DNA from: Alteromonadaceae bacterium XY-R5
GTDB lineage: Bacteria > Pseudomonadota > Gammaproteobacteria > Enterobacterales > Alteromonadaceae
Length of the DNA: 64,000 nt
NCBI GenBank assembly: GCA_001660395.1
Contig: LXWE01000002.1
Coordinates: forward strand, 372,001 to 436,000
Reading direction: 5' to 3'
This document shows, piece by piece, positions 1-64,000 of this stretch. How positions within the stretch are numbered: the first letter of the stretch is position 1; every line of letters begins with the position of its first letter. The translations under genes and the position numbers were made by a program. Under the pieces are notes generated by a model. The model was not told the DNA's origin and searched no databases. It saw only the letters and a list, made by a program, of their open reading frames with translations.

Positions 1-158
1 GCACGCACAGAGTCTAGGGTAAAAATTAAACCTTGAAGTTTACAATTATCTAACAATTCAGATGCGAAACGAAAAGGTGAAAACTATTCAATATAGAAAT
101 ATCTTTAAAGCTTGTTTGAGCTTCGCATTTTTATAATTAATTGAAATTTATGGCTTTA
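1..158. other. AT-rich left edge, no gene seen
   Basis: This stretch is AT-rich and has no open frame of useful length on either strand. It ends just after the stop codon of the minus-strand zinc-ribbon gene. I see no strong hairpin followed by a T-run. Confidence 0.5.
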
Positions 159-656
159 TTATAAAGTCAGATAGCGAGCAAGGCTTAACAAGGCATCGAG
201 TTTATTTTCGCACCCGGCCCAGTTGTCATATTTATACGGGAGTTCCTGTAGATGTGATGGACGATGGGTATCAATCATTTGGGCTCTCAACAACGCCTTG
301 TCTTTGTCGGTTAGCATTAGTGCCTGAAGCTTGGCGAGTTCGCCGCCATCCAGCCAAATGCCTCCACAACCTGGACATTCGTCAATTTCAACGACATGTA
401 AAGGGCTGTAAAACCGTCTCGACATCACAGTGTCAGTGCAGACCGGACAACGAATTCTTATATTCAGGTCGGGCAGAGGTGCTTGAAATTGCGATAAATG
501 CTTCACTAGCACTTCACCCCGCTTTTCCTCAGATTTCTCAAACAGAGGTAACGCATGCATTTCAAGAAATACGCCACCACAGGCCTGACTAATGTAAACA
601 GGAACACCGCCTACTTTAACGTGGTTTAATTTGGTATGAGTTCTTGGGCATTGCAT
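159..656 (-). CDS. Zinc-ribbon (zf-TFIIB type) protein
   Basis: A 165-aa cytoplasmic protein with no signal peptide or membrane segment. It carries two copies of the short ribbon seen in the zf-TFIIB family: a degenerate N-terminal copy (single Cys near residue 3, then QACGGVFLE near 24-32) and a complete C-terminal copy (CPVC near residue 70, then CPGCGGIWLDGGEL near 94-107). In this family two CxxC pairs bind zinc and the GGxWLDxGEL tail is diagnostic. The C-terminal ~50 residues have no recognisable motif. The biochemical role of the family is unknown. The gene stands alone, and an IS630-like terminal repeat remnant lies in its upstream region (685-699). Confidence 0.75.
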   Translation of the reverse strand: MQCPRTHTKLNHVKVGGVPVYISQACGGVFLEMHALPLFEKSEEKRGEVLVKHLSQFQAPLPDLNIRIRCPVCTDTVMSRRFYSPLHVVEIDECPGCGGIWLDGGELAKLQALMLTDKDKALLRAQMIDTHRPSHLQELPYKYDNWAGCENKLDALLSLARYLTL

Positions 657-684
657 ATTTACTTACCGCGCAAATAATTCATAA

Positions 685-699
685 AGGATCAGTTATTTA
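685..699. repeat. Solo copy of the IS630 terminal repeat
   Basis: AGGATCAGTTATTTA here is identical over 15 nt to part of the right terminal repeat of the IS630-family element (63329-63343), in the same orientation. No transposase or opposite end is nearby, so it looks like a remnant or a small non-autonomous end. It lies 29-43 nt upstream of the start codon of the minus-strand zinc-ribbon gene. Confidence 0.55.
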
Positions 700-772
700 A
701 GTATTCTACCTTGTTGAATCTCAGTCTAAACGTTAAGGCGTTTAGATACCGCTGGGATTCATTTTGGGCCTG

Positions 773-1210
773 CTAAGCCGGTTCAAATATGGACTTAAAT
801 GAAAATGCGTGGTCACTGTCGCCATATTTACGCAGATGCATGAGTCTATCTATTGCCTCTTCAATACTGGGAATATGTCCGTCTGTTATCCACCAAAGTA
901 CATAACTTGCCTCAGGCAGGCGTGCAAACCATTCTCCCTTTCGACGCATGAAATCCCGATGCTGGGTTTTAAACATAAAGTCTTTTAGTTGCTCGACAGA
1001 TTGCCATACAGACATGTTGATGATCATATTTGGGTCATCAAAAGCCTTGATTTGGGTGGCATCGCCGGAGTCATCTTTTAAGCGCCAGATAAAGCCTGGG
1101 CTGGTTTCTGCAATGCCATTGATATGTTCAAGGTTATCGATAAAGTCTTTGATCTGTGGTGCATCCAGTAGGTATTTGGCTTGCGCAATATTCAGTTGTG
1201 CTAGTTGCAT
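773..1210 (-). CDS. DUF3291 family protein
   Basis: A 145-aa protein matching the DUF3291 family, which has a dimeric alpha+beta-barrel-like fold related to antibiotic monooxygenase (ABM) domains. Typical features are the N-terminal QLAQLNIAQ strand, the MINMSVWQSVEQLKDF segment and the FARLPEASYVLWWI segment with its conserved Trp pair. I place the start at 1210, because GGGAG lies 7-11 nt upstream of that ATG; an in-frame GTG at 1228 would add six residues but would overlap that ribosome-binding site. No enzymatic function is established for the family. It is monocistronic. Confidence 0.8.
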   Translation of the reverse strand: MQLAQLNIAQAKYLLDAPQIKDFIDNLEHINGIAETSPGFIWRLKDDSGDATQIKAFDDPNMIINMSVWQSVEQLKDFMFKTQHRDFMRRKGEWFARLPEASYVLWWITDGHIPSIEEAIDRLMHLRKYGDSDHAFSFKSIFEPA

Positions 1211-1360
1211 CTTCGTTCTCCCTTGCACAGGCGTTGGCCTGATTCCCGTGTGTCAGTGCATAGTTGCGGTCACCTATCCATTAGATGGTGTTGGTGAAGT
1301 ATTATTCAAGTGGGTAGGAGCATTAGATCAATTATAGGGCGTGTATTTACGTGCAATCCC

Positions 1361-1624
1361 CTATTTTTCAGGCACATAGCGCTGTACACATTCATTGCCG
1401 CTGAAAGATTCTGCGCACTTACGACAGATGCAGGCTTTTCCTCTTAAAGTCGCAGGTACTTGCTTTAGCAAGGCTTCGGCAAAACTGATGTTTTTATCAA
1501 AACACCAGCACTGACTTTTTTTGTCTGTCCCGGTTTGGGCCATGCCACACTGGTTTGATTGATTGCATATGGGACAGTAGCTCGAGGGGGAATGGAATTG
1601 CGTTTGGCTCACTCGCTTTCTCAA
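1361..1624 (-). CDS. Cysteine-rich CWC family protein
   Basis: A small (87 aa) cysteine-rich protein. It has eleven cysteines, arranged as CPIC near residue 17, NQCGM near 25, a CWCF motif near residue 39, and a C-terminal CICRKC block plus a final Cys. This matches the cysteine-rich CWC family, presumed metal-binding and of unknown role. There is no signal peptide. It lies about 100 nt downstream of the flavoprotein gene on the same strand, so co-transcription is possible. Confidence 0.7.
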   Translation of the reverse strand: MRKRVSQTQFHSPSSYCPICNQSNQCGMAQTGTDKKSQCWCFDKNISFAEALLKQVPATLRGKACICRKCAESFSGNECVQRYVPEK

Positions 1625-1729
1625 AAGGTAAGGCTGATAGCAATGATAAAAGCTGCTGGATAATTAGCAATATTAAGATAGAGACAGGCAATGCCTGTCT
1701 CTATTTATCATTCATATAAATTGAAGCAT

Positions 1730-2926
1730 TTATACAAATGGCGATAGTGGGTCCGCTTGCTTAAAGGCGTCTGCCTTTATGGCCGCCGGAGGATAAATTA
1801 GCTGATTGGTAATGCTCTTTTTAATCTCCTTTGCCACATGGCGTACAGATTTGACATTCTGGTCCCAGGTTTCTGTATAAACCGCGCCCCAGGCGCCAAG
1901 GTCGATACAAGTCACGTAGTTGGGCTGTTGATAGGGAATAGAGGCAATGTTCACTAAGCTCGACATTGCATTATTGCCTGCAAACTTACCCATCGGGATA
2001 GCATGCTGGCAGGTCATCAACGCCAGCCTCCCCTCTGTATCACATTTCGCAGAAGCCACATCTCCGGTCGCAAAAATGTTTTCGGTGCCAATTACTTTGA
2101 GATTTTCATCAACCATCAGCCTGCCGAAATGATCTTTAGGTGTGTTGAACTGTTCCGTGAGCGGATTTGCCTGAACACCAGCTGTCAGCACTACGGTTTT
2201 ACTTGGTACAAACTCCCCGTTTGAAAGAAGTGCTCCATCAGGCGTAATCTTTTCCACCCGGGTGTTTAACTTCCATTCAATTTTGAGCTCGTCAGAGGCC
2301 TGGCTGATAACCTGGCTTAACTCATGACTAAACTGTCCGGCTATCTTCGAATTTGTTTCTACTACGATTACTTTAGTCTCTGTTTGGTGGCCAAACAGGG
2401 CTGAAAGTCGATGAGGTAACTCAGTGGCTAATTCAATACCTGTTAATCCGCCGCCACAGACAATGACAGTATTTCTGGCCGTGGATGGTTTCTCAGCCGT
2501 CAGGGTTTCCAGATGATGCTCAAATACTTTGGCCGTTTCCATTTGATCGATGTTGAATGCCAATTCTGCCCCTTCGATCATTGAGTTTCTCAGCTGACTA
2601 CCTGAGGCCAAAATCAGTCTGTCGTAGGTGATTGTTTGTGCGATGCCTGCTGCATCTAAGTAATCTATGCTGTTCTCAGTGGTGTTTATTTTGCCTACCT
2701 GGCCGCTTATGAAGTTAACGCCAGTTTCGTGATACAGCTCCGTAAGGGGGGCGGTTGTTTGCGCAACTCTATCTTCATAAAAGCGCGGGCGAATTCTTAA
2801 TTCTGCTTGTGGTGCAATCACCACTACTTCGACATCTTCCATTTCGTGAATCTCTGAGATTCTGGCTGCGCTCAGTGCCGCCCACATTCCTGCAAAACCA
2901 CTTCCAACAATTACTACTTTCTTCAT
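1730..2926 (-). CDS. NDH-2-like NAD(P)/FAD-dependent oxidoreductase
   Basis: A 398-aa pyridine nucleotide-disulfide oxidoreductase. The FAD-binding Rossmann motif GSGFAGMWAA is at residues 8-17, a second NAD(P)-binding motif CGGGLTGIELATE is near 157-169, and the ATGD motif contacting FAD is near 287-290. The layout fits the type II NADH dehydrogenase/sulfide:quinone reductase branch, but I see no catalytic cysteine pair of SQR type, so NADH- or NADPH-quinone type activity is more likely. The gene is transcribed divergently from an Rrf2 regulator with a ~140-bp shared intergenic region holding an imperfect dyad (2959-2975). The physiological electron acceptor cannot be told from sequence. Confidence 0.85.
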   Translation of the reverse strand: MKKVVIVGSGFAGMWAALSAARISEIHEMEDVEVVVIAPQAELRIRPRFYEDRVAQTTAPLTELYHETGVNFISGQVGKINTTENSIDYLDAAGIAQTITYDRLILASGSQLRNSMIEGAELAFNIDQMETAKVFEHHLETLTAEKPSTARNTVIVCGGGLTGIELATELPHRLSALFGHQTETKVIVVETNSKIAGQFSHELSQVISQASDELKIEWKLNTRVEKITPDGALLSNGEFVPSKTVVLTAGVQANPLTEQFNTPKDHFGRLMVDENLKVIGTENIFATGDVASAKCDTEGRLALMTCQHAIPMGKFAGNNAMSSLVNIASIPYQQPNYVTCIDLGAWGAVYTETWDQNVKSVRHVAKEIKKSITNQLIYPPAAIKADAFKQADPLSPFV

Positions 2927-2958
2927 ATTTCACAGTCTCGTTCATAAAATAAACTGCG

Positions 2959-2975
2959 ACTATAATGATCGTAGT
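2959..2975. promoter_or_regulatory. Imperfect dyad, candidate Rrf2 operator
   Basis: ACTATAATGATCGTAGT is an imperfect 17-bp dyad centred on 2967 (outer ACTA/TAGT arms perfect, inner positions partly matching). It lies between the divergent flavoprotein and Rrf2 genes, 33 nt from the flavoprotein start. Size and position fit an Rrf2-family site; binding is inferred only. Confidence 0.35.
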
Positions 2976-3067
2976 ATAATTTGGCAATTACTTTTTGAAA
3001 ATATCTTGAAGATGGCATATAAAGCGTCCAGTCAGTTGATCACTTCATACATTCAGAGGAAAAACGC

Positions 3068-3568
3068 GTGGCATTATTTAGTAGCGGTATCGAGTACGGC
3101 ATTCATAGCCTGATGTTGTTGACCGACAGCAAAGGTACGCTGCGTGATATGTCAGTCAGAGACTTAGCTGAGTTGCAGGGGGTACCCTATGACTATCTGG
3201 GCAAAATATTCACTAAGCTTTCTAAAGCGAATTTGGTTAAAAGCACCGAGGGCAAAGGCGGCGGATTTCGGCTGGCCAGATCGCCAGAGCACATCACCAT
3301 TCTGGATATTACTGAGGCGATTGATGGTAAGAAGCGGATTTTTGAATGTAAGGAAATTCGTCAAAATATGGCCCTGTTCGAGCAGGGGGTACCACAGTGG
3401 GCCTGTAGCGGCGTATGTGGGGTGCATCGAGTGATGAATGTAGCGCAGGAGCGGATGGAAGCGGCGCTGGCACAGCAAACCATTTTGGATTTAACCCGCC
3501 AAACAGCCAGAAAAGCGCCGGACGAATTTGAAATTGACGTGCAGGAGTGGGTTACCAGTCGCCGCTAA
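3068..3568 (+). CDS. Rrf2 family Fe-S type transcriptional regulator
   Basis: A 166-aa Rrf2-family regulator. The N-terminal winged helix covers residues 1-80, with the recognition segment VPYDYLGKIFTKL near 39-51 and the GKGGGFRLAR wing near 63-72. Three cysteines near residues 98, 117 and 121 (FEC, then ACSGVCGVH) match the cluster-ligating cysteines of NsrR, IscR and RsrR, so it is likely an Fe-S sensor of NO, redox or iron state. It is divergent from an NDH-2-like flavoprotein, the usual partner of this Rrf2 subgroup, and probably represses it together with itself. Which signal it senses cannot be decided from sequence. Confidence 0.85.
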   Translation: MALFSSGIEYGIHSLMLLTDSKGTLRDMSVRDLAELQGVPYDYLGKIFTKLSKANLVKSTEGKGGGFRLARSPEHITILDITEAIDGKKRIFECKEIRQNMALFEQGVPQWACSGVCGVHRVMNVAQERMEAALAQQTILDLTRQTARKAPDEFEIDVQEWVTSRR

Positions 3569-3608
3569 ATAATCGCGATAGACATGCGCTCGAATGACGA
3601 AATACGCC

Positions 3609-4025
3609 TTAAAAATCGCCGGGTTTTTGACGAAATTGCTTCTTCTGGCCGTCTTTCTTTTTGCCTTCGACACGGCGGCGTTGTGAGGCTTTGGTGGGTT
3701 TGGTGGCGCGTCTTACCGGGGCGCGGTAATCGGCTTTGCGGATCAGCTCGGCCAATCGCTCTAGGGCTTCGGCTTTGTTGGCTTCCTGAGTGCGTTTGGT
3801 CTGGGCCTTGATGATCAACACATCGTCGCTGTTGATCTGATTTTTATACAGCTGACGCAGACGATGTTTGTGATATTGGGGCAGGGACGATGCACCAATA
3901 TCAAAGCGCAGGTGAATGGCGCTGGAGACCTTGTTGACGTTCTGGCCACCGGCGCCCTGAGCGCGAATAGCCGACAGGTCGACTTCGCTCAGGGGCAGGC
4001 TAATTGAAGGGGTAACTTCAATCAC
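3609..4025 (-). CDS. arfB: Peptidyl-tRNA hydrolase ArfB (ribosome rescue)
   Basis: A 138-aa protein that releases the nascent chain from ribosomes stalled without a stop codon. The class I release-factor-like domain has the GGQ motif in AQGAGGQNVNKVSSA near residues 24-38; the following ~30 residues are a basic Lys/Arg/Gln-rich tail (near 105-138) that in ArfB enters the empty mRNA channel. Length matches E. coli ArfB/YaeJ (about 140 aa). It is the last gene of the trp-yciI unit, starting at the base next to the yciI stop codon, so it is probably translated from the same transcript. It converges with the Rrf2 gene. Confidence 0.93.
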   Translation of the reverse strand: MIEVTPSISLPLSEVDLSAIRAQGAGGQNVNKVSSAIHLRFDIGASSLPQYHKHRLRQLYKNQINSDDVLIIKAQTKRTQEANKAEALERLAELIRKADYRAPVRRATKPTKASQRRRVEGKKKDGQKKQFRQKPGDF

Positions 4026-4325
4026 TTACGGCAGCACTTTTTTGTAAGGCTTAACCACAACCTTGGCGTATACGCCTGCTGCCACGTAAGGGTCGGCATC
4101 GGCCCAGGTTTTGGCTGCGTCGAGGCTGGCAAATTCTGCCACCACCATAGAGCCAGAGAAACCGGCCGGGCCCGGATCTTCACTGTCGATGGCAGGCGTT
4201 GGGCCTGCAACCAGCAGCCGACCTTCGGCTTTCAGCGTTTGTAAACGCTCAAGGTGGGCAGGGCGCGCCTGCATGCGTTTTTCCAGGCTGTTTTCGACAT
4301 CTTCTGAATAAATCAGGTACCACAT
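4026..4325 (-). CDS. yciI: YciI family protein
   Basis: A 99-aa protein of the YciI family (dimeric alpha+beta, ferredoxin-like fold). The family hallmarks are [13 protein letters not shown] at the start, ARPAHLERL with the conserved His near residues 20-28, and the WADADPY segment near 75-81. The enzymatic activity of YciI is not established; related domains include dehydrochlorinases. It starts 13 bp downstream of trpA and abuts arfB. In E. coli yciI also lies in the general trp-tonB neighbourhood, so this linkage is old, although arfB as partner is less usual. Confidence 0.88.
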
Positions 4326-4338
4326 AGGGCAATTCCTT

Positions 4339-5148
4339 TTATGCTTTGTTAGTGGCGGCTTTCATCTCGCGCACGAAGTGGCCTAATTGTGCCAGCATTT
4401 GCTCGGTGTTTGCCAGATTTGCTTCTACCAAATTTACCGTCGCCGAGCCAGAAATGGCGCCAGCAGCCCCGGCAGTAATGGCATCTTTCACCTGTTCTGG
4501 TTTAGAAATGCCAAAGCCCAGCAGCGCGGGCGCTGCATTCACGTCACGCAGTTTTGCCACCAGTTCGCTGGCCGGCATAGAGGCTGCGGTTTCGGCACCT
4601 GTGACACCGGCGCGACCGAGCAGATAAGTGTAACCCGCCGAATGTTCACCAATGCCGGCAAAGGTTTCATCACTGGCGTTTGGCGGCGCGATCAGGATTT
4701 GGTCGATGCCATATTGTTTGGCTGCGGCCAAAAATGGCTTGGCTTCACGCAGGGGCACATCGGCCACCAGAATGGAATCTACGCCTGCTTCGGCGGCATG
4801 GGCGTAAAAGCCATCAATACCAGGGCCCATTACCAGGTTGCTGTACAGCAGCAAGCCGACGGGGATATCCGGGTTGGTTTCGCGCAGCTTTTTCAGCAGG
4901 TCTAAACAGGCTTTGGGCGTCACGCCTTTATCCAGTGCACGAATAGCCGCCTTTTGAATGGTGGGGCCATCGGCAATAGGATCAGAAAACGGAATACCCA
5001 GCTCCAGCGCATCGGCACCGTTATCAATCAGGGTTTGGATGATCTCTAGGCTGGTGTCTAAATCCGGATCGCCAATCATCACGAAAGGTACAAAGGCACC
5101 CTGGTTGGCCGCGGCCAGGCGGGTGAACATCTTGTTGTATCTACTCAC
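4339..5148 (-). CDS. trpA: Tryptophan synthase alpha subunit
   Basis: A 269-aa TIM barrel converting indole-3-glycerol phosphate to indole and glyceraldehyde 3-phosphate; the indole is channelled to TrpB. The catalytic Glu lies in [19 protein letters not shown] (near residues 47-65), where the catalytic Asp is also present. The phosphate-binding loops appear as LLGRAGVTG (near 176-184) and [10 protein letters not shown] (near 211-220). Length matches E. coli TrpA (268 aa). It overlaps the 3' end of trpB by 8 bp, consistent with translational coupling of the two subunits. Confidence 0.98.
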
Positions 5149-6328
5149 CGAAATTTACTCCTAAAATGCTTTGTACGTGGGCGAGATCTTTGTCGCCGCG
5201 GCCTGACAGGTTAACCACAATAATGGTGTCGTCTTCGGCTTCATCGGCCATATTCAGGGCATGAGCCAGGGCGTGAGAGGATTCTAACGCCGGGATAATC
5301 CCTTCTTTTTTCGCCAGCAGTTGGAAGGCATTCAACGCTTCGGCATCGGTAATCGACACATACTCCGCACGGCCAGTGTCATGTAAGTGAGCATGCTGTG
5401 GGCCCACGGCTGGATAGTCGAGACCGGCAGACACTGAGTAAGACTCTTCAATCTGGCCGTTTTCATCCTGCATGATGTAACTATAGGTACCGTGCAAAAT
5501 GCCTTTGCTGCCGGTGGCCATAGCGGCACCGTGCATATGGGTGTGGATGCCTTTACCGCCGGGTTCAACGCCCACCAGTTTCACCTCTGGTGAATCAATA
5601 AAATCAGCAAACATGCCGATGGCGTTTGAACCGCCGCCCACGGCAGCAACTACGGCATCGGGCAGGCGGCCTTCTTTTTCCATGATTTGCGCGCGGGTTT
5701 CTTCGCCTATCATACGGTGGAATTCACGCACGATAGTAGGGAAGGGGTGTGGACCCGCAGCCGTGCCCAACAGGTAGTGGGCGCGATCATAGCTGGCAGA
5801 CCAGTCACGCAGGGCTTCGTTTACCGCATCTTTGAGGGTGCCTGAGCCAGAGTTTACCGGGATCACTTCTGCGCCCATTAAGCGCATACGGAACACGTTC
5901 GGCGCCTGACGCTCAACGTCTTTGGCACCCATGTAAATACGGGCTTTTAAACCCAGCAAGGCACAGGCTAAGGCTGTTGCCACACCGTGCTGACCAGCGC
6001 CGGTTTCGGCGATAACTTCGGTTTTACCCATGCGTTTGGTCAGCAGGGCTTGACCTAACACCTGGTTAGTCTTATGGGCACCACCGTGAAGTAAGTCTTC
6101 ACGTTTTAAATACAGCTTCACCTTCGGGTTAGAAACCAGATTTTTGGTCAGGGTCATGGCCGTTGGGCGACCCGCGTAGTCGGTGAGCAATCCGATAAAT
6201 TCTTTTTGGAATTCAGGATCATTCTGGGCATCGATATAAGCCTGCTCCAGCTGGTCCAGGGCCGGGATCAGCAGCTCTGGCACATACATGCCGCCGTAAT
6301 CGCCAAATTTTGGATCAAGTTTGTTCAT
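5141..6328 (-). CDS. trpB: Tryptophan synthase beta subunit
   Basis: A 395-aa PLP enzyme that condenses indole with L-serine. The PLP lysine lies in [14 protein letters not shown] (near residues 80-93), the catalytic Glu in AETGAGQHG (near 107-115), and the phosphate-binding [10 protein letters not shown] segment is near 231-240. Length is typical (E. coli 397 aa). It is in the trp operon, 31 bp after trpCF and overlapping trpA by 8 bp. Nothing suggests loss of function. Confidence 0.98.
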
Positions 6329-6359
6329 GGTAATGCTTATCCTGTTACGGCCTGTGGCC

Positions 6360-7742
6360 TCAGTATTGTCTTAATAAGGTAAATAATTGCGCGATTTTCT
6401 CGGCGCTTTTCTGACCCGGTGCGGTTTCCACTCCCGAGTTCACATCCAGTAATCCCATGCCTAAACCGGCTGCGGTTTGAATATTGTCCGGGCTTAATCC
6501 ACCGGCCAGGGCCAGCTGAGACTTATCGCTGATTTTAGCCAGCAGTTGCCAGTCAAACGTCTGACCCGTGCCACCGCTTTGATTGCCGACTTTGCAATCA
6601 AGTAATACGCAGTCCACGCCTTGTGCGTTCAGTTCCGGCAGGCTATCGGTTACGCCTTTGGCCTGCCAAATCTGGCAATCCGCTGGCAGTAATGGCCGCA
6701 ACGCATCGATATACGCCTGATCTTCACTGCCATGCAGTTGCACTGCAGTTAAGCCAAGCGTCTCGGCAGCGTGAGCGACCACATTTACGGCAGCATTTAC
6801 AAATACGCTGACATATTGCTGTGGCACGGCTGCAACGATTTCAGCCGCCTGGGTCAGGCTGATGGCGCGTTTCGATTGTTCAGCGAAAATGAGTCCTGCG
6901 AAACTGGCAGGGCTGGCGGCCACTGTTTGGGCATCGTCAATGTTGGTAATGCCGCAGATTTTCACTGTGCCAAATAGCAGTTGTTTCACCGCCAGGCTGA
7001 CATTTTTCTGGCTCATCAGAGAGCTGCCCACTAAAAAGCCATCGGCCAGTGGTGCTAATCGACGCACATCCTGCTGGGTATAAATGCCGGATTCAGAAAT
7101 CACCAGCGCATCGGGCGCAGCGGCTTTGATCTTAGGCGCCAGGGCTTCGGTGGTGGCTAAATTTGTGCTCAGGTCGCGTAAATCGCGGTTATTGATGCCG
7201 ATGATTTTTGCACCCAGCTTAACGGCACGGTCGGCTTCTTCTTCATTCGATACTTCGGTGAGCACATCCAGGCTCAGACTCTCGGCGATTTCCGCCATTT
7301 CCTGATACTGAGCATCTGTCAGGACGGACAGCATCAGCAAAATCCCATCGGCGCGGTAGTGGCGGGCCAGATAGACCTGATAGGGATCGACAAAGAAGTC
7401 TTTGTTCAGCACAGGCTGCGTCAGTCGGTCACGCACATAAGGTAAATACTCAAATTTACCCTGAAAGTATTTGTGCTCCGTGAGTACCGAAATGCAGCTG
7501 GCATAAGGGGCGTAGGCGGCGATGATTTCGTCCAGCTCAAATGGCTCGCGGATCAGACCCTTAGACGGCGAGGCCTTTTTACACTCTAAAATGTAACCGG
7601 CTTCGGGTTTGGCCAGCGCATCGTAGAAGCTGCGATCTGACGGCGTTAACTCATCAATAAAGCTTGCCAGCGGCTTTTGCTGCTTTAATTCGGCAATATC
7701 CAGCGTGCGGTCGGCGCAGATTTTCTCTAATACATTCGGCAT
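6360..7742 (-). CDS. trpCF: Bifunctional TrpC/TrpF (IGPS and PRAI fusion)
   Basis: A 460-aa fusion of two consecutive TIM-barrel enzymes of tryptophan synthesis. Residues 1-255 are indole-3-glycerol-phosphate synthase ([14 protein letters not shown] near 53-66, [15 protein letters not shown] near 113-127, INNRDLRDL near 183-191). Residues ~258-460 are phosphoribosylanthranilate isomerase, starting with the catalytic Cys motif [13 protein letters not shown] and ending with LAGGLSPDN and DVNSGVE. In E. coli the same fusion (called trpC) is 453 aa. The gene follows trpD with a single base between stop and start codons. Confidence 0.97.
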
Positions 7743-7743
7743 C

Positions 7744-8763
7744 TTACTGTTCCTGACTGGTGGCGGCCATGGCCTTAATGGTGGCTAGCGGCTTACCGCT
7801 TTGCATGGCATCCAGCGCCATCTGCGCGCCAGCTTTGTAGCTGTCGGCTTTGCCACAGATAAATAATAAGGCGCCGGCGTTCATGGCCACGGCATCACGA
7901 TGGGCGCTTTCGCCTTTACCTGCCAATACGGCTTCAATCATGGCTTTGTTTTCGGCAGGTTCACCGCCTTTAATCGCTTCTAACGGTGCGCTTTGCAGGC
8001 CGAAGGTTTCCGGCGTCAGGGTTTCGCGAATTAACTCGCCATTACTAATGCGGATGCATTCAGACGGGCCGTGCAGCGCCAGTTCGTCCAGACCACTGCC
8101 ATGCACTACGATGGCGTTTTGATAACCCAGCAGTTTCAGGGTTTCGGCAAAGGGTTGCAACAACGCCGGGGTATAAACGCCGATCATCATATGGCTGGGA
8201 TGAGCCGGGTTCGCTAACGGGCCAAGCACGTTAAAAATCGTGCGGGTTTTAAGTGCCTGACGTACCGGGATCGCGTGCTTAAAGCCAGTGTGGTAATTTG
8301 GGGCGAACAAGAAGCACAGATTGGTTTTATCTAAACAGTTACGGGCGGTTTGTGCCGACATGGTCAGATTGACGCCAAACTGGTTAAATAAATCGGCCGA
8401 ACCTGATTTGCTCGACACGCTACGGTTACCGTGCTTGGCCACCTTTTGGCCACAGCTGGCAGCGACGATAGCGGCAGCCGAGCTGATATTGATGGTGTGG
8501 TGGCCATCGCCGCCTGTGCCAACGATATCGGCAAAGTCATATTCGGGCGTGGGGAAAGGCGCGGCATTTTCTACCAAGGCGCGGGCGGCACCGGCGATTT
8601 CTTCCGGGGTTTCGCCTTTAATTTTTAGCGCCGTTAACAGCGCCGCCATTTGCACCGGATCCATGGCGCCTTGCATGATGGCACTGAACAGCTCGGTCAT
8701 CTGGGCTTTATCCAGGGACTGGCCCTGATACAGGGCTTCCAGTGAGGCCAATATGTTACTCAT
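7744..8763 (-). CDS. trpD: Anthranilate phosphoribosyltransferase
   Basis: A 339-aa enzyme transferring phosphoribose from PRPP to anthranilate. Diagnostic motifs are [15 protein letters not shown] (near residues 81-95), [16 protein letters not shown] (near 108-123) and the [12 protein letters not shown] segment (near 222-233). Here trpD stands alone, not fused to the TrpG glutaminase as in E. coli. It overlaps trpG by 8 bp, consistent with coupling, and is followed by trpCF after one base. Confidence 0.98.
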
Positions 8764-9364
8764 GAGACGCTCCTTGCAATAAATAGTCGATACTTTGCGC
8801 CAGCAACTGGCTACCCTGGGCCGTTAACACCGACTCTGGGTGAAACTGAAAGCCTAACATTTTGTCGCCGCTATGGCATACCGCCATAGGTACCTGATTG
8901 ACCTGGGCCAATACTTCCAGCTCTGCCGGCATTTGGGTGGCCATTAAAGAATGATAGCGCGCCACTGGCAAGGGATTGGGTAAGCCGCTGAACATGCGAT
9001 CCGCACTGTGCTGCACAGGCGAGGATTTACCGTGCATCACCTGCTCCGCTCGGCCCACTGTACCACCGTAACTTTCGACGATGGCCTGATGGCCTAAACA
9101 TATGCCCAGTACCGGGAATTCACCGCGCACTTTTTTCAGCAGCGCGGGCATACAGCCAGCATCGGCAGGGGCGCCAGGACCAGGAGAAAGCATCAGCAGC
9201 ACAGGCTGTTCTTTGGCTTTTACTTGCATCTGGCTGTAAATTTTATCGGCATCCACCGAGTTACGGTAAATGATCAGCTCAATGCCTAAACCACGTAATT
9301 CATCTACCAGGTTGTAGGTGAATGAATCGAAGTTATCGATGAGAAAAATACAAGGCTGAGACAT
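8756..9364 (-). CDS. trpG: Anthranilate synthase glutamine amidotransferase
   Basis: A 202-aa class I glutamine amidotransferase that supplies ammonia to TrpE. The nucleophilic Cys lies in [11 protein letters not shown] (near residues 82-92), and the His-Glu of the triad in [10 protein letters not shown] (near 173-182). [12 protein letters not shown] (near 10-21) is the typical N-terminal motif of TrpG/PabA. Its place directly between trpE (1-bp overlap) and trpD (8-bp overlap) argues for TrpG rather than PabA, although dual use with PabB cannot be excluded. Confidence 0.97.
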
Positions 9365-10974
9365 TAGCGTTGCTCCTTGTCTTGCGGCTTAACTGGCGTA
9401 TGGGCGCTAATAATGGCGCTGATCACGGCCTGGGCCTTATTGCGGGTTTCATCGGCTTCGGCCTGCGGGTTGGAGTCATATACCACACCGGCACCGGCCT
9501 GAATGTGGGCAATGCCATCTTTAACAAAGGCCGAGCGGATCACGATACAGGTATCCATATCGCCCTGACCATTGATGTAACCGACGGCGCCACCGTAGCT
9601 GCCGCGCCGCTCTTTTTCTACTTCGCGGATCAGGCTGGCGGCGCTGACTTTGGGCGCACCCACTAAGGTGCCCATGTTCATACAGGCCTGATAAGCGTGC
9701 AGGGCATCTAAATCATCTCTTAGCTGACCTACGACGCGCGAGACCAAATGCATGACGTGGGAATAGCGGTCGACTTTAAGCAAGTCTTTCACGTAACGAG
9801 AGCCCGGGCGGCTGACCTTCGCTACATCGTTACGGGCCAAATCCACCAACATAATGTGTTCGGCTTTTTCCTTTTCGTCCTGGCGTAAATCCAGTTCGAT
9901 GCGGCTGTCTAAATCTAAATTAATGCTGCCGTCGGCGTTCTTACCGCGCGGACGGGTGCCGGCTATGGGGTAAATCTCTACCTGATTGCTGGCCTGCTCG
10001 TATTTAATCGCCGATTCTGGCGAGGCACCAAACATGCAAAAATCGTCATCCTGCAGGAAGAACATGTAAGGGCTGGGGTTTTGCTGTTTGAGTTTCTGGT
10101 AGGCTAAATAAGGCTGAGGGCAGGGCAGGCTGAAAATACGTGACGGTACGACCTGGAAAATATCCCCTGCCAGAATGTGTTCTTTTAAATCCAGCACATC
10201 CTGCTTAAACACCTCGTCAGATTTATTCATGTGCAAATCGGACTGGCTGACGGTTTGGCTGATGTCACTGGCAACTGGCGTCAGATTCAGCAATTGCTGT
10301 TTGATTTGCTCTAAACGCTGACTCACAGCAAAGTACTGCTGGCTGATACTGGGGCCGCTGAACACACTGCCAATCAATTCAGTGGTTTGGGCCTGATGGT
10401 CAATCAGCAGCAGGGTTTCAGCTAAGTAGAATACGAAATCCGGACAGCTGTTAGCACTATCGGCAACTTTTGGTAACTTCTCGAAACTGGCCAGCAGGTC
10501 GTAAGCAAAAGCGCCGCCTAAGAATACCGCTTCGGGATGCTGGCGCAGGGGCTGGATTTGCTGAACTATTGTGCGCAGTGCATCAAACACCGCCGGGGCT
10601 TTCAGGCGGCTGTCTTCATCCAGACTGGCGTCAGCCTCAGCAAAGGTCAGCAGCAGTTGCTTGTCGGTTTGCACATCGCAGCTTACGCCTGCGGGTAAAT
10701 GTTCGGTGAACAGCGCCAATACGCCTAAGCCGTTGGCGGTCAGGGCGGTAATAGTGACCTGATTGCCCCAACATTCGAGTTTAACCGCGGCATCTGCCAG
10801 CAGCAGACTTTTGAGGTTGTCTTTGCTGTCGATCTCGGCAGATTCTAACAACAGATTATTGCCACGTCCGGCGCATAACTGCTGGTAAGCCTGCAGGGGA
10901 TCAGCGACATATGGACCAGGGACGATAAGGGTTTCGACCTTGCCTGGCTTTTCGCTTAATTCGGCTAAACTCAT
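9364..10974 (-). CDS. trpE: Anthranilate synthase component I
   Basis: A 536-aa chorismate-utilising enzyme making anthranilate with TrpG. The N-terminal domain carries the feedback motif LLLESAEI (near residues 40-47) that binds tryptophan in TrpE. The C-terminal chorismate-binding domain shows YPIAGTRPRG (near 335-344), ELDLRQDEKEKAEHIMLVD (near 361-379) and GAGVVYDSNP (near 499-508). Length is slightly above E. coli TrpE (520 aa). It is the first structural gene of the operon, behind the trpL attenuator, so expression is probably controlled by charged tRNA-Trp and activity by tryptophan feedback. Confidence 0.97.
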   Translation of the reverse strand: MSLAELSEKPGKVETLIVPGPYVADPLQAYQQLCAGRGNNLLLESAEIDSKDNLKSLLLADAAVKLECWGNQVTITALTANGLGVLALFTEHLPAGVSCDVQTDKQLLLTFAEADASLDEDSRLKAPAVFDALRTIVQQIQPLRQHPEAVFLGGAFAYDLLASFEKLPKVADSANSCPDFVFYLAETLLLIDHQAQTTELIGSVFSGPSISQQYFAVSQRLEQIKQQLLNLTPVASDISQTVSQSDLHMNKSDEVFKQDVLDLKEHILAGDIFQVVPSRIFSLPCPQPYLAYQKLKQQNPSPYMFFLQDDDFCMFGASPESAIKYEQASNQVEIYPIAGTRPRGKNADGSINLDLDSRIELDLRQDEKEKAEHIMLVDLARNDVAKVSRPGSRYVKDLLKVDRYSHVMHLVSRVVGQLRDDLDALHAYQACMNMGTLVGAPKVSAASLIREVEKERRGSYGGAVGYINGQGDMDTCIVIRSAFVKDGIAHIQAGAGVVYDSNPQAEADETRNKAQAVISAIISAHTPVKPQDKEQR

Positions 10975-11028
10975 GATTTTTCTCTGTTTACTTTCTTGCT
11001 TTGAGCAAGTTTTAAAAATTTAAGGCAT

Positions 11029-11056
11029 AAAAAAAGCCCGTCTGGGAAGACGGGCT
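11029..11056 (-). terminator. trp attenuator terminator (3:4 hairpin)
   Basis: On the minus strand AGCCCGTCT and AGACGGGCT form a perfect 9-bp stem (plus-strand arms 11048-11056 and 11035-11043) with a 4-nt loop, followed by seven T residues (complement of 11029-11035). It lies between the trpL stop codon and trpE. Its first arm can instead pair with 11091-11098, the antiterminator, so it is the conditional terminator of the trp operon. Confidence 0.93.
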
Positions 11057-11070
11057 TTTCTGATTCTTTT

Positions 11071-11186
11071 GCGCCAATACACGCACACACAGCCCGTCAC
11101 TGAGGGATGTGCCACCACCAAATAGTACGGATTGTAGTGTGTGCTAACTGTGTCATCTTCTTAGATTCACTCTGCGTATTGGTGCG
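11071..11186 (-). promoter_or_regulatory. trp leader RNA: 1:2 and 2:3 pairing segments
   Basis: Within the leader, GCACACAC (plus 11137-11144, inside trpL) is complementary to GTGTGTGC (plus 11083-11090), the 1:2 pause hairpin. GACGGGCT (plus 11091-11098) is complementary to AGCCCGTC (plus 11049-11056), the 2:3 antiterminator. An outer helix is also possible between plus 11174-11186 and 11071-11084 (CGCACCAATACGC with GCGTGTATTGGCGC, one bulge), bracketing the leader peptide. I found no convincing TrpR operator. Confidence 0.85.
11097..11156 (-). CDS. trpL: trp operon leader peptide
   Basis: A 19-codon reading frame encodes MTQLAHTTIRTIWWWHIPQ, with three consecutive UGG codons at positions 13-15. 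It starts at the ATG at 11156 and stops at the TGA at 11097-11099, which lies at the start of pairing segment 2. A ribosome stalled at the Trp codons would cover segment 1 and allow the 2:3 antiterminator; a ribosome reaching the stop codon would cover segment 2 and allow the 3:4 terminator. Position, size and Trp content match enterobacterial trpL (14 aa, two Trp). Confidence 0.93.
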   Translation of the reverse strand: MTQLAHTTIRTIWWWHIPQ

Positions 11187-11234
11187 TTATTATTGGTTTA
11201 CGGGGCTAACTTGTTTTGCCAACTGAGGTTTTTT

Positions 11235-11263
11235 CAGACATTTGAGTCGCTTCTCAGTATAAT
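11235..11263 (+). promoter_or_regulatory. Candidate sigma-70 promoter of rnm operon
   Basis: A perfect TATAAT at 11258-11263 follows CAGACA (11235-11240, four of six matches to TTGACA) with 17-bp spacing. It lies 84-112 nt upstream of the rnm start codon and points toward it. Confidence 0.55.
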
Positions 11264-11346
11264 GTCGGCATTGCCCCCGACTTGGCTATAGAAGAAAACA
11301 AATCGCCGCCGCTGTCAATACGTAAAATGGTTATAAGTTAAACTTT

Positions 11347-12231
11347 ATGAAAATCGACCTCCACAGTCACACCTGCTATTCCGATGGTCAGCTCACCCCA
11401 AAAGAACTGATTGATCGTGCCCACAATATGCAGCTGGATGTGCTGGCCATCACGGATCACGATAGTCTAGACGCTTTGCCTGAGGCCCATGCCTATCAGG
11501 CTACCCAGAAGCGCCAATTACGTATTTTAAACGGTGTAGAATTTTCTACTGGTTGGCATAATTTTGATATTCACATTCTGGGCTTAAACCTGCCGTTAGA
11601 TGATGAAACTTTTAATGCGCGTTTGGCTCAGCAGCACCACACCCGTTTGCAACGGGCGATAAAAATCGGTGAGAAACTGGCCAAAGCCGGTATCGAAGGC
11701 ACCTATGACGATGCCAAGGCGATGGCGGGAAAAGGTCAGGTGACTCGCGCCCATTTTGCCCGGGTGCTGGTGCAGCGTGGCGAGGTGTCTGATTTTGACG
11801 CTGCCTTTAAAAAGTACTTGGGAAAAGGTAAACGGGCCCATGTAAAACCCGACTGGATCAGTATTCAGCAGGCCATTGAGTGGATCCAGGACGCGGGTGG
11901 AAAGGCCGTTCTTGCCCATCCAGGACGCTACGACTTAAGCGGTAAATGGCTGCGCAAACTGGTGGTTGAATTTGCCCAGGCTGGCGGCGATGGCCTGGAA
12001 GTGGTGCATCATGGATTATCACCAGATACCCGTAATCTGCTTGCCAGTTTCTGCCATGAGTATGATTTGCAGGCGTCGGCCGGCTCCGATTTTCATTTTC
12101 CTAACCGCTGGACCGAACTGGGGCGGAATTTAGGCATTCCTCTGGTCCTTGAACCTGTATGGCAGGACTGGGACTGGGCGACAGAACTTAATCAGGCGCG
12201 GGCACAGGCGTTGCTCGACGCCCAACACTAG
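11347..12231 (+). CDS. rnm: RNase AM, PHP-domain 5'-3' exonuclease
   Basis: A 294-aa PHP-domain phosphoesterase corresponding to E. coli YciV/RNase AM, a 5'-3' exonuclease that matures the 5' ends of rRNAs and degrades short oligonucleotides. The metal ligands are in DLHSHTCYSDG (near residues 4-14), TDHDSLD (near 36-42), the VLAHPGRYDLSG segment (near 188-199) and the C-terminal GSDFHFPNR (near 241-249). Length is like E. coli (293 aa). It is first in the rnm-yciO-scpA-scpB-rluB operon and divergent from trp, the gene order known from E. coli and many relatives. Confidence 0.95.
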   Translation: MKIDLHSHTCYSDGQLTPKELIDRAHNMQLDVLAITDHDSLDALPEAHAYQATQKRQLRILNGVEFSTGWHNFDIHILGLNLPLDDETFNARLAQQHHTRLQRAIKIGEKLAKAGIEGTYDDAKAMAGKGQVTRAHFARVLVQRGEVSDFDAAFKKYLGKGKRAHVKPDWISIQQAIEWIQDAGGKAVLAHPGRYDLSGKWLRKLVVEFAQAGGDGLEVVHHGLSPDTRNLLASFCHEYDLQASAGSDFHFPNRWTELGRNLGIPLVLEPVWQDWDWATELNQARAQALLDAQH

Positions 12232-12246
12232 CAAGGTAGTCATACC

Positions 12247-12867
12247 ATGAGTCAGTTTTTTTATGTACATCCGGATAATCCCCAGCAACGTCTGTTGCGT
12301 CAGGCGGTGGAGATGATCCATAACGGCGCTGTAGTGGTGTATCCGACGGATTCGGGTTACGCCATAGGCTGTCATTTAGATGACAAAAGCGCTCTCGAGC
12401 GTATCTGCCGGATTCGTAATATTGGTAAAGATCATAACTTTACCCTGATGTGCCGGGATATGTCGGAGTTGTCTGTTTACGCCAAAGTTGAAAATCAGGC
12501 GTTTCGGATGATCAAACACAATACACCGGGGCCATACACCTTTATCCTGCGCGCCACCAAAGAAGTACCAAAGCGCCTGCTTAACGAAAAGCGTAAAACC
12601 ATTGGCCTGCGGGTGCCGGATAATGCTATCGCATTAGGGCTGCTGGAAGAGCTGAACCAGCCACTGATGTCGACCACGCTAATTCTGCCAGGACAGAATG
12701 TGGCGGAGTCTGACCCGGAAGAGATTCGCGACAAACTGGAAAAACAAGTGGATTTGATTCTGCATGGTGGCATATTGGGTGAAAAACCCACCAGTGTCAT
12801 CGACCTGAGCGATGATGATGTCAAAGTGATCCGTGAAGGACAGGGCGATATTTCTGAATTTCTATGA
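12247..12867 (+). CDS. yciO: YciO, threonylcarbamoyl-AMP synthase-like (Sua5/YrdC family)
   Basis: A 206-aa Sua5/YrdC/YciO-fold protein. Family features are VVVYPTDSGYAIGC (near residues 32-45), the KxR/SxN region around RICRIRNIGKDHNFTLMC (near 56-73) and a PGPYTFIL segment (near 97-104). YrdC makes threonylcarbamoyl-AMP for tRNA t6A. YciO shares the fold, but its role in vivo is less clear, so the essential copy (tsaC) is probably elsewhere. It is 15 bp after rnm and overlaps scpA by 4 bp (ATGA). Confidence 0.92.
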   Translation: MSQFFYVHPDNPQQRLLRQAVEMIHNGAVVVYPTDSGYAIGCHLDDKSALERICRIRNIGKDHNFTLMCRDMSELSVYAKVENQAFRMIKHNTPGPYTFILRATKEVPKRLLNEKRKTIGLRVPDNAIALGLLEELNQPLMSTTLILPGQNVAESDPEEIRDKLEKQVDLILHGGILGEKPTSVIDLSDDDVKVIREGQGDISEFL

Positions 12868-13730
12868 GTGAACAGGACAACCAGGCACCCTCTGCTGAAG
12901 TAACCTCAACTGCGCGTGAACCGGTACAGCAGCTGCTGCCACTGGCCTTCATTCACGGTGAGGCGATGTTGGAACGGCCGGAAGATTTGTATATTCCGCC
13001 GGATGCCCTGGAAGTCATCCTTGAGGCCTTTGAAGGGCCTCTCGATTTACTCTTGTACCTAATCCGCAAGCAAAAATTCGACATCCTGAATCTCCCCGTG
13101 TTGCAAATTACCCGTCAGTACATGGAGTACGTGGAGGTGATGCGCGAGCTGAAATTAGAGCTGGCTGCCGAATATCTGCTGATGGCGGCGATTCTGGCGG
13201 AGATTAAGTCACGCTTGTTATTGCCGAGGCCCGCCAGTGCCGATGACGATGAACTTGATCCGCGCGCAGAGCTGATTCGCCGTTTGCGCGAATACGAGGT
13301 GGTCAAAGAAGCCGCCCAGGATTTAGACCAGTTGCCGCGACTGGAGCGGGATGTGTTTGAAGCCAGCGCTCAGCCAGCACCGAGTGTGCAGCCTGTCCGT
13401 ATTCAGCCTCAGGTGAGTATGCAGGAACTGGTGCTGAGTTTTCAGCAAGTGCTTAAACGGGCCAGTGCCTTTGAGCATCATCAAATTGAACGTGAAGCCT
13501 TATCGACTCGGGAACGGATGGCTGCGATTTTAGAAAAAGTCGCCAATGCCAACGGCCAGTTTGTTGGCTTCGATGAATTGTTCCAGGTCAGCGAAGGGAG
13601 AGCCGGTGTGGTAGTAACCTTTTTGGCGGTACTGGAACTGGTGAAAGAAAGGCTGATTGAACTGGTGCAGGCGGAGCCCTTCGCCAATATTCATGTGAAA
13701 ACCTGCCGTCGGGAGGACGAGGATGGCTAA
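12864..13730 (+). CDS. scpA: Segregation and condensation protein A
   Basis: A 288-aa kleisin that bridges SMC heads together with ScpB during chromosome condensation. Family hallmarks are FEGPLDLLLYLIRKQKFDI (near residues 53-71), AAEYLLMAAILAEIKSRLLLP (near 100-120) and the C-terminal winged helix with VTFLAVLELVKERLIEL (near 251-267). Residues ~1-40 form an extra polar N-terminal tail common in gammaproteobacterial ScpA. It overlaps both yciO (4 bp) and scpB (8 bp). Confidence 0.96.
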   Translation: MSEQDNQAPSAEVTSTAREPVQQLLPLAFIHGEAMLERPEDLYIPPDALEVILEAFEGPLDLLLYLIRKQKFDILNLPVLQITRQYMEYVEVMRELKLELAAEYLLMAAILAEIKSRLLLPRPASADDDELDPRAELIRRLREYEVVKEAAQDLDQLPRLERDVFEASAQPAPSVQPVRIQPQVSMQELVLSFQQVLKRASAFEHHQIEREALSTRERMAAILEKVANANGQFVGFDELFQVSEGRAGVVVTFLAVLELVKERLIELVQAEPFANIHVKTCRREDEDG

Positions 13731-14355
13731 ACTCGCCAAAGCACAATTAAAACAACTGGTGGAAGCCGCGATATTTGTCGCCGAAGCCCCCATCAGCAAA
13801 GTACAATTGCAGGAAACTGTGCTGGATGGTTTAAACGTCTCTCAAAAAGCGCTGAATGACGTGCTGGAAGAATTGCGACTGGATTACCAGCCTCGGGGCA
13901 TTCAGCTAGTTGAAGTGGCCTCAGGCTACCGTTTTCAGTCGATGGACAGTTTGAGTCCCTGGTTGAGCAAAATGTGGCAGGAGCAGGCACCCCGTTATTC
14001 GCGGGCAATGCTGGAAACTCTGGCCCTGATTGCCTATCGCCAGCCCATCACCCGGGGAGAGATTGAGGATGTACGTGGGGTTGCGGTCAGCAGCCATATT
14101 ATGAAAACCCTCACGGAACGAGGCTGGATCAAAGTGGTGGGGCACAAAGAAGTGCCAGGTCGTCCGGGATTATATGCCACCACCCGGGCATTTTTAGACT
14201 ATTTTTCATTAACCAGTATCAGTCAGTTGCCATCCATTGATGCATTTGCCCAATTGGCCTCTGAACCTACTGGCGATGAACCCCTGCGGGTGTTGGCAAA
14301 CGATGCCGAAGAGGTAGCCGAGCCCCTTACTCAAGATCAAGAGCATTTACATTAA
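13723..14355 (+). CDS. scpB: Segregation and condensation protein B
   Basis: A 210-aa protein of two tandem winged helices that dimerises and binds ScpA in the SMC-ScpAB complex. Hallmarks are [17 protein letters not shown] (near residues 9-25), [29 protein letters not shown] (near 89-117, the family signature) and the GRPGLYATT segment (near 144-152). The C-terminus after ~170 is an acidic low-complexity tail. The stop codon overlaps the rluB start codon by one base. Confidence 0.96.
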
Positions 14356-15221
14356 TGAGTGAAAAACTACAAAAAGTCCTGGCCAATGCTGGCGTGGGCT
14401 CCCGTCGTGAGATGGAAACCTGGATCCAACACGGACGTATCTCCGTAAACGGACACCTTGCAACTTTGGGTGATCGTGTTGAGCCCGAAGATCAAATCCG
14501 TGTCGATGGGCGTTTGATTGAACGTATGCAAGATAAAAATATCTGCCGCGTACTGATGTATAACAAACCGGAAGGTGAGTTGTGCAGCCGTAAAGATCCG
14601 GAAGGCCGCGCCACAGTATTTGACCGCATGCCGACCATTAAAAATGGCCGCTGGATTGCGGTAGGCCGACTGGATATTAATACCAGTGGTTTACTGTTAT
14701 TTACTAACGACGGGGAACTTGCTAACCGTTTAATGCATCCAAAGCATGAAGTCGAGCGCGAATATGCCGTGCGTGTGTTCGGTGAAGTGGATAACGCCAT
14801 GATCAACCGCCTGAAAAAAGGTGTGAAACTGGAAGATGGCGAAGCCCGCTTTACCACCATTCGTAAACGTACCGGTGAAGATGACAGTCTGAACAGCTGG
14901 TTTAACGTCAGTCTGTCGGAAGGCCGCAACCGTGAAGTCCGCCGCATGTGGGAATCACAGGAAGTTCAGGTGAGCCGTTTGATCCGGGTACGTTATGGCG
15001 ACCTGGAACTGCAAAAACGTCTGCCTCAGGGGGCCTGGGTAGAACTGGATTTGGCAGATGTAAATAAACTGCGCAAAACCGTACAGTTACCAGCTGAAAC
15101 CGAATCTTTGGTTGATGTTAAACAGGGTAAACTGGATCACGCTCGCATCAGCCGCATGCGTCGCTCGGTGAAAAAACACAAGCTGGCGCAGCAGCGCAGT
15201 AAAGGTCGTTCACAAGACTAG
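14355..15221 (+). CDS. rluB: 23S rRNA pseudouridine-2605 synthase RluB
   Basis: A 288-aa pseudouridine synthase of the RsuA/RluB/E/F group. An S4 RNA-binding domain covers residues 1-60 ([27 protein letters not shown]). The catalytic Asp lies in [18 protein letters not shown] (near 102-119), and [14 protein letters not shown] (near 189-202) is the usual RluB motif. The C-terminal ~60 residues are basic ([11 protein letters not shown]). Position after scpB is the standard order and supports RluB over RsuA or RluE/F. It probably ends the rnm operon, with msrB close behind. Confidence 0.95.
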
Positions 15222-15249
15222 TACAAGTATGCTGGTGAACGGAGGAAAT

Positions 15250-15639
15250 ATGCAAAAATCGGATGCCCAGTGGCAACAGCAACTGAGTGAAGAAGAGTAC
15301 CGTGTATGCCGGTTAAAAGGCACTGAAATGCCATTTTCCGGCACTCTGCTGCACAATAAACAAACAGGCACTTATTTGTGCAAATGTTGTGGCGCAGAGC
15401 TGTTCCGTTCTGAGCATAAATTTGATTCTGGCTGTGGTTGGCCATCGTTTTTTCAGCAATCTGAAAGCGCCAATGTGCGTTATCAGCCGGATAATAGCCA
15501 CGGTATGCAACGTATTGAAATATTGTGCAAAGTCTGTGATGCGCACCTCGGACATGTGTTTGAGGACGGCCCAGCCCCGACAGGACAGCGTTATTGCGTC
15601 AATTCGGTGTCGATGACATTTGAAAAGTCTGACCAGTAA
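15250..15639 (+). CDS. msrB: Peptide methionine-R-sulfoxide reductase
   Basis: A 129-aa enzyme reducing the R epimer of methionine sulfoxide in proteins, without a signal peptide and so cytoplasmic. Two zinc-binding CxxC pairs are visible (CKCCGAE near 42-48, CKVCDAH near 91-97). GCGWPSFF is near 64-71, and the catalytic Cys lies in [11 protein letters not shown] (near 113-123). I place the start at 15250 because GGAGG lies at 15241-15245; an upstream ATG at 15229 would overlap that site. The gene follows rluB after 28 bp and ends in a strong terminator. Confidence 0.94.
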
Positions 15640-15721
15640 TACCGTTAACGCATAAAAAAATACAAAATATTTTTCTGAAAGTTAGTTACAGATTTTTTCG
15701 CCAAAAACGATCAAAAATACA

Positions 15722-15751
15722 AAAGGGGCCGACAGGCCCCTTTGCTTTTTT
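15722..15751 (+). terminator. Rho-independent terminator after msrB
   Basis: AAAGGGGCC and GGCCCCTTT form a perfect 9-bp stem with loop GACA (15722-15743), followed by GCTTTTTT. It lies between the convergent msrB and DUF2989 genes and may work in both directions, since an A-rich stretch precedes it. Confidence 0.88.
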
Positions 15752-15773
15752 CACTATTTGCTACCAGGAATCG

Positions 15774-16571
15774 CTAGTATTTTCGGCTTGAGAATGTGCC
15801 TTGCTGAATTTGTTCAGCTACCCAGTCAGCCCGTTTTTTCAGAGTGGCGACGTCTATTCCTTGCTTAATTAACTGAATTTCCAGCTGACTTAAATTTAAG
15901 TCTGTCACTTCAAAGTCTTCTCCAACTGCGCCCCACAGATAGGCCATCGACAGATTGTCTTGTTTTAAATAAATGGTACTGATACTGCGGAACACTTCTT
16001 TGTCAATTTCCGCATCTTGTTTATAAAGTTCTAACGCATGCAGAAGCTTGAAGAGCGCGCTGTCTAAATCGAATTTGACATAGTAACTGGCCAGGGCAAT
16101 TTGCAGGTCAGGCTCATCAAGCTTCTTGGTGCCTTCATAGCTGAGCAGGGTATCCAGAGCCTTTTGATTGCCAAACCGGGACCAGTGATAGTAAAGCAGG
16201 TAAGGATCTTTTGAGTCTTTGGTCTCGATGGCCAGACGCTTTAATTCGCGGTTTGCCGTCAATAGGCCTCGCATTCGTCCGGTTTCCTTTTCGCGCAATT
16301 TTATGTGCTCAATCTGGGCCGCTTTAGACACACATTTTTTATAGTTTTCAAAGCCGACTAAGAGTATGTACAGATCTTTTTCTGTATAGGGCTGCAGATG
16401 CTGATAACGTTTGTTGATAATGACGGCCTTTTCGGCACGGCACCATCCATCAGGGTTTAAATCTGAGCATAGCTGAGGCTCTTCCTCACAAATGTCCTTA
16501 ACTGTTTTCTCAAACATACCTTCGCAACCTGTGAGGAAAAGGAGTGCGAAGACCCAGCAGAAATGACGCAT
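15774..16571 (-). CDS. DUF2989 lipoprotein
   Basis: A 265-aa predicted lipoprotein with a lipobox LTGC at residues 13-16 after a short hydrophobic signal. The rest matches the DUF2989 family: a Cys-rich segment after the lipidated Cys (ICEEEPQLCSDLNPDGWC, near 27-44), then a helical region resembling TPR/Sel1 repeats. It has no catalytic motif, and I know of no established function. It lies alone, convergent with msrB and divergent from GAPDH. Confidence 0.8.
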   Translation of the reverse strand: MRHFCWVFALLFLTGCEGMFEKTVKDICEEEPQLCSDLNPDGWCRAEKAVIINKRYQHLQPYTEKDLYILLVGFENYKKCVSKAAQIEHIKLREKETGRMRGLLTANRELKRLAIETKDSKDPYLLYYHWSRFGNQKALDTLLSYEGTKKLDEPDLQIALASYYVKFDLDSALFKLLHALELYKQDAEIDKEVFRSISTIYLKQDNLSMAYLWGAVGEDFEVTDLNLSQLEIQLIKQGIDVATLKKRADWVAEQIQQGTFSSRKY

Positions 16572-16779
16572 TGATAACCTTAAAAATGACGAAAAATTAC
16601 TGATAAATCTCCGTTTAATCAGTTTTTTTCTCGAGTTCTGAAAATTTTGTACAATTTGGCGTCAACCGCCAGTTTCATTACAATAGCCGCGCTTTTGTGT
16701 ATGCCATCGTTTGGCAGACAGATGCTTAATTTTACCTACCCTACACATAGATGCAAAGTTGTAAAAGGCTAATATCACT

Positions 16780-18234
16780 ATGAACCAACAATTTGAACAG
16801 GAATTGCTTAGCAGCTGGCAAGAAAGACAAGAATATGCAGAGATGATGCAGCCGCTGTTGGGTAAATTGTACCGTGACAAGGCGGTAGAAATCTCCTTGT
16901 ATGGAAAGCCATTGCTGGGTGCAACTGCCATCGACATTATTAAAGCGCATCGTACTGTGCGCTTACATGAGGGTGAAAAACTTCGCCTACGTGAAAGCTG
17001 GCCAATTTTAGAAGAGCTGAGCCGTTTAAAGCTTGCTCCTGCGCAAATTGATTTGGGCCGTTTGGCCTATGGCTACCATTATGGTGGCAAAGGCGAAGGT
17101 CTGGACATTCCTGCCTATCTGAAACAAGAACTGGCAGATATCGTTGATCAAGAAGACAATCAGGCACCGCGCGACGTAGTGCTGTATGGTTTCGGTCGTA
17201 TTGGCCGTTTGATGGCGCGTTTGTTGATTGAACGCCAGGGCCGTAATAACAAGCTGCGTCTGAAAGCGATTGTGGTTCGTGGTGGCAAAGACGGCGATCT
17301 TGAAAAGCGCGCCAGTTTGCTGCGTCGTGATTCCGTGCATGGTCCATTTAATGGCAGTATTACGGTTGATCACGAGCGTAACGCGTTGAAAGCCAATGGT
17401 GCTTACATTCAGGTGATCTATGCAAATTCTCCTGATGAAGTGGATTACACCAAATACGGAATTAAAGATGCCATCGTGGTAGATAATACGGGCATTTGGC
17501 GCGACCGTGACGGTTTAGGTTTACACCTGAAAGCCAAAGGTACCAGCAAAGTTATCCTGACGGCGCCGGGCAAAGGCGATATCAAGAACATCGTACATGG
17601 TGTGAATGATGCTGATATTTTGCCAGAAGACACTATTTTGTCGGCTGCCAGCTGTACCACCAATGCCATTACACCTGCACTGAAAGCGCTGGATGAAATG
17701 TACGGCATTAAAAATGGTCACGTAGAGACAGTGCACTCTTACACCAACGACCAAAACCTGATTGATAACTATCACAAAGCTGATCGTCGTGGTCGCAGTG
17801 CGCCACTGAACATGGTGATGACGGAAACGGGCGCAGCGAAAGCAGTGGCCAAAGCCTATCCTAAACTGCAGGGCAAACTAACTGGTAATGCCATTCGTGT
17901 CCCAACACCGAATGTATCTCTGGCGATTTTGAACCTGAATCTGGATAAAAGCACGAGTAAAGATGAAATCAATGCATTCTTGCGTGACACGTCTTTACAC
18001 AGCACCTTGCACAATCAGGTAGATTACACTGAATCAACAGAAATCGTGTCCAGTGACTTAGTGGGATCTCGCGCGGCCTGTGTGGTCGATTCTCAGGCAA
18101 CTATTGTATCTGATGATCGCGCTACTCTTTACCTTTGGTATGATAACGAATTCGGTTACAGCTGCCAGGTAATGCGCTGTGTGCAGACTATGGCCGGTCA
18201 GCAATTTGGGGTGTACCCAAAGGTTGCTAACTAA
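16780..18234 (+). CDS. Glyceraldehyde-3-phosphate dehydrogenase, long form
   Basis: A 484-aa phosphorylating GAPDH. The NAD(P)-binding start YGFGRIGRLMARLL is near residues 135-148 and the catalytic Cys lies in SAASCTTNAITPALK (near 287-301). HSYTNDQNLID (near 321-331) and WYDNEFGYSCQVMR (near 456-469) are also typical. The catalytic core begins only after ~125 residues of extra helical N-terminal sequence; canonical GAPDH is ~335 aa. Long forms of this type occur in Shewanella, Vibrio and Pseudomonas beside a normal GapA and have been linked to gluconeogenesis, but cofactor preference cannot be decided here. Monocistronic with its own terminator. Confidence 0.93.
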   Translation: MNQQFEQELLSSWQERQEYAEMMQPLLGKLYRDKAVEISLYGKPLLGATAIDIIKAHRTVRLHEGEKLRLRESWPILEELSRLKLAPAQIDLGRLAYGYHYGGKGEGLDIPAYLKQELADIVDQEDNQAPRDVVLYGFGRIGRLMARLLIERQGRNNKLRLKAIVVRGGKDGDLEKRASLLRRDSVHGPFNGSITVDHERNALKANGAYIQVIYANSPDEVDYTKYGIKDAIVVDNTGIWRDRDGLGLHLKAKGTSKVILTAPGKGDIKNIVHGVNDADILPEDTILSAASCTTNAITPALKALDEMYGIKNGHVETVHSYTNDQNLIDNYHKADRRGRSAPLNMVMTETGAAKAVAKAYPKLQGKLTGNAIRVPTPNVSLAILNLNLDKSTSKDEINAFLRDTSLHSTLHNQVDYTESTEIVSSDLVGSRAACVVDSQATIVSDDRATLYLWYDNEFGYSCQVMRCVQTMAGQQFGVYPKVAN

Positions 18235-18256
18235 TAGCCAGCTAATGAGTTAATAG

Positions 18257-18282
18257 AAAGCGCCGTTTATCGGCGCTTTTTT
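18257..18282 (+). terminator. Rho-independent terminator after GAPDH gene
   Basis: AAAGCGCCG and CGGCGCTTT form a 9-bp stem around a TTTAT loop, followed by a run of T residues ending at 18282. It starts 22 bp after the GAPDH stop codon. Confidence 0.9.
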
Positions 18283-18419
18283 GTTCACCGATAAAAAGAA
18301 TTTACAATTTCCTAAGAAATTCTCATGCAAAATTGCCCCTATTTGGCCGCCAGACCTTAGCCTTCGCACAAGGAGTTATGCTAGATTACGGCGTTAAAAA
18401 AACAGTCAGGAACGAATTC

Positions 18420-19547
18420 GTGAGAATAAGTGCTAACTTTGACAGTGGCAGTATTGAAGTAGTTGCCGCAAATACCCCTAACGACATTACCCTTCGCATT
18501 CCTAAAGACAATCAGTCTGAGTTTTACCAGTGGTTCCATTTTAAGCTGGATTCAGAGGCCATGGTGGCGCACACCATTAAACTGATTGAGTTGAAAAATT
18601 CCGCTTATCCAAAAGGCTGGGAAAACTATCAGGCCGTTGCCTCTTATGATGGGGACACCTGGTTCAGAGTTGAAACTCACTTTGATGGGGATACCCTGAC
18701 CATCGAACATACGCCAGAATTTGAACATACCTACTTTGCCTATTTCGCGCCGTATTCCTACCAGCGCCATTTGGGACTGTTAGATCAGGCTCAGATTTCG
18801 CCGTTATGTAAGCAAGTGTTTCTGGGTGAAACCATTGATGGTCGTGATATGAGCGTCCTGGTAGTGGGCGAGGCGGATGCCGAGAAGAAGAAAATCTGGA
18901 TCACGGCGCGACAACATCCGGGCGAAACCATGGCTGAATGGCTGGTAGAAGGCCTGCTGAATCGCTTGTTGGATGAAAGTGACGGTGTTGCCCGCGATTT
19001 GTTGGATAAAGCAGTATTTTATATCGTCCCCAACATGAACCCGGACGGCGCTTACCGCGGGCATTTACGCACGAACGCTGTCGGGGTTAACTTGAACCGT
19101 GAGTGGGCTGCTCCGACCAAAGAGAAAAGCCCGGAAGTATACTATGTGCTTGAACATATGAAGCAAACTGGCGTCGATATGTTCCTCGATGTGCATGGTG
19201 ACGAAGCATTGCCATACAACTTTGTTGCTGGCAGTGAAGGTGTGCCTGGTTACGGTGATCGTATTGCTGAGCTGGAAACTACCTTTAAACAGGCGCTGAT
19301 TGCAGTTACGCCTGAGTTTCAGGACGAAGTGGGTTACGCTAAGGATAAGCCTGGCGAAGCTAACCTCACCGTGGCGTCAAATGCGGTATGTCATCAATTT
19401 GATTGTTTGGCTTATACCCTTGAGATGCCGTTTAAAGATAACATCAACCTGCCAGATCCGGTATTCGGCTGGTCGCCAGAGCGTTCAATGCAACTGGGTG
19501 AAGATGTGTTGGTCGCGATTCGGGCAGTGGTCTCGGGATTGCGTTAA
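18420..19547 (+). CDS. M14-type zinc carboxypeptidase (cytosolic CCP-like)
   Basis: A 375-aa cytoplasmic protein of peptidase family M14, subgroup near the cytosolic carboxypeptidases (CCPs). Residues 1-115 form the beta-rich N-domain of that subgroup. The zinc ligands are in RQHPGETMAEW (HxxE, near 163-173) and DVHGDE (near 258-263). NLNREW carries the substrate-binding Asn-Arg (near 225-230), and the general-base Glu is in TLEMPF. I choose the GTG at 18420, which follows AGGA at 18408-18411, over an ATG at 18333 that sits just behind the terminator and adds 29 unconserved-looking residues. Eukaryotic relatives remove C-terminal Glu; the bacterial substrate is unknown. Confidence 0.85.
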   Translation: MRISANFDSGSIEVVAANTPNDITLRIPKDNQSEFYQWFHFKLDSEAMVAHTIKLIELKNSAYPKGWENYQAVASYDGDTWFRVETHFDGDTLTIEHTPEFEHTYFAYFAPYSYQRHLGLLDQAQISPLCKQVFLGETIDGRDMSVLVVGEADAEKKKIWITARQHPGETMAEWLVEGLLNRLLDESDGVARDLLDKAVFYIVPNMNPDGAYRGHLRTNAVGVNLNREWAAPTKEKSPEVYYVLEHMKQTGVDMFLDVHGDEALPYNFVAGSEGVPGYGDRIAELETTFKQALIAVTPEFQDEVGYAKDKPGEANLTVASNAVCHQFDCLAYTLEMPFKDNINLPDPVFGWSPERSMQLGEDVLVAIRAVVSGLR

Positions 19548-19629
19548 TAATTATAAATAAAGCAACAGGATATGGCCGTGACAAAGCAGTTTGACACGGC
19601 CACATAATAACTAGAAAGAGGAAAACTCA

Positions 19630-21291
19630 ATGGAATCCTTCCACGCCTTTTTACAATTGCTCGATAGCTATCTGGGCAGTGCAGCCTGGTTCCCGTACGT
19701 GTTATTGGGTACCGGGGTGTTTTTTACTGTTTACCTGAAGTTTCCGCAGGTGCGTTACTTCAAACATGCCTGGCAAGTGGTCAGTGGTAAGTACGATAAA
19801 GACGAAGACCCAGGAGATACTACCCACTTCCGCGCGCTGGCAACTGCGCTGTCTGGAACTGTGGGTACAGGTAACATCGGTGGGGTAGCGTTTGCCATTT
19901 TCCTGGGAGGCCCGGCGGCGTTGTTCTGGATGTGGGCCACCGCATTTCTGGGGATGACCACAAAGTTTGTGGAAGTGACCCTGTCGCATAAATATCGCGT
20001 TAAAACCGAAGATGGCACCATGGCAGGTGGCCCAATGTATTACATGGACCGTCGCTTAAACATGAAGTGGCTGGCAATTGCCTTTGCCATTGCCACCGTC
20101 ATCAGTTCTTTTGGTACCGGTAACCTGCCACAAAGCAACGGTATTGCTACCAGTATGGAAGCGACCTTTGGTTTTGAACCCTGGATTGTCGGCTCTATTC
20201 TGGGCATTTTACTGGCGCTGGTAATTTTAGGCGGTATTACCCGTATCGCAGCCGTTACCTCTAAAGTGGTGCCTTTGATGGCCGTGATTTATGTGGTGGG
20301 TGCCCTGGGCGTAATCTTCTATAACGTCGAAAATATTGGCTCAGCTTTCTGGTCTGTTTTTCACGATGCCTTTACCGGTTCAGCAGCGGCAGGTGGCTTC
20401 CTCGGAGCAACTATTGCCTACGCATTTAACCGGGGTGTAAACCGTGGTCTGTTCTCAAATGAAGCGGGTCAGGGGTCTGCGCCAATTGCTCACGCCGCCG
20501 CGAAAACCAAAGAGCCCGTCTCTGAAGGTATGGTATCTATTCTGGAGCCGTTCCTGGATACCATCATTATTTGTACTTTAACCGGTCTGGTGATCTTGTC
20601 CTCAGGTGTCTGGAAAGAAAAGGTATTTAATACGTTTGACCGTTCAGACATGCTGATTGTTGCGGGGCATTACGCTGATAGCAATGTAGAAGATCGTAAT
20701 GTGCTGTTTAACTATCTGAACGATTTAGATGGCGACACAGTGAAGCCATACTCAGGTGAGATTAAGGTCATGGACGGTAAGCCTGTACAAGGTGACTATA
20801 CCATTATAAATGCGCGCTCCATCGCTGAAGATGTGCGTTTCTCTTTGGGTGAAAAGGACGACTATTTTAACGGCATTCTGAAAGTAGAAAACGGTAAACT
20901 GCTGAAAGATACTATCGAAGTTTCCGGCAAATCGCTGATCCACTCAGCACGCCTGACCGCTGAAGCCTTTACCCGTGGCTTCTTTGGTGATTTCGGTAAA
21001 TACATTGTATCTGTAGGCTTGTTGTTATTTGCATTCTCTACGGCGATTGCCTGGTCTTATTATGGAGACCGCGCCATGACTTACTTGCTGGGAGCTCGCT
21101 CTGTGATGCCATATCGAGTGATTTATGTGGCGGGCTTTGTGTGGGCATCTTTCTCAGACACGACCTTAGTCTGGACTTTGTCTGCAGTTGCAATTGTTGT
21201 TATGACCTTACCTAACTTATTTGGTATATTGCTGCTTCGCAAAGAGATGAAAGAATCCGTCGACGAATACTGGAAGAAGATTGAACACTAA
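19630..21291 (+). CDS. AgcS family alanine/glycine:cation symporter
   Basis: A 553-aa inner-membrane amino acid:sodium symporter (AgcS). Family motifs are [19 protein letters not shown] (near residues 76-94), [20 protein letters not shown] (near 99-118), GGPMYYMDR (near 139-147) and [19 protein letters not shown] (near 275-293). About ten membrane segments can be picked out. Compared with the usual 450-540 aa, there is a hydrophilic insert of roughly 100 residues (about 335-440) between the segment ending in VWKEK and the [13 protein letters not shown] segment. It is monocistronic with a terminator at 21310-21335. Confidence 0.92.
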
Positions 21292-21309
21292 GTTCCGGTA
21301 GTTCGAAGA

Positions 21310-21335
21310 AAAACGCGGCCTGGTCCGCGTTTTTT
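21310..21335 (+). terminator. Rho-independent terminator after agcS gene
   Basis: AAAACGCGG and CCGCGTTTT form a 9-bp stem with a 6-nt loop (CCTGGT), followed by T residues to 21335. It starts 18 bp after the symporter stop codon. Confidence 0.87.
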
Positions 21336-21407
21336 ATTATCAGGTGGCAATCTATTCGTCACGATAAGACGTACTAATAAGACGCAGTAAAAACAGGAGT
21401 GGTGTTA

Positions 21408-21734
21408 ATGGCAATCACCAATTGTCCAGCTTGTTCAAAACGCATTTCAGATAAAGCCAAAATTTGTCCTTTTTGTGACTTTGGTATCGGCAGCGCAACC
21501 GATGAAGACATTATGCGCAAAGCCAACATGAAAAAATTCCAGAAAAAACACAGCCTGCAAAATCAGTCGATGATGGCCATGCTGTTGTTTATTGCCGGCT
21601 TCGGTTTTATGTACTGGGGCGGCGCAAAACCAGGTGAACCACAACATACAGCCGCCATAGGCTGCTCAGTAGTGGGCTTTATTTGGTACATCATTAATCG
21701 CATTCGCATGATTTTTCTTAAAAAAGCGGACTAA
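21408..21734 (+). CDS. Small zinc-ribbon membrane protein
   Basis: A 108-aa protein with an N-terminal zinc ribbon (CPAC near residues 6-9, CPFC near 20-23) and two C-terminal hydrophobic segments (MMAMLLFIAGFGFMYWG near 56-72, AIGCSVVGFIWYIINRI near 83-99). The start at 21408 is chosen because AGGAG lies at 21395-21399. The stop codon abuts the yeaC-like start, so the two are translated from one message, with the large DUF349 gene next. The function is unknown; the layout resembles other membrane-anchored zinc-ribbon proteins. Confidence 0.75.
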   Translation: MAITNCPACSKRISDKAKICPFCDFGIGSATDEDIMRKANMKKFQKKHSLQNQSMMAMLLFIAGFGFMYWGGAKPGEPQHTAAIGCSVVGFIWYIINRIRMIFLKKAD

Positions 21735-22016
21735 ATGAACATAGATGCATTAGTAAAGGCGATGACGCCTGAGGTTTATGAGCGCCTGCGTCAGGCGGCT
21801 GAAACCGGAAAGTGGCCAGATGGCACCCTGTTGTCTGAAAAACAACGCGAAGACACCATGCATGCCGTGATGCTGTATCAGGCAAAAGTAATGGGTTCAG
21901 AGGAGCATATGACGGTTAACGCCAACGGGGAAATTGTGCACAAGAGTCGTGCGCAATTAAAACAGGAAATGTCCCAACAACAGGATATCGCGCGGTTTAC
22001 ACAAGATGATTTTTAA
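21735..22016 (+). CDS. yeaC: YeaC family protein (DUF1315)
   Basis: A 93-aa protein of the DUF1315/YeaC family. It begins MNIDALVKAMTPEVYERLR and includes the family's characteristic GKWPDGTLLSEKQRE segment (near residues 28-42) and GEIVHKSR (near 71-78). It has no membrane segment. Function is unknown in E. coli as well. It starts directly after the zinc-ribbon gene and overlaps the DUF349 gene by 11 bp, so the three probably form one translationally coupled operon. Confidence 0.88.
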   Translation: MNIDALVKAMTPEVYERLRQAAETGKWPDGTLLSEKQREDTMHAVMLYQAKVMGSEEHMTVNANGEIVHKSRAQLKQEMSQQQDIARFTQDDF

Positions 22017-24801
22017 CGCTTTATTTCGTCCTAAGCATCAGCATCAGGACCCGGCTGTACGCCGCCAGGCTATTGAGAGCCTGAACCCGGAAGATCAAAA
22101 ACACAAAGTGGTATTACACGAACTGGCATTTAATGACGAAGATGCCGGCGTTTCGCTGACCGCGCTGGAAAAGCTCAACAGTTTTGCCCTATGGTGCAAA
22201 ATGGCACAAACCGCAAAAAATGAGCGGGTACGTAAGAAGGCACAGCAGCAGGTTGAAGATGCCGTGCTATCTGCGCAAAGCGACGTGCTGAGTGCAGGCG
22301 AACGCCACGACTTTATCCGTCAGTGTCAACAAACTTCATTGCTGGAAAAGCTGGTTAAGTTGCCCTGGATGCAGCAGCAACAAACGGATGTGGTGTTGTC
22401 GGTACTGAAACGTCTGGATAAGCCGCAACTCAGTCGTCAGATTCTGCTAAGTGCAGATCATCTGCCGCTCCAGCAACAATTGCTGGCCGATGTGACGGAT
22501 GTGCAGGAATTGGCCAAAATTGCTAAAAAGGCCGGTGCCGAAGCGCTGCGTGAGCAGGCCGCAGCCAAACTTGCAGAATATGAAGCTCAGCAGCAGCAAT
22601 TGCAGGAAACTGAAAAGCAAACTCGTCTGGTGCTTTCTCAGCTGTTGGCTCTGCGTGACAACCGCGATTATCAGCAAGCAAGCGAGCGCTTTGCTGCCTA
22701 TCAGGCTAGCTACAGTGCCATGCAGCCACATTTTAGTCTGTTAGATGGCAATATTGCGGCAGAGTTTGAAACAAAATATCAGGAGCTGTGCCAGCGCGTA
22801 CAGACGTCGCTGGATGCTCTAGCTCCCGCCTGGCAGGCGCAGCAACAGGCTCAGGCCGCAGCGCAGGCGTTTGAACTGACGCTGTCTTCTGCTGCCTCTC
22901 TGAATGCTGAAATCGATCAGCAATTGACGGAGCAGTTAACTGGCCTGACGTTAGGTCAGCTGGAAGATTATCAGCATGCCATCAGTCAGCAATTGGATGC
23001 GTTACAGACGCAAAGTGGTGGTTACGAGCATCAGACACCGGCTCAGCGCAAGCAGTTGGAAAATGTGCATCAGCAGTTATTGGCACAACAGAATAGTCTG
23101 GATGCTTTGCCAGCCTTGCAGCAAGCGTTGGATAAAGCGGCGCAGTTGCTTACGCGTTTAGGTGAAGCAAATGTTCCGGATACCGCCAGTCAGTTAACGG
23201 ATGCAAAAACATTTCTCAGCGAAGTAAAACAGCAGTGGCGTGACGTATCAGAAAAATACCGCCAGCACTGGCCAGCCGGACTGCAGCAACAGTGGCAGGC
23301 GTTATTGCAACCCTGGCATCAGGCGGTCAAGGGATTGGAACAGGAACAACGCCAACTGGTTGAGCGTTGTCGTAGCAAACTTCGCGCACTTAGCAGTCAA
23401 ATTGATAAGGGACGCTTCCGTAATGCCTTAAGCCTGTATCAGAAGGTTAATGACTGGTATCTGCAACTGCCTGAATCAGCTCAGAGGCAGGTTCAGCGGC
23501 AGTTTGAACAGGCGAAAGAGCAGGTGGAGAACCTGAAAGAGTGGCAAGCTTATCTGGCCGCGCCGCGCAAACCCGCATTGCTGGAAGAGGCAAAGGCGCT
23601 GGCGGCAGAACCGCTGGCGATTGAAGCTCAAATAGAAAAAGTGAAAGTGCTGCGCAGCACCTGGCACAGCCTGGGGCAGCTGGGGACAGACGAAGACAAT
23701 GCCTTGAATACCGAATTTGATCAGGTGCTGGAAATAGCGTTCCAGCCTTGCCGCGAGTTCTATGCGCAGCAGCAACAGCAACGAGAAGATAATCTGGCGG
23801 CTAAACGCGCGTTGCTGGCAGAACTGGAAGCGGCGCAAGGACAGCAGGACAGTAAACAACTGGCTCAGGATCTGTCCCGAATTCAGCAGCAGTGGCGTCA
23901 GTTAGGTGATATCGATTTTCGTTTGCTTGATGAAATCAATGGTCAGTTCCGGGCGTTACTCAAACCGCTGAAGCATCAGGTGAAGAGTTTCCAGCAGCAA
24001 AACGCTGAACAAAAGCAGGCGTTGATTGATACTCTGAATCAATTGCTACAAAGCGAAGATCTGTATCAGGCAACTCAGGATGCTAAAGGCCTGCAGGAAC
24101 AATGGAAGCAGATTGATTTTGCTGGTAAGGGTATTGATGCTGAACTATGGAAGCAATTCCGACAGTTGAACGATGAGTTGTTTGCCCTTTCGAAACAGGC
24201 ATCTCAGGCTCGTCGTGACGCAAATAATCAGGAAGTTGATGAGTTGTATTCGGCGGTTAGTCAGTTGGTGGATGGGGCAAAAGCCGCCGCTACCGATGAG
24301 CAATGGCAAGACATTTTTAGCCAGGAAGCTCAGTTGCGTGAACGTATTTTGGCGCTGCCGGGACGTTTGCAGGGACGTTTGTTCAAAGGATTAGATCAGG
24401 TACAGCAACTGAAACAGCAGCAACAACGACAGCGAATCAGCGAAGCCAGTCAGAAGCGTTATGCCGCCTTGTGGCAGGCGTTAGAAAGCTGGCAGGCAGA
24501 TAATTTGCCGGCAGAACTGAGCGTGCTACCGGGTCAGTGGCAACAATGTTTCTCGGCTGTGGATAACAGCGCGGATGACCGATTAGCATTAACGCTGAAA
24601 CTTGAGATTTTGGCTGAGCAACCTGTAAAGGCTGAAGAAGAGTCCCTGCGTCGTGAACTGCAGATGCAGATGATGGCATCTAAGCTGCAGCAAGGCGAAG
24701 CCGCAGATGCGGAGCAATTACTGCAACAATGGATCCGCAGAGGCCCACTGAGCGAGCAGGATAAACCTTTGCTTGAGCGGATAAAGGCGGTTTACGCCTG
24801 A
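22006..24801 (+). CDS. Large DUF349 repeat coiled-coil protein
   Basis: A 931-aa, glutamine-rich, almost entirely helical protein with several DUF349 repeats in the second half, recognisable by recurring W(R/K)xLGDIDFR- or WKQIDFAGKGID-like units (near residues 633, 703 and elsewhere). The first ~80 residues look HEAT-like (LNPEDQKHKVVLHELAFNDEDAGVSLTALEKL). There is no signal peptide or membrane segment. DUF349 proteins are found widely in Gammaproteobacteria, but I know of no proven role. The gene overlaps yeaC by 11 bp and ends in a strong terminator. The repetitive Gln-rich sequence gives it biased codon use (CAG/CAA). Confidence 0.8.
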   Translation: MIFNALFRPKHQHQDPAVRRQAIESLNPEDQKHKVVLHELAFNDEDAGVSLTALEKLNSFALWCKMAQTAKNERVRKKAQQQVEDAVLSAQSDVLSAGERHDFIRQCQQTSLLEKLVKLPWMQQQQTDVVLSVLKRLDKPQLSRQILLSADHLPLQQQLLADVTDVQELAKIAKKAGAEALREQAAAKLAEYEAQQQQLQETEKQTRLVLSQLLALRDNRDYQQASERFAAYQASYSAMQPHFSLLDGNIAAEFETKYQELCQRVQTSLDALAPAWQAQQQAQAAAQAFELTLSSAASLNAEIDQQLTEQLTGLTLGQLEDYQHAISQQLDALQTQSGGYEHQTPAQRKQLENVHQQLLAQQNSLDALPALQQALDKAAQLLTRLGEANVPDTASQLTDAKTFLSEVKQQWRDVSEKYRQHWPAGLQQQWQALLQPWHQAVKGLEQEQRQLVERCRSKLRALSSQIDKGRFRNALSLYQKVNDWYLQLPESAQRQVQRQFEQAKEQVENLKEWQAYLAAPRKPALLEEAKALAAEPLAIEAQIEKVKVLRSTWHSLGQLGTDEDNALNTEFDQVLEIAFQPCREFYAQQQQQREDNLAAKRALLAELEAAQGQQDSKQLAQDLSRIQQQWRQLGDIDFRLLDEINGQFRALLKPLKHQVKSFQQQNAEQKQALIDTLNQLLQSEDLYQATQDAKGLQEQWKQIDFAGKGIDAELWKQFRQLNDELFALSKQASQARRDANNQEVDELYSAVSQLVDGAKAAATDEQWQDIFSQEAQLRERILALPGRLQGRLFKGLDQVQQLKQQQQRQRISEASQKRYAALWQALESWQADNLPAELSVLPGQWQQCFSAVDNSADDRLALTLKLEILAEQPVKAEEESLRRELQMQMMASKLQQGEAADAEQLLQQWIRRGPLSEQDKPLLERIKAVYA

Positions 24802-24831
24802 AGCCTCTGTGCATAGTTAATATGCTTCGGT

Positions 24832-24861
24832 AAAAAAGCGGACCTTAGGGTCCGTTTTTTT
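24832..24861 (+). terminator. Rho-independent terminator after DUF349 gene
   Basis: CGGACC (24839-24844) pairs with GGTCCG (24849-24854) around TTAG. It is preceded by six A and followed by seven T residues. Confidence 0.88.
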
Positions 24862-24960
24862 ATCCTTAAACCTACAACTAAAGGCTGAATTTACAGGGCT
24901 GGCTGGTATTGATGTTGGCGACTGTAATACTTAATCAACCAGTACGTTGGAAGTATCCGC

Positions 24961-26724
24961 ATGTTCAAACTACAAAGCAAATACCGGGATATCGTTAAAG
25001 CTATCAATGATACACAGGCCGTTATCGAATTCGATCTTAAAGGCAATATCCTGCATGCAAACGATAACTTCCTCACCTTGATGGAATATTCCCTTGAGCA
25101 AATTCAGGGTAAACACCATCGTCTGTTTGTTGATCCTGCATATGCAGCAGGTCTTGAATATCAGCATTTTTGGCGTTCATTATCGCAGGGGCATTCCCAA
25201 ACCGCAGCCTTTAAGCGCATTACCCGTACCGGAAAAACAGTCTGGATCCAGGCATCTTACACGACCATTAAGCGCGGTAATAAAGTCGAGAAAATTATTA
25301 AGTTTGCAACCGATATCACGCAGCGGGTGATGGAACGCGCGAATTATGAGTCGCAGATTGAGGCGATTAATCGAGCCCAGGCTGTGATTGAGTTCGATAC
25401 CCAGGGCAACATACTGACAGCCAATTATAACTTTTTGCAGCTGATGGAATATCGACTGGAAGAGATTACTGGCAGGCACCATCGCATCTTTGTCGAAAAG
25501 GCAGAAGCAGAATCCAGTCAGTATCGTCAGTTTTGGGAAAAACTGCGGGCGGGGGAGTATCAGAGTGCCGAGTTTAAGCGCATGACCAAATCAGGGGGAG
25601 AAGTGTGGATCCATGCTACCTATAATCCAATCAAATCCCCCGATGGTGAGGTGATCAAAGTCGTCAAATTTGCCTCCGATATCACCGAATCGGTCAAGCA
25701 AAAGCAGCGCTTTAAAACCCTGTCGCTGGTAGCAGATGTCACCAGTAATGCGGTGGTGGTCAGTGGCAAAGATGGCTTGATTCAGTATGTGAATCCAGGA
25801 TTTGAAAAAATGACCGGATTTAGCGCAGCTGAGGCGAAAGGAAAAACAGCCTCGGAGTTGTTGATTGGACCGAAAACCTGTCGACAGACCCGGGACCGGA
25901 TGTATGAAGAGCTGTCACGCCCGAATGCATTTTATGAAGAGGTGGAATTACACAAAAAAGGCGAGAAAACCGTTTGGGTCTCAGTCACCAACGATAATAT
26001 TTTCGAAGACGGCCGCCATACCGGATACGTCGGGATTCTGGCAGATATCTCCGCGGTGAAAACCCGCGCCCTGCAATTTCAGTCGCGGCTTAATGCCATT
26101 GGAGAGTCAAATTTATTGGTGGAATGGGATGCAGACGGAAGTTTGTTGGATATGAATGAATATCCCGAAAAGCATTTGGGTGTGCCGATGGACGACATGC
26201 GCAAATGCACCAAAGGCTGGCGCGACTATCTGAATAAGGATCAGATAGATGCACTTCTTTCGGATCACACTGTTACCCGCGAAATTGAAGTGATACTTAA
26301 CAAGCGCCCGGTCACTTTGCGAGTCAGTTTTACTGCGGTAAAGGATGTGTATGGGAAGGTCGAGCGGGTCATTCTATACGGAGCCGATGTATCTGAGCGT
26401 CAGGCGGTGGTAGAGGTCAGTGATAACGTTATGGCGAAACTGGTGGCATCAGGGCGTAACATTAACAATATGGTGGCGTCCATCAATAGCATTGCCGATC
26501 AAACCAATCTTTTAGCACTGAATGCGGCAATAGAAGCGGCGCGCGCGGGTGAAGCGGGACGCGGCTTTTCTGTGGTTGCAGACGAAGTCCGTTCTTTGGC
26601 AATGAAAGCCAGTGGCTCTGCCAGCGAGATCGACAAAGTGGTGTCTGAAAATCAGACCTTGTTGGCACAATTGTCTGATACTCTTAACAAATTAAACAGT
26701 AAAGACAGTGTAACCAGTCACTGA
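24961..26724 (+). CDS. Soluble chemoreceptor with four PAS domains
   Basis: A 587-aa methyl-accepting chemotaxis protein without any membrane segment. Two closely similar PAS domains occupy residues ~10-120 and ~132-242 (both with QAVIEFD...GNIL.AN.NFL and a KHHR/RHHR turn). A third covers ~250-365 ([17 protein letters not shown]) and a weaker fourth ~370-480. The C-terminus holds the MCP hairpin tip, with [26 protein letters not shown] (near 502-527) and [10 protein letters not shown]. The signalling domain is short (about 95 residues), like BdlA- or Aer2-related cytoplasmic receptors. The ligand is probably sensed through PAS-bound heme, flavin or another cofactor, not determinable here. 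Confidence 0.88.
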
Positions 26725-26755
26725 CGTTGAAATAACGAGATAAGGAATTGCAGGG

Positions 26756-27124
26756 ATGCCAGTATCCGATACCCCCAATTACATAGAGTACGCCGCCAAA
26801 GACTTGAACGCCACTAAAGCCTTCTTTACGCAGGTATTTGGTTGGATATTTACAGACTATGGTCCTGAATATACGGCCTTTTCGGCGCCGCCGTTAGATG
26901 GCGGCTTCTATGCCGCAGATATGCAGTCATCGACGGCACAGGGTGGGGCCTTGTTGGTATTTTACAGCGACGATATTCTGGCAACCCAAGCCAGGGTAGA
27001 GCAGCATGGTGGCATTATCATTAAAGCCTTGTTTGAGTTTCCCGGCGGATGCCGGTTTCATTTTATTGAACCGAGTGGCAATGAATTTGCCGTTTGGTCG
27101 GAAAGCGTCCCTGCCAGCCATTAG
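26756..27124 (+). CDS. VOC family protein (glyoxalase-like, type 1)
   Basis: A 122-aa vicinal-oxygen-chelate fold protein. It starts with NYIEYAAKDLNATKAFFTQVFGW (residues ~8-30), a typical first beta-alpha-beta unit, and ends with RFHFIEPSGNEFAVWSE (near 102-118), where the last Glu of the fold lies. The first metal-ligand position is not the usual His. It is probably a small enzyme or resistance-like protein of the PF00903 group; substrate unknown. It follows the chemoreceptor by 31 bp on the same strand, so co-transcription is possible. Confidence 0.8.
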   Translation: MPVSDTPNYIEYAAKDLNATKAFFTQVFGWIFTDYGPEYTAFSAPPLDGGFYAADMQSSTAQGGALLVFYSDDILATQARVEQHGGIIIKALFEFPGGCRFHFIEPSGNEFAVWSESVPASH

Positions 27125-27200
27125 CGAAAGTCACATTTCTGTCTTTTGTCGGCACAAATAGGTAAGCTTACGGCCTGTTTTCCGATGAGCTTATTTGTTT

Positions 27201-27590
27201 ATGCTGCAACTGAACGGCATTCATCATGCCGCCATTATTTGTGCCGATTACCAGGTCAGTAAAGCGTTTTATACGGACGTTCTGGGGTTGCGTATAGTAG
27301 CCGAGCATTATCGTGCCGAACGGGATTCGTGGAAGCTGGATTTGGCATTAGCCGATGGTAGCCAGATAGAATTGTTTTCTTTTCCCGGCGCGCCTGTTCG
27401 CCCCAGCTTTCCTGAAGCGCAGGGTCTGCGCCATTTGGCATTTCAGGTTGATGATGTGGAACAAAGTGTGCTGGCGCTGCATGGCAAAGGCATAGCTACC
27501 GAAGACATCCGTATTGATCCCTACACAGGGAAGGCATTTTGTTTTTTTAGTGATCCCGACGGCCTGCCGTTGGAACTATATGAGGTTTAG
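27201..27590 (+). CDS. gloA2: VOC family protein, YaeR/GloA2-like
   Basis: A 129-aa VOC protein matching the YaeR/GloA2 group. It starts [30 protein letters not shown], with the metal-ligand His near residue 8; [10 protein letters not shown] (near 77-86) supplies another His and [12 protein letters not shown] at the end supplies the Glu. I start at the ATG at 27201, although an in-frame TTG lies at 27195. The stop codon is 2 bp before yaiI, an arrangement that suggests one transcript. The natural substrate of YaeR is unknown; the name GloA2 reflects similarity to glyoxalase I only. Confidence 0.83.
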
Positions 27591-27592
27591 CC

Positions 27593-28039
27593 ATGCAAAT
27601 TTGGGTTGATGCAGACGCATGTCCCGTGGTTATCAAAGAAATTCTGTATCGGGCGGCACAGCGCATCCAGGTCACCACTACCTTTGTGGCAAACCAGGGA
27701 TTGCGGGTTCCCCCATCGCCCTTTTTAAAAACCTTACAGGTTCCGAAAGGGTTTGATGTCGCGGACAATGAGATAGTGCAGCGCTGCCAGCCAGGTGATT
27801 TAGTCATTACCGGTGACATTCCGCTGGCCAGTGAATCTATCGACAAGGGAGCGTTGGCATTAAATCCCCGCGGGGAACTGTATACCAAAGAGAATATTCG
27901 CCAGCGTCTGAATATGCGGGATTTTATGGACACTTTACGGGCCAGTGGTATGGACACAGGTAAAGTGCCATCTTTGTCGCAGCAGGATAAGCAAGCGTTC
28001 GCAAACAATCTTGATCGAATTCTGGTCCAAAATAGCTAA
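27593..28039 (+). CDS. yaiI: YaiI/YqxD family protein (UPF0178)
   Basis: A 148-aa protein with all hallmarks of UPF0178: [18 protein letters not shown] at the start, VTTTFVANQ (near 27-35), and [13 protein letters not shown] followed by the NPRGELYT segment (near 69-96). The fold is a PIN-like nuclease-related Rossmann domain, and the Asp residues at positions 5 and 7 and in TGD are those expected to bind metal. No activity has been firmly assigned to the family. It is 2 bp downstream of the YaeR-like gene. Confidence 0.9.
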
Positions 28040-28083
28040 TACGCGTATTCACTCCTTTGGGTTGTCTGTCAGAGGAGTGTAAT

Positions 28084-28611
28084 GTGTTACGCGGTATCTT
28101 CTTTTCCTTATTGTCTTTACTCTTGACCAGCTGTACCGGAATGCCTGAAGGCGTAACTCCGGTCAGTGGCTTTGAATTATCTCGCTATCTGGGGACCTGG
28201 CACGAAGTGGCGCGTTTAGATCATCGTTTCGAGCGCGGATTAACGCAGGTGACGGCCAGTTATTCGCTGCGCGAAGACGGCGGTGTCAGGGTAATTAATC
28301 GTGGCTGGCATGCCGAAAAAGGCGAATGGGAGCAGGCTGAAGGGAAAGCCTATTTTGTGACAGACCCGCGAACCGGGCATCTTAACGTCTCTTTCTTTAG
28401 ACCGTTTTATAGCAGTTATGTCGTGTTTTGGCTGGATCCTGACTATCGATATGCCGCGATTGCAGGCTTTAACACCAATTACTTATGGTTACTAGCCCGC
28501 ACTGATCAGGTGCCAGCGTCTGTACGTCAAGGCTTCATTGAACAGGCAAAAGCCGCAGGCTTTAATACTCAGGCCCTGATTTGGCTCAACGATATATCGC
28601 CAAAGAGTTAA
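28084..28611 (+). CDS. blc: Outer membrane lipocalin Blc
   Basis: A 175-aa bacterial lipocalin with a lipoprotein signal (lipobox LTSC, Cys near residue 17). Motif 1 GTWHEVARLDHRFERGL follows near 39-55. YRYAAIAGFNTNYLWLLARTDQVP near 120-143 holds the second and third conserved regions. Lipocalins of this type bind lysophospholipids or fatty acids at the inner face of the outer membrane. I choose the GTG at 28084, which has AGGAG at 28074-28078; the ATG at 28082 is out of frame and the in-frame start at 28057 would put 9 polar residues before the signal. Confidence 0.9.
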   Translation: MLRGIFFSLLSLLLTSCTGMPEGVTPVSGFELSRYLGTWHEVARLDHRFERGLTQVTASYSLREDGGVRVINRGWHAEKGEWEQAEGKAYFVTDPRTGHLNVSFFRPFYSSYVVFWLDPDYRYAAIAGFNTNYLWLLARTDQVPASVRQGFIEQAKAAGFNTQALIWLNDISPKS

Positions 28612-29339
28612 AGCACATCGATTTGGATATCGCATTCGCGGTATTTTTTTAGCAAGTAGCCCAGGTATGACTCCTGATTTTGCTTCAGGGCGTTAATACG
28701 TTCTGCTAATGGTAAAGCCAGTTGCCAGTGCTTTTTGCTTAGATAGTGGTAGGTATACTGACTGAGTAGCGGTTCAGGACGGGTATAAAGGTGAGTAATG
28801 CCGGCCTGGCATGCTGCACTGATGAGTCCTGAATCGTGGCCCAGATAGGCGTCACCGGCATGCTTTTTTAGCGAGGTAATCGCATTGATGTCGCTGGATA
28901 CCATCATGCAGGTTAAGTGGCGCTGCTGGCATAACTGTTTGGCAGAGGCGAATCCCTCTGGCACCAGCATCACACTTTTGTCAGAAAACGTGCAGGCTAC
29001 GGAAGTTAAACAGTAATAGTTAACGGTAACTTCCATTACCGGTTCGGTGATACGAATCAAATTGGGGTAGGGAGACGCAACCTGTAAAAATCGCACACCC
29101 TCGGCATCCAGCTTCCCGCTATCAACCATGCTTAAGCCGCGCTGTGTGGGCAAATATACCAGGGTGGGTTTAATCGCAAATGGGGCATACAGGGTATCGA
29201 AATATTCCTGTGCGATCTGTTTGCCATGGGTCACATTGAACATTTCGCTGACGTTGATCACGTATTCATGCTCGTCGGCCAACAAGGTGGCGGGGAATAA
29301 CAGTATCAACAAAAATCGGCTAAGCAATAGAAAGACCAA
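28608..29339 (-). CDS. Periplasmic solute-binding-like protein
   Basis: A 243-aa exported protein with a hydrophobic N-terminus cleaved probably after LLADE (near residue 22). It resembles family 3 periplasmic binding proteins, but the typical motifs are weak; residues 25-235 have the overall alternation of two lobes, and four cysteines near 110-144 may form disulfides. There is no ABC transporter nearby, so a sensor or orphan role is possible. The start codon is uncertain: the only candidate before the signal sequence is a TTG at 29339 with no clear ribosome-binding site. It converges with blc, overlapping by 4 bp at the 3' ends. Confidence 0.6.
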   Translation of the reverse strand: MVFLLLSRFLLILLFPATLLADEHEYVINVSEMFNVTHGKQIAQEYFDTLYAPFAIKPTLVYLPTQRGLSMVDSGKLDAEGVRFLQVASPYPNLIRITEPVMEVTVNYYCLTSVACTFSDKSVMLVPEGFASAKQLCQQRHLTCMMVSSDINAITSLKKHAGDAYLGHDSGLISAACQAGITHLYTRPEPLLSQYTYHYLSKKHWQLALPLAERINALKQNQESYLGYLLKKYRECDIQIDVL

Positions 29340-29411
29340 CGAAAAATGAGTGTTGGTAGTAAGTCTAGTGGAGGGAATCTCGGCTGACCACCCGATGGCC
29401 AGCCAAAATAT

Positions 29412-30425
29412 TTAGATTGTCAGCTCACCGCGTAAATCTGATTGCAGTTGTTGCTGAATGGCTGCATAGCCCAGTTGTTTACTGAGTAAATAATGTAATT
29501 TGGCCAAAGCGGCTTCTGGGGTCATATCACCACCCGAAATCACCCCGACTTCCGCCAACGCATGACCGGTGGCATATCCGCCCATGTTCACTTTGCCGCG
29601 TAAACACTGAGTACAATTCAATACTACAATACCTTGTTGTTTGGCATGTTCCAGTTCTGCCAGCAGGGCGGGATTTTGCGGTGCATTCCCCACGCCGTAA
29701 CTGAGTAGAATCAGCGCTTTCACCGGCTGCTGTAAGATATTGCGGATCACTTCGGCGCTGATCCCTGGATACAGGCTGACGACCCCGATGGGTTGGGCAA
29801 TAACGTGGCTAACGTCAAGAGGCTGATTTTGCGGTGCCATTACCTTGCCTGCTTTTACCTCTATATTGATCCCCGCTTCTAATAGCGGTGGGAAATTTGG
29901 TGAGCCAAAGGCATCGAACCCATCCGCATGCAGTTTTCGGCTGCGGTTACCACGTAGTAGTTTGTTATTGAAAAACAGGCCAACTTCCGGAATGGGATAA
30001 TTTGCCGCTAGGTACAGGGCATTAAGCAGGTTTTCCTGACCGTCTGAGCGCAGCTCTGCTAACGGAATTTGTGAGCCTGTAACAATGACGGGTTTAGCCA
30101 GATTTTCCAACATAAAAGACAGGGCTGAGGCGGTGTACGCCATGGTGTCTGTGCCATGCAATATAATGAAGCCGTCGTACTTGTCGTAGTTTGTCTGGAT
30201 GTCATCGGCGATTTGTTGCCAGTCATCCGGGCTCATATCGGAGGAGTCGATCAGCGTATCATATTCGTGCAGGGTATAGTCTGGCATTTCCGCGCGGTGA
30301 AATTCGGGCATATTGGCCAGCGTTTTAGCTAAAAAGCCTGCTGCTGGCACGTAGCCCTGAGCCGATGGACGCATACCTATGGTGCCGCCAGTGTAGGCGA
30401 TATAAATGTGCTTTTTCATTACCAT
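29412..30425 (-). CDS. ansA: L-asparaginase I (cytoplasmic)
   Basis: A 337-aa type I asparaginase hydrolysing L-asparagine to aspartate and ammonia. The nucleophilic Thr lies in YTGGTIGM (near residues 11-18), and the second catalytic Thr and Asp in LHGTDTMAYTASAL (near 92-105). SDGQENLLNA (near 130-139) is typical of the AnsA group. There is no signal peptide, so it is the low-affinity cytoplasmic form, and length matches E. coli AnsA (338 aa). A second in-frame ATG at 30419 is an equally good start. Confidence 0.95.
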   Translation of the reverse strand: MVMKKHIYIAYTGGTIGMRPSAQGYVPAAGFLAKTLANMPEFHRAEMPDYTLHEYDTLIDSSDMSPDDWQQIADDIQTNYDKYDGFIILHGTDTMAYTASALSFMLENLAKPVIVTGSQIPLAELRSDGQENLLNALYLAANYPIPEVGLFFNNKLLRGNRSRKLHADGFDAFGSPNFPPLLEAGINIEVKAGKVMAPQNQPLDVSHVIAQPIGVVSLYPGISAEVIRNILQQPVKALILLSYGVGNAPQNPALLAELEHAKQQGIVVLNCTQCLRGKVNMGGYATGHALAEVGVISGGDMTPEAALAKLHYLLSKQLGYAAIQQQLQSDLRGELTI

Positions 30426-30607
30426 TACATGAGGTTTTTTCTGAGTTTATCATTCCGCGGCACAAGGGGCATCTTTCAGCTAAGCATTCGCTCACTATTT
30501 CAGCAATAGTCTTTTGGCTAATACCTAACCGTGAATTTTGGTGTAAGCTCAATCAAAGCCAATGGTTAGTTAATTTAACCAGATTGCGCAGTGCTAATGA
30601 GGTGTGG

Positions 30608-32668
30608 ATGGGATTAATCAGCTCGTTAAATAAAATAACGGCCCTTCAGAACATCAGTTTTCAACAAAAGGTCGAGCGTTTATTGCGTCTTGGATGCTCA
30701 TCGTTTGGATTGACCACCGCCATTGTCAGCGAGGTCATAGGTGAACGTTATATCGTGCGTTACGTTCAAACTCCTGATAACAGTTTGCCTCGCGATACGG
30801 AATTTCCGTTGGGTAACACCTATTGTGTGCATACTCTCAAAGCCAACGATATTGTCGCATTTGAACATGCGGGCAATAGCGAAATCTCTCAGCATCCTTG
30901 TTATCTGACGTTTGGATTGGAAAGTTATGTTGGCGCGCCCCTTTATGTCGATGGCGTTTGTTACGGTACGGTCAATTTCTCCTCTTTATATCCCCGTACA
31001 GTGCGTTTCAGCGAAGATGAATTTGACTATGTGCGCCTGCTGACACAGTGGATTGGTAATGAGATTTCCAGGCAACGCACACTGACGCAGATGGTCGCTC
31101 AGCAACAACAAATGGCCCATCAGCAGGAGTTAATGAAAGCCATCGGTGATCTCGCCCGTATCGGCGCCTGGGAAGTGGATGTGCTTACCGGAAAAGTGAG
31201 TTGGTCTGACGTGACCCGGGATATTCATGAGGTCAGCGACGATTTCCAGCCTAGCCTGCGTAACCTTGCGGTGTTTCTAAAGTCCGAAAAGGATCGTCAG
31301 GAGTTTAAGCACAATATCAAAATGGCGATTGAAAAAGGGCATGCCTGGGCCAGTGAGTATGAATTAGTGACTGCCAATGGCCGCCATTTGTGGGTCGCTA
31401 TTCGCGGGCGGGCTGAATTTAAGCAGGGCTACTGTGTGCGACTTTATGGCGCTTTGCAGGACATTAACAGCCAGGTGTTGGCCCGTGAAGCTCTGAAAGT
31501 CAAAATGCAGGAAGCAGAAGATGCCTTGCAGGCCAGAGGACGCTTTCTGGCGAATATGAGCCATGAAATCCGCACCCCGATGAATGGCGTGCTGGGGATG
31601 CTACAAAGTCTTAGCGCGACCCAGTTAGATGGCAGGCAACAGCAGTTGTGTACTGTCGGAATGCAAAGCGCAAAGACTTTATTGGCCCTGATTAATGACA
31701 TCCTGGATTTCAGCAAAATTGATTCCGGTAAAATGTTACTCGAAGCCGTACCCTTTGAACTTAGTCAGTTACTGCGCTCAACCATGCAGCCCTTTTATGC
31801 TCAGGCGACGGCCAAAGGCATTACGCTTCGGGAAGATTTTAGTCAGTTGCCGGCGATGGAGTTTATTGGTGACCCGGTGCGGGTGAGTCAAATCCTGAAT
31901 AATTTGCTCAGCAATGCGGTCAAATTTACCGCCAAAGGCAGTGTTGAGATCAGTGCCCGCTTAGCCCGGGTTGCTGATGATGCCAGCCGTATCCACATTT
32001 TCGTCAGGGATACAGGGATTGGGATTGATGAAAACACTCAGCGGCAACTGTTTAATCCTTTTGTTCAGGCGGATACCTCAACCACTCGTCATTTTGGTGG
32101 CACTGGTTTGGGATTGACCATTAGCCGGCATTTAGCTGAGTTAATGGGTGGAAAAATTTTGCTGCAAAGTGAAAAGGGGGCAGGGTCTGAGTTTAAAGTG
32201 GTACTTCAGCTTAAAAACGCCCAAACCCTGACACCCGCACCCACACTTGCCGATGATAGGTTGATTTCAGGTGATGGCACTTTAGTTGGGAAACGGGTTT
32301 TGCTGGTGGAAGATAACGAGATAAACCAAATGGTGGTGGAAGAGTTACTCAGTACAACCGGAGTGACACTCGATATGGCCCACAATGGACTCGACGCGCT
32401 TGAAAAAGTGCCTTTGGCAATGCCCGCTTATGACTTGATTTTGATGGATTGCCAAATGCCGGAGATGGATGGTTATGAAGCCACTCGGGCGCTGCGCTCA
32501 ATGGGGCAAACACTGCCGATTATCGCCCTGACAGCACATGCCATGGTGGGAGAAAAGGAAAAGTGTCTGGATGCAGGGATGGATGACTATCTCACCAAAC
32601 CCATTGAGGCGGAAAAACTGCAACTTATGCTGCATGGCTACCTGGGCAAAAGCCAGGTAGCCAGTTGA
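30608..32668 (+). CDS. Hybrid sensor histidine kinase (GAF-PAS-HK-REC)
   Basis: A 686-aa cytoplasmic hybrid kinase. A GAF domain occupies ~15-155 (VGAPLYVDGVCYGTVNFSS near 110-128), then a PAS domain ~170-285. HisKA carries the phosphorylated His in ANMSHEIRTPMNGVLGM (near 314-330), and the HATPase_c domain has NNLLSNAVKFT and GTGLGLTISRHL. The receiver domain (~558-675) has the phospho-acceptor Asp in LILMDCQMPEMDGYEA. I start at the ATG at 30608, after GAGGTG at 30599-30604; the frame extends upstream to 30365 but there overlaps ansA. No membrane segment and no partner response regulator adjacent, so signal and output are unknown. Confidence 0.9.
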   Translation: MGLISSLNKITALQNISFQQKVERLLRLGCSSFGLTTAIVSEVIGERYIVRYVQTPDNSLPRDTEFPLGNTYCVHTLKANDIVAFEHAGNSEISQHPCYLTFGLESYVGAPLYVDGVCYGTVNFSSLYPRTVRFSEDEFDYVRLLTQWIGNEISRQRTLTQMVAQQQQMAHQQELMKAIGDLARIGAWEVDVLTGKVSWSDVTRDIHEVSDDFQPSLRNLAVFLKSEKDRQEFKHNIKMAIEKGHAWASEYELVTANGRHLWVAIRGRAEFKQGYCVRLYGALQDINSQVLAREALKVKMQEAEDALQARGRFLANMSHEIRTPMNGVLGMLQSLSATQLDGRQQQLCTVGMQSAKTLLALINDILDFSKIDSGKMLLEAVPFELSQLLRSTMQPFYAQATAKGITLREDFSQLPAMEFIGDPVRVSQILNNLLSNAVKFTAKGSVEISARLARVADDASRIHIFVRDTGIGIDENTQRQLFNPFVQADTSTTRHFGGTGLGLTISRHLAELMGGKILLQSEKGAGSEFKVVLQLKNAQTLTPAPTLADDRLISGDGTLVGKRVLLVEDNEINQMVVEELLSTTGVTLDMAHNGLDALEKVPLAMPAYDLILMDCQMPEMDGYEATRALRSMGQTLPIIALTAHAMVGEKEKCLDAGMDDYLTKPIEAEKLQLMLHGYLGKSQVAS

Positions 32669-32676
32669 TTGCCCGC

Positions 32677-33993
32677 TTAGTCGCGGTAAAACCATACACA
32701 AAGCCCGGCAATGAGTAACGGCAGGGCAAAAATTAAAAATAGCTGATACATGCTCCAGTTTGCGCTAACTAAATAGCCGGCAAAAATTGGCGAGATGATG
32801 GCACCTGTGCGGCCGAGTCCGGCAGCCCAGCCCATACCTGTGGCACGCACATGAGCAGGATAAACACGGGCTGCCAGCGCATACATGGCCGTAAAACCAC
32901 CTTGTAGTAAAAAGCCAATCACAAAAATCAGCAGATTCAGCCAAAACAGGGTGTCGGGTTGCTGGTAGTACACGCCGAACAGAAACAGGGCAGATCCTAT
33001 GAAGTAAATGCTGATGGGTTTGGCCAGTTTGATACTGGTACCAATAATGGCAATCAACACAATACCGACTACTGCTCCCAGGTTGAACATGGTCAGAGCG
33101 GCAACGCCATCAGCCCGTTCATAGCCACTGTTTACAAACAGGGTGGGGATCCAGGCCATCAGAAAATACATCGACAGAAAGCCCATAAAATAAATGGTCC
33201 AGATGCCCAGAGTGGACAGGCCCAGATTTTCTCTGAACAGATTTTTCACCGAGATGCTGGTCTTACGCTGTGGCGCGTCAGATTCGGGGAAGTTTGCCAG
33301 AGGTGCGCAGCGCATGTTGATCAGAATCTTGTTGATAGCGCTCAGGCGATTGGCGGCTGTGTCATTGCTGTTGGCAATAAACTCCACAGATTCAGGCATG
33401 TAAAGGTACATAAACACTGACATTAGGAAGGTAAATATACCTCCGTAGATGAAGAGCATGTGCCAGCCCTGCAGCGGAATGATCCAGTTTGCAATCGGGC
33501 CTACTAAAGTTGCGCCTGAGGCATAACCCATTACTACAATAGTGACGACCATATTGCGGTATTTTTCCGGCGCAAATTCGGTACCTATGGTGGCGCTATT
33601 GGCAAAAATGACGCCAATGCCCAGGCCACTTAAGCAGCGAATGGCCATCATCAAAGGTACGGATTCGGGTAACAGGCCTGTAATGATCATGGTCAAGGAG
33701 ATACCAAGGGTGGCAGTGACTACAACACGCTTGCGACCATACACATCGGCCAGGGGAGCCAGAAAAATGGCACCTAACGTCATACCTATCAGGGCAGAGC
33801 TGAGAATATAACCTTTATCGGTTGGACTTAAATGCCAGGCGTCGGTGAGGGAAGGCATGGCCACGGACATGGCGACTACATCGAATCCATCGACTACATT
33901 AAGCATAAAGGCAATGGTAAACACCATAAACTGGGTAAGGGAAATCGGGGATTTATCCACCTGCTCGCGCACGGCTTGAATGATTGCTGACAT
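32677..33993 (-). CDS. MFS transporter, aromatic acid:H+ symporter (AAHS) family
   Basis: A 438-aa major facilitator with 12 membrane segments. The DGFD motif in TM1 (VVDGFDVVAM, near residues 34-43) is typical of the AAHS group (PcaK, BenK, VanK, GalT), and the loop 2-3 motif ADVYGRKRVVV is near 82-92. Its neighbours are an AraC regulator and a gallate-type dioxygenase on the other side, so the substrate is probably gallate, protocatechuate or a related hydroxybenzoate. It converges with the hybrid kinase gene, 8 bp apart. Confidence 0.87.
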   Translation of the reverse strand: MSAIIQAVREQVDKSPISLTQFMVFTIAFMLNVVDGFDVVAMSVAMPSLTDAWHLSPTDKGYILSSALIGMTLGAIFLAPLADVYGRKRVVVTATLGISLTMIITGLLPESVPLMMAIRCLSGLGIGVIFANSATIGTEFAPEKYRNMVVTIVVMGYASGATLVGPIANWIIPLQGWHMLFIYGGIFTFLMSVFMYLYMPESVEFIANSNDTAANRLSAINKILINMRCAPLANFPESDAPQRKTSISVKNLFRENLGLSTLGIWTIYFMGFLSMYFLMAWIPTLFVNSGYERADGVAALTMFNLGAVVGIVLIAIIGTSIKLAKPISIYFIGSALFLFGVYYQQPDTLFWLNLLIFVIGFLLQGGFTAMYALAARVYPAHVRATGMGWAAGLGRTGAIISPIFAGYLVSANWSMYQLFLIFALPLLIAGLCVWFYRD

Positions 33994-34254
33994 ACTGTTT
34001 CCTGACTTGTTAAATGGTGCTGGCGCACCGATTTACACCAACAAGTGTTAAACAGAACTTTAAAACGTTATGGCGTTGTGAAAGGTCTGCTACAAAGGTG
34101 TCATAGAGTAGGCAATTCTGTGCGCTAACCCTATGCACATTTGTTATTTTTCATTGCACTTTTCTCACATTTTTACCGCGTCATTAGCAAAAAAATGACG
34201 TGCTGGCTGCGCTGTGAGCAATTACTGAGGGAAAGTTCAGCAGAGGTGGAATCT

Positions 34255-35193
34255 TTAGGCGTGTTCGCCAGGTTTTACGCTGGCTTTGTTTTGTGCACGA
34301 AATTCTGCCGGCGCAACGCCTGTTTCCTTTTTATAAAAGCGGGTGAAATAGGCTGGACTGGAAAATCCTAGCCAGTAGGCAATTTGCTCAATATTCATAT
34401 TAGTAAACAGAAGATTGCGATTAGCTTCCGTCAACTTGCGTTGATGCAATAGTTTAATTGGTGTGGCCGCTTCAACGGATTCACAGGCATTACGTAATTG
34501 CGACACGGAGACATTTAAGGCGCTGGCAAAATCGCTGATTTTCCAGCTTTGACGGTAATGTTCTTCAATCAAAGCCTGAAATGATTCGACTAAACGTAAT
34601 TGGTTACCGCTAAATTGGTTAGTCTCTACGGTTTTTTCATCATTACTGGCACGAAACAGTTCGATGAAAAAGATATTCAGTAAGGATTCGACGGCGACAA
34701 AGTGCCCCGGCTGACGACCTTCAAGTTCGCATTCCAGACGTGTGAGCAGGGCGTTGAGTTCTTTAACATTTTCAGCCTGTTGGCCGAGATTGATGACTGC
34801 AGGCTTGCTCCACAGACGTTTAAATTCGGGTAATTTTTCGCATAGCTGTTGTAAGTAAAACAATGCAATTGTGATCACATGCCCATCGGTAAATGATTGA
34901 TACTGTAAAGCGTGTACACAGTTCACTGGAATGATCATTACACTCTGGCTTTTGGCTTCTAACTCAACGCCTTCCAAAATGACCTTGCCGCCACCGCTAC
35001 GCACATAAATCAGTTGGGCAAATCTGGGGTGGCTGTGCGGTTCAATTTCCCAGCCACGTTGTTCACAGCGGGTCGCCAGGTGTTCTAAATTAAGGTACCA
35101 GTTTTGGGCGTCTTCCTGATGCTGACCGTACAATACATATCGGGGAACGGCAGGGGGGGGGGAAGGGGCGGTAAGGGCGTCTGGCTGATTCAT
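34255..35193 (-). CDS. AraC family regulator, PobR-like
   Basis: A 312-aa AraC-type activator. Residues ~25-150 form a cupin-like effector domain (SHPRFAQLIYVRSGGGKVILEG near 53-74), and the C-terminal HTH pair is at ~205-305, ending in IEQIAYWLGFSSPAYFTRFYKKETGVAPAEFR. The arrangement resembles PobR, which responds to 4-hydroxybenzoate. It is divergent from the dioxygenase at 35476, with 282 bp between, and upstream of the AAHS transporter on the same strand. Codons ~10-14 contain ten consecutive C residues on the coding strand (plus 35153-35162), a possible slippage site. Confidence 0.85.
   Translation of the reverse strand: MNQPDALTAPSPPPAVPRYVLYGQHQEDAQNWYLNLEHLATRCEQRGWEIEPHSHPRFAQLIYVRSGGGKVILEGVELEAKSQSVMIIPVNCVHALQYQSFTDGHVITIALFYLQQLCEKLPEFKRLWSKPAVINLGQQAENVKELNALLTRLECELEGRQPGHFVAVESLLNIFFIELFRASNDEKTVETNQFSGNQLRLVESFQALIEEHYRQSWKISDFASALNVSVSQLRNACESVEAATPIKLLHQRKLTEANRNLLFTNMNIEQIAYWLGFSSPAYFTRFYKKETGVAPAEFRAQNKASVKPGEHA
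35153..35162. repeat. Homopolymer G10 (C10) tract inside AraC gene
   Basis: Ten G residues on the plus strand, that is ten C on the coding strand of the AraC gene, encode part of PSPPPA near the N-terminus. The reading frame is intact at the present tract length. Single-base length change would truncate the regulator. Confidence 0.6.
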
Positions 35194-35475
35194 AATTTAG
35201 TCTTTTTAAGCCATCAGAATGCCGTGAGGCAACATGGCGTTTTTCCCGCTTTGTGTAAACAATTAACACGACGATTTAACAAAAGTGCAAGTGAAAGTGA
35301 TTTTCGTGCATAGCCATTGACGGAAAATTTCTTCATCTTAGGCACATGAATTTCGTGACAGATTGCTGCCGTATATCATCACCTGCATGATGCCATTGTA
35401 GGGGATGACGCCCGCAGATGCACTAGGCCTGTGAAGGTTGCAAGGCGCCAATCTCTCCGCAAAGCAGAGGTAGTT
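35194..35475. promoter_or_regulatory. Divergent control region araC / dioxygenase
   Basis: 282 bp between the divergent AraC gene and the gallate-type dioxygenase. It contains TTGACG at 35316-35321 as a possible -35 element toward the dioxygenase but no good -10 at standard spacing. No perfect dyad was recognised. An AraC-responsive promoter is expected here from the arrangement only. Confidence 0.3.
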
Positions 35476-36738
35476 ATGGCCAAGATTATTGGTGGAATTG
35501 GTGTTTCTCATACCCCGACAATTGGATTTGCCGTCGACAAACAATTGCGTGCGCAGGATGCCTGGACACCTGTGTTTGAGACATTCGATAAAATCGGTGA
35601 GTGGTTGAAAACTGAACAGCCTGACGTGTTGTTTTTTATTTATAACGATCATATTACATCGTTTTTCTTCGACCATTATTCACCGTTCGTATTAGGCGTA
35701 GATGATCAATACGAAACGGCAGATGAAGGTGGTGGTGCTCGTGAATATCCGCCAGTGGCTGGTCACAAAGAACTTGCACGTCATATAGGTCAGTCGCTGT
35801 TTGCCGATGAGTTTGACCTGTCGTTTTTCCAGAAGAAGCCCATCGACCATGGCCTGTTCTCACCGCTGTCGATGATGACAGATCGTGGCAACTTGTGGCA
35901 CGGCTCGTTAGTGCCGCTGCAGGTTGGCGTGTTGCAGTTTCCTATCCCAACAGCAAAGCGTTGTTACAACATGGGGAAAGCCCTTAAAAAGGCGATTGAA
36001 AGTTACCCTGAAGATTTATCCGTAGCCATAGTAGCAACGGGTGGTCTATCTCATCAGGTGCATGGTGAACGCTGTGGCTTTAATAATCCTGAGTGGGATG
36101 ACTGGTTTTTGGATCAACTGGAAAGCGATCCATTAGCGCTGACACGCCTGACCCATGCTGAGTATGCCGAAAAGGCCGGCATGGAAGGTTCTGAGATCAT
36201 CATGTGGTTGATCATGCGAGGGGCGTTATCGAAGAAGGTGAATTGCGTACATAGAAGTACTTATTTGCCGTCGATGACCAATATCGCCACCATCATTTAC
36301 GAATGTGAAGACGAAGCCGCAGAAGTGCTGCCAGAGCAGCAGCGTGCACACATTCAGACTCAGTTAGACGGCGTTGAGAAACTACCGGGTACCTATCCTT
36401 TTACACTGGAGCGGGCCCATACCGCTTGGCGTATCAATGACTTTTTGCATCGTTTGATTGAGCCGGCTCATCGCAAGGCTTTTGTTCAAGACCCGCAGGG
36501 GTTATACGAGCAGTTTGGTTTAAGTCAGGAAGAGCGCGCACTGCTGGATGCGCGTGACTGGATTGGCTTAATTCGCTACGGCGTAATTTTCTTCAGTTTG
36601 GAGAAAATGGCAGCTGTGCTGGGCATGGGGAATTTAGATATTTATTCTCAGTTCCGTGGCGAAACCTTAGAAGAATTCCAGAAATCCCGTAATGCTGCCA
36701 TTACCTACTCGGTAGCCGGGAAATCTGACGACGAGTAA
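35476..36738 (+). CDS. galA: Gallate dioxygenase-type extradiol dioxygenase (LigB+LigA fused)
   Basis: A 420-aa type II extradiol dioxygenase in one polypeptide: residues ~1-275 resemble the catalytic LigB subunit (GGIGVSHTPTIG near 5-16 and NDHIT near 57-61 hold iron-ligand His; GGLSHQVHGERCG near 193-205 holds the catalytic His). Residues ~320-405 resemble LigA (AHRKAFVQDPQGLYEQFGLSQEE near 332-354). This architecture is that of gallate dioxygenases GalA and DesB, which open gallate to 4-oxalomesaconate; protocatechuate 4,5-dioxygenases usually keep LigA and LigB separate. Start at 35476 because AGAGG lies upstream at 35464-35468. Substrate between gallate, protocatechuate and 3-O-methylgallate cannot be settled by eye. 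Confidence 0.8.
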   Translation: MAKIIGGIGVSHTPTIGFAVDKQLRAQDAWTPVFETFDKIGEWLKTEQPDVLFFIYNDHITSFFFDHYSPFVLGVDDQYETADEGGGAREYPPVAGHKELARHIGQSLFADEFDLSFFQKKPIDHGLFSPLSMMTDRGNLWHGSLVPLQVGVLQFPIPTAKRCYNMGKALKKAIESYPEDLSVAIVATGGLSHQVHGERCGFNNPEWDDWFLDQLESDPLALTRLTHAEYAEKAGMEGSEIIMWLIMRGALSKKVNCVHRSTYLPSMTNIATIIYECEDEAAEVLPEQQRAHIQTQLDGVEKLPGTYPFTLERAHTAWRINDFLHRLIEPAHRKAFVQDPQGLYEQFGLSQEERALLDARDWIGLIRYGVIFFSLEKMAAVLGMGNLDIYSQFRGETLEEFQKSRNAAITYSVAGKSDDE

Positions 36739-36742
36739 CGCA

Positions 36743-36868
36743 GAAACAGGGTTATTGGTCTGGTTAACTACCCTGTTTCTCGTCACACTAAGGGGGATTC
36801 GTTCCCCCTTACTCTCCCTGAATTGGGAACTTGCTCAAACGCAAAAAGGCTTCTTCGGAAGCCTTTTT
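36743..36868. terminator. Three consecutive hairpins, last a bidirectional terminator
   Basis: Between the dioxygenase and the convergent kelch gene are three hairpins: GAAACAGGGT (36743-36752) with ACCCTGTTTC (36770-36779); AAGGGGGA (36790-36797) with TCCCCCTT (36803-36810); and AAAAAGGCTTC (36843-36853) with GAAGCCTTTTT (36858-36868) around a TTCG tetraloop. The third has A and T runs on both sides and can end transcription in both directions. Confidence 0.85.
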
Positions 36869-36895
36869 CATCATCTTTATGTACTTTTATTTGGT

Positions 36896-37840
36896 TTATT
36901 GGGCAAAGCTAGATACTGGAAATATCTGAATATCTTCCAATGAATCTTTACCGTTTCCGGTACCGCCAATTACATATATGCTGTCGTTCACCTGAGTAAC
37001 ACCTTGATGGCGAGAGGGGCGTAAATTTAGATCTCCTCGCTGTTGCCAGACATGTGTTTTGAAGTCATACATCATAACGCGATCACGTTCACCGTAATCA
37101 CCAAAAGTAATTAGTTTATCGTTCACGACAATTGCCGATTCTGCACTCGTTACTTTTGGTAAATTTTCAAGTCTCTCCCAAGTGTTTGATTCGGGGTCAT
37201 ACTTAGCAAATATCGGAAGCGAGCTAACAAAATTATAACCGCCAACTACATAGATTTGTCCATTATAAACAACGGCTTTTGTTTCAATGGCTTGTGGAAG
37301 CTCAGCACCTTCTGACCAAGTTTGTGTTTTAATGTCTAAAATATCGACTTTAGCGCTTGCTGCTATATGAGGAGCAGGCTTTTGAATGACAATAGAGCCT
37401 CCAATTACATATATTTTATTTCCTATTCTAACGGCACTTGCACCGCGTCGGGGATTTGGCATGGGGGGACCATATAGAATTTCACCAGTCTGGGTGTTGA
37501 GTATCTCTACTTGTGGGTTACAAACGTCACCTTGTACTTTGAAGTGGCTAACGCCGCCCATTACGTAGATGTTTCCATTTCCATCATTCACGGCGGTAAC
37601 ATATTGTCTTGGAGTCAGTTTAATTTCTAATAGTGATACGTTTTGAGATTCTAAATTGACCTTTTCGACACTGTCTAAATAGCGATGTCTATCGCTGCCA
37701 GCAATGACATAAATGTCATCGTTAGCTGAGACAACAGCATGCCCCAATCTTGCCTTGTTAAGGCTTAAATGACTTGTTGGTGGTGAGGAGGCGCACGCAG
37801 ACAATATGCTCAGACCAAATATAAATAATATCTTTTTCAT
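36896..37840 (-). CDS. Kelch-repeat lipoprotein
   Basis: A 314-aa predicted lipoprotein (lipobox LSAC, Cys near residue 16). The mature part is a series of five to six kelch repeats, each with an IYVIGG or IYVMGG strand (near residues 50, 93, 143, 198, 240 and 292), consistent with a beta-propeller. Such propellers usually bind proteins or glycans; no catalytic residues are evident. The gene appears richer in A and T than its neighbours and is flanked by the dioxygenase and RND genes on the other sides, so it may have been acquired. Function unknown. Confidence 0.82.
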   Translation of the reverse strand: MKKILFIFGLSILSACASSPPTSHLSLNKARLGHAVVSANDDIYVIAGSDRHRYLDSVEKVNLESQNVSLLEIKLTPRQYVTAVNDGNGNIYVMGGVSHFKVQGDVCNPQVEILNTQTGEILYGPPMPNPRRGASAVRIGNKIYVIGGSIVIQKPAPHIAASAKVDILDIKTQTWSEGAELPQAIETKAVVYNGQIYVVGGYNFVSSLPIFAKYDPESNTWERLENLPKVTSAESAIVVNDKLITFGDYGERDRVMMYDFKTHVWQQRGDLNLRPSRHQGVTQVNDSIYVIGGTGNGKDSLEDIQIFPVSSFAQ

Positions 37841-37951
37841 TAAAACCTTCCTTGTTATTAAGATAAATATTGTCCATTTGTAAAAATTTAAACTAATGCA
37901 GTTTGGTTAATTAATCTACCAATTTATTGCTTCAAATGGAGTTGGATATAC

Positions 37952-37975
37952 AAAAACGGCCCTGATGGGCCGTTT
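37952..37975 (-). terminator. Rho-independent terminator of the RND operon
   Basis: On the minus strand AAACGGCCC and GGGCCGTTT form a 9-bp stem around a 4-nt loop (37954-37975), followed by a short T-run. It starts 4 bp after the stop codon of the permease gene. Confidence 0.87.
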
Positions 37976-37979
37976 GAGT

Positions 37980-40900
37980 CTAGATGTTTTCTGCTGCTGC
38001 CAGCTCTTCTTCCAGTTGACGAGTTTCGTCTGCTCTGGGCTTCGTAAAGCGGGCGAGGGCGAGGTACAGCACAGGTGTCAGGTAGAGGGTAAAGACTACC
38101 GCGATCCCCAGGCCACCAAACACGACCCAGCCAATTGCATTGCGGGCTTCAGAGCCTGCGCCAGAAGACAGGATTAACGGCAGGCCACCTAAAATGGTGG
38201 ATACCAGTGTCATCATAATCGGGCGCAAGCGTACTTTACCGGCTTCGACCACTGCGTCATATACACTGTGGCCCTGGTCACGCAGCTGGTCGGCAAATTC
38301 GATTAACAGAATGGCGTTTTTCGCCAGTAAACCAATCAGCATTACCAGGCCAATTTGTGAGTAAATGTTGATGCTGGTGCCGGTCAGATATAGCGCATAA
38401 ATCGCGGCAGCGATACCGAATGGTACGGTTAGCATTACAACGATGGCGCTATTCACATTTTCGAATTGTGCCGCTAACACCAGAAATACGATCACAAATG
38501 CCAGCACATAGGTCATCGCAACCTGATGGGAGGTTTCTTCGTAGGTTTGAGCTTCACCTAAAAACAGCAAGCCAATTCCGTTTGGTAGCACGTCTTCTGA
38601 CAATGCCCGCAGGTCTTCGACGGCCTTATTGATGGGCATATCTTCAGGCAGTTCCATCTCCAGTTTGATGGCGCGGCGCTGAGCCTGACGCTCAAGTTCG
38701 GCGGCAACCCCTTCTTCAGTGATATAGGCCACGCTGGATAACGGCACCAGAGCGCCCGTGTTTGACTTCACATATAGGTTGGTTAAATCTGACGGGTTCA
38801 CGCTGTTGCGATCATTGGTCTGCAGCATGATTGGAATAGCCTGATCGCCAACATTGAGATCAGCGATGTCATTGCCGCCAATGGCGGCCTGCAGGGTTTC
38901 GGAAATATCACTCAAAGGTACACCCAATTCTTCAGCACGGCGTCTGTCGATATTGACCCGTAACTGCGGCTGAGTGGGCTGATAACTGATGCGCGGGCTA
39001 CCCAGTTCAGGCATTTCTTTTTGAATCACGGCAGCAAATTCAACCGCAGATTTATAGATGGTTTCGTAGCTTTCACCTGTGAGGGCTAATTCTAATCCGC
39101 CGCCCTGACCGCGCAGATTTAGACTATTTCCACCAAAGGCGTTGGCTGGGGCGCCAGGGATGTTTTGTAGTTTAGGGCGCAGCTTTGCAACAATCTCCTG
39201 CAGAGATTCATCACGTTTATCCCAGTGGGCCAGAGGCGCCTGAATAAAAACGATATTTGGATCCCAGCGACCGACAACAGTATAGATGGATTGCACTTCA
39301 CCATTTTCCACATAAGGCATCAGGGCGTTTTCCATTTTATCAGCCTGTCTGTCCATAAAGGGCAGGCCTGCACCGTCAGGACCTCGGGCAAAAATCATCA
39401 CTGTGCCACGGTCTTCACTCGGCATCAGTTCATTGTCGATATGCTTAGCAGTAAACCAGGCACCGACAGCTGCGATAATGCTTAAGGCAACCACTAACCA
39501 GGCGTATTTTAACGCCCAAAGTAACGAAGACTGATAGCCGCGCAAACACAGATAACCGAAGCGGCCAAAGGTTTTATCAAATAAGCCAGGTTTGCCTGAA
39601 TCCTTCTTCACCGGTAAGCGGGCTGTGAGCGCCGGCACCAGCGAAAGCGCCACAAATGAGGAAATGATCACCGAACCCGCAAGTACGCCGCCAAATTCAC
39701 GAAATAGTCGTCCGGCGGTAGACGGTAAAAAGGCGATAGGGATAAATACAGATGCCAGTACTGCTGTTGTTGCGATAACGGCGAAAAACACTTCACGGGT
39801 ACCGATAACGGCTGCCGCCCGGGCACCTAATCCCATGCTGCGACGGCGCTGAATGTTTTCAGAAACCACAATAGCATCATCAACAATCATGCCGGTGGCC
39901 AGTACCAGTGCCAGTAAGGTCAGAATGTTGATGGAAAAGCCCAGTGCATAAATAATTGCCAGCGCGCCCACCAGGGATACAGGAATCGACAACGCTGGCA
40001 CTATGGTGGCGCGCCAGGAGCCGATAAACACCAGTAGCGTCACCACTACCAGCACGATTGTCAGGCTTAGTGAGCCAATGACTTCGCTGACGGAATCGCG
40101 AATAAACTCAGCATCATCATTGGTGACCTGAATTTTCATGTCTGGGAAGCGTTTGTCTAAACCCGAAAGCACCTTGAAAACCTCGTCAGAGATTTCGATG
40201 GTGTTGGAGCTGGCCTGTCGAATAATGCCAAGGCCAACCACAGGTACACCGTTTAAACGCACCATGCTTTCTGCATCAGCAGGGCCAAAGTAAACGCTGG
40301 CGACATCACCTATTCGGGTATCGCCGTCAATGATGATGGCTTCTACATCGGCAGCGGTTACCGAGGTGGCATCGGCGCGTACAATGAGCTGCTGGTCACT
40401 GGATTGAATGCTACCGGCCGGAACATCAAACGGAGCCATGGTCAGGGCATCTGCGACGTCAGTCATAGATAAGCCAAAGCTGGTCAAGCGCAGCGGATCA
40501 ACTGACACCCGTAATACCCGTTCGCGATCACCGTTAAGGGTAACGTCGGCAACGCCAGGAATGCTTAAAAACAACGGTGCCAGGTCTTTATCCACGCGCT
40601 CCGTCAGGGTTTCCATATCGAGGGTGTCACTGGAGACCGCTAAGCTCACTACGGCCTGGGCATTGTTATCTGCTTTGATGATAGACACCTGTTCCACTTC
40701 ATCGGGTAACTGGCGCTGCACCCGGCTGACGGATTCGCGGGTTTCATTGGCTGCGTCGTCTAAATCGATGCCTGGACGAAATTCGACTCTGACCCGGGCG
40801 TTGTTTTCTTCCGACTGCGCATAGATATTTTTCACGCCGGATACCCTTGCTACCGCGCCTTCGAGGCGACTGGTGACTTCGGTATCCACCGTTTCTGGCG

Positions 40901-41096
40901 AGCCACCCGGATAGGTGGCGCTGACGGTAATAGTCGGCGTGTCTACATCGGGCAATTCCCGAACTTCCAGTCCGCTGAGCGCACCAATGCCAGCAATGGC
41001 AACCAACAGGTTTAACACGATGATCAGTATCGGTCGTCGAATGGACAAAGAGGGCAGGTCATTGACCTGCGACGAGGGATTAGGCTGATTACTCAT
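37980..41096 (-). CDS. RND multidrug efflux permease (HAE1 family)
   Basis: A 1038-aa inner-membrane proton-driven efflux permease. It begins with the usual IRRPILIIVLNLLVAIAG (TM1, near residues 19-36) and has a duplicated layout of 12 membrane segments with two large periplasmic loops (~40-335 and ~560-870). The proton-relay Asp pair is in LATGMIVDDAIVVSENI (near 400-416). The sequence is near the MexF/VexF-like or MdtC-like groups, but drug range cannot be told. It overlaps the adaptor gene by 8 bp. No outer-membrane factor gene is adjacent, so a shared TolC is probably used. Confidence 0.93.
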   Translation of the reverse strand: MSNQPNPSSQVNDLPSLSIRRPILIIVLNLLVAIAGIGALSGLEVRELPDVDTPTITVSATYPGGSPETVDTEVTSRLEGAVARVSGVKNIYAQSEENNARVRVEFRPGIDLDDAANETRESVSRVQRQLPDEVEQVSIIKADNNAQAVVSLAVSSDTLDMETLTERVDKDLAPLFLSIPGVADVTLNGDRERVLRVSVDPLRLTSFGLSMTDVADALTMAPFDVPAGSIQSSDQQLIVRADATSVTAADVEAIIIDGDTRIGDVASVYFGPADAESMVRLNGVPVVGLGIIRQASSNTIEISDEVFKVLSGLDKRFPDMKIQVTNDDAEFIRDSVSEVIGSLSLTIVLVVVTLLVFIGSWRATIVPALSIPVSLVGALAIIYALGFSINILTLLALVLATGMIVDDAIVVSENIQRRRSMGLGARAAAVIGTREVFFAVIATTAVLASVFIPIAFLPSTAGRLFREFGGVLAGSVIISSFVALSLVPALTARLPVKKDSGKPGLFDKTFGRFGYLCLRGYQSSLLWALKYAWLVVALSIIAAVGAWFTAKHIDNELMPSEDRGTVMIFARGPDGAGLPFMDRQADKMENALMPYVENGEVQSIYTVVGRWDPNIVFIQAPLAHWDKRDESLQEIVAKLRPKLQNIPGAPANAFGGNSLNLRGQGGGLELALTGESYETIYKSAVEFAAVIQKEMPELGSPRISYQPTQPQLRVNIDRRRAEELGVPLSDISETLQAAIGGNDIADLNVGDQAIPIMLQTNDRNSVNPSDLTNLYVKSNTGALVPLSSVAYITEEGVAAELERQAQRRAIKLEMELPEDMPINKAVEDLRALSEDVLPNGIGLLFLGEAQTYEETSHQVAMTYVLAFVIVFLVLAAQFENVNSAIVVMLTVPFGIAAAIYALYLTGTSINIYSQIGLVMLIGLLAKNAILLIEFADQLRDQGHSVYDAVVEAGKVRLRPIMMTLVSTILGGLPLILSSGAGSEARNAIGWVVFGGLGIAVVFTLYLTPVLYLALARFTKPRADETRQLEEELAAAENI

Positions 41097-42138
41097 GGCC
41101 GTTTTCCATCGCCAGTTCAGTCGTCACGGTTTGTCCATTACGTAAACGCTGGATCCCTTCGGTGATCAGCTGGTCATTTTCCTGCAATTCACCCGATACC
41201 AGCACAGTGCCGCGCAAACGCTGGCGGACTTCGACTTCGATACGTTTGGCTTTACCGTCAACTACTGTCCAGACATAGGCGCCAGTGGCGCTCCACTGAA
41301 GAGCGTATTCAGGAATGGCAGCAAAGCGTTCGCCATTCACACTGACGTTTACGCGAAAACTCATGCCAGGACGATACATGTCTTTATCATTCTTGAGCAC
41401 TGCTTTGGCTGACAAGGTTCGGTCGGTTTCATTGATGCGTGAATCTAGCTGCGCAATGCTGGCTGGCAGTTTTTTCTCGCGTTCACCCCAGGGTTGCAGG
41501 CTTACATCCGGAGAGTTCAGCAACACTTTTAATGATGACTCTGGAGCCCTGAACTTAATAAACAGCTGACTGCGATCATCCAGCGAAGTCACGGCCGTGT
41601 CAGTGGTGATACGATCGCCCACTTCCACATCGGTTAAACCGACCACACCGGTAAAAGGCGCGACAATGCGGCGATCTTCCAGGTCAGCCATGGCTTCATC
41701 CAGAGTCACTTTGGCCAAATCGCGGGTGGTACGGGCAAGATCCAGTTCACTTTGAGCCACGGCTCCCCGACTTTGGCTGTCGATTAAGCGCTGCAGACTG
41801 CGCTCGGCATCTTCCAATTGCAGTTTTGCACGGGTCACGGCAACGCGCTGACGACGGTCATCAAGCTTTAGCAGGACTTCGCCCTTGTAGACTTTTTGGC
41901 CGGGCACAAAATTAACTTCTGTGACTTCATCAGCTGCGGCAGGGAAGAGGGTAATAGATTTTATGGCTTCGGCGGTGCCGACAGCTTCAAGCTTATTTTG
42001 CTCGTAACTAAAACTTAATGGCTCGATCACCACCAGCTTTTCCTGCTGTTGCGGAAAGCTTTGGGCCTGACTGCCAAAACTACAGACTAATGCCAGGGCG
42101 AGGCCTGGAAAAATGCCTTGGCGGAGGTTGTTTTTCAT
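41089..42138 (-). CDS. RND efflux periplasmic adaptor protein
   Basis: A 349-aa membrane-fusion protein with an N-terminal signal (about 25 residues, cleaved near SQAQS; no lipobox Cys). Residues ~45-75 and 140-170 form the lipoyl halves (VYKGEVLLKLDDRRQ, then VAPFTGVVGLTDVEVGDRI), separated by a coiled-coil hairpin (~80-135), followed by beta-barrel and membrane-proximal domains. I start at the ATG at 42138, after GGAATC; the frame extends upstream to 42279 but the extra 47 residues lack a signal and carry the candidate operator region. Operon with the permease (8-bp overlap). Confidence 0.9.
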   Translation of the reverse strand: MKNNLRQGIFPGLALALVCSFGSQAQSFPQQQEKLVVIEPLSFSYEQNKLEAVGTAEAIKSITLFPAAADEVTEVNFVPGQKVYKGEVLLKLDDRRQRVAVTRAKLQLEDAERSLQRLIDSQSRGAVAQSELDLARTTRDLAKVTLDEAMADLEDRRIVAPFTGVVGLTDVEVGDRITTDTAVTSLDDRSQLFIKFRAPESSLKVLLNSPDVSLQPWGEREKKLPASIAQLDSRINETDRTLSAKAVLKNDKDMYRPGMSFRVNVSVNGERFAAIPEYALQWSATGAYVWTVVDGKAKRIEVEVRQRLRGTVLVSGELQENDQLITEGIQRLRNGQTVTTELAMENGHE

Positions 42139-42200
42139 AGTGATTCCATGTTGCTTATGCGTATTTTTATCAGGCAAAACTTGCCTCGCGCATCCATTAA

Positions 42201-42215
42201 ATATGCTAAGCATAT
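42201..42215. promoter_or_regulatory. Perfect 15-bp dyad, candidate operator of RND operon
   Basis: ATATGCTAAGCATAT is a perfect dyad with 7-bp arms around one base. It lies 63-77 bp upstream of the adaptor start codon. The form suits a dimeric repressor such as TetR or MarR, but no regulator gene is adjacent. Confidence 0.45.
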
Positions 42216-42303
42216 GGCACCATAGGGGGGCGTTTTTGACAATATTCACTCGACGCAGGATGGCGACACTGCACCGCAAAGTATTTACACAATACTGTCT
42301 TTA

Positions 42304-42867
42304 GGTAACAAAATAACTGGAATCCTGACACTTCTTAACGTTGATGCCATCTTCGCCATGGCACTGTCAGCAAACACCAGAGATGTTGAGTTGGTTATTC
42401 GGGTATCTTCAGCTCGGTATGCAGAGATTTTTCCCCATCGATTCAAGGCGGATTGTTATCCGAGTCACTCAAATGAGATTATATGTTGTTAAATAATAAT
42501 TATTAGCTTTTAGCTTTGTTTTTTGATGAAATATTAGAGTGTCAAGAATAGGTCAACGTATTTACCTGTTCCTAATGGTCAATGGTGCGTTCACATCTTT
42601 GTTTCATCGCTCTCTTTCGCTGTGCAACGCGATTGGCGCCTTTGTCTTCCATACCAGCAAAAGATACGCAAATAGGGGCTTTCCATATTCTGCAGTTGAT
42701 ATCGACAACACGACTATGGTCAAACGCTGACGCGTGTAAATGCCCCTCGTTGGGCGCAGGATGAGACCAATGCAGCTCAGAATCTTAAACTAAGTGGTTG
42801 CTTGTTAAGGCGTTTTTGAAGTGTCTTAACAACTAACAATTTTTCATAAAACTGATTGGGGATATGT
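42304..42867. other. Long gene-poor stretch upstream of TonB2 operon
   Basis: About 560 bp without a convincing gene; two overlapping short frames (up to 63 aa) have no recognisable family or ribosome-binding site. It contains an AT-rich palindrome at 42489-42507 that resembles a Fur box. At 42310-42326 a sequence resembles the IS630 terminal repeat with a two-base insertion, which I do not claim as real. The promoter of the TonB2 operon is expected in its right half. Confidence 0.4.
42489..42507. promoter_or_regulatory. Possible Fur box
   Basis: TTAAATAATAATTATTAGC matches 13 of 19 positions of the Fur consensus and has a perfect AATAATTATT core. It lies about 360 bp upstream of the DUF3450 gene, farther than most Fur sites. 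AT-rich palindromes arise easily by chance, so confidence is low. Confidence 0.25.
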
Positions 42868-43677
42868 GTGAAAGTCAGTCATGTAGCTAATGGATTTCGT
42901 GGAGTCTGGATACGGGGTTTGCTCTCTTTTCTGCTGGTGTCAGCTTCCTCTGCATGGGCGGCTACGCCAGCTCAAATCGATGAACTAACCCAGCAATGGC
43001 TGGACATTACTAAGCAGGAGCGCAAACTGGTTGGCGACTGGAAACTTCAGCAGCCTGCCATGCAGCAGCGCATTGAATTACTTAAAGCCGAAAAGGCGCA
43101 GCTACAGGCCATTTTGAAACAAAGCCAGCAAAGTCAGGGCGACGTTGAAGCCAAGCGCGCCGATTTGCTGCAACAACAGGCAGATTTAGAATCACAGCAG
43201 GCAAAACTGAATCAGTCTTTGAGCGGCTTAACGGCCAGCATCGACAGTATGCAATTTATGTTGCCACGTCCCCTGCAACAAGATTGGCAAAACGAAGAAG
43301 CGGCGCAAAAGGCCGATGCCGACAATTCTCAGGTATTGCAGGTGGCTTTGGCCAAGCTTTCTAAGCTGACCCAGTTTGATCAGCGTTTAACTCTGAATGA
43401 AACCGTGATGCAGGCGCCTGACGGCAATGATGTGCTGGTAAAACAACTTTATCTGGGCGTGGGCTTTGCCTGGTTTACCAACGTGGATGGCCAGTATGCA
43501 GGCTGGGGCAGTGCCGCCGACGGACAGTGGCAATGGCACTTCGACAGCGCTACGGATGCCAGTGAAATCGCAACGGCTATCGCCATTTATGAAAAACGTC
43601 ATCAGGCGGAACTGGTGCGTTTGCCAGTAAATCTGCCTGCGTTATCTAATGCTGTCTCTGCCGAAGGAGGCGAGTAA
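42868..43677 (+). CDS. DUF3450 periplasmic coiled-coil protein, TonB2 operon
   Basis: A 269-aa exported protein with a signal peptide cleaved near residue 32 (SSAWA before ATPAQ). Residues ~35-125 form a long coiled coil rich in Gln, Lys and Ala, followed by a compact C-terminal domain (LYLGVGFAWFTNVDGQYAGWG near 192-212). This is the DUF3450 family, which is almost always first in TonB2-type operons in marine Gammaproteobacteria; its role there is unproven. I start at the GTG at 42868, because GGGG lies 8 nt upstream and the earlier TTG at 42856 has none. Confidence 0.85.
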   Translation: MKVSHVANGFRGVWIRGLLSFLLVSASSAWAATPAQIDELTQQWLDITKQERKLVGDWKLQQPAMQQRIELLKAEKAQLQAILKQSQQSQGDVEAKRADLLQQQADLESQQAKLNQSLSGLTASIDSMQFMLPRPLQQDWQNEEAAQKADADNSQVLQVALAKLSKLTQFDQRLTLNETVMQAPDGNDVLVKQLYLGVGFAWFTNVDGQYAGWGSAADGQWQWHFDSATDASEIATAIAIYEKRHQAELVRLPVNLPALSNAVSAEGGE

Positions 43678-45045
43678 ATGAAAGTATCCACTCTATTTGC
43701 CACCTTGCTGTTGTCATCATTAGGCGCTTCGGCCTTGGCCGCGACGCCGGAACAGCAACTGCTTAGCAACATTAAATCAGCCCAGACCAGCCTGGAAAGC
43801 AGCGAAAATATCATTCTGAAGCAGCGCCAGAAAGTGGCCTCTGAACTCAATTCGCTGGAGCAGGAAGTACTGGCCTTGCGGGATAAAACCGCCGTTGCCC
43901 GACGTTTAGCTGATGAGCGTACATTAAGCCTGAGCCAGCTGGAAAACCGCCTGAAAAGCTGGCGTGAGCAGCAGGTGTATCAGCAAAACTTGCTGGATCG
44001 CTTTTTGAAGTTGCAAGGCAGCGACAACAGCCAGTTGAAACAGGCCAGCCTGAGCGACAAAATCGATAATGTGAACAGTATCAGTCAGCAAATGCTGACC
44101 CGTTTTCAGCCCCAGTGGCAAGTTAGCAAAATTGCCTTGCTCGACGGTGAAGTAACGCAGTTGCCTACCTTGCGGGTGGGTCCGGTGAACTGGTACCTGA
44201 ACGAAGCTCAGCAGGTTGCCGGCGTTGCCAGTAACGATAAAGATGGTTTTTTACGCGCTCAGGTTGATCTGAGCAGCGGTGCCAGTGCCGATATGCAGGC
44301 TTTACGCGCTGAAGGCAAGGGCAATATCGTTTTCGATCCTACCCTGGGACGCGCCCTGACCCTGGCACAAACCGAAGAAACCCTGGTGGATCACGTGGTC
44401 AAAGGTGGCCTTTGGGTGGTGCCGATTTTGCTGTTTGCATTGTTTGCGACGGTTATCGCGCTGCTTAAATCGGCCCAGTTATGGCGCTTGCCGAAACTGA
44501 CCCTGTTGCCTGCATTTGAACTGGCCGACGCCGTGGCTCGTGGACAGCGCACACTGGCAGATAAGTTCACCGGTATGCAAAAGACGCTGGTGCAAATTGC
44601 GCTGGAAAGCCGTAGCGACAAAGAGCGGGATGATCGACTCTTTGTCGCCCTGCAGCAGCAAAAGCAAGTGCTGGAACGCTGGTTAACTGCCATTGCCATT
44701 ACCGCATCCGTCTCTCCTTTGTTGGGCTTACTGGGTACCGTGAGCGGTATGATTGAAACCTTTAAAATGATGACGTCCTTTGGTTCGAGCGATCCGGAAG
44801 TTGTCTCCGGTGGTATTGCCCAGGCACTGGTTACCACTGAGCTGGGCCTGGTGGTGGCCATCCCTGCGTTAATTTTGAGTGCGTTGCTGTCGCGTAAAGC
44901 CAAGGGTTACTACCACAACCTGGAGAACTTTGCGGTGCTACTTAGTGGCGACGAAAGTGCCAGCGATGCTGCCAAAGCGGCAGCCGAAAAAAGCGTTAAC
45001 AAGAGCAAAGTGGTTCGCCACAACTCAGAGGCAGTACCGGCATGA
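43678..45045 (+). CDS. ttpC: TtpC-like MotA/TolQ/ExbB family proton channel
   Basis: A 455-aa ExbB-related protein with a long N-terminal extension. It has a signal peptide (cleaved after LGASALAAT, near residue 22), a periplasmic coiled coil (~30-115), a further periplasmic domain to ~240, then the ExbB core: TM near 243-263, and the pair SVSPLLGLLGTVSGMIETF (near 342-360) and ALVTTELGLVVAIPALI. This matches TtpC of Vibrio TonB2 systems, which is required for energy transfer to TonB2. The start codon directly follows the DUF3450 stop codon, and it overlaps the next gene by 4 bp. Confidence 0.87.
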   Translation: MKVSTLFATLLLSSLGASALAATPEQQLLSNIKSAQTSLESSENIILKQRQKVASELNSLEQEVLALRDKTAVARRLADERTLSLSQLENRLKSWREQQVYQQNLLDRFLKLQGSDNSQLKQASLSDKIDNVNSISQQMLTRFQPQWQVSKIALLDGEVTQLPTLRVGPVNWYLNEAQQVAGVASNDKDGFLRAQVDLSSGASADMQALRAEGKGNIVFDPTLGRALTLAQTEETLVDHVVKGGLWVVPILLFALFATVIALLKSAQLWRLPKLTLLPAFELADAVARGQRTLADKFTGMQKTLVQIALESRSDKERDDRLFVALQQQKQVLERWLTAIAITASVSPLLGLLGTVSGMIETFKMMTSFGSSDPEVVSGGIAQALVTTELGLVVAIPALILSALLSRKAKGYYHNLENFAVLLSGDESASDAAKAAAEKSVNKSKVVRHNSEAVPA

Positions 45046-45437
45046 TGGCGCAAATTCAGGGTAACTGGATCTGCTGGGTGATGCTGGTGGTGGCGCTGGT
45101 GTCGTATCAGCAGCTGTTTGTGGCCTATCTGACCCGTCATCAGCAAGAGCTATCAGATTCAGCCGACCAGACCAGTGTTACCAAAGGCATCCCCGCGGTA
45201 CTGGTGGCAGCGTTACCGTTAATGGGTCTGCTGGGCACTATTATGGGCCTGCAGCAATCCTTCGTCGGTATGTCAGTGCAGGGCAGTGACAGCCAGCTGG
45301 TCAGCGGCGGAATTGCCGATGCGCTCGTCACCACCCAGTTGGGGCTGGTGCTGGCGGTACCTGGCTGGTTATTAATGCTGTATGTGGATAGCGCGGTTAA
45401 ACGCGCCCAGGTAGATGCGTTGGCGGAGGCAAACTAA
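45042..45437 (+). CDS. exbB: ExbB2-type proton channel subunit
   Basis: A 131-aa minimal ExbB with three membrane segments (near 10-27, 50-70 and 100-122). LPLMGLLGTIMGLQQSFVGM (near 58-77) and ADALVTTQLGLVLAVPGWLL carry the conserved Thr and the TM2/TM3 signature of the MotA/TolQ/ExbB family. It is about half the length of ExbB1 and matches the ExbB2 of Vibrio and Shewanella. It overlaps ttpC by 4 bp and sits 2 bp before exbD. Confidence 0.9.
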   Translation: MMAQIQGNWICWVMLVVALVSYQQLFVAYLTRHQQELSDSADQTSVTKGIPAVLVAALPLMGLLGTIMGLQQSFVGMSVQGSDSQLVSGGIADALVTTQLGLVLAVPGWLLMLYVDSAVKRAQVDALAEAN

Positions 45438-45439
45438 TT

Positions 45440-45850
45440 ATGGCAAGTCGCTTAAAACAACGTCTGGAAAGCCAGGAAAATCCGGGCATCGATATGTCGC
45501 CCTTGCTGGATGTGGTGTTTATCCTGCTGATTTTCTTCATTGTTTCTACCGTCTTTGTAAAAGAAACCGGGGTCGAAGTAGATAAGCCCCAGGCCATTAC
45601 TGCCCAGCAGGCGGATCAAAATGCGATTCTGCTGGCGATTAAAAGCAGCGGTGAAGTCTTCTATGACAGCACCAATATAGGCGTGGCCGGCGTGCGCAGC
45701 ACGGTCGAGCAGTTATTGCAGGCCACGCAAAAACCAGTGGTGGTGCAGGCCGATAAAGCCGTGCCCACAGAGCTTTTGATTCAGGTGATAGACGAAGCCA
45801 AACTGGCCGGAGCCGAGACGGTGAACATCGCCGCTCTGGTGGCCAAATAA
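45440..45850 (+). CDS. exbD: ExbD2 biopolymer transport protein
   Basis: A 136-aa ExbD/TolR family protein. A single membrane segment near residues 22-42 follows IDMSPLLDVVFILLIFFIVSTVF, whose Asp (near residue 25) is the protonatable residue of the family. The C-terminal periplasmic domain ends with the usual LIQVIDEAKLAGAETVNIA segment. It works with ExbB2, TtpC and TonB2 to couple the proton gradient to outer-membrane transport. Seventeen bp separate it from tonB. Confidence 0.93.
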   Translation: MASRLKQRLESQENPGIDMSPLLDVVFILLIFFIVSTVFVKETGVEVDKPQAITAQQADQNAILLAIKSSGEVFYDSTNIGVAGVRSTVEQLLQATQKPVVVQADKAVPTELLIQVIDEAKLAGAETVNIAALVAK

Positions 45851-45867
45851 CCCCGCAGGGAAAGCCA

Positions 45868-46485
45868 ATGAACAAGCAAGTTAGCGCCTCGCTCTTTAGT
45901 ACCTCAGTGCTTGCCGCAGCACTGGGAGTGTTGTGGCTGGGATATTTTCTTTCAGGTGATACCGCGCCCAAGTTGGAAATGCGTAAGGTGGATGTGGTGA
46001 TGCCACCGCCGCCACCTCCGCCACCGCCTCAGGCCCAGCAGCAGGTTGTTGAAACCCAGGTCAGCATGCAGATAGAAGGTAAAGGCCCAAGCCTGCAAAT
46101 GGCAGAGTTGAAGACAGATATCAATATTGAAAAGCCCACAGTACCGGATGTGGCTGTTACGCCTACACGCTGGCCCAAGTTCGAAGTGGAGTGGCAGGGG
46201 TATAAGTTGAGTGAGTTGGATGGCTTGCCAACCCTGCTGACGCCGGTTCGGGTCAAGTTTCCAAAAAGTCTGAAACGCCAGGGCATTACCAAAGCGATTT
46301 TAAAGCTGGACGTGATGATCGATGAACAGGGCAATGTGCGCCTGATAGATATCGTCGAAAATCCTTATCAGGAGCTGGAAGGGGAAATTCGCCGCATGGT
46401 GAAGTTTTCTAAATTTACCGCCCCGCAAAAAGATCAACAAACCGTGAAGGCTCGTTTTATCTGGCCTCTGGAAATTGAAGCATAG
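45868..46485 (+). CDS. tonB: TonB2-type energy transducer
   Basis: A 205-aa TonB. A single N-terminal membrane anchor (near residues 8-28, LFSTSVLAAALGVLWLGYFLS) is followed by a proline tract of nine residues near 48-56. A linker precedes the C-terminal TonB domain (~125-205; KRQGITKAILKLDVMIDEQG, then EIRRMVKFSKFTAPQ). The anchor lacks the SHLS motif of TonB1. The short proline region and genetic context with TtpC and DUF3450 support a TonB2. Its stop codon overlaps the GTG start of the TPR gene. Confidence 0.92.
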   Translation: MNKQVSASLFSTSVLAAALGVLWLGYFLSGDTAPKLEMRKVDVVMPPPPPPPPPQAQQQVVETQVSMQIEGKGPSLQMAELKTDINIEKPTVPDVAVTPTRWPKFEVEWQGYKLSELDGLPTLLTPVRVKFPKSLKRQGITKAILKLDVMIDEQGNVRLIDIVENPYQELEGEIRRMVKFSKFTAPQKDQQTVKARFIWPLEIEA

Positions 46486-47879
46486 TGAAAAATAACATGA
46501 AGAAGATGTTTACCACGGCCAAAATCGCCATGACAGGCCTGCTGATCAGCCTGTCTCTCACTGGCACAAGTCATGCTGGTATCAGCGTGACTCTGGCGGA
46601 ACCCGACTGGCAGTTTGTGTTGCGTAATGATGTGGATGGCGGCCGCCGCGACCGGGATCGCCTCAATCGTGATGAAAGTAATTTCATCCGCGATATTCAG
46701 CCACTGTTATCGAATAAAGACTACGACCAGGTTTATGCCCAGTTTCAACAGCGCGACATCCAGCAGGATGGCGCCAGTTTGCGTGAATTGCGCGGTCAGG
46801 TATTACTTAGCCTGAAACGCTATCCTGAAGCAGAAAAGGCCTTGCTGGCGGCCCTTGAACTGGAGCCCAGATTGCCTATTGCAACCCGCAGTCTGAGTCT
46901 GGTGTATATGGTCACCCAACAGTTTGACAAAGCCAGACGCTATCTGGTGAAAAGTGTCGAACTGGGTCAGGCGGATGCGCAGCTTTATGGCCAGCTGGCT
47001 TATGTGAATCTGCAATTGCATCAGGCCGTTACCGCCGTAGCGGGTTATCAGAATGCCTTATTGCTCGAACCGGAAAACAAGCAATGGTATCAGGGCTTAC
47101 TGTTTGCCCTGATCAACAGTGCCGACTATGTACGCGCTCAGGCTTTGTTAGAAGACATGCTGAATAAAGACCCGGACGAGGCCAACCTGTGGCTGCAACG
47201 GGGCCAGATTGCTCTGCGTCAGGGCCGTCATCTGCAGGCGTTAAGCAGCCTCGAAACGGCACTGCAACTGGGTGATAACAATCTGGATAATGTTGCCCTG
47301 ACCGCCCAGCTACATATTCAGTATGGCAGCCCGGAGCGCGCCGTTGCCTTGTTAAATGGCAATATGCAACGCTTTATCACCGAAGGCGACAAGCCCCGTA
47401 CAGAAGCACTGGAGCAGGTTGCCCAGTGGCTGGCGGTAAAGCAGGACTGGACCTCTCTGGGTAGCCTGCTGGCCAGTGCAGATAAATACAGCAGTAAGCT
47501 GCCCGGCGATAGCCGCGCCCAGCTTTGGGTATATCAGGCCGAAATGCTGATCAACCAGAACAAGCTGAAATCTGCAGAAGATTATTTGGCTAAAGCCATC
47601 AAGCAAACTCCCGCCAACGGTGAGGCACTGCTGACCATGGCGCGCTTGCAGCGAGACCAGAAAAATACCGAACGGGCAAAAATGTACTATCTGCGTGCAG
47701 AAGCCTTACCTGAGTATCAGGAACAAGCGCTGCAGGGCAGGGCACAGCTGGCGATTAATCAAAAGAGTTATCCTGAAGCGCTGGTGTTACTGCGCCAGAT
47801 CTACAAACAAAACCCGAATCGCACCGATTTACTTGGCAACATCCAGTCACTGGAAAATATCGTGAAAAACCAAAGCTAA
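46485..47879 (+). CDS. TPR-repeat protein of TonB2 operon
   Basis: A 464-aa exported protein. A signal peptide ends near residue 31 (SLTGTSHAG), followed by a short conserved polar segment and about ten TPR repeats (for example EAEKALLAALELEPRLPIATRS near 111-132, AEDYLAKAIKQTPANGEAL near 358-376). The homologue in Vibrio and Shewanella TonB2 loci is present in the same last position. A role in assembly of TonB2-dependent transport is plausible but not proven. The first codon is GTG at 46485, overlapping the tonB stop; an ATG at 46497 is an alternative. Confidence 0.83.
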   Translation: MKNNMKKMFTTAKIAMTGLLISLSLTGTSHAGISVTLAEPDWQFVLRNDVDGGRRDRDRLNRDESNFIRDIQPLLSNKDYDQVYAQFQQRDIQQDGASLRELRGQVLLSLKRYPEAEKALLAALELEPRLPIATRSLSLVYMVTQQFDKARRYLVKSVELGQADAQLYGQLAYVNLQLHQAVTAVAGYQNALLLEPENKQWYQGLLFALINSADYVRAQALLEDMLNKDPDEANLWLQRGQIALRQGRHLQALSSLETALQLGDNNLDNVALTAQLHIQYGSPERAVALLNGNMQRFITEGDKPRTEALEQVAQWLAVKQDWTSLGSLLASADKYSSKLPGDSRAQLWVYQAEMLINQNKLKSAEDYLAKAIKQTPANGEALLTMARLQRDQKNTERAKMYYLRAEALPEYQEQALQGRAQLAINQKSYPEALVLLRQIYKQNPNRTDLLGNIQSLENIVKNQS

Positions 47880-48184
47880 TCTTGTTTTTGTGGGTGTTTA
47901 ATTTGATATGCGAAAGCGGCCCGCTTTTCTTTTGAAGAGTGAAATGAGTTTTGGCTTGGATTGGTCAGAAGCGGACATCAAGCGATACTGATGAATCCTG
48001 TCCTAGTAGTTCCTGACAGGATGGCCCCGCTTGGAATGACTTATTCTGGCCAAAAGTAAAAGCTTGTATTGTTTTGTTTATTCAAGCCCGATACAGATAG
48101 TTCTGGTCCATGCTACTGGCAAGGTCACGATTGGTGAAGAGTGTAATATTAATGGTCTTGTTCGCTTAATGAGTGTTGCTTAAG
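47880..48184. other. Intergenic stretch, two hairpins, no gene
   Basis: This stretch of about 305 bp separates the TPR gene from the convergent LysR gene and holds no convincing frame. AAAGCGG/CCGCTTT with a T-rich tail at 47912-47930 may be a weak terminator for the TonB2 operon. ATCCTGTC (47995-48002) and GACAGGAT (48015-48022) form a perfect 8-bp hairpin arm pair with a 12-nt loop and no T-run. Confidence 0.4.
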
Positions 48185-49087
48185 CTAAGGCAAATAATGG
48201 GGAAAGTTGGCTGCAATATAGTCAATCAGCAAACGCAACCGCAGCGGTTGGTTTTCCCTGTCCCGATAAACAATGTAAGCACTTCTTGAACTGCCCTGCC
48301 AATCCTTGCCAATTTGCATTAACTTGCCACTGGCAATATGGGGTTCAATCAAAAAAGTTGGCAACAGTGCGATGCCGATGCCCTGCATCACCGATGTCAG
48401 AACGATATTCAGATCATCGACACACAGTCTGACATTGCTGCCCGGTTGATATTCAATCTTGCGCCCAGAAGGCAAATGCTGCAATTGCCAGACGTTTACT
48501 GGCTTACCAACAATAAGTGGGTATTCATCCAGTTGATTTGGGTCGCTGATATCTTTCCACTGACCTTGCTCGCTACTACAACAGAGTAAATAAGGAAAGG
48601 TCGCCAAAGGTCTGGCGATCCAATCCGCCAGAACAATATCCCCTACCCGGATGGCCAGGTCGATGGCCTTGTCGTTCAAATCAATATTATTATTCGACAC
48701 ACTTAAATCAATCTGAATGCCGGGGTATTGCAGCATAAACTGGTTGAACAACGCTGCCAGCCATTGATAGGTCAGATTGATCGGCGTTGATACGTGGATT
48801 TTGCCTTGCGCCAGATGTTTTTCCTGGTGCAGATCCCCGGCAATGTTACACAACTCATCAAACAACGGACTGCAACGATCAAAATAATGTAATCCCGTTT
48901 GGGTCAGTTTTACCTGATGGGCATCGCGGTGCAATAAACGCAGTTGCAGGGTTTGTTCCAGATGATGGATCCGACGACTGAGCGTTGACAGTGGCATGTT
49001 TAATTTTGCCGCTGCCTGGGTATAACTGCCTAAGCGCGCCACCTGGCAAAACAACCGCATGTCATCAAGGGAATATTTAAGTTTCAT
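48185..49087 (-). CDS. LysR family transcriptional regulator
   Basis: A 300-aa LysR regulator. The N-terminal winged helix is at residues ~5-65 (MRLFCQVARLGSYTQAAAKLNMPLSTLSRRIHHLEQTL), and the ligand domain at ~90-295 with a typical YPGIQIDLSVSNNNIDLNDKAIDLAIRVG segment. It belongs to the large group near DsdC/CrgA-like regulators with short effector pocket motifs. It is divergent from a DMT-family transporter with 90 bp between starts, so that transporter is the most likely target. The inducer is unknown. Confidence 0.88.
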   Translation of the reverse strand: MKLKYSLDDMRLFCQVARLGSYTQAAAKLNMPLSTLSRRIHHLEQTLQLRLLHRDAHQVKLTQTGLHYFDRCSPLFDELCNIAGDLHQEKHLAQGKIHVSTPINLTYQWLAALFNQFMLQYPGIQIDLSVSNNNIDLNDKAIDLAIRVGDIVLADWIARPLATFPYLLCCSSEQGQWKDISDPNQLDEYPLIVGKPVNVWQLQHLPSGRKIEYQPGSNVRLCVDDLNIVLTSVMQGIGIALLPTFLIEPHIASGKLMQIGKDWQGSSRSAYIVYRDRENQPLRLRLLIDYIAANFPHYLP

Positions 49088-49177
49088 TATCAGAATCTAC
49101 CCTTTCATTTTTGCCTATATATTTTACAAATGGAATCAATAGACTTATAGCATGTTCATCTGAAATAAGGCAATTAC

Positions 49178-50107
49178 ATGAAATCTGCTCAATCTTCCTC
49201 CGTTAACGCTATTGTCCTGTTATTGATTTGTGTTTTTTGTTGGGGCAGTGTTTTTCCCTTAGCCAAATTTGTATTACATGACATGAACGAATTGTCACTG
49301 GCACTGTGGCGGTTTGTCATCGCAGCAGGTTTATTGACATTGGTCATGCTGGTGCAACGTCAACCCCTACCCGGAATCAGCATAAAACGATTGTCCATTA
49401 TTGTGGTGGTGAGCATCATAGGTATAGGCGGATTTAACCTGGCACTGTTCAGTGGGATCCAGCACACCGCCGCCACTAACGGCGCGCTGATTATGGCGCT
49501 TAGTCCTATGCTTACCTCTTTGCTGAGTGCGATCATTGCCAGAAAATGGCTGACAAAATCGCAGAGTTTCAGTTTATTAATGGGATTCAGCGGGGTTTTA
49601 CTGGTTATTACCAATGGCAGCCTCCAGCGTTTGCTCGCCTTTGAGTTTAACCAGGGGGATATGATGATTATGTTCGGCATGCTGACCTGGAGCTTCTATA
49701 CGCTGTGCAGTCAGCGCATGAGTCAGTGGATGCCATTGTTACCCTTAACCTTTACCGGCATGTTAAGCGGGGCATTGACCGTTGGTATCATGTGTTTATT
49801 TGCGCCCGGCATGCAACCACTGACGGAACTTGAAAATGCCAGTCAACCCTTGTTACTTGCCGTGTTATATATCGGTGTGTTTGGTACCGTGGTCGCCTAT
49901 ATGCTCTGGTCGGTTGGGGTAAAATCTCTGGGGCCTGCCAAAGCGTCGTTGTTTTTTAACTTGGTACCGGTTTCTGCCGCATTAACCTCTGTGTTCATGG
50001 GCCAAAGCCTGACGCTGATCCAAATCAGCGGAATGTTTATCGTTGTGCTGGGATTGATGCTGCCCGCGGCGTTAACAATGCGATCTGCCAAGGTAGTATT
50101 GGCCTGA
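49178..50107 (+). CDS. DMT superfamily transporter (EamA), LysR-linked
   Basis: A 309-aa inner-membrane protein with ten predicted membrane segments and two EamA domains (residues ~12-140 and ~155-300). Motifs typical of the family include VFCWGSVFPLAK (near 18-29), NGALIMALSPMLTSLLSAII (near 102-121) and LGPAKASLFFNLVPVSAALTSV (near 250-271). EamA proteins export metabolites such as amino acids, but the substrate here cannot be named. Divergent from the LysR gene at 48185. Confidence 0.87.
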   Translation: MKSAQSSSVNAIVLLLICVFCWGSVFPLAKFVLHDMNELSLALWRFVIAAGLLTLVMLVQRQPLPGISIKRLSIIVVVSIIGIGGFNLALFSGIQHTAATNGALIMALSPMLTSLLSAIIARKWLTKSQSFSLLMGFSGVLLVITNGSLQRLLAFEFNQGDMMIMFGMLTWSFYTLCSQRMSQWMPLLPLTFTGMLSGALTVGIMCLFAPGMQPLTELENASQPLLLAVLYIGVFGTVVAYMLWSVGVKSLGPAKASLFFNLVPVSAALTSVFMGQSLTLIQISGMFIVVLGLMLPAALTMRSAKVVLA

Positions 50108-50270
50108 CATCAACGGTCTAAGCTCGCTGGTCTAGCGCTTTAAGCTTAGGACCAAACGACCGATAGGTGTATTGATGACGCAATAGTGTCAACTTCAGGC
50201 GACAATTGATTGCCAGCCTAAATATTTGTAGGTTGGCAAATTCTTCAAGCTGTTATGGATAACTCTTCTT

Positions 50271-51134
50271 ATGCGCGCTTCTCCTGTCCTGGCTATTCTG
50301 TTGGCACTCCTTGCCAGCATGTTGTGGGGTGCAACCGGACTGTGGATGCACTTTCTTACCTCCTTGTCGCTAAGCAGCATTTTGTTTTTCCGATTTGTGC
50401 TGGCGCTGGTGGTAATTGTGGTGGTGATGTTGGTGGGTAAGAAGGCTCTGCGATCAGATAAAATGACCCTCATCGGCGGTGTTGCCCTGTTTTTATATTA
50501 TGCATTTGCGACCGCGGCTTTTCGTCTTAGCAATATGGTTGATGTGTCCTTGATCATCAGCCTGACGCCTGCTTTTGTGCTGGCCGGCGAATGGATAAAA
50601 GGGCATCCACCCGGATTGATGCGACTTGCAGGGGCCGCCATCGCTGCCGCTGGTTCCGCTTTTGTCATACTGACGGGTGAACACGTCACTAGTGTTGCGA
50701 GTGATGCCAATGCATGGGGACTGATGGCGGCTTTCTGTGCTGCATTGGTAATGGCCTTGTATTCTTTCGCCGGCACATCGCGGCAAGCCGATGCCAGTAG
50801 TATGAATTTCTGGACGCTGGCCTTTGGCAGTGTGGCAGCGTTGGCGTATTTACTCAGTAATTCTATGGCAACGCAACAGCCATTCATTTGGCCAGATAGT
50901 TCACAGTGGAGTAGTTTGGCTGCGCTGGTTGTGCTGTCTACTGTACTGGCGGGCTTGAGTTACAAAATGGCCTGTGAACATGGTGGCGCCAGTTTGCCGT
51001 CGGTAATACGGCTTTCCACTCCGCTTTTCTCAGCATTATATGCTGTTGTTATGCTTGGCCAGCCATTACTGGCTGGCCAACTTGTCGGGGTACCGCTCAT
51101 TCTGTTAGGCATTTATCTGGTTAATCGAAAGTAG
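50271..51134 (+). CDS. DMT superfamily transporter (EamA)
   Basis: A 287-aa protein with ten predicted membrane segments and two EamA repeats (residues ~5-130 and ~145-285). The first repeat has MLWGATGLWMHFLTSLSLSSILFFRF (near 18-43). It is not a close copy of the DMT gene upstream, so the pair is not a recent duplication. It follows that gene after 163 bp with no clear terminator, and may have its own promoter. The substrate is unknown. Confidence 0.85.
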   Translation: MRASPVLAILLALLASMLWGATGLWMHFLTSLSLSSILFFRFVLALVVIVVVMLVGKKALRSDKMTLIGGVALFLYYAFATAAFRLSNMVDVSLIISLTPAFVLAGEWIKGHPPGLMRLAGAAIAAAGSAFVILTGEHVTSVASDANAWGLMAAFCAALVMALYSFAGTSRQADASSMNFWTLAFGSVAALAYLLSNSMATQQPFIWPDSSQWSSLAALVVLSTVLAGLSYKMACEHGGASLPSVIRLSTPLFSALYAVVMLGQPLLAGQLVGVPLILLGIYLVNRK

Positions 51135-51536
51135 TCGTTAACCTGCAATTATACTAATGACCCTAGTGTCAGGCATTCACCAACTTAGGAGTTTGATGCT
51201 CATATCAATAAAGTTGGTAGAGGAGCTGTTGGGGCATAACGATTTGCGACCCTCACAGATTTGCCTCACGTTAATGAGCCGCATAACTCCGATACAAAAA
51301 GCCCGTTGGATAGATCAAGTATGGCGGACGAACGTCCGCTATTAACGAAAGCCTCTCATTCAAAGAAAGTACTGCTTACTTCCGCTTATCGCTCAAAGCC
51401 GCCGTGCATCTGGATACGTATTAGCATACGTCAAACATTCTGATTTGAGTAAATGTTAGTGAAATGTAATAGCCATTGGGCTTCTGCAAAGGTAGGATGA
51501 ATAAGGTTAGCGAACTCACTATATGCAGGAGTGAAT
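51135..51536. other. Intergenic stretch before AraC gene, no gene seen
   Basis: Nearly 400 bp with short unlikely frames (60-62 aa). GCGGACG (51324-51330) and CGTCCGC (51333-51339) form a perfect 7-bp inverted repeat around AA. The promoter of the AraC gene is expected in the last 100 bp. Confidence 0.35.
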
Positions 51537-52577
51537 GTGCAGGATAGAGCCGATCAGGGCAGTGCCAGTAATCATTATCTTACCGCTTTGTATCATGCGG
51601 CTTGTCTACAGGGATTGGATGCCAAACAGCTGTTAATGCAGGTGGGGTTAAGTGAAGAATTAGTGGGTCAGCCGGATGCGCGTTTACCGGCTACGCGACT
51701 GGCAGCGTTTCAAAAGGCCATCTGGGATACCATGGGAGATGAGAGTATGGGCCTGTGTGCGACGCCATTACCTCTGGGTAGCTATCTGATGATGGGGCGG
51801 TTGGTGGTGCATCAGCCTACGCTCGGTAAAGCACTGGCACTGGGAGCACGCTTCTACAATATGCTGACTCAGTCGCCGCTGATTACTCTGGTAACGGAGG
51901 GGGAAAATACGGTTTTACGGGTGAACCTGTCGGAACCTGAACGCGACTATCAACACCTGTTTGCCGAAATTACCTTACTGGCCTGGCACAGGCTGGCTTC
52001 CTGGCTGGTGGCGGATGCCTTGCCGTTAACTGAAACCCGCTTTCCTTATCCGGCACCATCCCATGTGAATGAATACAATTACTTGTATCCAGGTCGTCAC
52101 CAATTTTTAGCCGGGGAGTTGAGTCTGGTTTTCCCAACGGTACTTTTGCAGCGTCAGGTTTGTCAGAATGATGCCAGCCTCAAAGCCTTTATGCAGGCCT
52201 GTCCGTTGGAGCTGTTTCGGCGTTATCGCACCGATTACAGCATCAGTGCTCAGTTGGCCTTACTGCTTCAGGCAGATTTACTTGAAGGCAGTCTGGCCCT
52301 GGAAAATGCTGCTGAACGTTTACACCTTACCCCGCGTACCTTAATGCGGCGTTTGAAAGAAGAGGGTACATCGTTTCAGCAACTCAAAGACATAGTGAGG
52401 CGCGATAAGGCGATGGGCTTGCTTAAACGCGATGGATTGGCGATTAAGGAAGTGGCGGAGTTGCTGGGCTTCTCGGACCCGGCGGTATTTACCCGGGCAT
52501 TTCGCAGCTGGACGGGAGAATCGCCCAGCCGCTACCGGAATAAATGTTTAGCTAAACATGCTCAGACCGAAGTTTAA
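51537..52577 (+). CDS. AraC family regulator with arabinose-binding-type N-domain
   Basis: A 346-aa AraC/OruR-like regulator. Residues ~15-205 belong to the Arabinose_bd domain group seen in OruR and ArgR-like AraC proteins. The C-terminal HTH pair is at ~245-340 (AAERLHLTPRTLMRRLKEEGTSFQQLKD, then IKEVAELLGFSDPAVFTRAFRSWTGESPSRYR). AGGAG at 51527-51531 overlaps the GTG at 51531, so the GTG at 51537 is the more likely start; two residues differ. It lies about 1 kb upstream of the ferulate operon with panB between and is a candidate activator of either. Confidence 0.83.
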   Translation: MQDRADQGSASNHYLTALYHAACLQGLDAKQLLMQVGLSEELVGQPDARLPATRLAAFQKAIWDTMGDESMGLCATPLPLGSYLMMGRLVVHQPTLGKALALGARFYNMLTQSPLITLVTEGENTVLRVNLSEPERDYQHLFAEITLLAWHRLASWLVADALPLTETRFPYPAPSHVNEYNYLYPGRHQFLAGELSLVFPTVLLQRQVCQNDASLKAFMQACPLELFRRYRTDYSISAQLALLLQADLLEGSLALENAAERLHLTPRTLMRRLKEEGTSFQQLKDIVRRDKAMGLLKRDGLAIKEVAELLGFSDPAVFTRAFRSWTGESPSRYRNKCLAKHAQTEV

Positions 52578-53359
52578 CGACTTCCCGTGCCTGTAAGTGG
52601 AATGATGTTGATGGGGAACACCCGTTGCGTCACTTCATCCCGAAAGGCGTTGGCGACGTTTACTAGCGTGTCGCTGGCATGGGCATATTGTTTTGAAAAG
52701 GGTGGCCAGTAATCTCCCAGACCCAGCGCATCATTGATCACCAGTACCTGACCGTCACAATCTGGCCCGGCGCCGATTCCTATGGTGGGGATGCTGAGAT
52801 GCCCGGTGATATCGGCGGCCAGTGAATAGGGGATGTGTTCCAGTACCAGCATAAAGGCCCCGGCCTGTTGGATTGCGTGGGCATCCCGCTTTATCTGTTG
52901 GGCTTCTTGTTCCACTTTACCGACCTGCTTAAAGTTTTGTGCGGTTTGCGGCGTCAGGCCAGTATGGCCGACAACGGGAATACCGCTGTTAACCAGATGG
53001 GCGATAACATCGGTTTTTGCCCCTTCGAGTTTGATGCTGTCGGCTCCCGCACTGATCAGGCGTTCTGCGCTGTGTAATGCAGTGTCAGGGTCTTTATCGG
53101 TGAGATAGGGCAAATCTCCAATAATATGGGTATTGGGTGCGCCCCGACGCACGGCACCAACATGATATTCCATGTGAGCGATAGTCACATCGCGGGTACT
53201 GTCAAAGCCCATTTCCACCATACCGACCGTATCACCGACGAGAATTACCGGGATTTTTGCGCGTTCTAATGCGCGTGCTACCGGGCAGGTGTAGGCTGTC
53301 AGCATAGTGATGGGATGCACAGTTTTCATGGCCAGAAAGTCGTGAGGTTGACGTTTCAT
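52574..53359 (-). CDS. panB: Ketopantoate hydroxymethyltransferase PanB
   Basis: A 261-aa enzyme that forms ketopantoate from 2-oxoisovalerate and 5,10-methylene-tetrahydrofolate. The metal and substrate motifs LVGDTVGMVEMG (near residues 41-52) and HTGLTPQ (near 132-138), the base Glu in LVLEHIP (near 172-178) and IGIGAGPDCDGQ (near 193-204) are all present. Length is standard (E. coli 264 aa). panC is not next to it, which is unusual, and the gene sits between the AraC regulator (3' ends overlap by 4 bp) and the ferulate operon (divergent). It may be a second copy or an intruder. Confidence 0.93.
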   Translation of the reverse strand: MKRQPHDFLAMKTVHPITMLTAYTCPVARALERAKIPVILVGDTVGMVEMGFDSTRDVTIAHMEYHVGAVRRGAPNTHIIGDLPYLTDKDPDTALHSAERLISAGADSIKLEGAKTDVIAHLVNSGIPVVGHTGLTPQTAQNFKQVGKVEQEAQQIKRDAHAIQQAGAFMLVLEHIPYSLAADITGHLSIPTIGIGAGPDCDGQVLVINDALGLGDYWPPFSKQYAHASDTLVNVANAFRDEVTQRVFPINIIPLTGTGSR

Positions 53360-53587
53360 CAGTTGCTCCTTTTCGTCCGTTTAGGAAGTGAGCCCTCAAT
53401 CACTGCATGGGCAATGTTGATTATTTAACATTCATTTCAGAGTGTCACTATTTGCCAAGAATTTCGTCAGTTTCTGCAATTCAACATATCTGTACACCTT
53501 ATTAACATTCTGTTTCCTTTTGATTGATGGGAATGTCACGCCTGACATAGCAGGTGAGGGCAACCCAAGTTGGACACAGGAAGCGTT

Positions 53588-54943
53588 ATGCAGCAGTCAG
53601 ATACCCTTACGGCCATTGAATCACGTCCCATGAGTTGGGTGCAAATCCTTGCCGTTATGGTGTGTATCGGACTTAACGCCCTTGATGGTTTCGATGTATT
53701 GGCTATCAGCTTCGCCTCGCCGGGGATTTCGCAGGAATGGGGCATAGACCGTGCTGCACTCGGTGTGGTGCTGGCAATGGAACTGGTCGGTATGGCAATT
53801 GGCTCAATCACCCTTGGCAGTGCAGCAGATAAATACGGGCGCCGCCCCACCATATTGGTGTGTTTATGCCTAATGACCATGGGTATGACTGCGGCGATTT
53901 TCGTACAAAGCCTGTCTCAACTGCTGTTCGTGCGCTTGATTACCGGCCTTGGCATCGGCGGCATGTTAGCTGCGACCAATGCAATGGTGGCGGAATTTGC
54001 CAACAAGCAATGGCGTAATCTGTGCGTGATCCTGATGGCAACCGGTTATCCACTGGGCGCGATTTTGGGGGGATCTTTCGCATCACATTTGCTAACCATG
54101 CACAGCTGGCGCAGTGTCTTTGTGCTGGGCGCCATTGCCACTGCAAGCTTTCTGTTGGTGGTGTGGGTTTGCCTGCCGGAATCCCTGAATTTCTTATTAC
54201 AACGTCAGCCTAGAAATGCGCTGGTACGTGCGAATGCATTGTTGGCATCAATGAAGGCATCAACGCTAGCGGTACTGCCAACACAAACAGAGTCGTCTGT
54301 TCAACAGGGCCAGTTCCGCCAACTTTTTACCCCCGCGTTACGCCCACTTACCTTGCTCCTGATGTTGGCGTATTTCGCCCAAATCATGACCTTTTATTTC
54401 ATTTTGAAGTGGATCCCAAAACTGGTGGTGGATATGGGCTTTGCGCCAGCTTCTGCCGGACAGGTGCTGGTATGGGCCAATGTCGGTGGTGCACTGGGCG
54501 CAATTTTACTTAGCCTGCTGGCATCAAAACTGCCCCTGCGTCGTCTGTTAATGGGCGTGATGGTAGTGGCCTTTGTGATGGTCAGCATCTTTGGGATGGG
54601 TCATCACTCGTTGCCTGATTTGGCCTGGGTATCTGCCGCAACGGGATTTTTTACTAACGCCGCTGTTGTGGGTTTGTATGCCCTGATGGCGCAAATCTTC
54701 CCCCCTTCAGTACGTGGCAGTGGTACCGGCCTGGTTATTGGTGTCGGACGCGGTGGCGCGGCATTAAGCCCTATGCTGGCGGGCTGGTTATTCAGTACTG
54801 GAGCCGGTTTGCAGGGCGTGGCCATCACCATGGGTGCAGGTGCGCTTATCGCAGCCGCAGCACTTAGGTGGTTGGGAAACGTAAGTAAACAAGATTCGGC
54901 CTCAGCGCAGCAAGGTGCGCTGAAGGCTCATCCAAAAAGTTAA
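53588..54943 (+). CDS. AAHS family MFS transporter, probable hydroxycinnamate uptake
   Basis: A 451-aa major facilitator with 12 membrane segments. The AAHS signature DGFDVLAISFA is in TM1 (near residues 31-41), and the loop motif AADKYGRRPTIL near 79-90. The start is at 53588, after AGGA at 53578-53581. It is first of four genes that run transporter, aldehyde dehydrogenase, hydratase/lyase, CoA ligase, so ferulate or p-coumarate is its probable substrate. It differs clearly from the AAHS transporter at 32677. Confidence 0.88.
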   Translation: MQQSDTLTAIESRPMSWVQILAVMVCIGLNALDGFDVLAISFASPGISQEWGIDRAALGVVLAMELVGMAIGSITLGSAADKYGRRPTILVCLCLMTMGMTAAIFVQSLSQLLFVRLITGLGIGGMLAATNAMVAEFANKQWRNLCVILMATGYPLGAILGGSFASHLLTMHSWRSVFVLGAIATASFLLVVWVCLPESLNFLLQRQPRNALVRANALLASMKASTLAVLPTQTESSVQQGQFRQLFTPALRPLTLLLMLAYFAQIMTFYFILKWIPKLVVDMGFAPASAGQVLVWANVGGALGAILLSLLASKLPLRRLLMGVMVVAFVMVSIFGMGHHSLPDLAWVSAATGFFTNAAVVGLYALMAQIFPPSVRGSGTGLVIGVGRGGAALSPMLAGWLFSTGAGLQGVAITMGAGALIAAAALRWLGNVSKQDSASAQQGALKAHPKS

Positions 54944-54961
54944 TTAGACAAGGTGTTCATC

Positions 54962-56359
54962 ATGCAATTTACACGAATCAATCCACTGACTGGCACATTG
55001 GCCAGCACCGCTGAGGCGATGCAGGCTGAGCAGATGCCGCATATTGCTCAACTGGCTCAGCAGGGCTTCAAAGCCTGGTCGGCACAGGGGCCAAACAGCC
55101 GTCGAGCGGTTCTGAACAACGCCGCGTCTGAACTGGAGTTGCGCCGAAAGGAATTTGTACGCGCAATGATGGAAGAAACCGGTGCCACCGAAGGTTGGGG
55201 GATGTTTAACCTGACCCTGGCAGCATCCATGTTGCGTGAAGCTGCGTCCATTACCACCCAAATTAACGGTGAAGTGATCCCATCAGATAAGCCGGGCTGT
55301 ATGGCCATGGCCCACCGTGAACCAGTTGGGGTGATTTTGGGGATCGCCCCGTGGAATGCGCCGATTATTTTGGGCGTGCGTGCCATTTCTACGGCGCTGG
55401 CCTGTGGTAATGCGGTGATCTTAAAAGCCTCTGAAATTTGTCCACGTACCCATTCGCTGATTATCGAAGCCCTGGCAGAAGCGGGTTTTCCGGAAGGCAC
55501 TGTGAATATCGTTACCAATGCGCCAGCCGATGCAGGTGCTGTGGTGGGCGCGCTGATCGACCAGCCACAGGTAAAACGCATCAACTTCACTGGCTCTACC
55601 GAAGTGGGGCGCATTATCGCTAAGCGCGCAGCTGAACATCTGAAGCCCTGTTTGCTGGAATTGGGCGGCAAAGCACCATTGCTGGTGCTCAACGATGCAG
55701 ATTTGGATGAAGCCGTTAAAGCCGCATCGTTCGGGGCTTACATGAATCAGGGCCAGATTTGTATGTCGACTGAACGTTTAATCGTAGTGGACGAGGTAGC
55801 CGACGCCTTTGCCGAAAAATTTGCGGCCAAAGTCTCACAAATGGCCAGTGGCGATCCCCGTGAAGGTAAAACCCCACTGGGTGCGGTGATCGACAAGGCC
55901 ACCGTCAGCAAAGTGAACAGCCTGATTGACGATGCTGTTAGTAAAGGCGCGACTTTGTTAGCCGGTGGCAAAGGGGAATCTGTGCTGATGCCTGCCACTG
56001 TGGTGGATCACGTGACCGAAGAGATGGCGATCTATCGCGATGAAAGCTTTGGCCCAGTGGTGGCGATGATCCGCGCCAAAGATGAAGCCGATGCCATTCG
56101 TATCGCCAATGATAGCGAATACGGCCTGAGCTCAGCGGTATTTACCAAAGACGTCGCCCGCGGTTTGAAAGTGGCCAAACAAATTCATTCCGGCATTTGC
56201 CATATCAATGGCGCCACCGTACATGACGAAGCGCAGATGCCATTTGGCGGCGTAGGCGCATCCGGTTATGGCCGTTTTGGCGGCAAAGCCGGTATCGACC
56301 AATTTACCGAACTGCGTTGGATCACCATCGAAACCGAAGCAGGTCATTATCCCATTTAG
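54962..56359 (+). CDS. vdh: Vanillin dehydrogenase-type aldehyde dehydrogenase
   Basis: A 465-aa NAD(P)-dependent aldehyde dehydrogenase. The catalytic Cys is in MNQGQICMSTERL (near residues 261-273), the general-base Glu in LELGGKAPLLVLND (near 228-241), and the NAD motif in FTGSTEVGRII (near 207-217). Its position between an aromatic-acid transporter and feruloyl-CoA hydratase/lyase makes vanillin or 4-hydroxybenzaldehyde the likely substrate, oxidised to vanillate or 4-hydroxybenzoate. I start at the ATG at 54962, which has AAGG about 9 nt upstream. Confidence 0.87.
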   Translation: MQFTRINPLTGTLASTAEAMQAEQMPHIAQLAQQGFKAWSAQGPNSRRAVLNNAASELELRRKEFVRAMMEETGATEGWGMFNLTLAASMLREAASITTQINGEVIPSDKPGCMAMAHREPVGVILGIAPWNAPIILGVRAISTALACGNAVILKASEICPRTHSLIIEALAEAGFPEGTVNIVTNAPADAGAVVGALIDQPQVKRINFTGSTEVGRIIAKRAAEHLKPCLLELGGKAPLLVLNDADLDEAVKAASFGAYMNQGQICMSTERLIVVDEVADAFAEKFAAKVSQMASGDPREGKTPLGAVIDKATVSKVNSLIDDAVSKGATLLAGGKGESVLMPATVVDHVTEEMAIYRDESFGPVVAMIRAKDEADAIRIANDSEYGLSSAVFTKDVARGLKVAKQIHSGICHINGATVHDEAQMPFGGVGASGYGRFGGKAGIDQFTELRWITIETEAGHYPI

Positions 56360-56413
56360 GAGATTCGGGCTAAGGCCGAGTCTGTCATCGTATTCAAAAA
56401 AGAGGAAATCACT

Positions 56414-57253
56414 GTGAGTAATGTAGCAGCAGAACAAAATACCGTAGCGGTGCATATCGAAAACAACGTCGCCTGGGTAAAACTGAATCGCCCGGAAAAG
56501 CGCAACTGTATGAGCCCGAGTCTGAACCGCCAGATGATGCGCGTGCTGGACGAATTAGAGTTTAATGCCGATGTGGGCGTGCTGGTGTTAACCGGTGAAG
56601 GTACCGCGTTTTCAGCGGGAATGGATTTAAAAGAATACTTCCGTGAAACCGAAGCTCAGGGTCTGGGCGCAACTCGTCAGGCACAGCGTGAAGCGTACGG
56701 CTGGTGGCGTCGTTTGCGCTGGTACCAAAAGCCGACGATTGCCATGGTCAATGGCTGGTGTTTCGGTGGTGCTTACGGCCCTCTGTTTGCCTGTGATTTG
56801 GCCTTTGCTGCCGAAGATGCCACCTTTGGTCTGAGTGAAATCAACTGGGGTATTTTGCCAGGTGGTGGTGCCAGTAAAGTCGTGGCAGATCTGTTGCCGA
56901 TGCGTAAAGCTATGTATCACGCCATGCTAGGCGAAAACATTGATGGCGTGACAGCGGCTGAATGGGGATTAGTGAACGAAGCAATTCCGAGTGCCCAGCT
57001 AAAAACACGCGTTGCAGAAGTCTGCCAGGTGTTGCTGGATAAAAACCCGGTTGCCCTTAAAGCCACTAAAGATGCCATCCGTCGCGTAAAAGAAATGACG
57101 TACGATAACGCTGAGGATTATTTGGTACGCGCTCAGGAAGCCGCCAATAGTTACGATAATGATGGCCGCAAAGAAGGCATCAAGCAGTTTATCGATGACA
57201 AGACGTATAAGCCTGGTTTAGGCGCTTACGACAAGTCTCGTCAAGGCAACTAA
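56414..57253 (+). CDS. ech: Feruloyl-CoA / p-coumaroyl-CoA hydratase-lyase
   Basis: A 279-aa crotonase-family enzyme that hydrates hydroxycinnamoyl-CoA and cleaves it to the benzaldehyde and acetyl-CoA. The N-terminal IENNVAWVKLNRPEKRNCMSP and SAGMDLKEYFRETEA (near residues 61-75) are typical of Ech/HCHL of Pseudomonas. NGWCFGGAYGPLFACDLAF (near 113-131) forms the oxyanion hole, and the catalytic Glu is in GLSEINWGILPGGG (near 138-151). It begins with GTG after AGAGGAA at 56400-56406. It is the key evidence for side-chain shortening of ferulate or coumarate. Confidence 0.93.
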   Translation: MSNVAAEQNTVAVHIENNVAWVKLNRPEKRNCMSPSLNRQMMRVLDELEFNADVGVLVLTGEGTAFSAGMDLKEYFRETEAQGLGATRQAQREAYGWWRRLRWYQKPTIAMVNGWCFGGAYGPLFACDLAFAAEDATFGLSEINWGILPGGGASKVVADLLPMRKAMYHAMLGENIDGVTAAEWGLVNEAIPSAQLKTRVAEVCQVLLDKNPVALKATKDAIRRVKEMTYDNAEDYLVRAQEAANSYDNDGRKEGIKQFIDDKTYKPGLGAYDKSRQGN

Positions 57254-57265
57254 GGAGCCGCTGTA

Positions 57266-58750
57266 ATGGACTTTTTGGCATTTCAGGCCCGTTTGCGTCC
57301 TCAGGCGCTGGTCATTCGGGATCTGACGTTTCATCGTCAGTGGACGTATCTGGAATGGCATCAGCAGGTTGAACATGTTGCAGCTTGGTTGCTGCAACAG
57401 GGCATCAAGCAGGGTGACAGAGTTGCCGTGTTGTCTAAAAACCGGGCCGAGATTCTGGCCCTGCATTTTGCCTGTAGCCGCATAGGTGCCATTTTTGTGC
57501 CCTTGAACTGGCGCTTGTCTGATGCCGAGTTGTTACAACTGTATCAGGACTGTCAGCCTGCCATGTTGTTGGCTGACGCCAGAGGCGAAACTTTGGACGT
57601 TGGCTTTGATGGGATCGACTTGCTTTTCGGTCTGGCGAAAGCGCAAAAGCGCAAAGCTAAAGAAAAACAGGAAATCGATCACAATACGCCTTGTCTGTTG
57701 TTGTATACCTCAGGCACGACAGGTACGCCCAAAGGAGTGTTGCACAGCGAAACCAGCCTGATGGAAACGACACTGAATATGTCGCTACTGGCAGAAGTCG
57801 ATTGTCAAAGTTGCTTTTTGTGTGAAGCGCCCATGTTCCATGTGATTGGACTGGTCACATCCATTCGCCCGGTCCTGTATCAGGGCGGCAGTTTGGTGAT
57901 TTCTGATGGCTTTGTGCCCGAGCGCACCCTGGAACGCTTGATGGATCCGGCACTGGCCATAAGTCATTACTTCTGTGTTCCACAAATGGCCAATACTTTG
58001 CGTCAGCAGCCTAACTTTGAGCATCGCCGTTTGCGCCATTTAAAGGCAGTTATGACTGGCGGCGCCCCACACCCGGAAGTGCAAATTCGCGCCTGGCTGG
58101 ATGACGGGATTGCGATTGTTGATGGCTATGGCATGAGCGAAGCCGGAACGGTATTTGGGATGCCATTTAGTCTGACCTTAATTGGTGAAAAGGCCGGATA
58201 CGTGGGCCTGCCGACTCATCGCTTACAGGTGCGCTTAGTCGATAAGCAGCAAAAACCTGTTGGTACGGGTAAGCCGGGCGAAGTGCAGCTTAAAGGCCCC
58301 GGTTTGATGGTAGGTTTTTGGCGCAACGACGACGCGTTCAAGGCGGCTTTTACCGACGATGGCTGGTTTAAAACTGGTGATCTGGCGGTGCAGGATAGCG
58401 ACGGCTATTTCCGGATTGTCGATCGTGAAAAAGATATGTTTATCTCAGGTGGCGAAAACGTCTATCCGGCCGAGGTAGAAGCTTTGTTACTGAAACATGC
58501 ACCGATTCTGGATTGTGCCGTAATTGGCGTACCAGATGAAACCTGGGGCGAAGTCGGCTGTGTGTTTGTGGTACCTAAGCCCGGCCACCATCTGAACCCG
58601 GACATTCTGGCCAAGGTGATGGACGGTATTCTGGCCCGCTATAAATTGCCTAAGTATGTGGAAATAATCAAAGCCCTGCCTCGTAACGGCAGTGGCAAGC
58701 TACTAAAACATAAACTGCGCAAACGCCTTACGCTGTCTCAGGCCTGTTAG
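57266..58750 (+). CDS. fcs: Feruloyl-CoA synthetase-type acyl-CoA ligase
   Basis: A 494-aa AMP-dependent CoA ligase. The AMP-binding P-loop LLYTSGTTGTPKGVLHSE is near residues 148-165, the YGMSEAG motif near 289-295, GWFKTGDLAV near 368-377 and the C-terminal GSGKLLKHKLR near 479-489 with the acylation Lys. Length and context (after ech) support feruloyl- or coumaroyl-CoA synthetase. A ribosome-binding site AAGGAG is 8 nt before the ATG. It is the last gene of the operon, 12 bp after ech, and ends with a perfect terminator. Confidence 0.88.
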   Translation: MDFLAFQARLRPQALVIRDLTFHRQWTYLEWHQQVEHVAAWLLQQGIKQGDRVAVLSKNRAEILALHFACSRIGAIFVPLNWRLSDAELLQLYQDCQPAMLLADARGETLDVGFDGIDLLFGLAKAQKRKAKEKQEIDHNTPCLLLYTSGTTGTPKGVLHSETSLMETTLNMSLLAEVDCQSCFLCEAPMFHVIGLVTSIRPVLYQGGSLVISDGFVPERTLERLMDPALAISHYFCVPQMANTLRQQPNFEHRRLRHLKAVMTGGAPHPEVQIRAWLDDGIAIVDGYGMSEAGTVFGMPFSLTLIGEKAGYVGLPTHRLQVRLVDKQQKPVGTGKPGEVQLKGPGLMVGFWRNDDAFKAAFTDDGWFKTGDLAVQDSDGYFRIVDREKDMFISGGENVYPAEVEALLLKHAPILDCAVIGVPDETWGEVGCVFVVPKPGHHLNPDILAKVMDGILARYKLPKYVEIIKALPRNGSGKLLKHKLRKRLTLSQAC

Positions 58751-58765
58751 TGAGACAGATAAGAA

Positions 58766-58790
58766 AAACGCCCCGAGAGGGGCGTTTCTT
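58766..58790 (+). terminator. Terminator of the ferulate operon
   Basis: AAACGCCCC (58766-58774) and GGGGCGTTT (58779-58787) form a perfect 9-bp stem with loop GAGA, followed by a short T-run. It starts 16 bp after the fcs stop codon. Confidence 0.9.
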
Positions 58791-59214
58791 TTATTCTTTT
58801 AGCCGCAATCCTGAGCCCAAATATGCGACTGTGAATAACATTGCACCAGAAGAAAGGCTGTCGCTACCAAGGTTGGCAAACAGAGTGCGCAGGGTGAGCT
58901 GAGTTTTAGCACCCAGAGCAGCTGAAGATGCTACCTGTTCGGTCGTGTCCACCGGGAACTCTGAAGTAGTTACAAATAAGAATTTTTGTACTTTTCGCCT
59001 ATAGCAAAACCACCCCAGAAATAATGTTTTATCCAACGGATAAGTTTTATTGTGAAAGCCTCATTTCATCTGGTCTTAGGCGTATGCCTGTTGTAAAAAA
59101 CAGCAATTTAAATCTGCATGTTCATATATGAACTCTATGATTGAAATACAGGTGCCAATATTTACAGCATGCGCGCTTTTGCGCATCGTTACTGCAAAAC
59201 GAGCGGAGGATGTT
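58791..59214. other. Gene-free stretch before the RpiB-like gene
   Basis: About 420 bp between the ferulate-operon terminator and the next gene. A minus-strand frame of 81 aa (58791-59036) starts with TTG and matches nothing I recognise. Near the right end ATGCGC (59169-59174) and GCGCAT (59181-59186) form a perfect hairpin with a 6-nt loop, 29-46 bp before the next start codon. It may be an operator or leader structure. Confidence 0.35.
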
Positions 59215-59847
59215 ATGAAAATCGCGTTAATGATGGAATTTAGCCAGGCGGGGAAAAACCCAATCGTTCTGGAACAACTGCAAAGCGTGGCCAAAGAACA
59301 GGGTCATGAGGTATTTAACGTGGGCATGAGCGGCGATGAAGATCATCGTTTAACTTACATCCACCTAGGTATTATCTCAGCCTTGTTGCTGAGCAGCAAA
59401 GCGGTGGATTTTGTGGTGTCGGGATGTGGTACCGGGCAGGGAGCACTGATGTCTCTTAATGCCTGGCCAGGTACTGTCTGTGGTTACTGTATTGATCCGG
59501 CGGATGCCTATTTGTTCGCCCAGATTAATAACGGTAATGCCCTGGCCATCCCCTTTGCCAAAGGCTTTGGCTGGGGCGCTGAACTGAATATTCGTTATAT
59601 GTTTGAAAAGGCCTTCACTGGCGCCAAAGGGTTAGGTTATCCACCTGAGCGCCGTGAGTCACAAAACACAAACGCAGGTATTTTGAATCAGGTTAAAGCA
59701 GCGGCTGCCAAGCCGTTACTGGAAGGCTTAAAAGCCCTGGATCAGGAACTGGTGAAACAGGCGGTAGGCGGCGAGCGCTTCCAGTCCTGCTTCTTCGACC
59801 ATTGTCAGGATGCTGAACTGGCTGCCTACGTGAAAAGCTTTCTGTAA
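59215..59847 (+). CDS. dhuI: RpiB/LacAB-fold isomerase, DhuI-like
   Basis: A 210-aa sugar isomerase of the RpiB/LacA/LacB superfamily, longer than true RpiB (~150 aa) by a C-terminal extension. It opens with MKIALMMEFSQAGKN and has VSGCGTGQGALMSLN (near residues 65-79) and CIDPADAYLFAQINNGNALAIPFAKGFGWGAE (in two parts near 87-119). This pattern resembles DhuI, the isomerase that converts the unsaturated uronate DHU to the KduI-type product in alternative GAG or pectin catabolism. The symbol is a suggestion from recalled family features. No partner dehydrogenase (dhuD) is adjacent, and it begins after GGAGGA at 59205-59210. Confidence 0.65.
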   Translation: MKIALMMEFSQAGKNPIVLEQLQSVAKEQGHEVFNVGMSGDEDHRLTYIHLGIISALLLSSKAVDFVVSGCGTGQGALMSLNAWPGTVCGYCIDPADAYLFAQINNGNALAIPFAKGFGWGAELNIRYMFEKAFTGAKGLGYPPERRESQNTNAGILNQVKAAAAKPLLEGLKALDQELVKQAVGGERFQSCFFDHCQDAELAAYVKSFL

Positions 59848-60154
59848 TTAGCCCAGAACCATCGAAAAGCCGCGATATGTGCATTATCTGAAATACGTCG
59901 CGGCTTTTTTTTGGGCGCAGGAAACTGGCTCCCTATGAACTTGTACTGCGTTGCATCTGCCCTGCAGCATCTTAACAACCAAACGACTCCCCCTGTCTTT
60001 ACAGATAATCGAATTCGCCATGCGCTGGGGCGATAGGATCTTCGCCGAATGCCAGTCGCTGGCGTGATGACTATCGTGTATATTATTGCCCGTCGGTAGC
60101 GTCTTTGTGCGGTTGCCGGATTTTGTATTCACCGTGTGAGTGACAGGTAACGCC
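59848..60154. other. Intergenic stretch with a terminator, no gene
   Basis: About 300 bp between the isomerase and the Nudix gene. Apart from the terminator at 59865-59912, a minus-strand frame of 105 aa (59884-60201) has no recognisable features and overlaps the Nudix gene start. The last ~100 bp should hold the promoter of that gene. Confidence 0.4.
59865..59912 (+). terminator. Terminator after the isomerase gene
   Basis: AAAAGCCGCGA (59865-59875) pairs with TCGCGGCTTTT (59898-59908) around a 22-nt loop, followed by T residues to 59912. Confidence 0.8.
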
Positions 60155-60733
60155 ATGAACAAGAACATCAAAAATATTGAAAAGACCTTACTTTCCGACA
60201 ACTGGTATAGATTGCATAAATATGCCTTTGACTACCAGGCGCCGAATGGGCAGTGGCAGCGTCAGGAGCGTGAAGCCTACGATCGGGGCAATGGCGCCAC
60301 CATTTTGCTTTACAGCCCTGCGCAAGGGACGGTGATTCTTACCCGTCAGTTTCGATTACCTACCTATGTGAACGGCAATCCTGATGGGTATTTAATAGAG
60401 GCTTGTGCTGGCTTACTGGATGAGCTAAACCCTGAAGATTGCATTAAGAAAGAATGCGAAGAAGAAACCGGGTTTCGACTGAACAAGGTGCGTAAAATAT
60501 TTGAAGCCTATATGTCACCTGGCTCGGTCACAGAAAAGCTTTATTTCTTTGTGGCCGAATATGCCCAGGAGATGAAGGTGTCAGAAGGCGGCGGACTTGA
60601 ACATGAGCAGGAAAATATTGAGGTGCTCGAGATGCCGTTGGCGGAAGCTTTAGGCATGATAGAGCGCGGCGAAATTCAGGATGGCAAAACCATCATGCTG
60701 CTGCAATATGCCAAATTGCAGCAGCTCTGTTAA
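60155..60733 (+). CDS. nudK: Nudix hydrolase, GDP-mannose pyrophosphatase type
   Basis: A 192-aa Nudix hydrolase matching NudK, which hydrolyses GDP-mannose and other nucleotide sugars. The Nudix box is at about residues 83-102 (CAGLLDELNPEDCIKKECEE, with EETGF following), and FEAYMSPGSVTEKLYFFVAEY (in pieces near 111-131) is typical of the NudK/ADP-ribose pyrophosphatase branch. I start at the ATG at 60155, after AGGTAA; the upstream in-frame ATG at 60140 would include it. No operon partner. Confidence 0.9.
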   Translation: MNKNIKNIEKTLLSDNWYRLHKYAFDYQAPNGQWQRQEREAYDRGNGATILLYSPAQGTVILTRQFRLPTYVNGNPDGYLIEACAGLLDELNPEDCIKKECEEETGFRLNKVRKIFEAYMSPGSVTEKLYFFVAEYAQEMKVSEGGGLEHEQENIEVLEMPLAEALGMIERGEIQDGKTIMLLQYAKLQQLC

Positions 60734-60982
60734 GCGCTCTGATGTCTCTTAAGGTGATTCATCAGGTAGTTACTGTGTTGCGTTAACTACCTTGTGCGAA
60801 GCGGATACCCATGGTTTGGTATCCGCTCTCACACACCCATTATTATCAGTATTCAACGCTGATAAACACCCGCTTACATTCTCTTCCTTGAGCCCCGCGC
60901 CATAAGCCGCTATAACCAGATGCATTACCTGACAGGTAAAATATTAACGCGTTTTGATTACACCAATATCAGAGATAAACAT

Positions 60983-61147
60983 ATGCAAGGTATTCTGCGC
61001 TACGTGATTTTATTTGCGCTGCTGATGGCAGCGTTCTCTGCTTACAGCTTTGGCAGCCAAACCGGGATGTTTGTATTTATTCTGCTGGGGTTTGCGCTTG
61101 AAGGCGCATTTTGGCTGGGACTCTTTCCGATTAAACGAAATAAGTAA
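60983..61147 (+). CDS. Small two-segment membrane protein
   Basis: A 54-aa protein, almost entirely hydrophobic, with two membrane segments (near residues 5-22 and 30-47) and a basic end (FPIKRNK). The ATG at 60983 gives a natural start, while an upstream frame start at 60920 would add polar residues before it. No domain is recognised. Confidence is limited by its size. Confidence 0.5.
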   Translation: MQGILRYVILFALLMAAFSAYSFGSQTGMFVFILLGFALEGAFWLGLFPIKRNK

Positions 61148-61213
61148 CCTTTTCGAGGTCCGAAATATATCGCCCCAGTGGGCGGATGCTGTTGTTTTAG
61201 GATGAATGAACAC

Positions 61214-61624
61214 ATGACTCATAGTTATCAAAGGCGCTCATTTACGGCCGTGATGCTAATAACCATCGGAGTTGCCCTTTATCAAATGGCGGAGCTGGTG
61301 GCCAGCTTTACGGGCATCAACAATTCCGCCGAATTGATAGGGTTGCTTACGGCATTTAGCATTTACGTTTTAGGTGGCATAGGCGCTTACAGTCTGATTA
61401 AAGGCGCTGAGTTGCCCATTATTTTCGTAGCCCTGTTCTGGGCAACCCAATCAGCCTTTGTCCATACCAGTGGGTTTACCTGGGATTTGAGTGAAAAACC
61501 TATGGTGGGGTTTACTCCGGTCGCCGAAAATGAACTGCTGCTCAGATTGCACTGTGCGCTCATGCTGGTGGTATCGCTGGTATTGGCGTTGAGAGAGCGG
61601 GAGCCAAGGAATGTATCGCGATAA
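61214..61624 (+). CDS. Hypothetical four-helix membrane protein
   Basis: A 136-aa protein with four hydrophobic segments (near residues 12-31, 40-62, 66-88 and 112-130). No family is recognised. AGGA at 61199-61202 favours the ATG at 61214, although an in-frame ATG lies at 61202. It runs in the same direction as the small membrane protein, 66 bp downstream, so the two may be co-transcribed. Confidence 0.6.
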   Translation: MTHSYQRRSFTAVMLITIGVALYQMAELVASFTGINNSAELIGLLTAFSIYVLGGIGAYSLIKGAELPIIFVALFWATQSAFVHTSGFTWDLSEKPMVGFTPVAENELLLRLHCALMLVVSLVLALREREPRNVSR

Positions 61625-61683
61625 CCTTACGTAAGGTGAATGCCTGGTTACAAGATTGCGCTAAGCCCATGCGCTACGTTGGA

Positions 61684-62040
61684 TTACTGGATGATGTAAA
61701 CACGTCCTTCGGTTACCAGTAAGTCATAGTTTGTCGGGCAATAGCTTTGCAGCTGTCCAATCAGGGTATAACAATCATCCGTGTCGTCATTAGGTAAAAC
61801 AGGGCAGATACCGCGCGCTTTTTCTTCCAGGGCCTTTATTTTGCTTTCGTTGTGCTGCTTTTGGCCCTTTACCAATTCTTTGTTTTCAGCGATACAGGAG
61901 CGGCTGAAGGTACCATTTAACAAGGTCACCATCATAGTGTGAGCTTTGTCGCTTACCTCGGCTTTAACGCTGGTTTCCTTACAACCCAATAGCAGGGTAA
62001 AGGTGAACCCAGCAGCAAAAAGTGCAATCCCAGCTTTCAT
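61684..62040 (-). CDS. Small hypothetical lipoprotein
   Basis: A 118-aa predicted lipoprotein with lipobox LLGC (Cys near residue 20) after a hydrophobic signal. Five further residues of Cys lie in the mature part (near 49, 79, 90, 99), allowing disulfides, and a charged helical stretch is near 58-75. No domain is recognised. The coding strand is opposite to both neighbours. Confidence 0.65.
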   Translation of the reverse strand: MKAGIALFAAGFTFTLLLGCKETSVKAEVSDKAHTMMVTLLNGTFSRSCIAENKELVKGQKQHNESKIKALEEKARGICPVLPNDDTDDCYTLIGQLQSYCPTNYDLLVTEGRVYIIQ

Positions 62041-62184
62041 AGAATCTCCAATGCGTTGTTATTTGTTGTCGGCTTTGCGACGTATCGGAAAAGTGTAAGA
62101 GGCCAAACAGGCCAGAAAATTGAATGTTCAGGCATCGAAAATTCATCCCGGACGAATTAATAAACGATAAGTCCCGGGTAGTGC

Positions 62185-62206
62185 CTAAATAACTGTTCCT
62201 AAGTGT
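62185..62206. repeat. IS630 left terminal inverted repeat
   Basis: The left repeat differs from the complement of the right one at two positions, 12 (T/A) and 21 (G/C). Confidence 0.85.
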
Positions 62207-62289
62207 AGATCACCCCTTGAAGGGAACTCAGTGTGAAATGAGCGATCAGATCAGTCGCCAAACATTCACCAACCACATCCACACTGAGC

Positions 62290-63321
62290 ATGAACAGAAT
62301 ATCATTGATCACCCGGCCAGAGCGACGCCGATTAGAAAAAATCGTTCAACGTAGTAAGGACAAACGTTTTAGTCGTCGGGCAAATGCTGTGCTCCTGGTC
62401 CACAGGGGACTTTCTCGGAAACGAGTTGCAATGCTGCTCAGTGCAGCGCGTTCATCGGTAAACCGTTGGTGTAAGTGGTATGAAGAATCGGGTATCGAAG
62501 GACTCAAAGATGTTGAGCAAGGTAAGCCTGCTTATTTGCCTGGTGACGCGATAGTTCAGATGCTGTTTTTATTGGTCTCTTGGTCACCAAAAGACCTCGG
62601 CTACCAGCGCAGTCGCTGGAGTACCGAATTGCTTGCAAAGGTGATCCATGAAAATACTGGGATCTGTGTACACAGCTCAACATTGCGAAGATGGATGCCG
62701 GAACTAGGTATTGTTTGGCGCAGAGCCGCGCCCACCTTGAGGATACGTGATCCGCATAAGGAGGAGAAACTGGCAGTCATCAAAGCCGCTCTTGAGAAGT
62801 GTGACGCTGACCATCCGGTATTTTATGAAGACGAAGTGGATATCCACCTCAATCCGAAAATCGGTGCAGACTGGGGCTTCAGAGGAAAACCGCGGTTAGT
62901 CCCAACGCCAGGACAAAACGAAAAATATTACTTAGCAGGGGCGCTACACGCAGGAACGGGCAAAGTGCTCTATGTTGGGCGGCACTCAAAATGTTCCGAG
63001 TTGTTTATCCGGCTACTGGAGCCCTTAAGAAAAACATACCGGAAGGCAAAAACCATCACGCTGATCGTGGATAGCTACATCATCCACAAAAGTAAAAAGA
63101 CGCAGGCATGGCTGAAGCAGAATCCGAAATTTATCGTGCTGTTCCAGCCGGTTTATAGCCCTTGGGTCAATAAGATTGAAAAGCTGTGGCACGCCTTGCA
63201 CGAAACCGTAACCCGCAATCACAAGTGCACTGAAATGTGGGAATTGCTGCAAAAAGTTCGGAGATTTATGGAAACCGCCTCACCATTTCCTGGCAACCAA
63301 CATGGACTGGCGAGGGTGTAG
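62290..63321 (+). CDS. IS630 family transposase
   Basis: A 343-aa transposase of the IS630/Tc1-mariner group. The N-terminal HTH is near residues 28-60 (SRKRVAMLLSAARSSVNRWCKWYEE). The DDE catalytic residues are visible: Asp/Glu in FYEDEVDIHLNPKIG (near 178-192), Asp in LIVDSYIIHKSKK (near 257-269), and Glu in YSPWVNKIEKLWHALHE (near 290-306). The reading frame is intact from start to stop inside the terminal repeats, so the element may still be active. Confidence 0.93.
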   Translation: MNRISLITRPERRRLEKIVQRSKDKRFSRRANAVLLVHRGLSRKRVAMLLSAARSSVNRWCKWYEESGIEGLKDVEQGKPAYLPGDAIVQMLFLLVSWSPKDLGYQRSRWSTELLAKVIHENTGICVHSSTLRRWMPELGIVWRRAAPTLRIRDPHKEEKLAVIKAALEKCDADHPVFYEDEVDIHLNPKIGADWGFRGKPRLVPTPGQNEKYYLAGALHAGTGKVLYVGRHSKCSELFIRLLEPLRKTYRKAKTITLIVDSYIIHKSKKTQAWLKQNPKFIVLFQPVYSPWVNKIEKLWHALHETVTRNHKCTEMWELLQKVRRFMETASPFPGNQHGLARV

Positions 63322-63322
63322 C

Positions 63323-63344
63323 AGACTTAGGATCAGTTATTTAG
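63323..63344. repeat. IS630 right terminal inverted repeat
   Basis: Complementary to the left repeat at 20 of 22 positions. Its inner part (63329-63343) is identical over 15 nt to the solo copy at 685-699. Confidence 0.85.
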
Positions 63345-63665
63345 TATACCAGATGAAGAGGACCGCTGTCGCTGAAGCAGGAATCGGAAATGCTGGAAGG
63401 TGTCGAGGTGTGCCATTGACCGGAATGAGCGAAGCGGACATCTTTTCCGTTCCTAGCTTGACCTGAATTATCAATTATTCAGCGCTAACAATATCGAATA
63501 TCAACGGCAAAGTATGCTCAGGTCCTGTTGTTAGCTCTTCCATTCATAATTAATTTGATTATTTTTAATCTAAATTTAACATGATCTTCATCTTACAATC
63601 ATTCCATAATGGTAAATTTTAATACCTTGAATTGACGGTGATATAATTAATGATATGGTGATTTT
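63345..63665. other. Intergenic stretch after IS630, no gene seen
   Basis: About 320 bp without a credible frame. The left half (63346-63470) has ordinary GC content; from 63480 the sequence becomes strongly AT-rich, continuing into the next gene. A TA dinucleotide borders the IS right end. Confidence 0.4.
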
Positions 63666-64000
63666 ATGTTTAAACGGATTATTTTAATTTTTTCATTACT
63701 CCTTCCTGTTACATTTTATACAACAGATGTATTGGCCGATGGATTTGTTGAATGCTCGAATTGCACCGATGGTGAAATAAAAAATGCAGCTGCTAAATGG
63801 GCCCAAAACAATTTGACAAAAACTGATTATAAAAATGGAGTCAGCAAGACTGTTCATGTTTTAGATTTAGGAAAAAGAATGGTTGTTACATATTTAGCAA
63901 GATTGACATACGTTAAACCGCCTGAAGAATTTTTACCAGAAGTTTATGTCCCTATTCTGAGCGATATATCTGATAGTAGTGGCGCATCGAACATCATGAA
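63666..64000 (+). CDS. Partial exported protein of unknown function
   Basis: A frame starting at ATG 63666 is open to the window edge (111 codons, no stop). It encodes a signal peptide of ~25 residues (MFKRIILIFSLLLPVTF, cleaved near VLADG) followed by CSNC near residues 30-33 and a soluble beta-rich-looking domain. No family is recognised. The gene and its upstream region are much richer in A and T than the rest of the window, suggesting recent acquisition or a foreign segment beside the IS element. The 3' end is missing. Confidence 0.6.
   Translation, partial: MFKRIILIFSLLLPVTFYTTDVLADGFVECSNCTDGEIKNAAAKWAQNNLTKTDYKNGVSKTVHVLDLGKRMVVTYLARLTYVKPPEEFLPEVYVPILSDISDSSGASNIM

Follow-up and report, generated by a model that had tools for sequence, protein, structure and literature searches.

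The window, a stretch of 64,000 nucleotides from Alteromonadaceae bacterium XY-R5 whose positions are used throughout, very probably holds a transcription attenuator for the trp operon that is of the canonical, ribosome-mediated kind, the behavior of the ribosome being the part that we infer. The preliminary description had read a complete trp attenuator with a three-Trp leader peptide from the letters, and all of its parts were recovered here: four segments, the WWW, the T-run, the terminator and a trp operon downstream. The leader lies on the minus strand, with its start codon at 11156, 182 nt upstream of the trpE start codon (10974). Its open reading frame (11097..11156, minus strand) consists of 19 codons specifying MTQLAHTTIRTIWWWHIPQ and a stop, with three Trp codons at 11120-11112. 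A WWW within a 19-aa frame ahead of trpE, the latter identified by Pfam, is what the leader of a ribosome-mediated trp attenuator should contain. Downstream, the operon is complete and its genes stand in one row on the minus strand, as assigned by Pfam domains and open reading frames: trpE as gene 1 (9364..10974), trpG (8756-9364), trpD (7744-8763), trpC/F (6360-7742), trpB (5141-6328) and trpA (4339-5148). Upstream of the leader a gene with a PHP domain (Pfam) is oriented divergently.

The elements of the attenuator, the overlap of its alternative helices, their stability and the comparison with relatives were calculated in this work. All elements lie on the minus strand. The core of segment 1, CACAUCCC (11104..11111), starts directly after the last Trp codon and pairs with 11095-11088 when this stretch is folded alone; this core arm places the 1:2 helix where a ribosome at the Trp codons can reach it, as attenuation demands. 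Segment 2, GACGGGCU (11091..11098), can pair with segment 3, AAAAGCCCGUCU (11048..11059, from sequence and MFE), to give a 2:3 antiterminator of 8 pairs (11098-11091 with 11056-11049, from sequence). Segment 4, AGACGGGCUUUU (11029..11043, from sequence and MFE), contains the T-run 11035-11029 and completes an intrinsic terminator in which 11059-11048 pairs with 11043-11032 over 12 pairs, the last four being A:U pairs with the T-run; this 3:4 helix is present in the MFE fold. Segment 3 is common to 2:3 and 3:4, which makes the two helices mutually exclusive, and the T-run follows 3:4, the arrangement expected of an attenuator. The alternative pairings 1:2, 2:3 and 3:4 listed in the preliminary description were thus all confirmed from sequence and folding. 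In the scanner output the terminator palindrome appears on the plus strand only; on the minus strand its stem consumes part of the T-run.

The 1:2 core, seen in the folds of many relatives, is absent from the full MFE fold of the window, where it is replaced by pairing of 11131-11124 (codons 9-11) with 11101-11093. The same fold contains a long 1:2 helix, with GCACACAC (11137..11144) as its 5' arm and 11090-11083 as the partner. The latter is part of a distal strand (11071..11090, from MFE folds and shuffles) that carries first GUGUGUGC, the 3' arm of the long 1:2 helix, and then GUGUAUUGG.GC, the 3' arm of the outer helix considered below.

A search of the window with Rfam at the gathering cut-off (41 bits) returned no match. 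The RF00513 Trp_leader model aligns end to end (model positions 1-100) with the window leader at 34.4 bits (E 1.9e-5), below the 41-bit cut-off, and by score the leader is not a member of RF00513. Searching the whole genome of the organism with RF00513 gave 75 matches at E<=10, among which one, L192, was inspected. This best match (about 1500-1622, 37.9 bits), scoring above the trp leader of the window, is probably a thr attenuator, with a Thr/Ile-rich frame and an aspartokinase-like open reading frame downstream, both read by eye. Because a thr-type leader in the same genome scores higher, the RF00513 score is not specific.

Pausing, the transcription start site and the effect of the outer helix on expression are, like the path of the ribosome, matters of interpretation and are worded as such in what follows. 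With charged tRNA-Trp present, a ribosome would pass the Trp codons to the stop codon and cover segment 2, which would allow the 3:4 terminator to form. With Trp in short supply, it would stall on the Trp codons and cover segment 1, the 2:3 helix would form, and transcription would enter trpE. With no ribosome on the leader, the outer helix would join 1:2 and the long 1:2 helix in one closed domain, leaving 3:4 to form and termination to occur by default.

The outer helix had been proposed, in the same preliminary description, to enclose the whole leader peptide and to provide either an extra control layer or a more stable pause structure. Its 5' arm, GC.CCAAUACGC (11174..11185, minus strand; MFE folds and shuffles), does pair with the distal strand in the MFE fold: 11182-11174 is matched to 11082-11074 and, beyond a single mismatch, 11185-11184 to 11072-11071. 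The outer helix directly adjoins the long 1:2 helix, which gives the distal strand an unbroken run of 17 paired bases. Folds containing the outer helix, computed on a single strand and thus blind to RNA polymerase and the ribosome, reach -63.8 over 164 nt (z -6.4) and -43.4 over 123 nt (z -3.3), values as low being found in 0/200 shuffles in either case. The energy of the domain is -43.4 kcal/mol with the upstream arm and -31.3 without it, a gain of about 12 kcal/mol, and an energy as low was found in only 1/500 shuffles of the 33-nt upstream stretch and 3/500 of the distal strand. The window ranks third among 124 leaders in stabilization by the distal strand (z -4.0). The expected pair count of the helix is weaker evidence, being reached by 53/500 shuffles of the upstream stretch and 14/500 of the distal strand, with p 0.17 in another shuffle scheme. 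The enclosing helix as such therefore stands in the MFE fold and is extreme in energy, while its pair count is not striking. A duplex-energy test of the distal strand against the upstream UTR gave p 0.51 and was set aside as a test of the outer helix because the UTR is free in it to pair anywhere, probably CCCG with CGGG.

Our preferred but tentative reading is that the outer helix just stabilizes the ribosome-free state, together with any pause that this state causes. The putative function as a more stable 1:2 structure, envisaged earlier, is compatible with the roughly 12 kcal/mol gained. The extra control layer is weakened, since pairing with the upstream UTR is not a feature of the family and exposure of the start codon in the window is the same as with shuffled sequence, as detailed below.

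To place the helix in its family, trpE places were collected from 80 loci in named genomes, 29 further loci and 80 places fetched from 395 family genomes, the named relatives including Paraglaciecola, Aliiglaciecola, Bowmanella, Alteromonas, Glaciecola and Pseudoalteromonas. The 190 sequences examined comprise 189 loci (L003-L191) and the window; many of the loci are the same place reached twice, and the genus of the window is represented by one genome, its own. A WWW or WHWW leader was found in 166/190 sequences, repeats included, and 24 were without one. Dropping 47 repeated leaders left 126 leaders in 120 loci, and setting aside two WHWW leaders (L064, L068) left 124 for the structure tests. 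In a first set of 71 leaders, a crude scan showed 60 to be followed by a hairpin and its T-run; in L053 the hairpin found is not the expected one.

Sixty shuffled versions of the strand after segment 2 were made for each of the 124 leaders. Across the family, this distal strand pairs preferentially with the region from -10 to the AUG (4.62 pairs vs 2.15 shuffled; p<=0.05 in 43/124), somewhat with those codons of the leader that precede the Trp ones (5.97 vs 4.98; 12/124), and not with the upstream UTR (2.95 vs 3.92; 3/124). After thinning to 69 leaders of <70% identity, the corresponding numbers are 23/69 for the start region, 5/69 for the codons and 2/69 for the upstream UTR. A duplex-energy test across the family points the same way, with p<=0.05 in 31/124 leaders for the start region and 5/124 upstream. 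When folding energy is considered, the distal strand stabilizes the leader more than its shuffles do in 30/124 at p<=0.05, about 6 being expected, and in 22/69 after thinning to <70% identity. The main partner in these 30 energy-significant leaders is the start region in 17, the leader codons in 6 and the UTR in 4, with 2 ties and 1 having none. The four with the UTR as main partner are the window, L051, L126 and L135, the last depending on the ATG chosen. In addition, L018 has 20 upstream pairs, with p 0.00 on pairs and 0.06 on energy.

It is quite possible, if not our first choice, that the outer helix has no function and that the pairing of a GU-rich distal strand with an AC-rich UTR is a chance event in one species. 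Among the 124 leaders of the wider family, upstream pairing of the outer-helix type is not enriched (the own genus contributing one genome), the pair count in the window is unremarkable against the upstream shuffles, and the exposure of the start codon is unaffected beyond what shuffles give, all of which suits pairing by chance. Against it stand the extreme energy of the window domain and the bias of the distal strand, across the family, to pair back. In our best reading, the outer helix extends the 1:2 anti-antiterminator in a register peculiar to this lineage, one form of a habit seen across the family, whereby the strand beyond segment 2 folds back onto the 5' portion of the leader.

The target of this habit in the relatives raises the question of whether the outer helix acts as a gate on leader translation, closing the initiation region and thereby limiting ribosome loading to about one event at most. 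For the window we consider this improbable. Its SD and AUG do form part of a small hairpin, enclosed by the junction of the MFE fold, as such a gate would have it. Exposure of the AUG, which is 0.51 without the distal strand, is 0.34 with it; practically the same value is obtained with shuffled ones (0.35, p 0.33), and exposure of positions -14..-5 is hardly lower (0.32 vs 0.36 shuffled, p 0.13). The start-region helix of the relatives is absent from the window, with 0.0 expected pairs between its distal strand and -10..AUG. In the family as a whole, the distal strand hides the start codon, the mean unpaired value of the AUG being 0.28 vs 0.43 with shuffled distal strand (p<=0.05 in 41/124; the leaders are related sequences, and the Wilcoxon value of this test is no fair probability). 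This favors a gate there, as does the covariation described next; a gate of this kind may be what the start-region helix provides in the relatives and what the SD-region helix, which is in the MFE fold, provides in E. coli. Mean exposure of -14..-5 in the family argues against it, being unchanged (0.57 vs 0.56), though 20/124 leaders reach p<=0.05. A translation gate is better supported for the relatives than for the window. In Alteromonadaceae, the start-codon-covering bias of the distal strand would couple translation of the leader to termination, a coupling that falls outside the usual four-segment scheme.

Covariation was examined in 35 of the 124 leaders, an aligned set of Alteromonas type with similar peptide length that was chosen by eye once the first structure tests had been run and that leaves out other Alteromonas leaders such as L037, L052 and L053. 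In this set, the start codon and its neighbors (ten positions) find their partners in the distal strand in one of two registers, offset from each other by 8 columns. Eight or more of the ten pairs are present in 17/35 leaders in one register and 19/35 in the other, and 34/35 have them in at least one. The seven registers between the two are used by none of the 35, and registers 106, 120 and 122 by 1, 2 and 7 of 35, respectively. The first register has 25 cells with a two-sided change vs 11.3 in shuffles (0/500) and a covariation score of 0.228, compared with at most 0.104 in slid versions, and it also stands out in cells paired; it is unremarkable in the number of pairs with a two-sided change (3 vs 2.7) and in pair types (11 vs 11.6). 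The second register is weaker. Its cells paired are 72.6% vs 68.5% (0/500 shuffles), its covariation score of 0.130 is reached by 6/500 shuffles, its two-sided cells number 9 vs 6.7 (89/500 shuffles), and slides of -1 and +2 columns beat it with 0.160 and 0.165.

For either arm of the outer helix to matter, it has to be transcribed. A presumed trp promoter (11288..11318, minus strand), conserved in relatives, consists of TTGACA (11318-11313) and TTCTAT (11293-11288), 19 nt apart, the second box lying inside TTTGTTTTCTTCTATAG (11302-11286, minus strand). The pattern TTGACN-N14..22-T[TC]CTA[TG] occurs in 96/120 loci, always with a spacing of exactly 19 nt. The distance from the end of the block to the AUG is 131 nt in the window and ranges over 23-318 nt across those 96 of 120 loci. 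From this block, transcription would start near 11280, giving a predicted 5' UTR of about 124 nt, and both arms of the outer helix would therefore lie within the transcript. A start inside 11150-11186, which the preliminary description had named as fatal to the helix, is thus not indicated, as far as the conserved block tells. The second box is a poor match to a sigma-70 -10 element and was not called by the scanner; a sigma-70-like promoter scan found no minus-strand site between 10900 and 11450. The T-rich stretch of the block may bind a regulator. That the transcript instead starts at or inside the 5' arm, from AATAAT (11194-11189) with a start near 11183, so that the helix would either involve the extreme 5' terminus of the transcript or remain unmade, is highly improbable: AATAAT is a fair -10 box and its start, about 27 nt before the AUG, would be near the value for E. 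coli, against which stand the want of a good -35 at the right distance (read by eye), the empty minus-strand scan and the position of the conserved TTGACN-N19-T[TC]CTA[TG] block further upstream in 96/120 loci.

The long 5' UTR also contains a second tiny frame (11241-11206, minus strand), which reads ATG TCT GAA AAA ACC and so on for 11 codons plus a stop. It is preceded by GAGAAG, and a GCCCC stretch just past it folds with the predicted 5' end. The frame and its surroundings are possibly due to chance.

TrpR (PF01371) was not found in the genome of the organism, and in 0/147 sampled family genomes, this one included, did it score above the cut-off, although partial matches under that score occur in eight; the same search was positive for E. 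coli and B. subtilis. With no TrpR above the cut-off in 147 genomes, attenuation may be the main trp-specific control in Alteromonadaceae.

Upstream of trpE of the Pseudoalteromonas type, two complete modules of WWW leader and terminator stand in series, 77-127 nt apart, at 30 of 36 loci. The 36 loci are five named ones (L061, L063, L074, L075, L078), L172, and L201-L230, the best 30 among 60 genomes belonging to a single genus, which was assigned to Pseudoalteromonas on the match of its leaders to the named Pseudoalteromonas ones. Several loci represent one place reached twice, and a count from the peptides gives 21 distinct leader pairs among the 30. With one attenuator behind another, repression could be multiplied in a family seemingly without TrpR.

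A bolder proposal, speculative and rather unlikely in our estimate, is that the trp attenuator of this family, which seems to lack TrpR, carries a gate, the strand after segment 2 having been selected to fold onto the initiation region of the leader so as to allow about one translation per transcript and termination by default, with the outer helix of the window as an independent solution. The target of the fold-back would then be the start codon in Alteromonas, in its two registers 8 columns apart, and the upstream UTR in the species of the window. For the window itself, the preferred reading stays with stabilization of the ribosome-free state by the outer helix.

Compared with known systems, the apparent oddity of the window disappears, and its attenuator is a normal trp attenuator. 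The E. coli trp leader follows the scheme of 1:2, 2:3 and 3:4 helices and has a 5' UTR of about 26 nt; a distal part of the transcript reportedly hinders synthesis of the leader peptide. The view that an outer helix is foreign to the enterobacterial model did not hold: in the MFE fold of the E. coli K-12 leader, GGGUAUC in the ribosome-binding region pairs with GAUACCC just before segment 3 and encloses the leader frame and 1:2. The E. coli attenuator (trpL, RF00513) thus shares with the window a leader frame with Trp codons, a terminator before trpE, an outer helix around the leader frame and, upstream, a gene in divergent orientation (rnm in E. coli, the PHP-domain gene in the window). The two differ in the Trp codons in a row (three in the window, two in E. 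coli), in the outer arm, which lies upstream of the SD in the window whereas that of E. coli includes the SD region, in the 5' UTR, which is longer in the window (about 124 nt as predicted), and in TrpR, for which the genome of the window, unlike E. coli, was negative in the same PF01371 search.

In Shewanella, a predicted regulatory RNA upstream of trpE matches RF00513 (PMC2659441). Within the literature searched, available in part and with most subscription papers outside it (PMC9291695, PMC4833913, PMC12288461 and PMC2659441 included), there was no mention of tandem trp attenuators in Pseudoalteromonas or of start-codon-covering helices in trp leaders of Alteromonadaceae. Lastly, the other Alteromonadaceae (Alteromonas, Paraglaciecola, Bowmanella and others) share with the window the WWW leader, the type of terminator, a CACxxCCC:GGGCxGTG core in many folds and the promoter block in 96/120 loci. 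They differ from it in the partner of the distal strand, which tends to be the start region in the relatives (43/124) and is the upstream UTR in the window.
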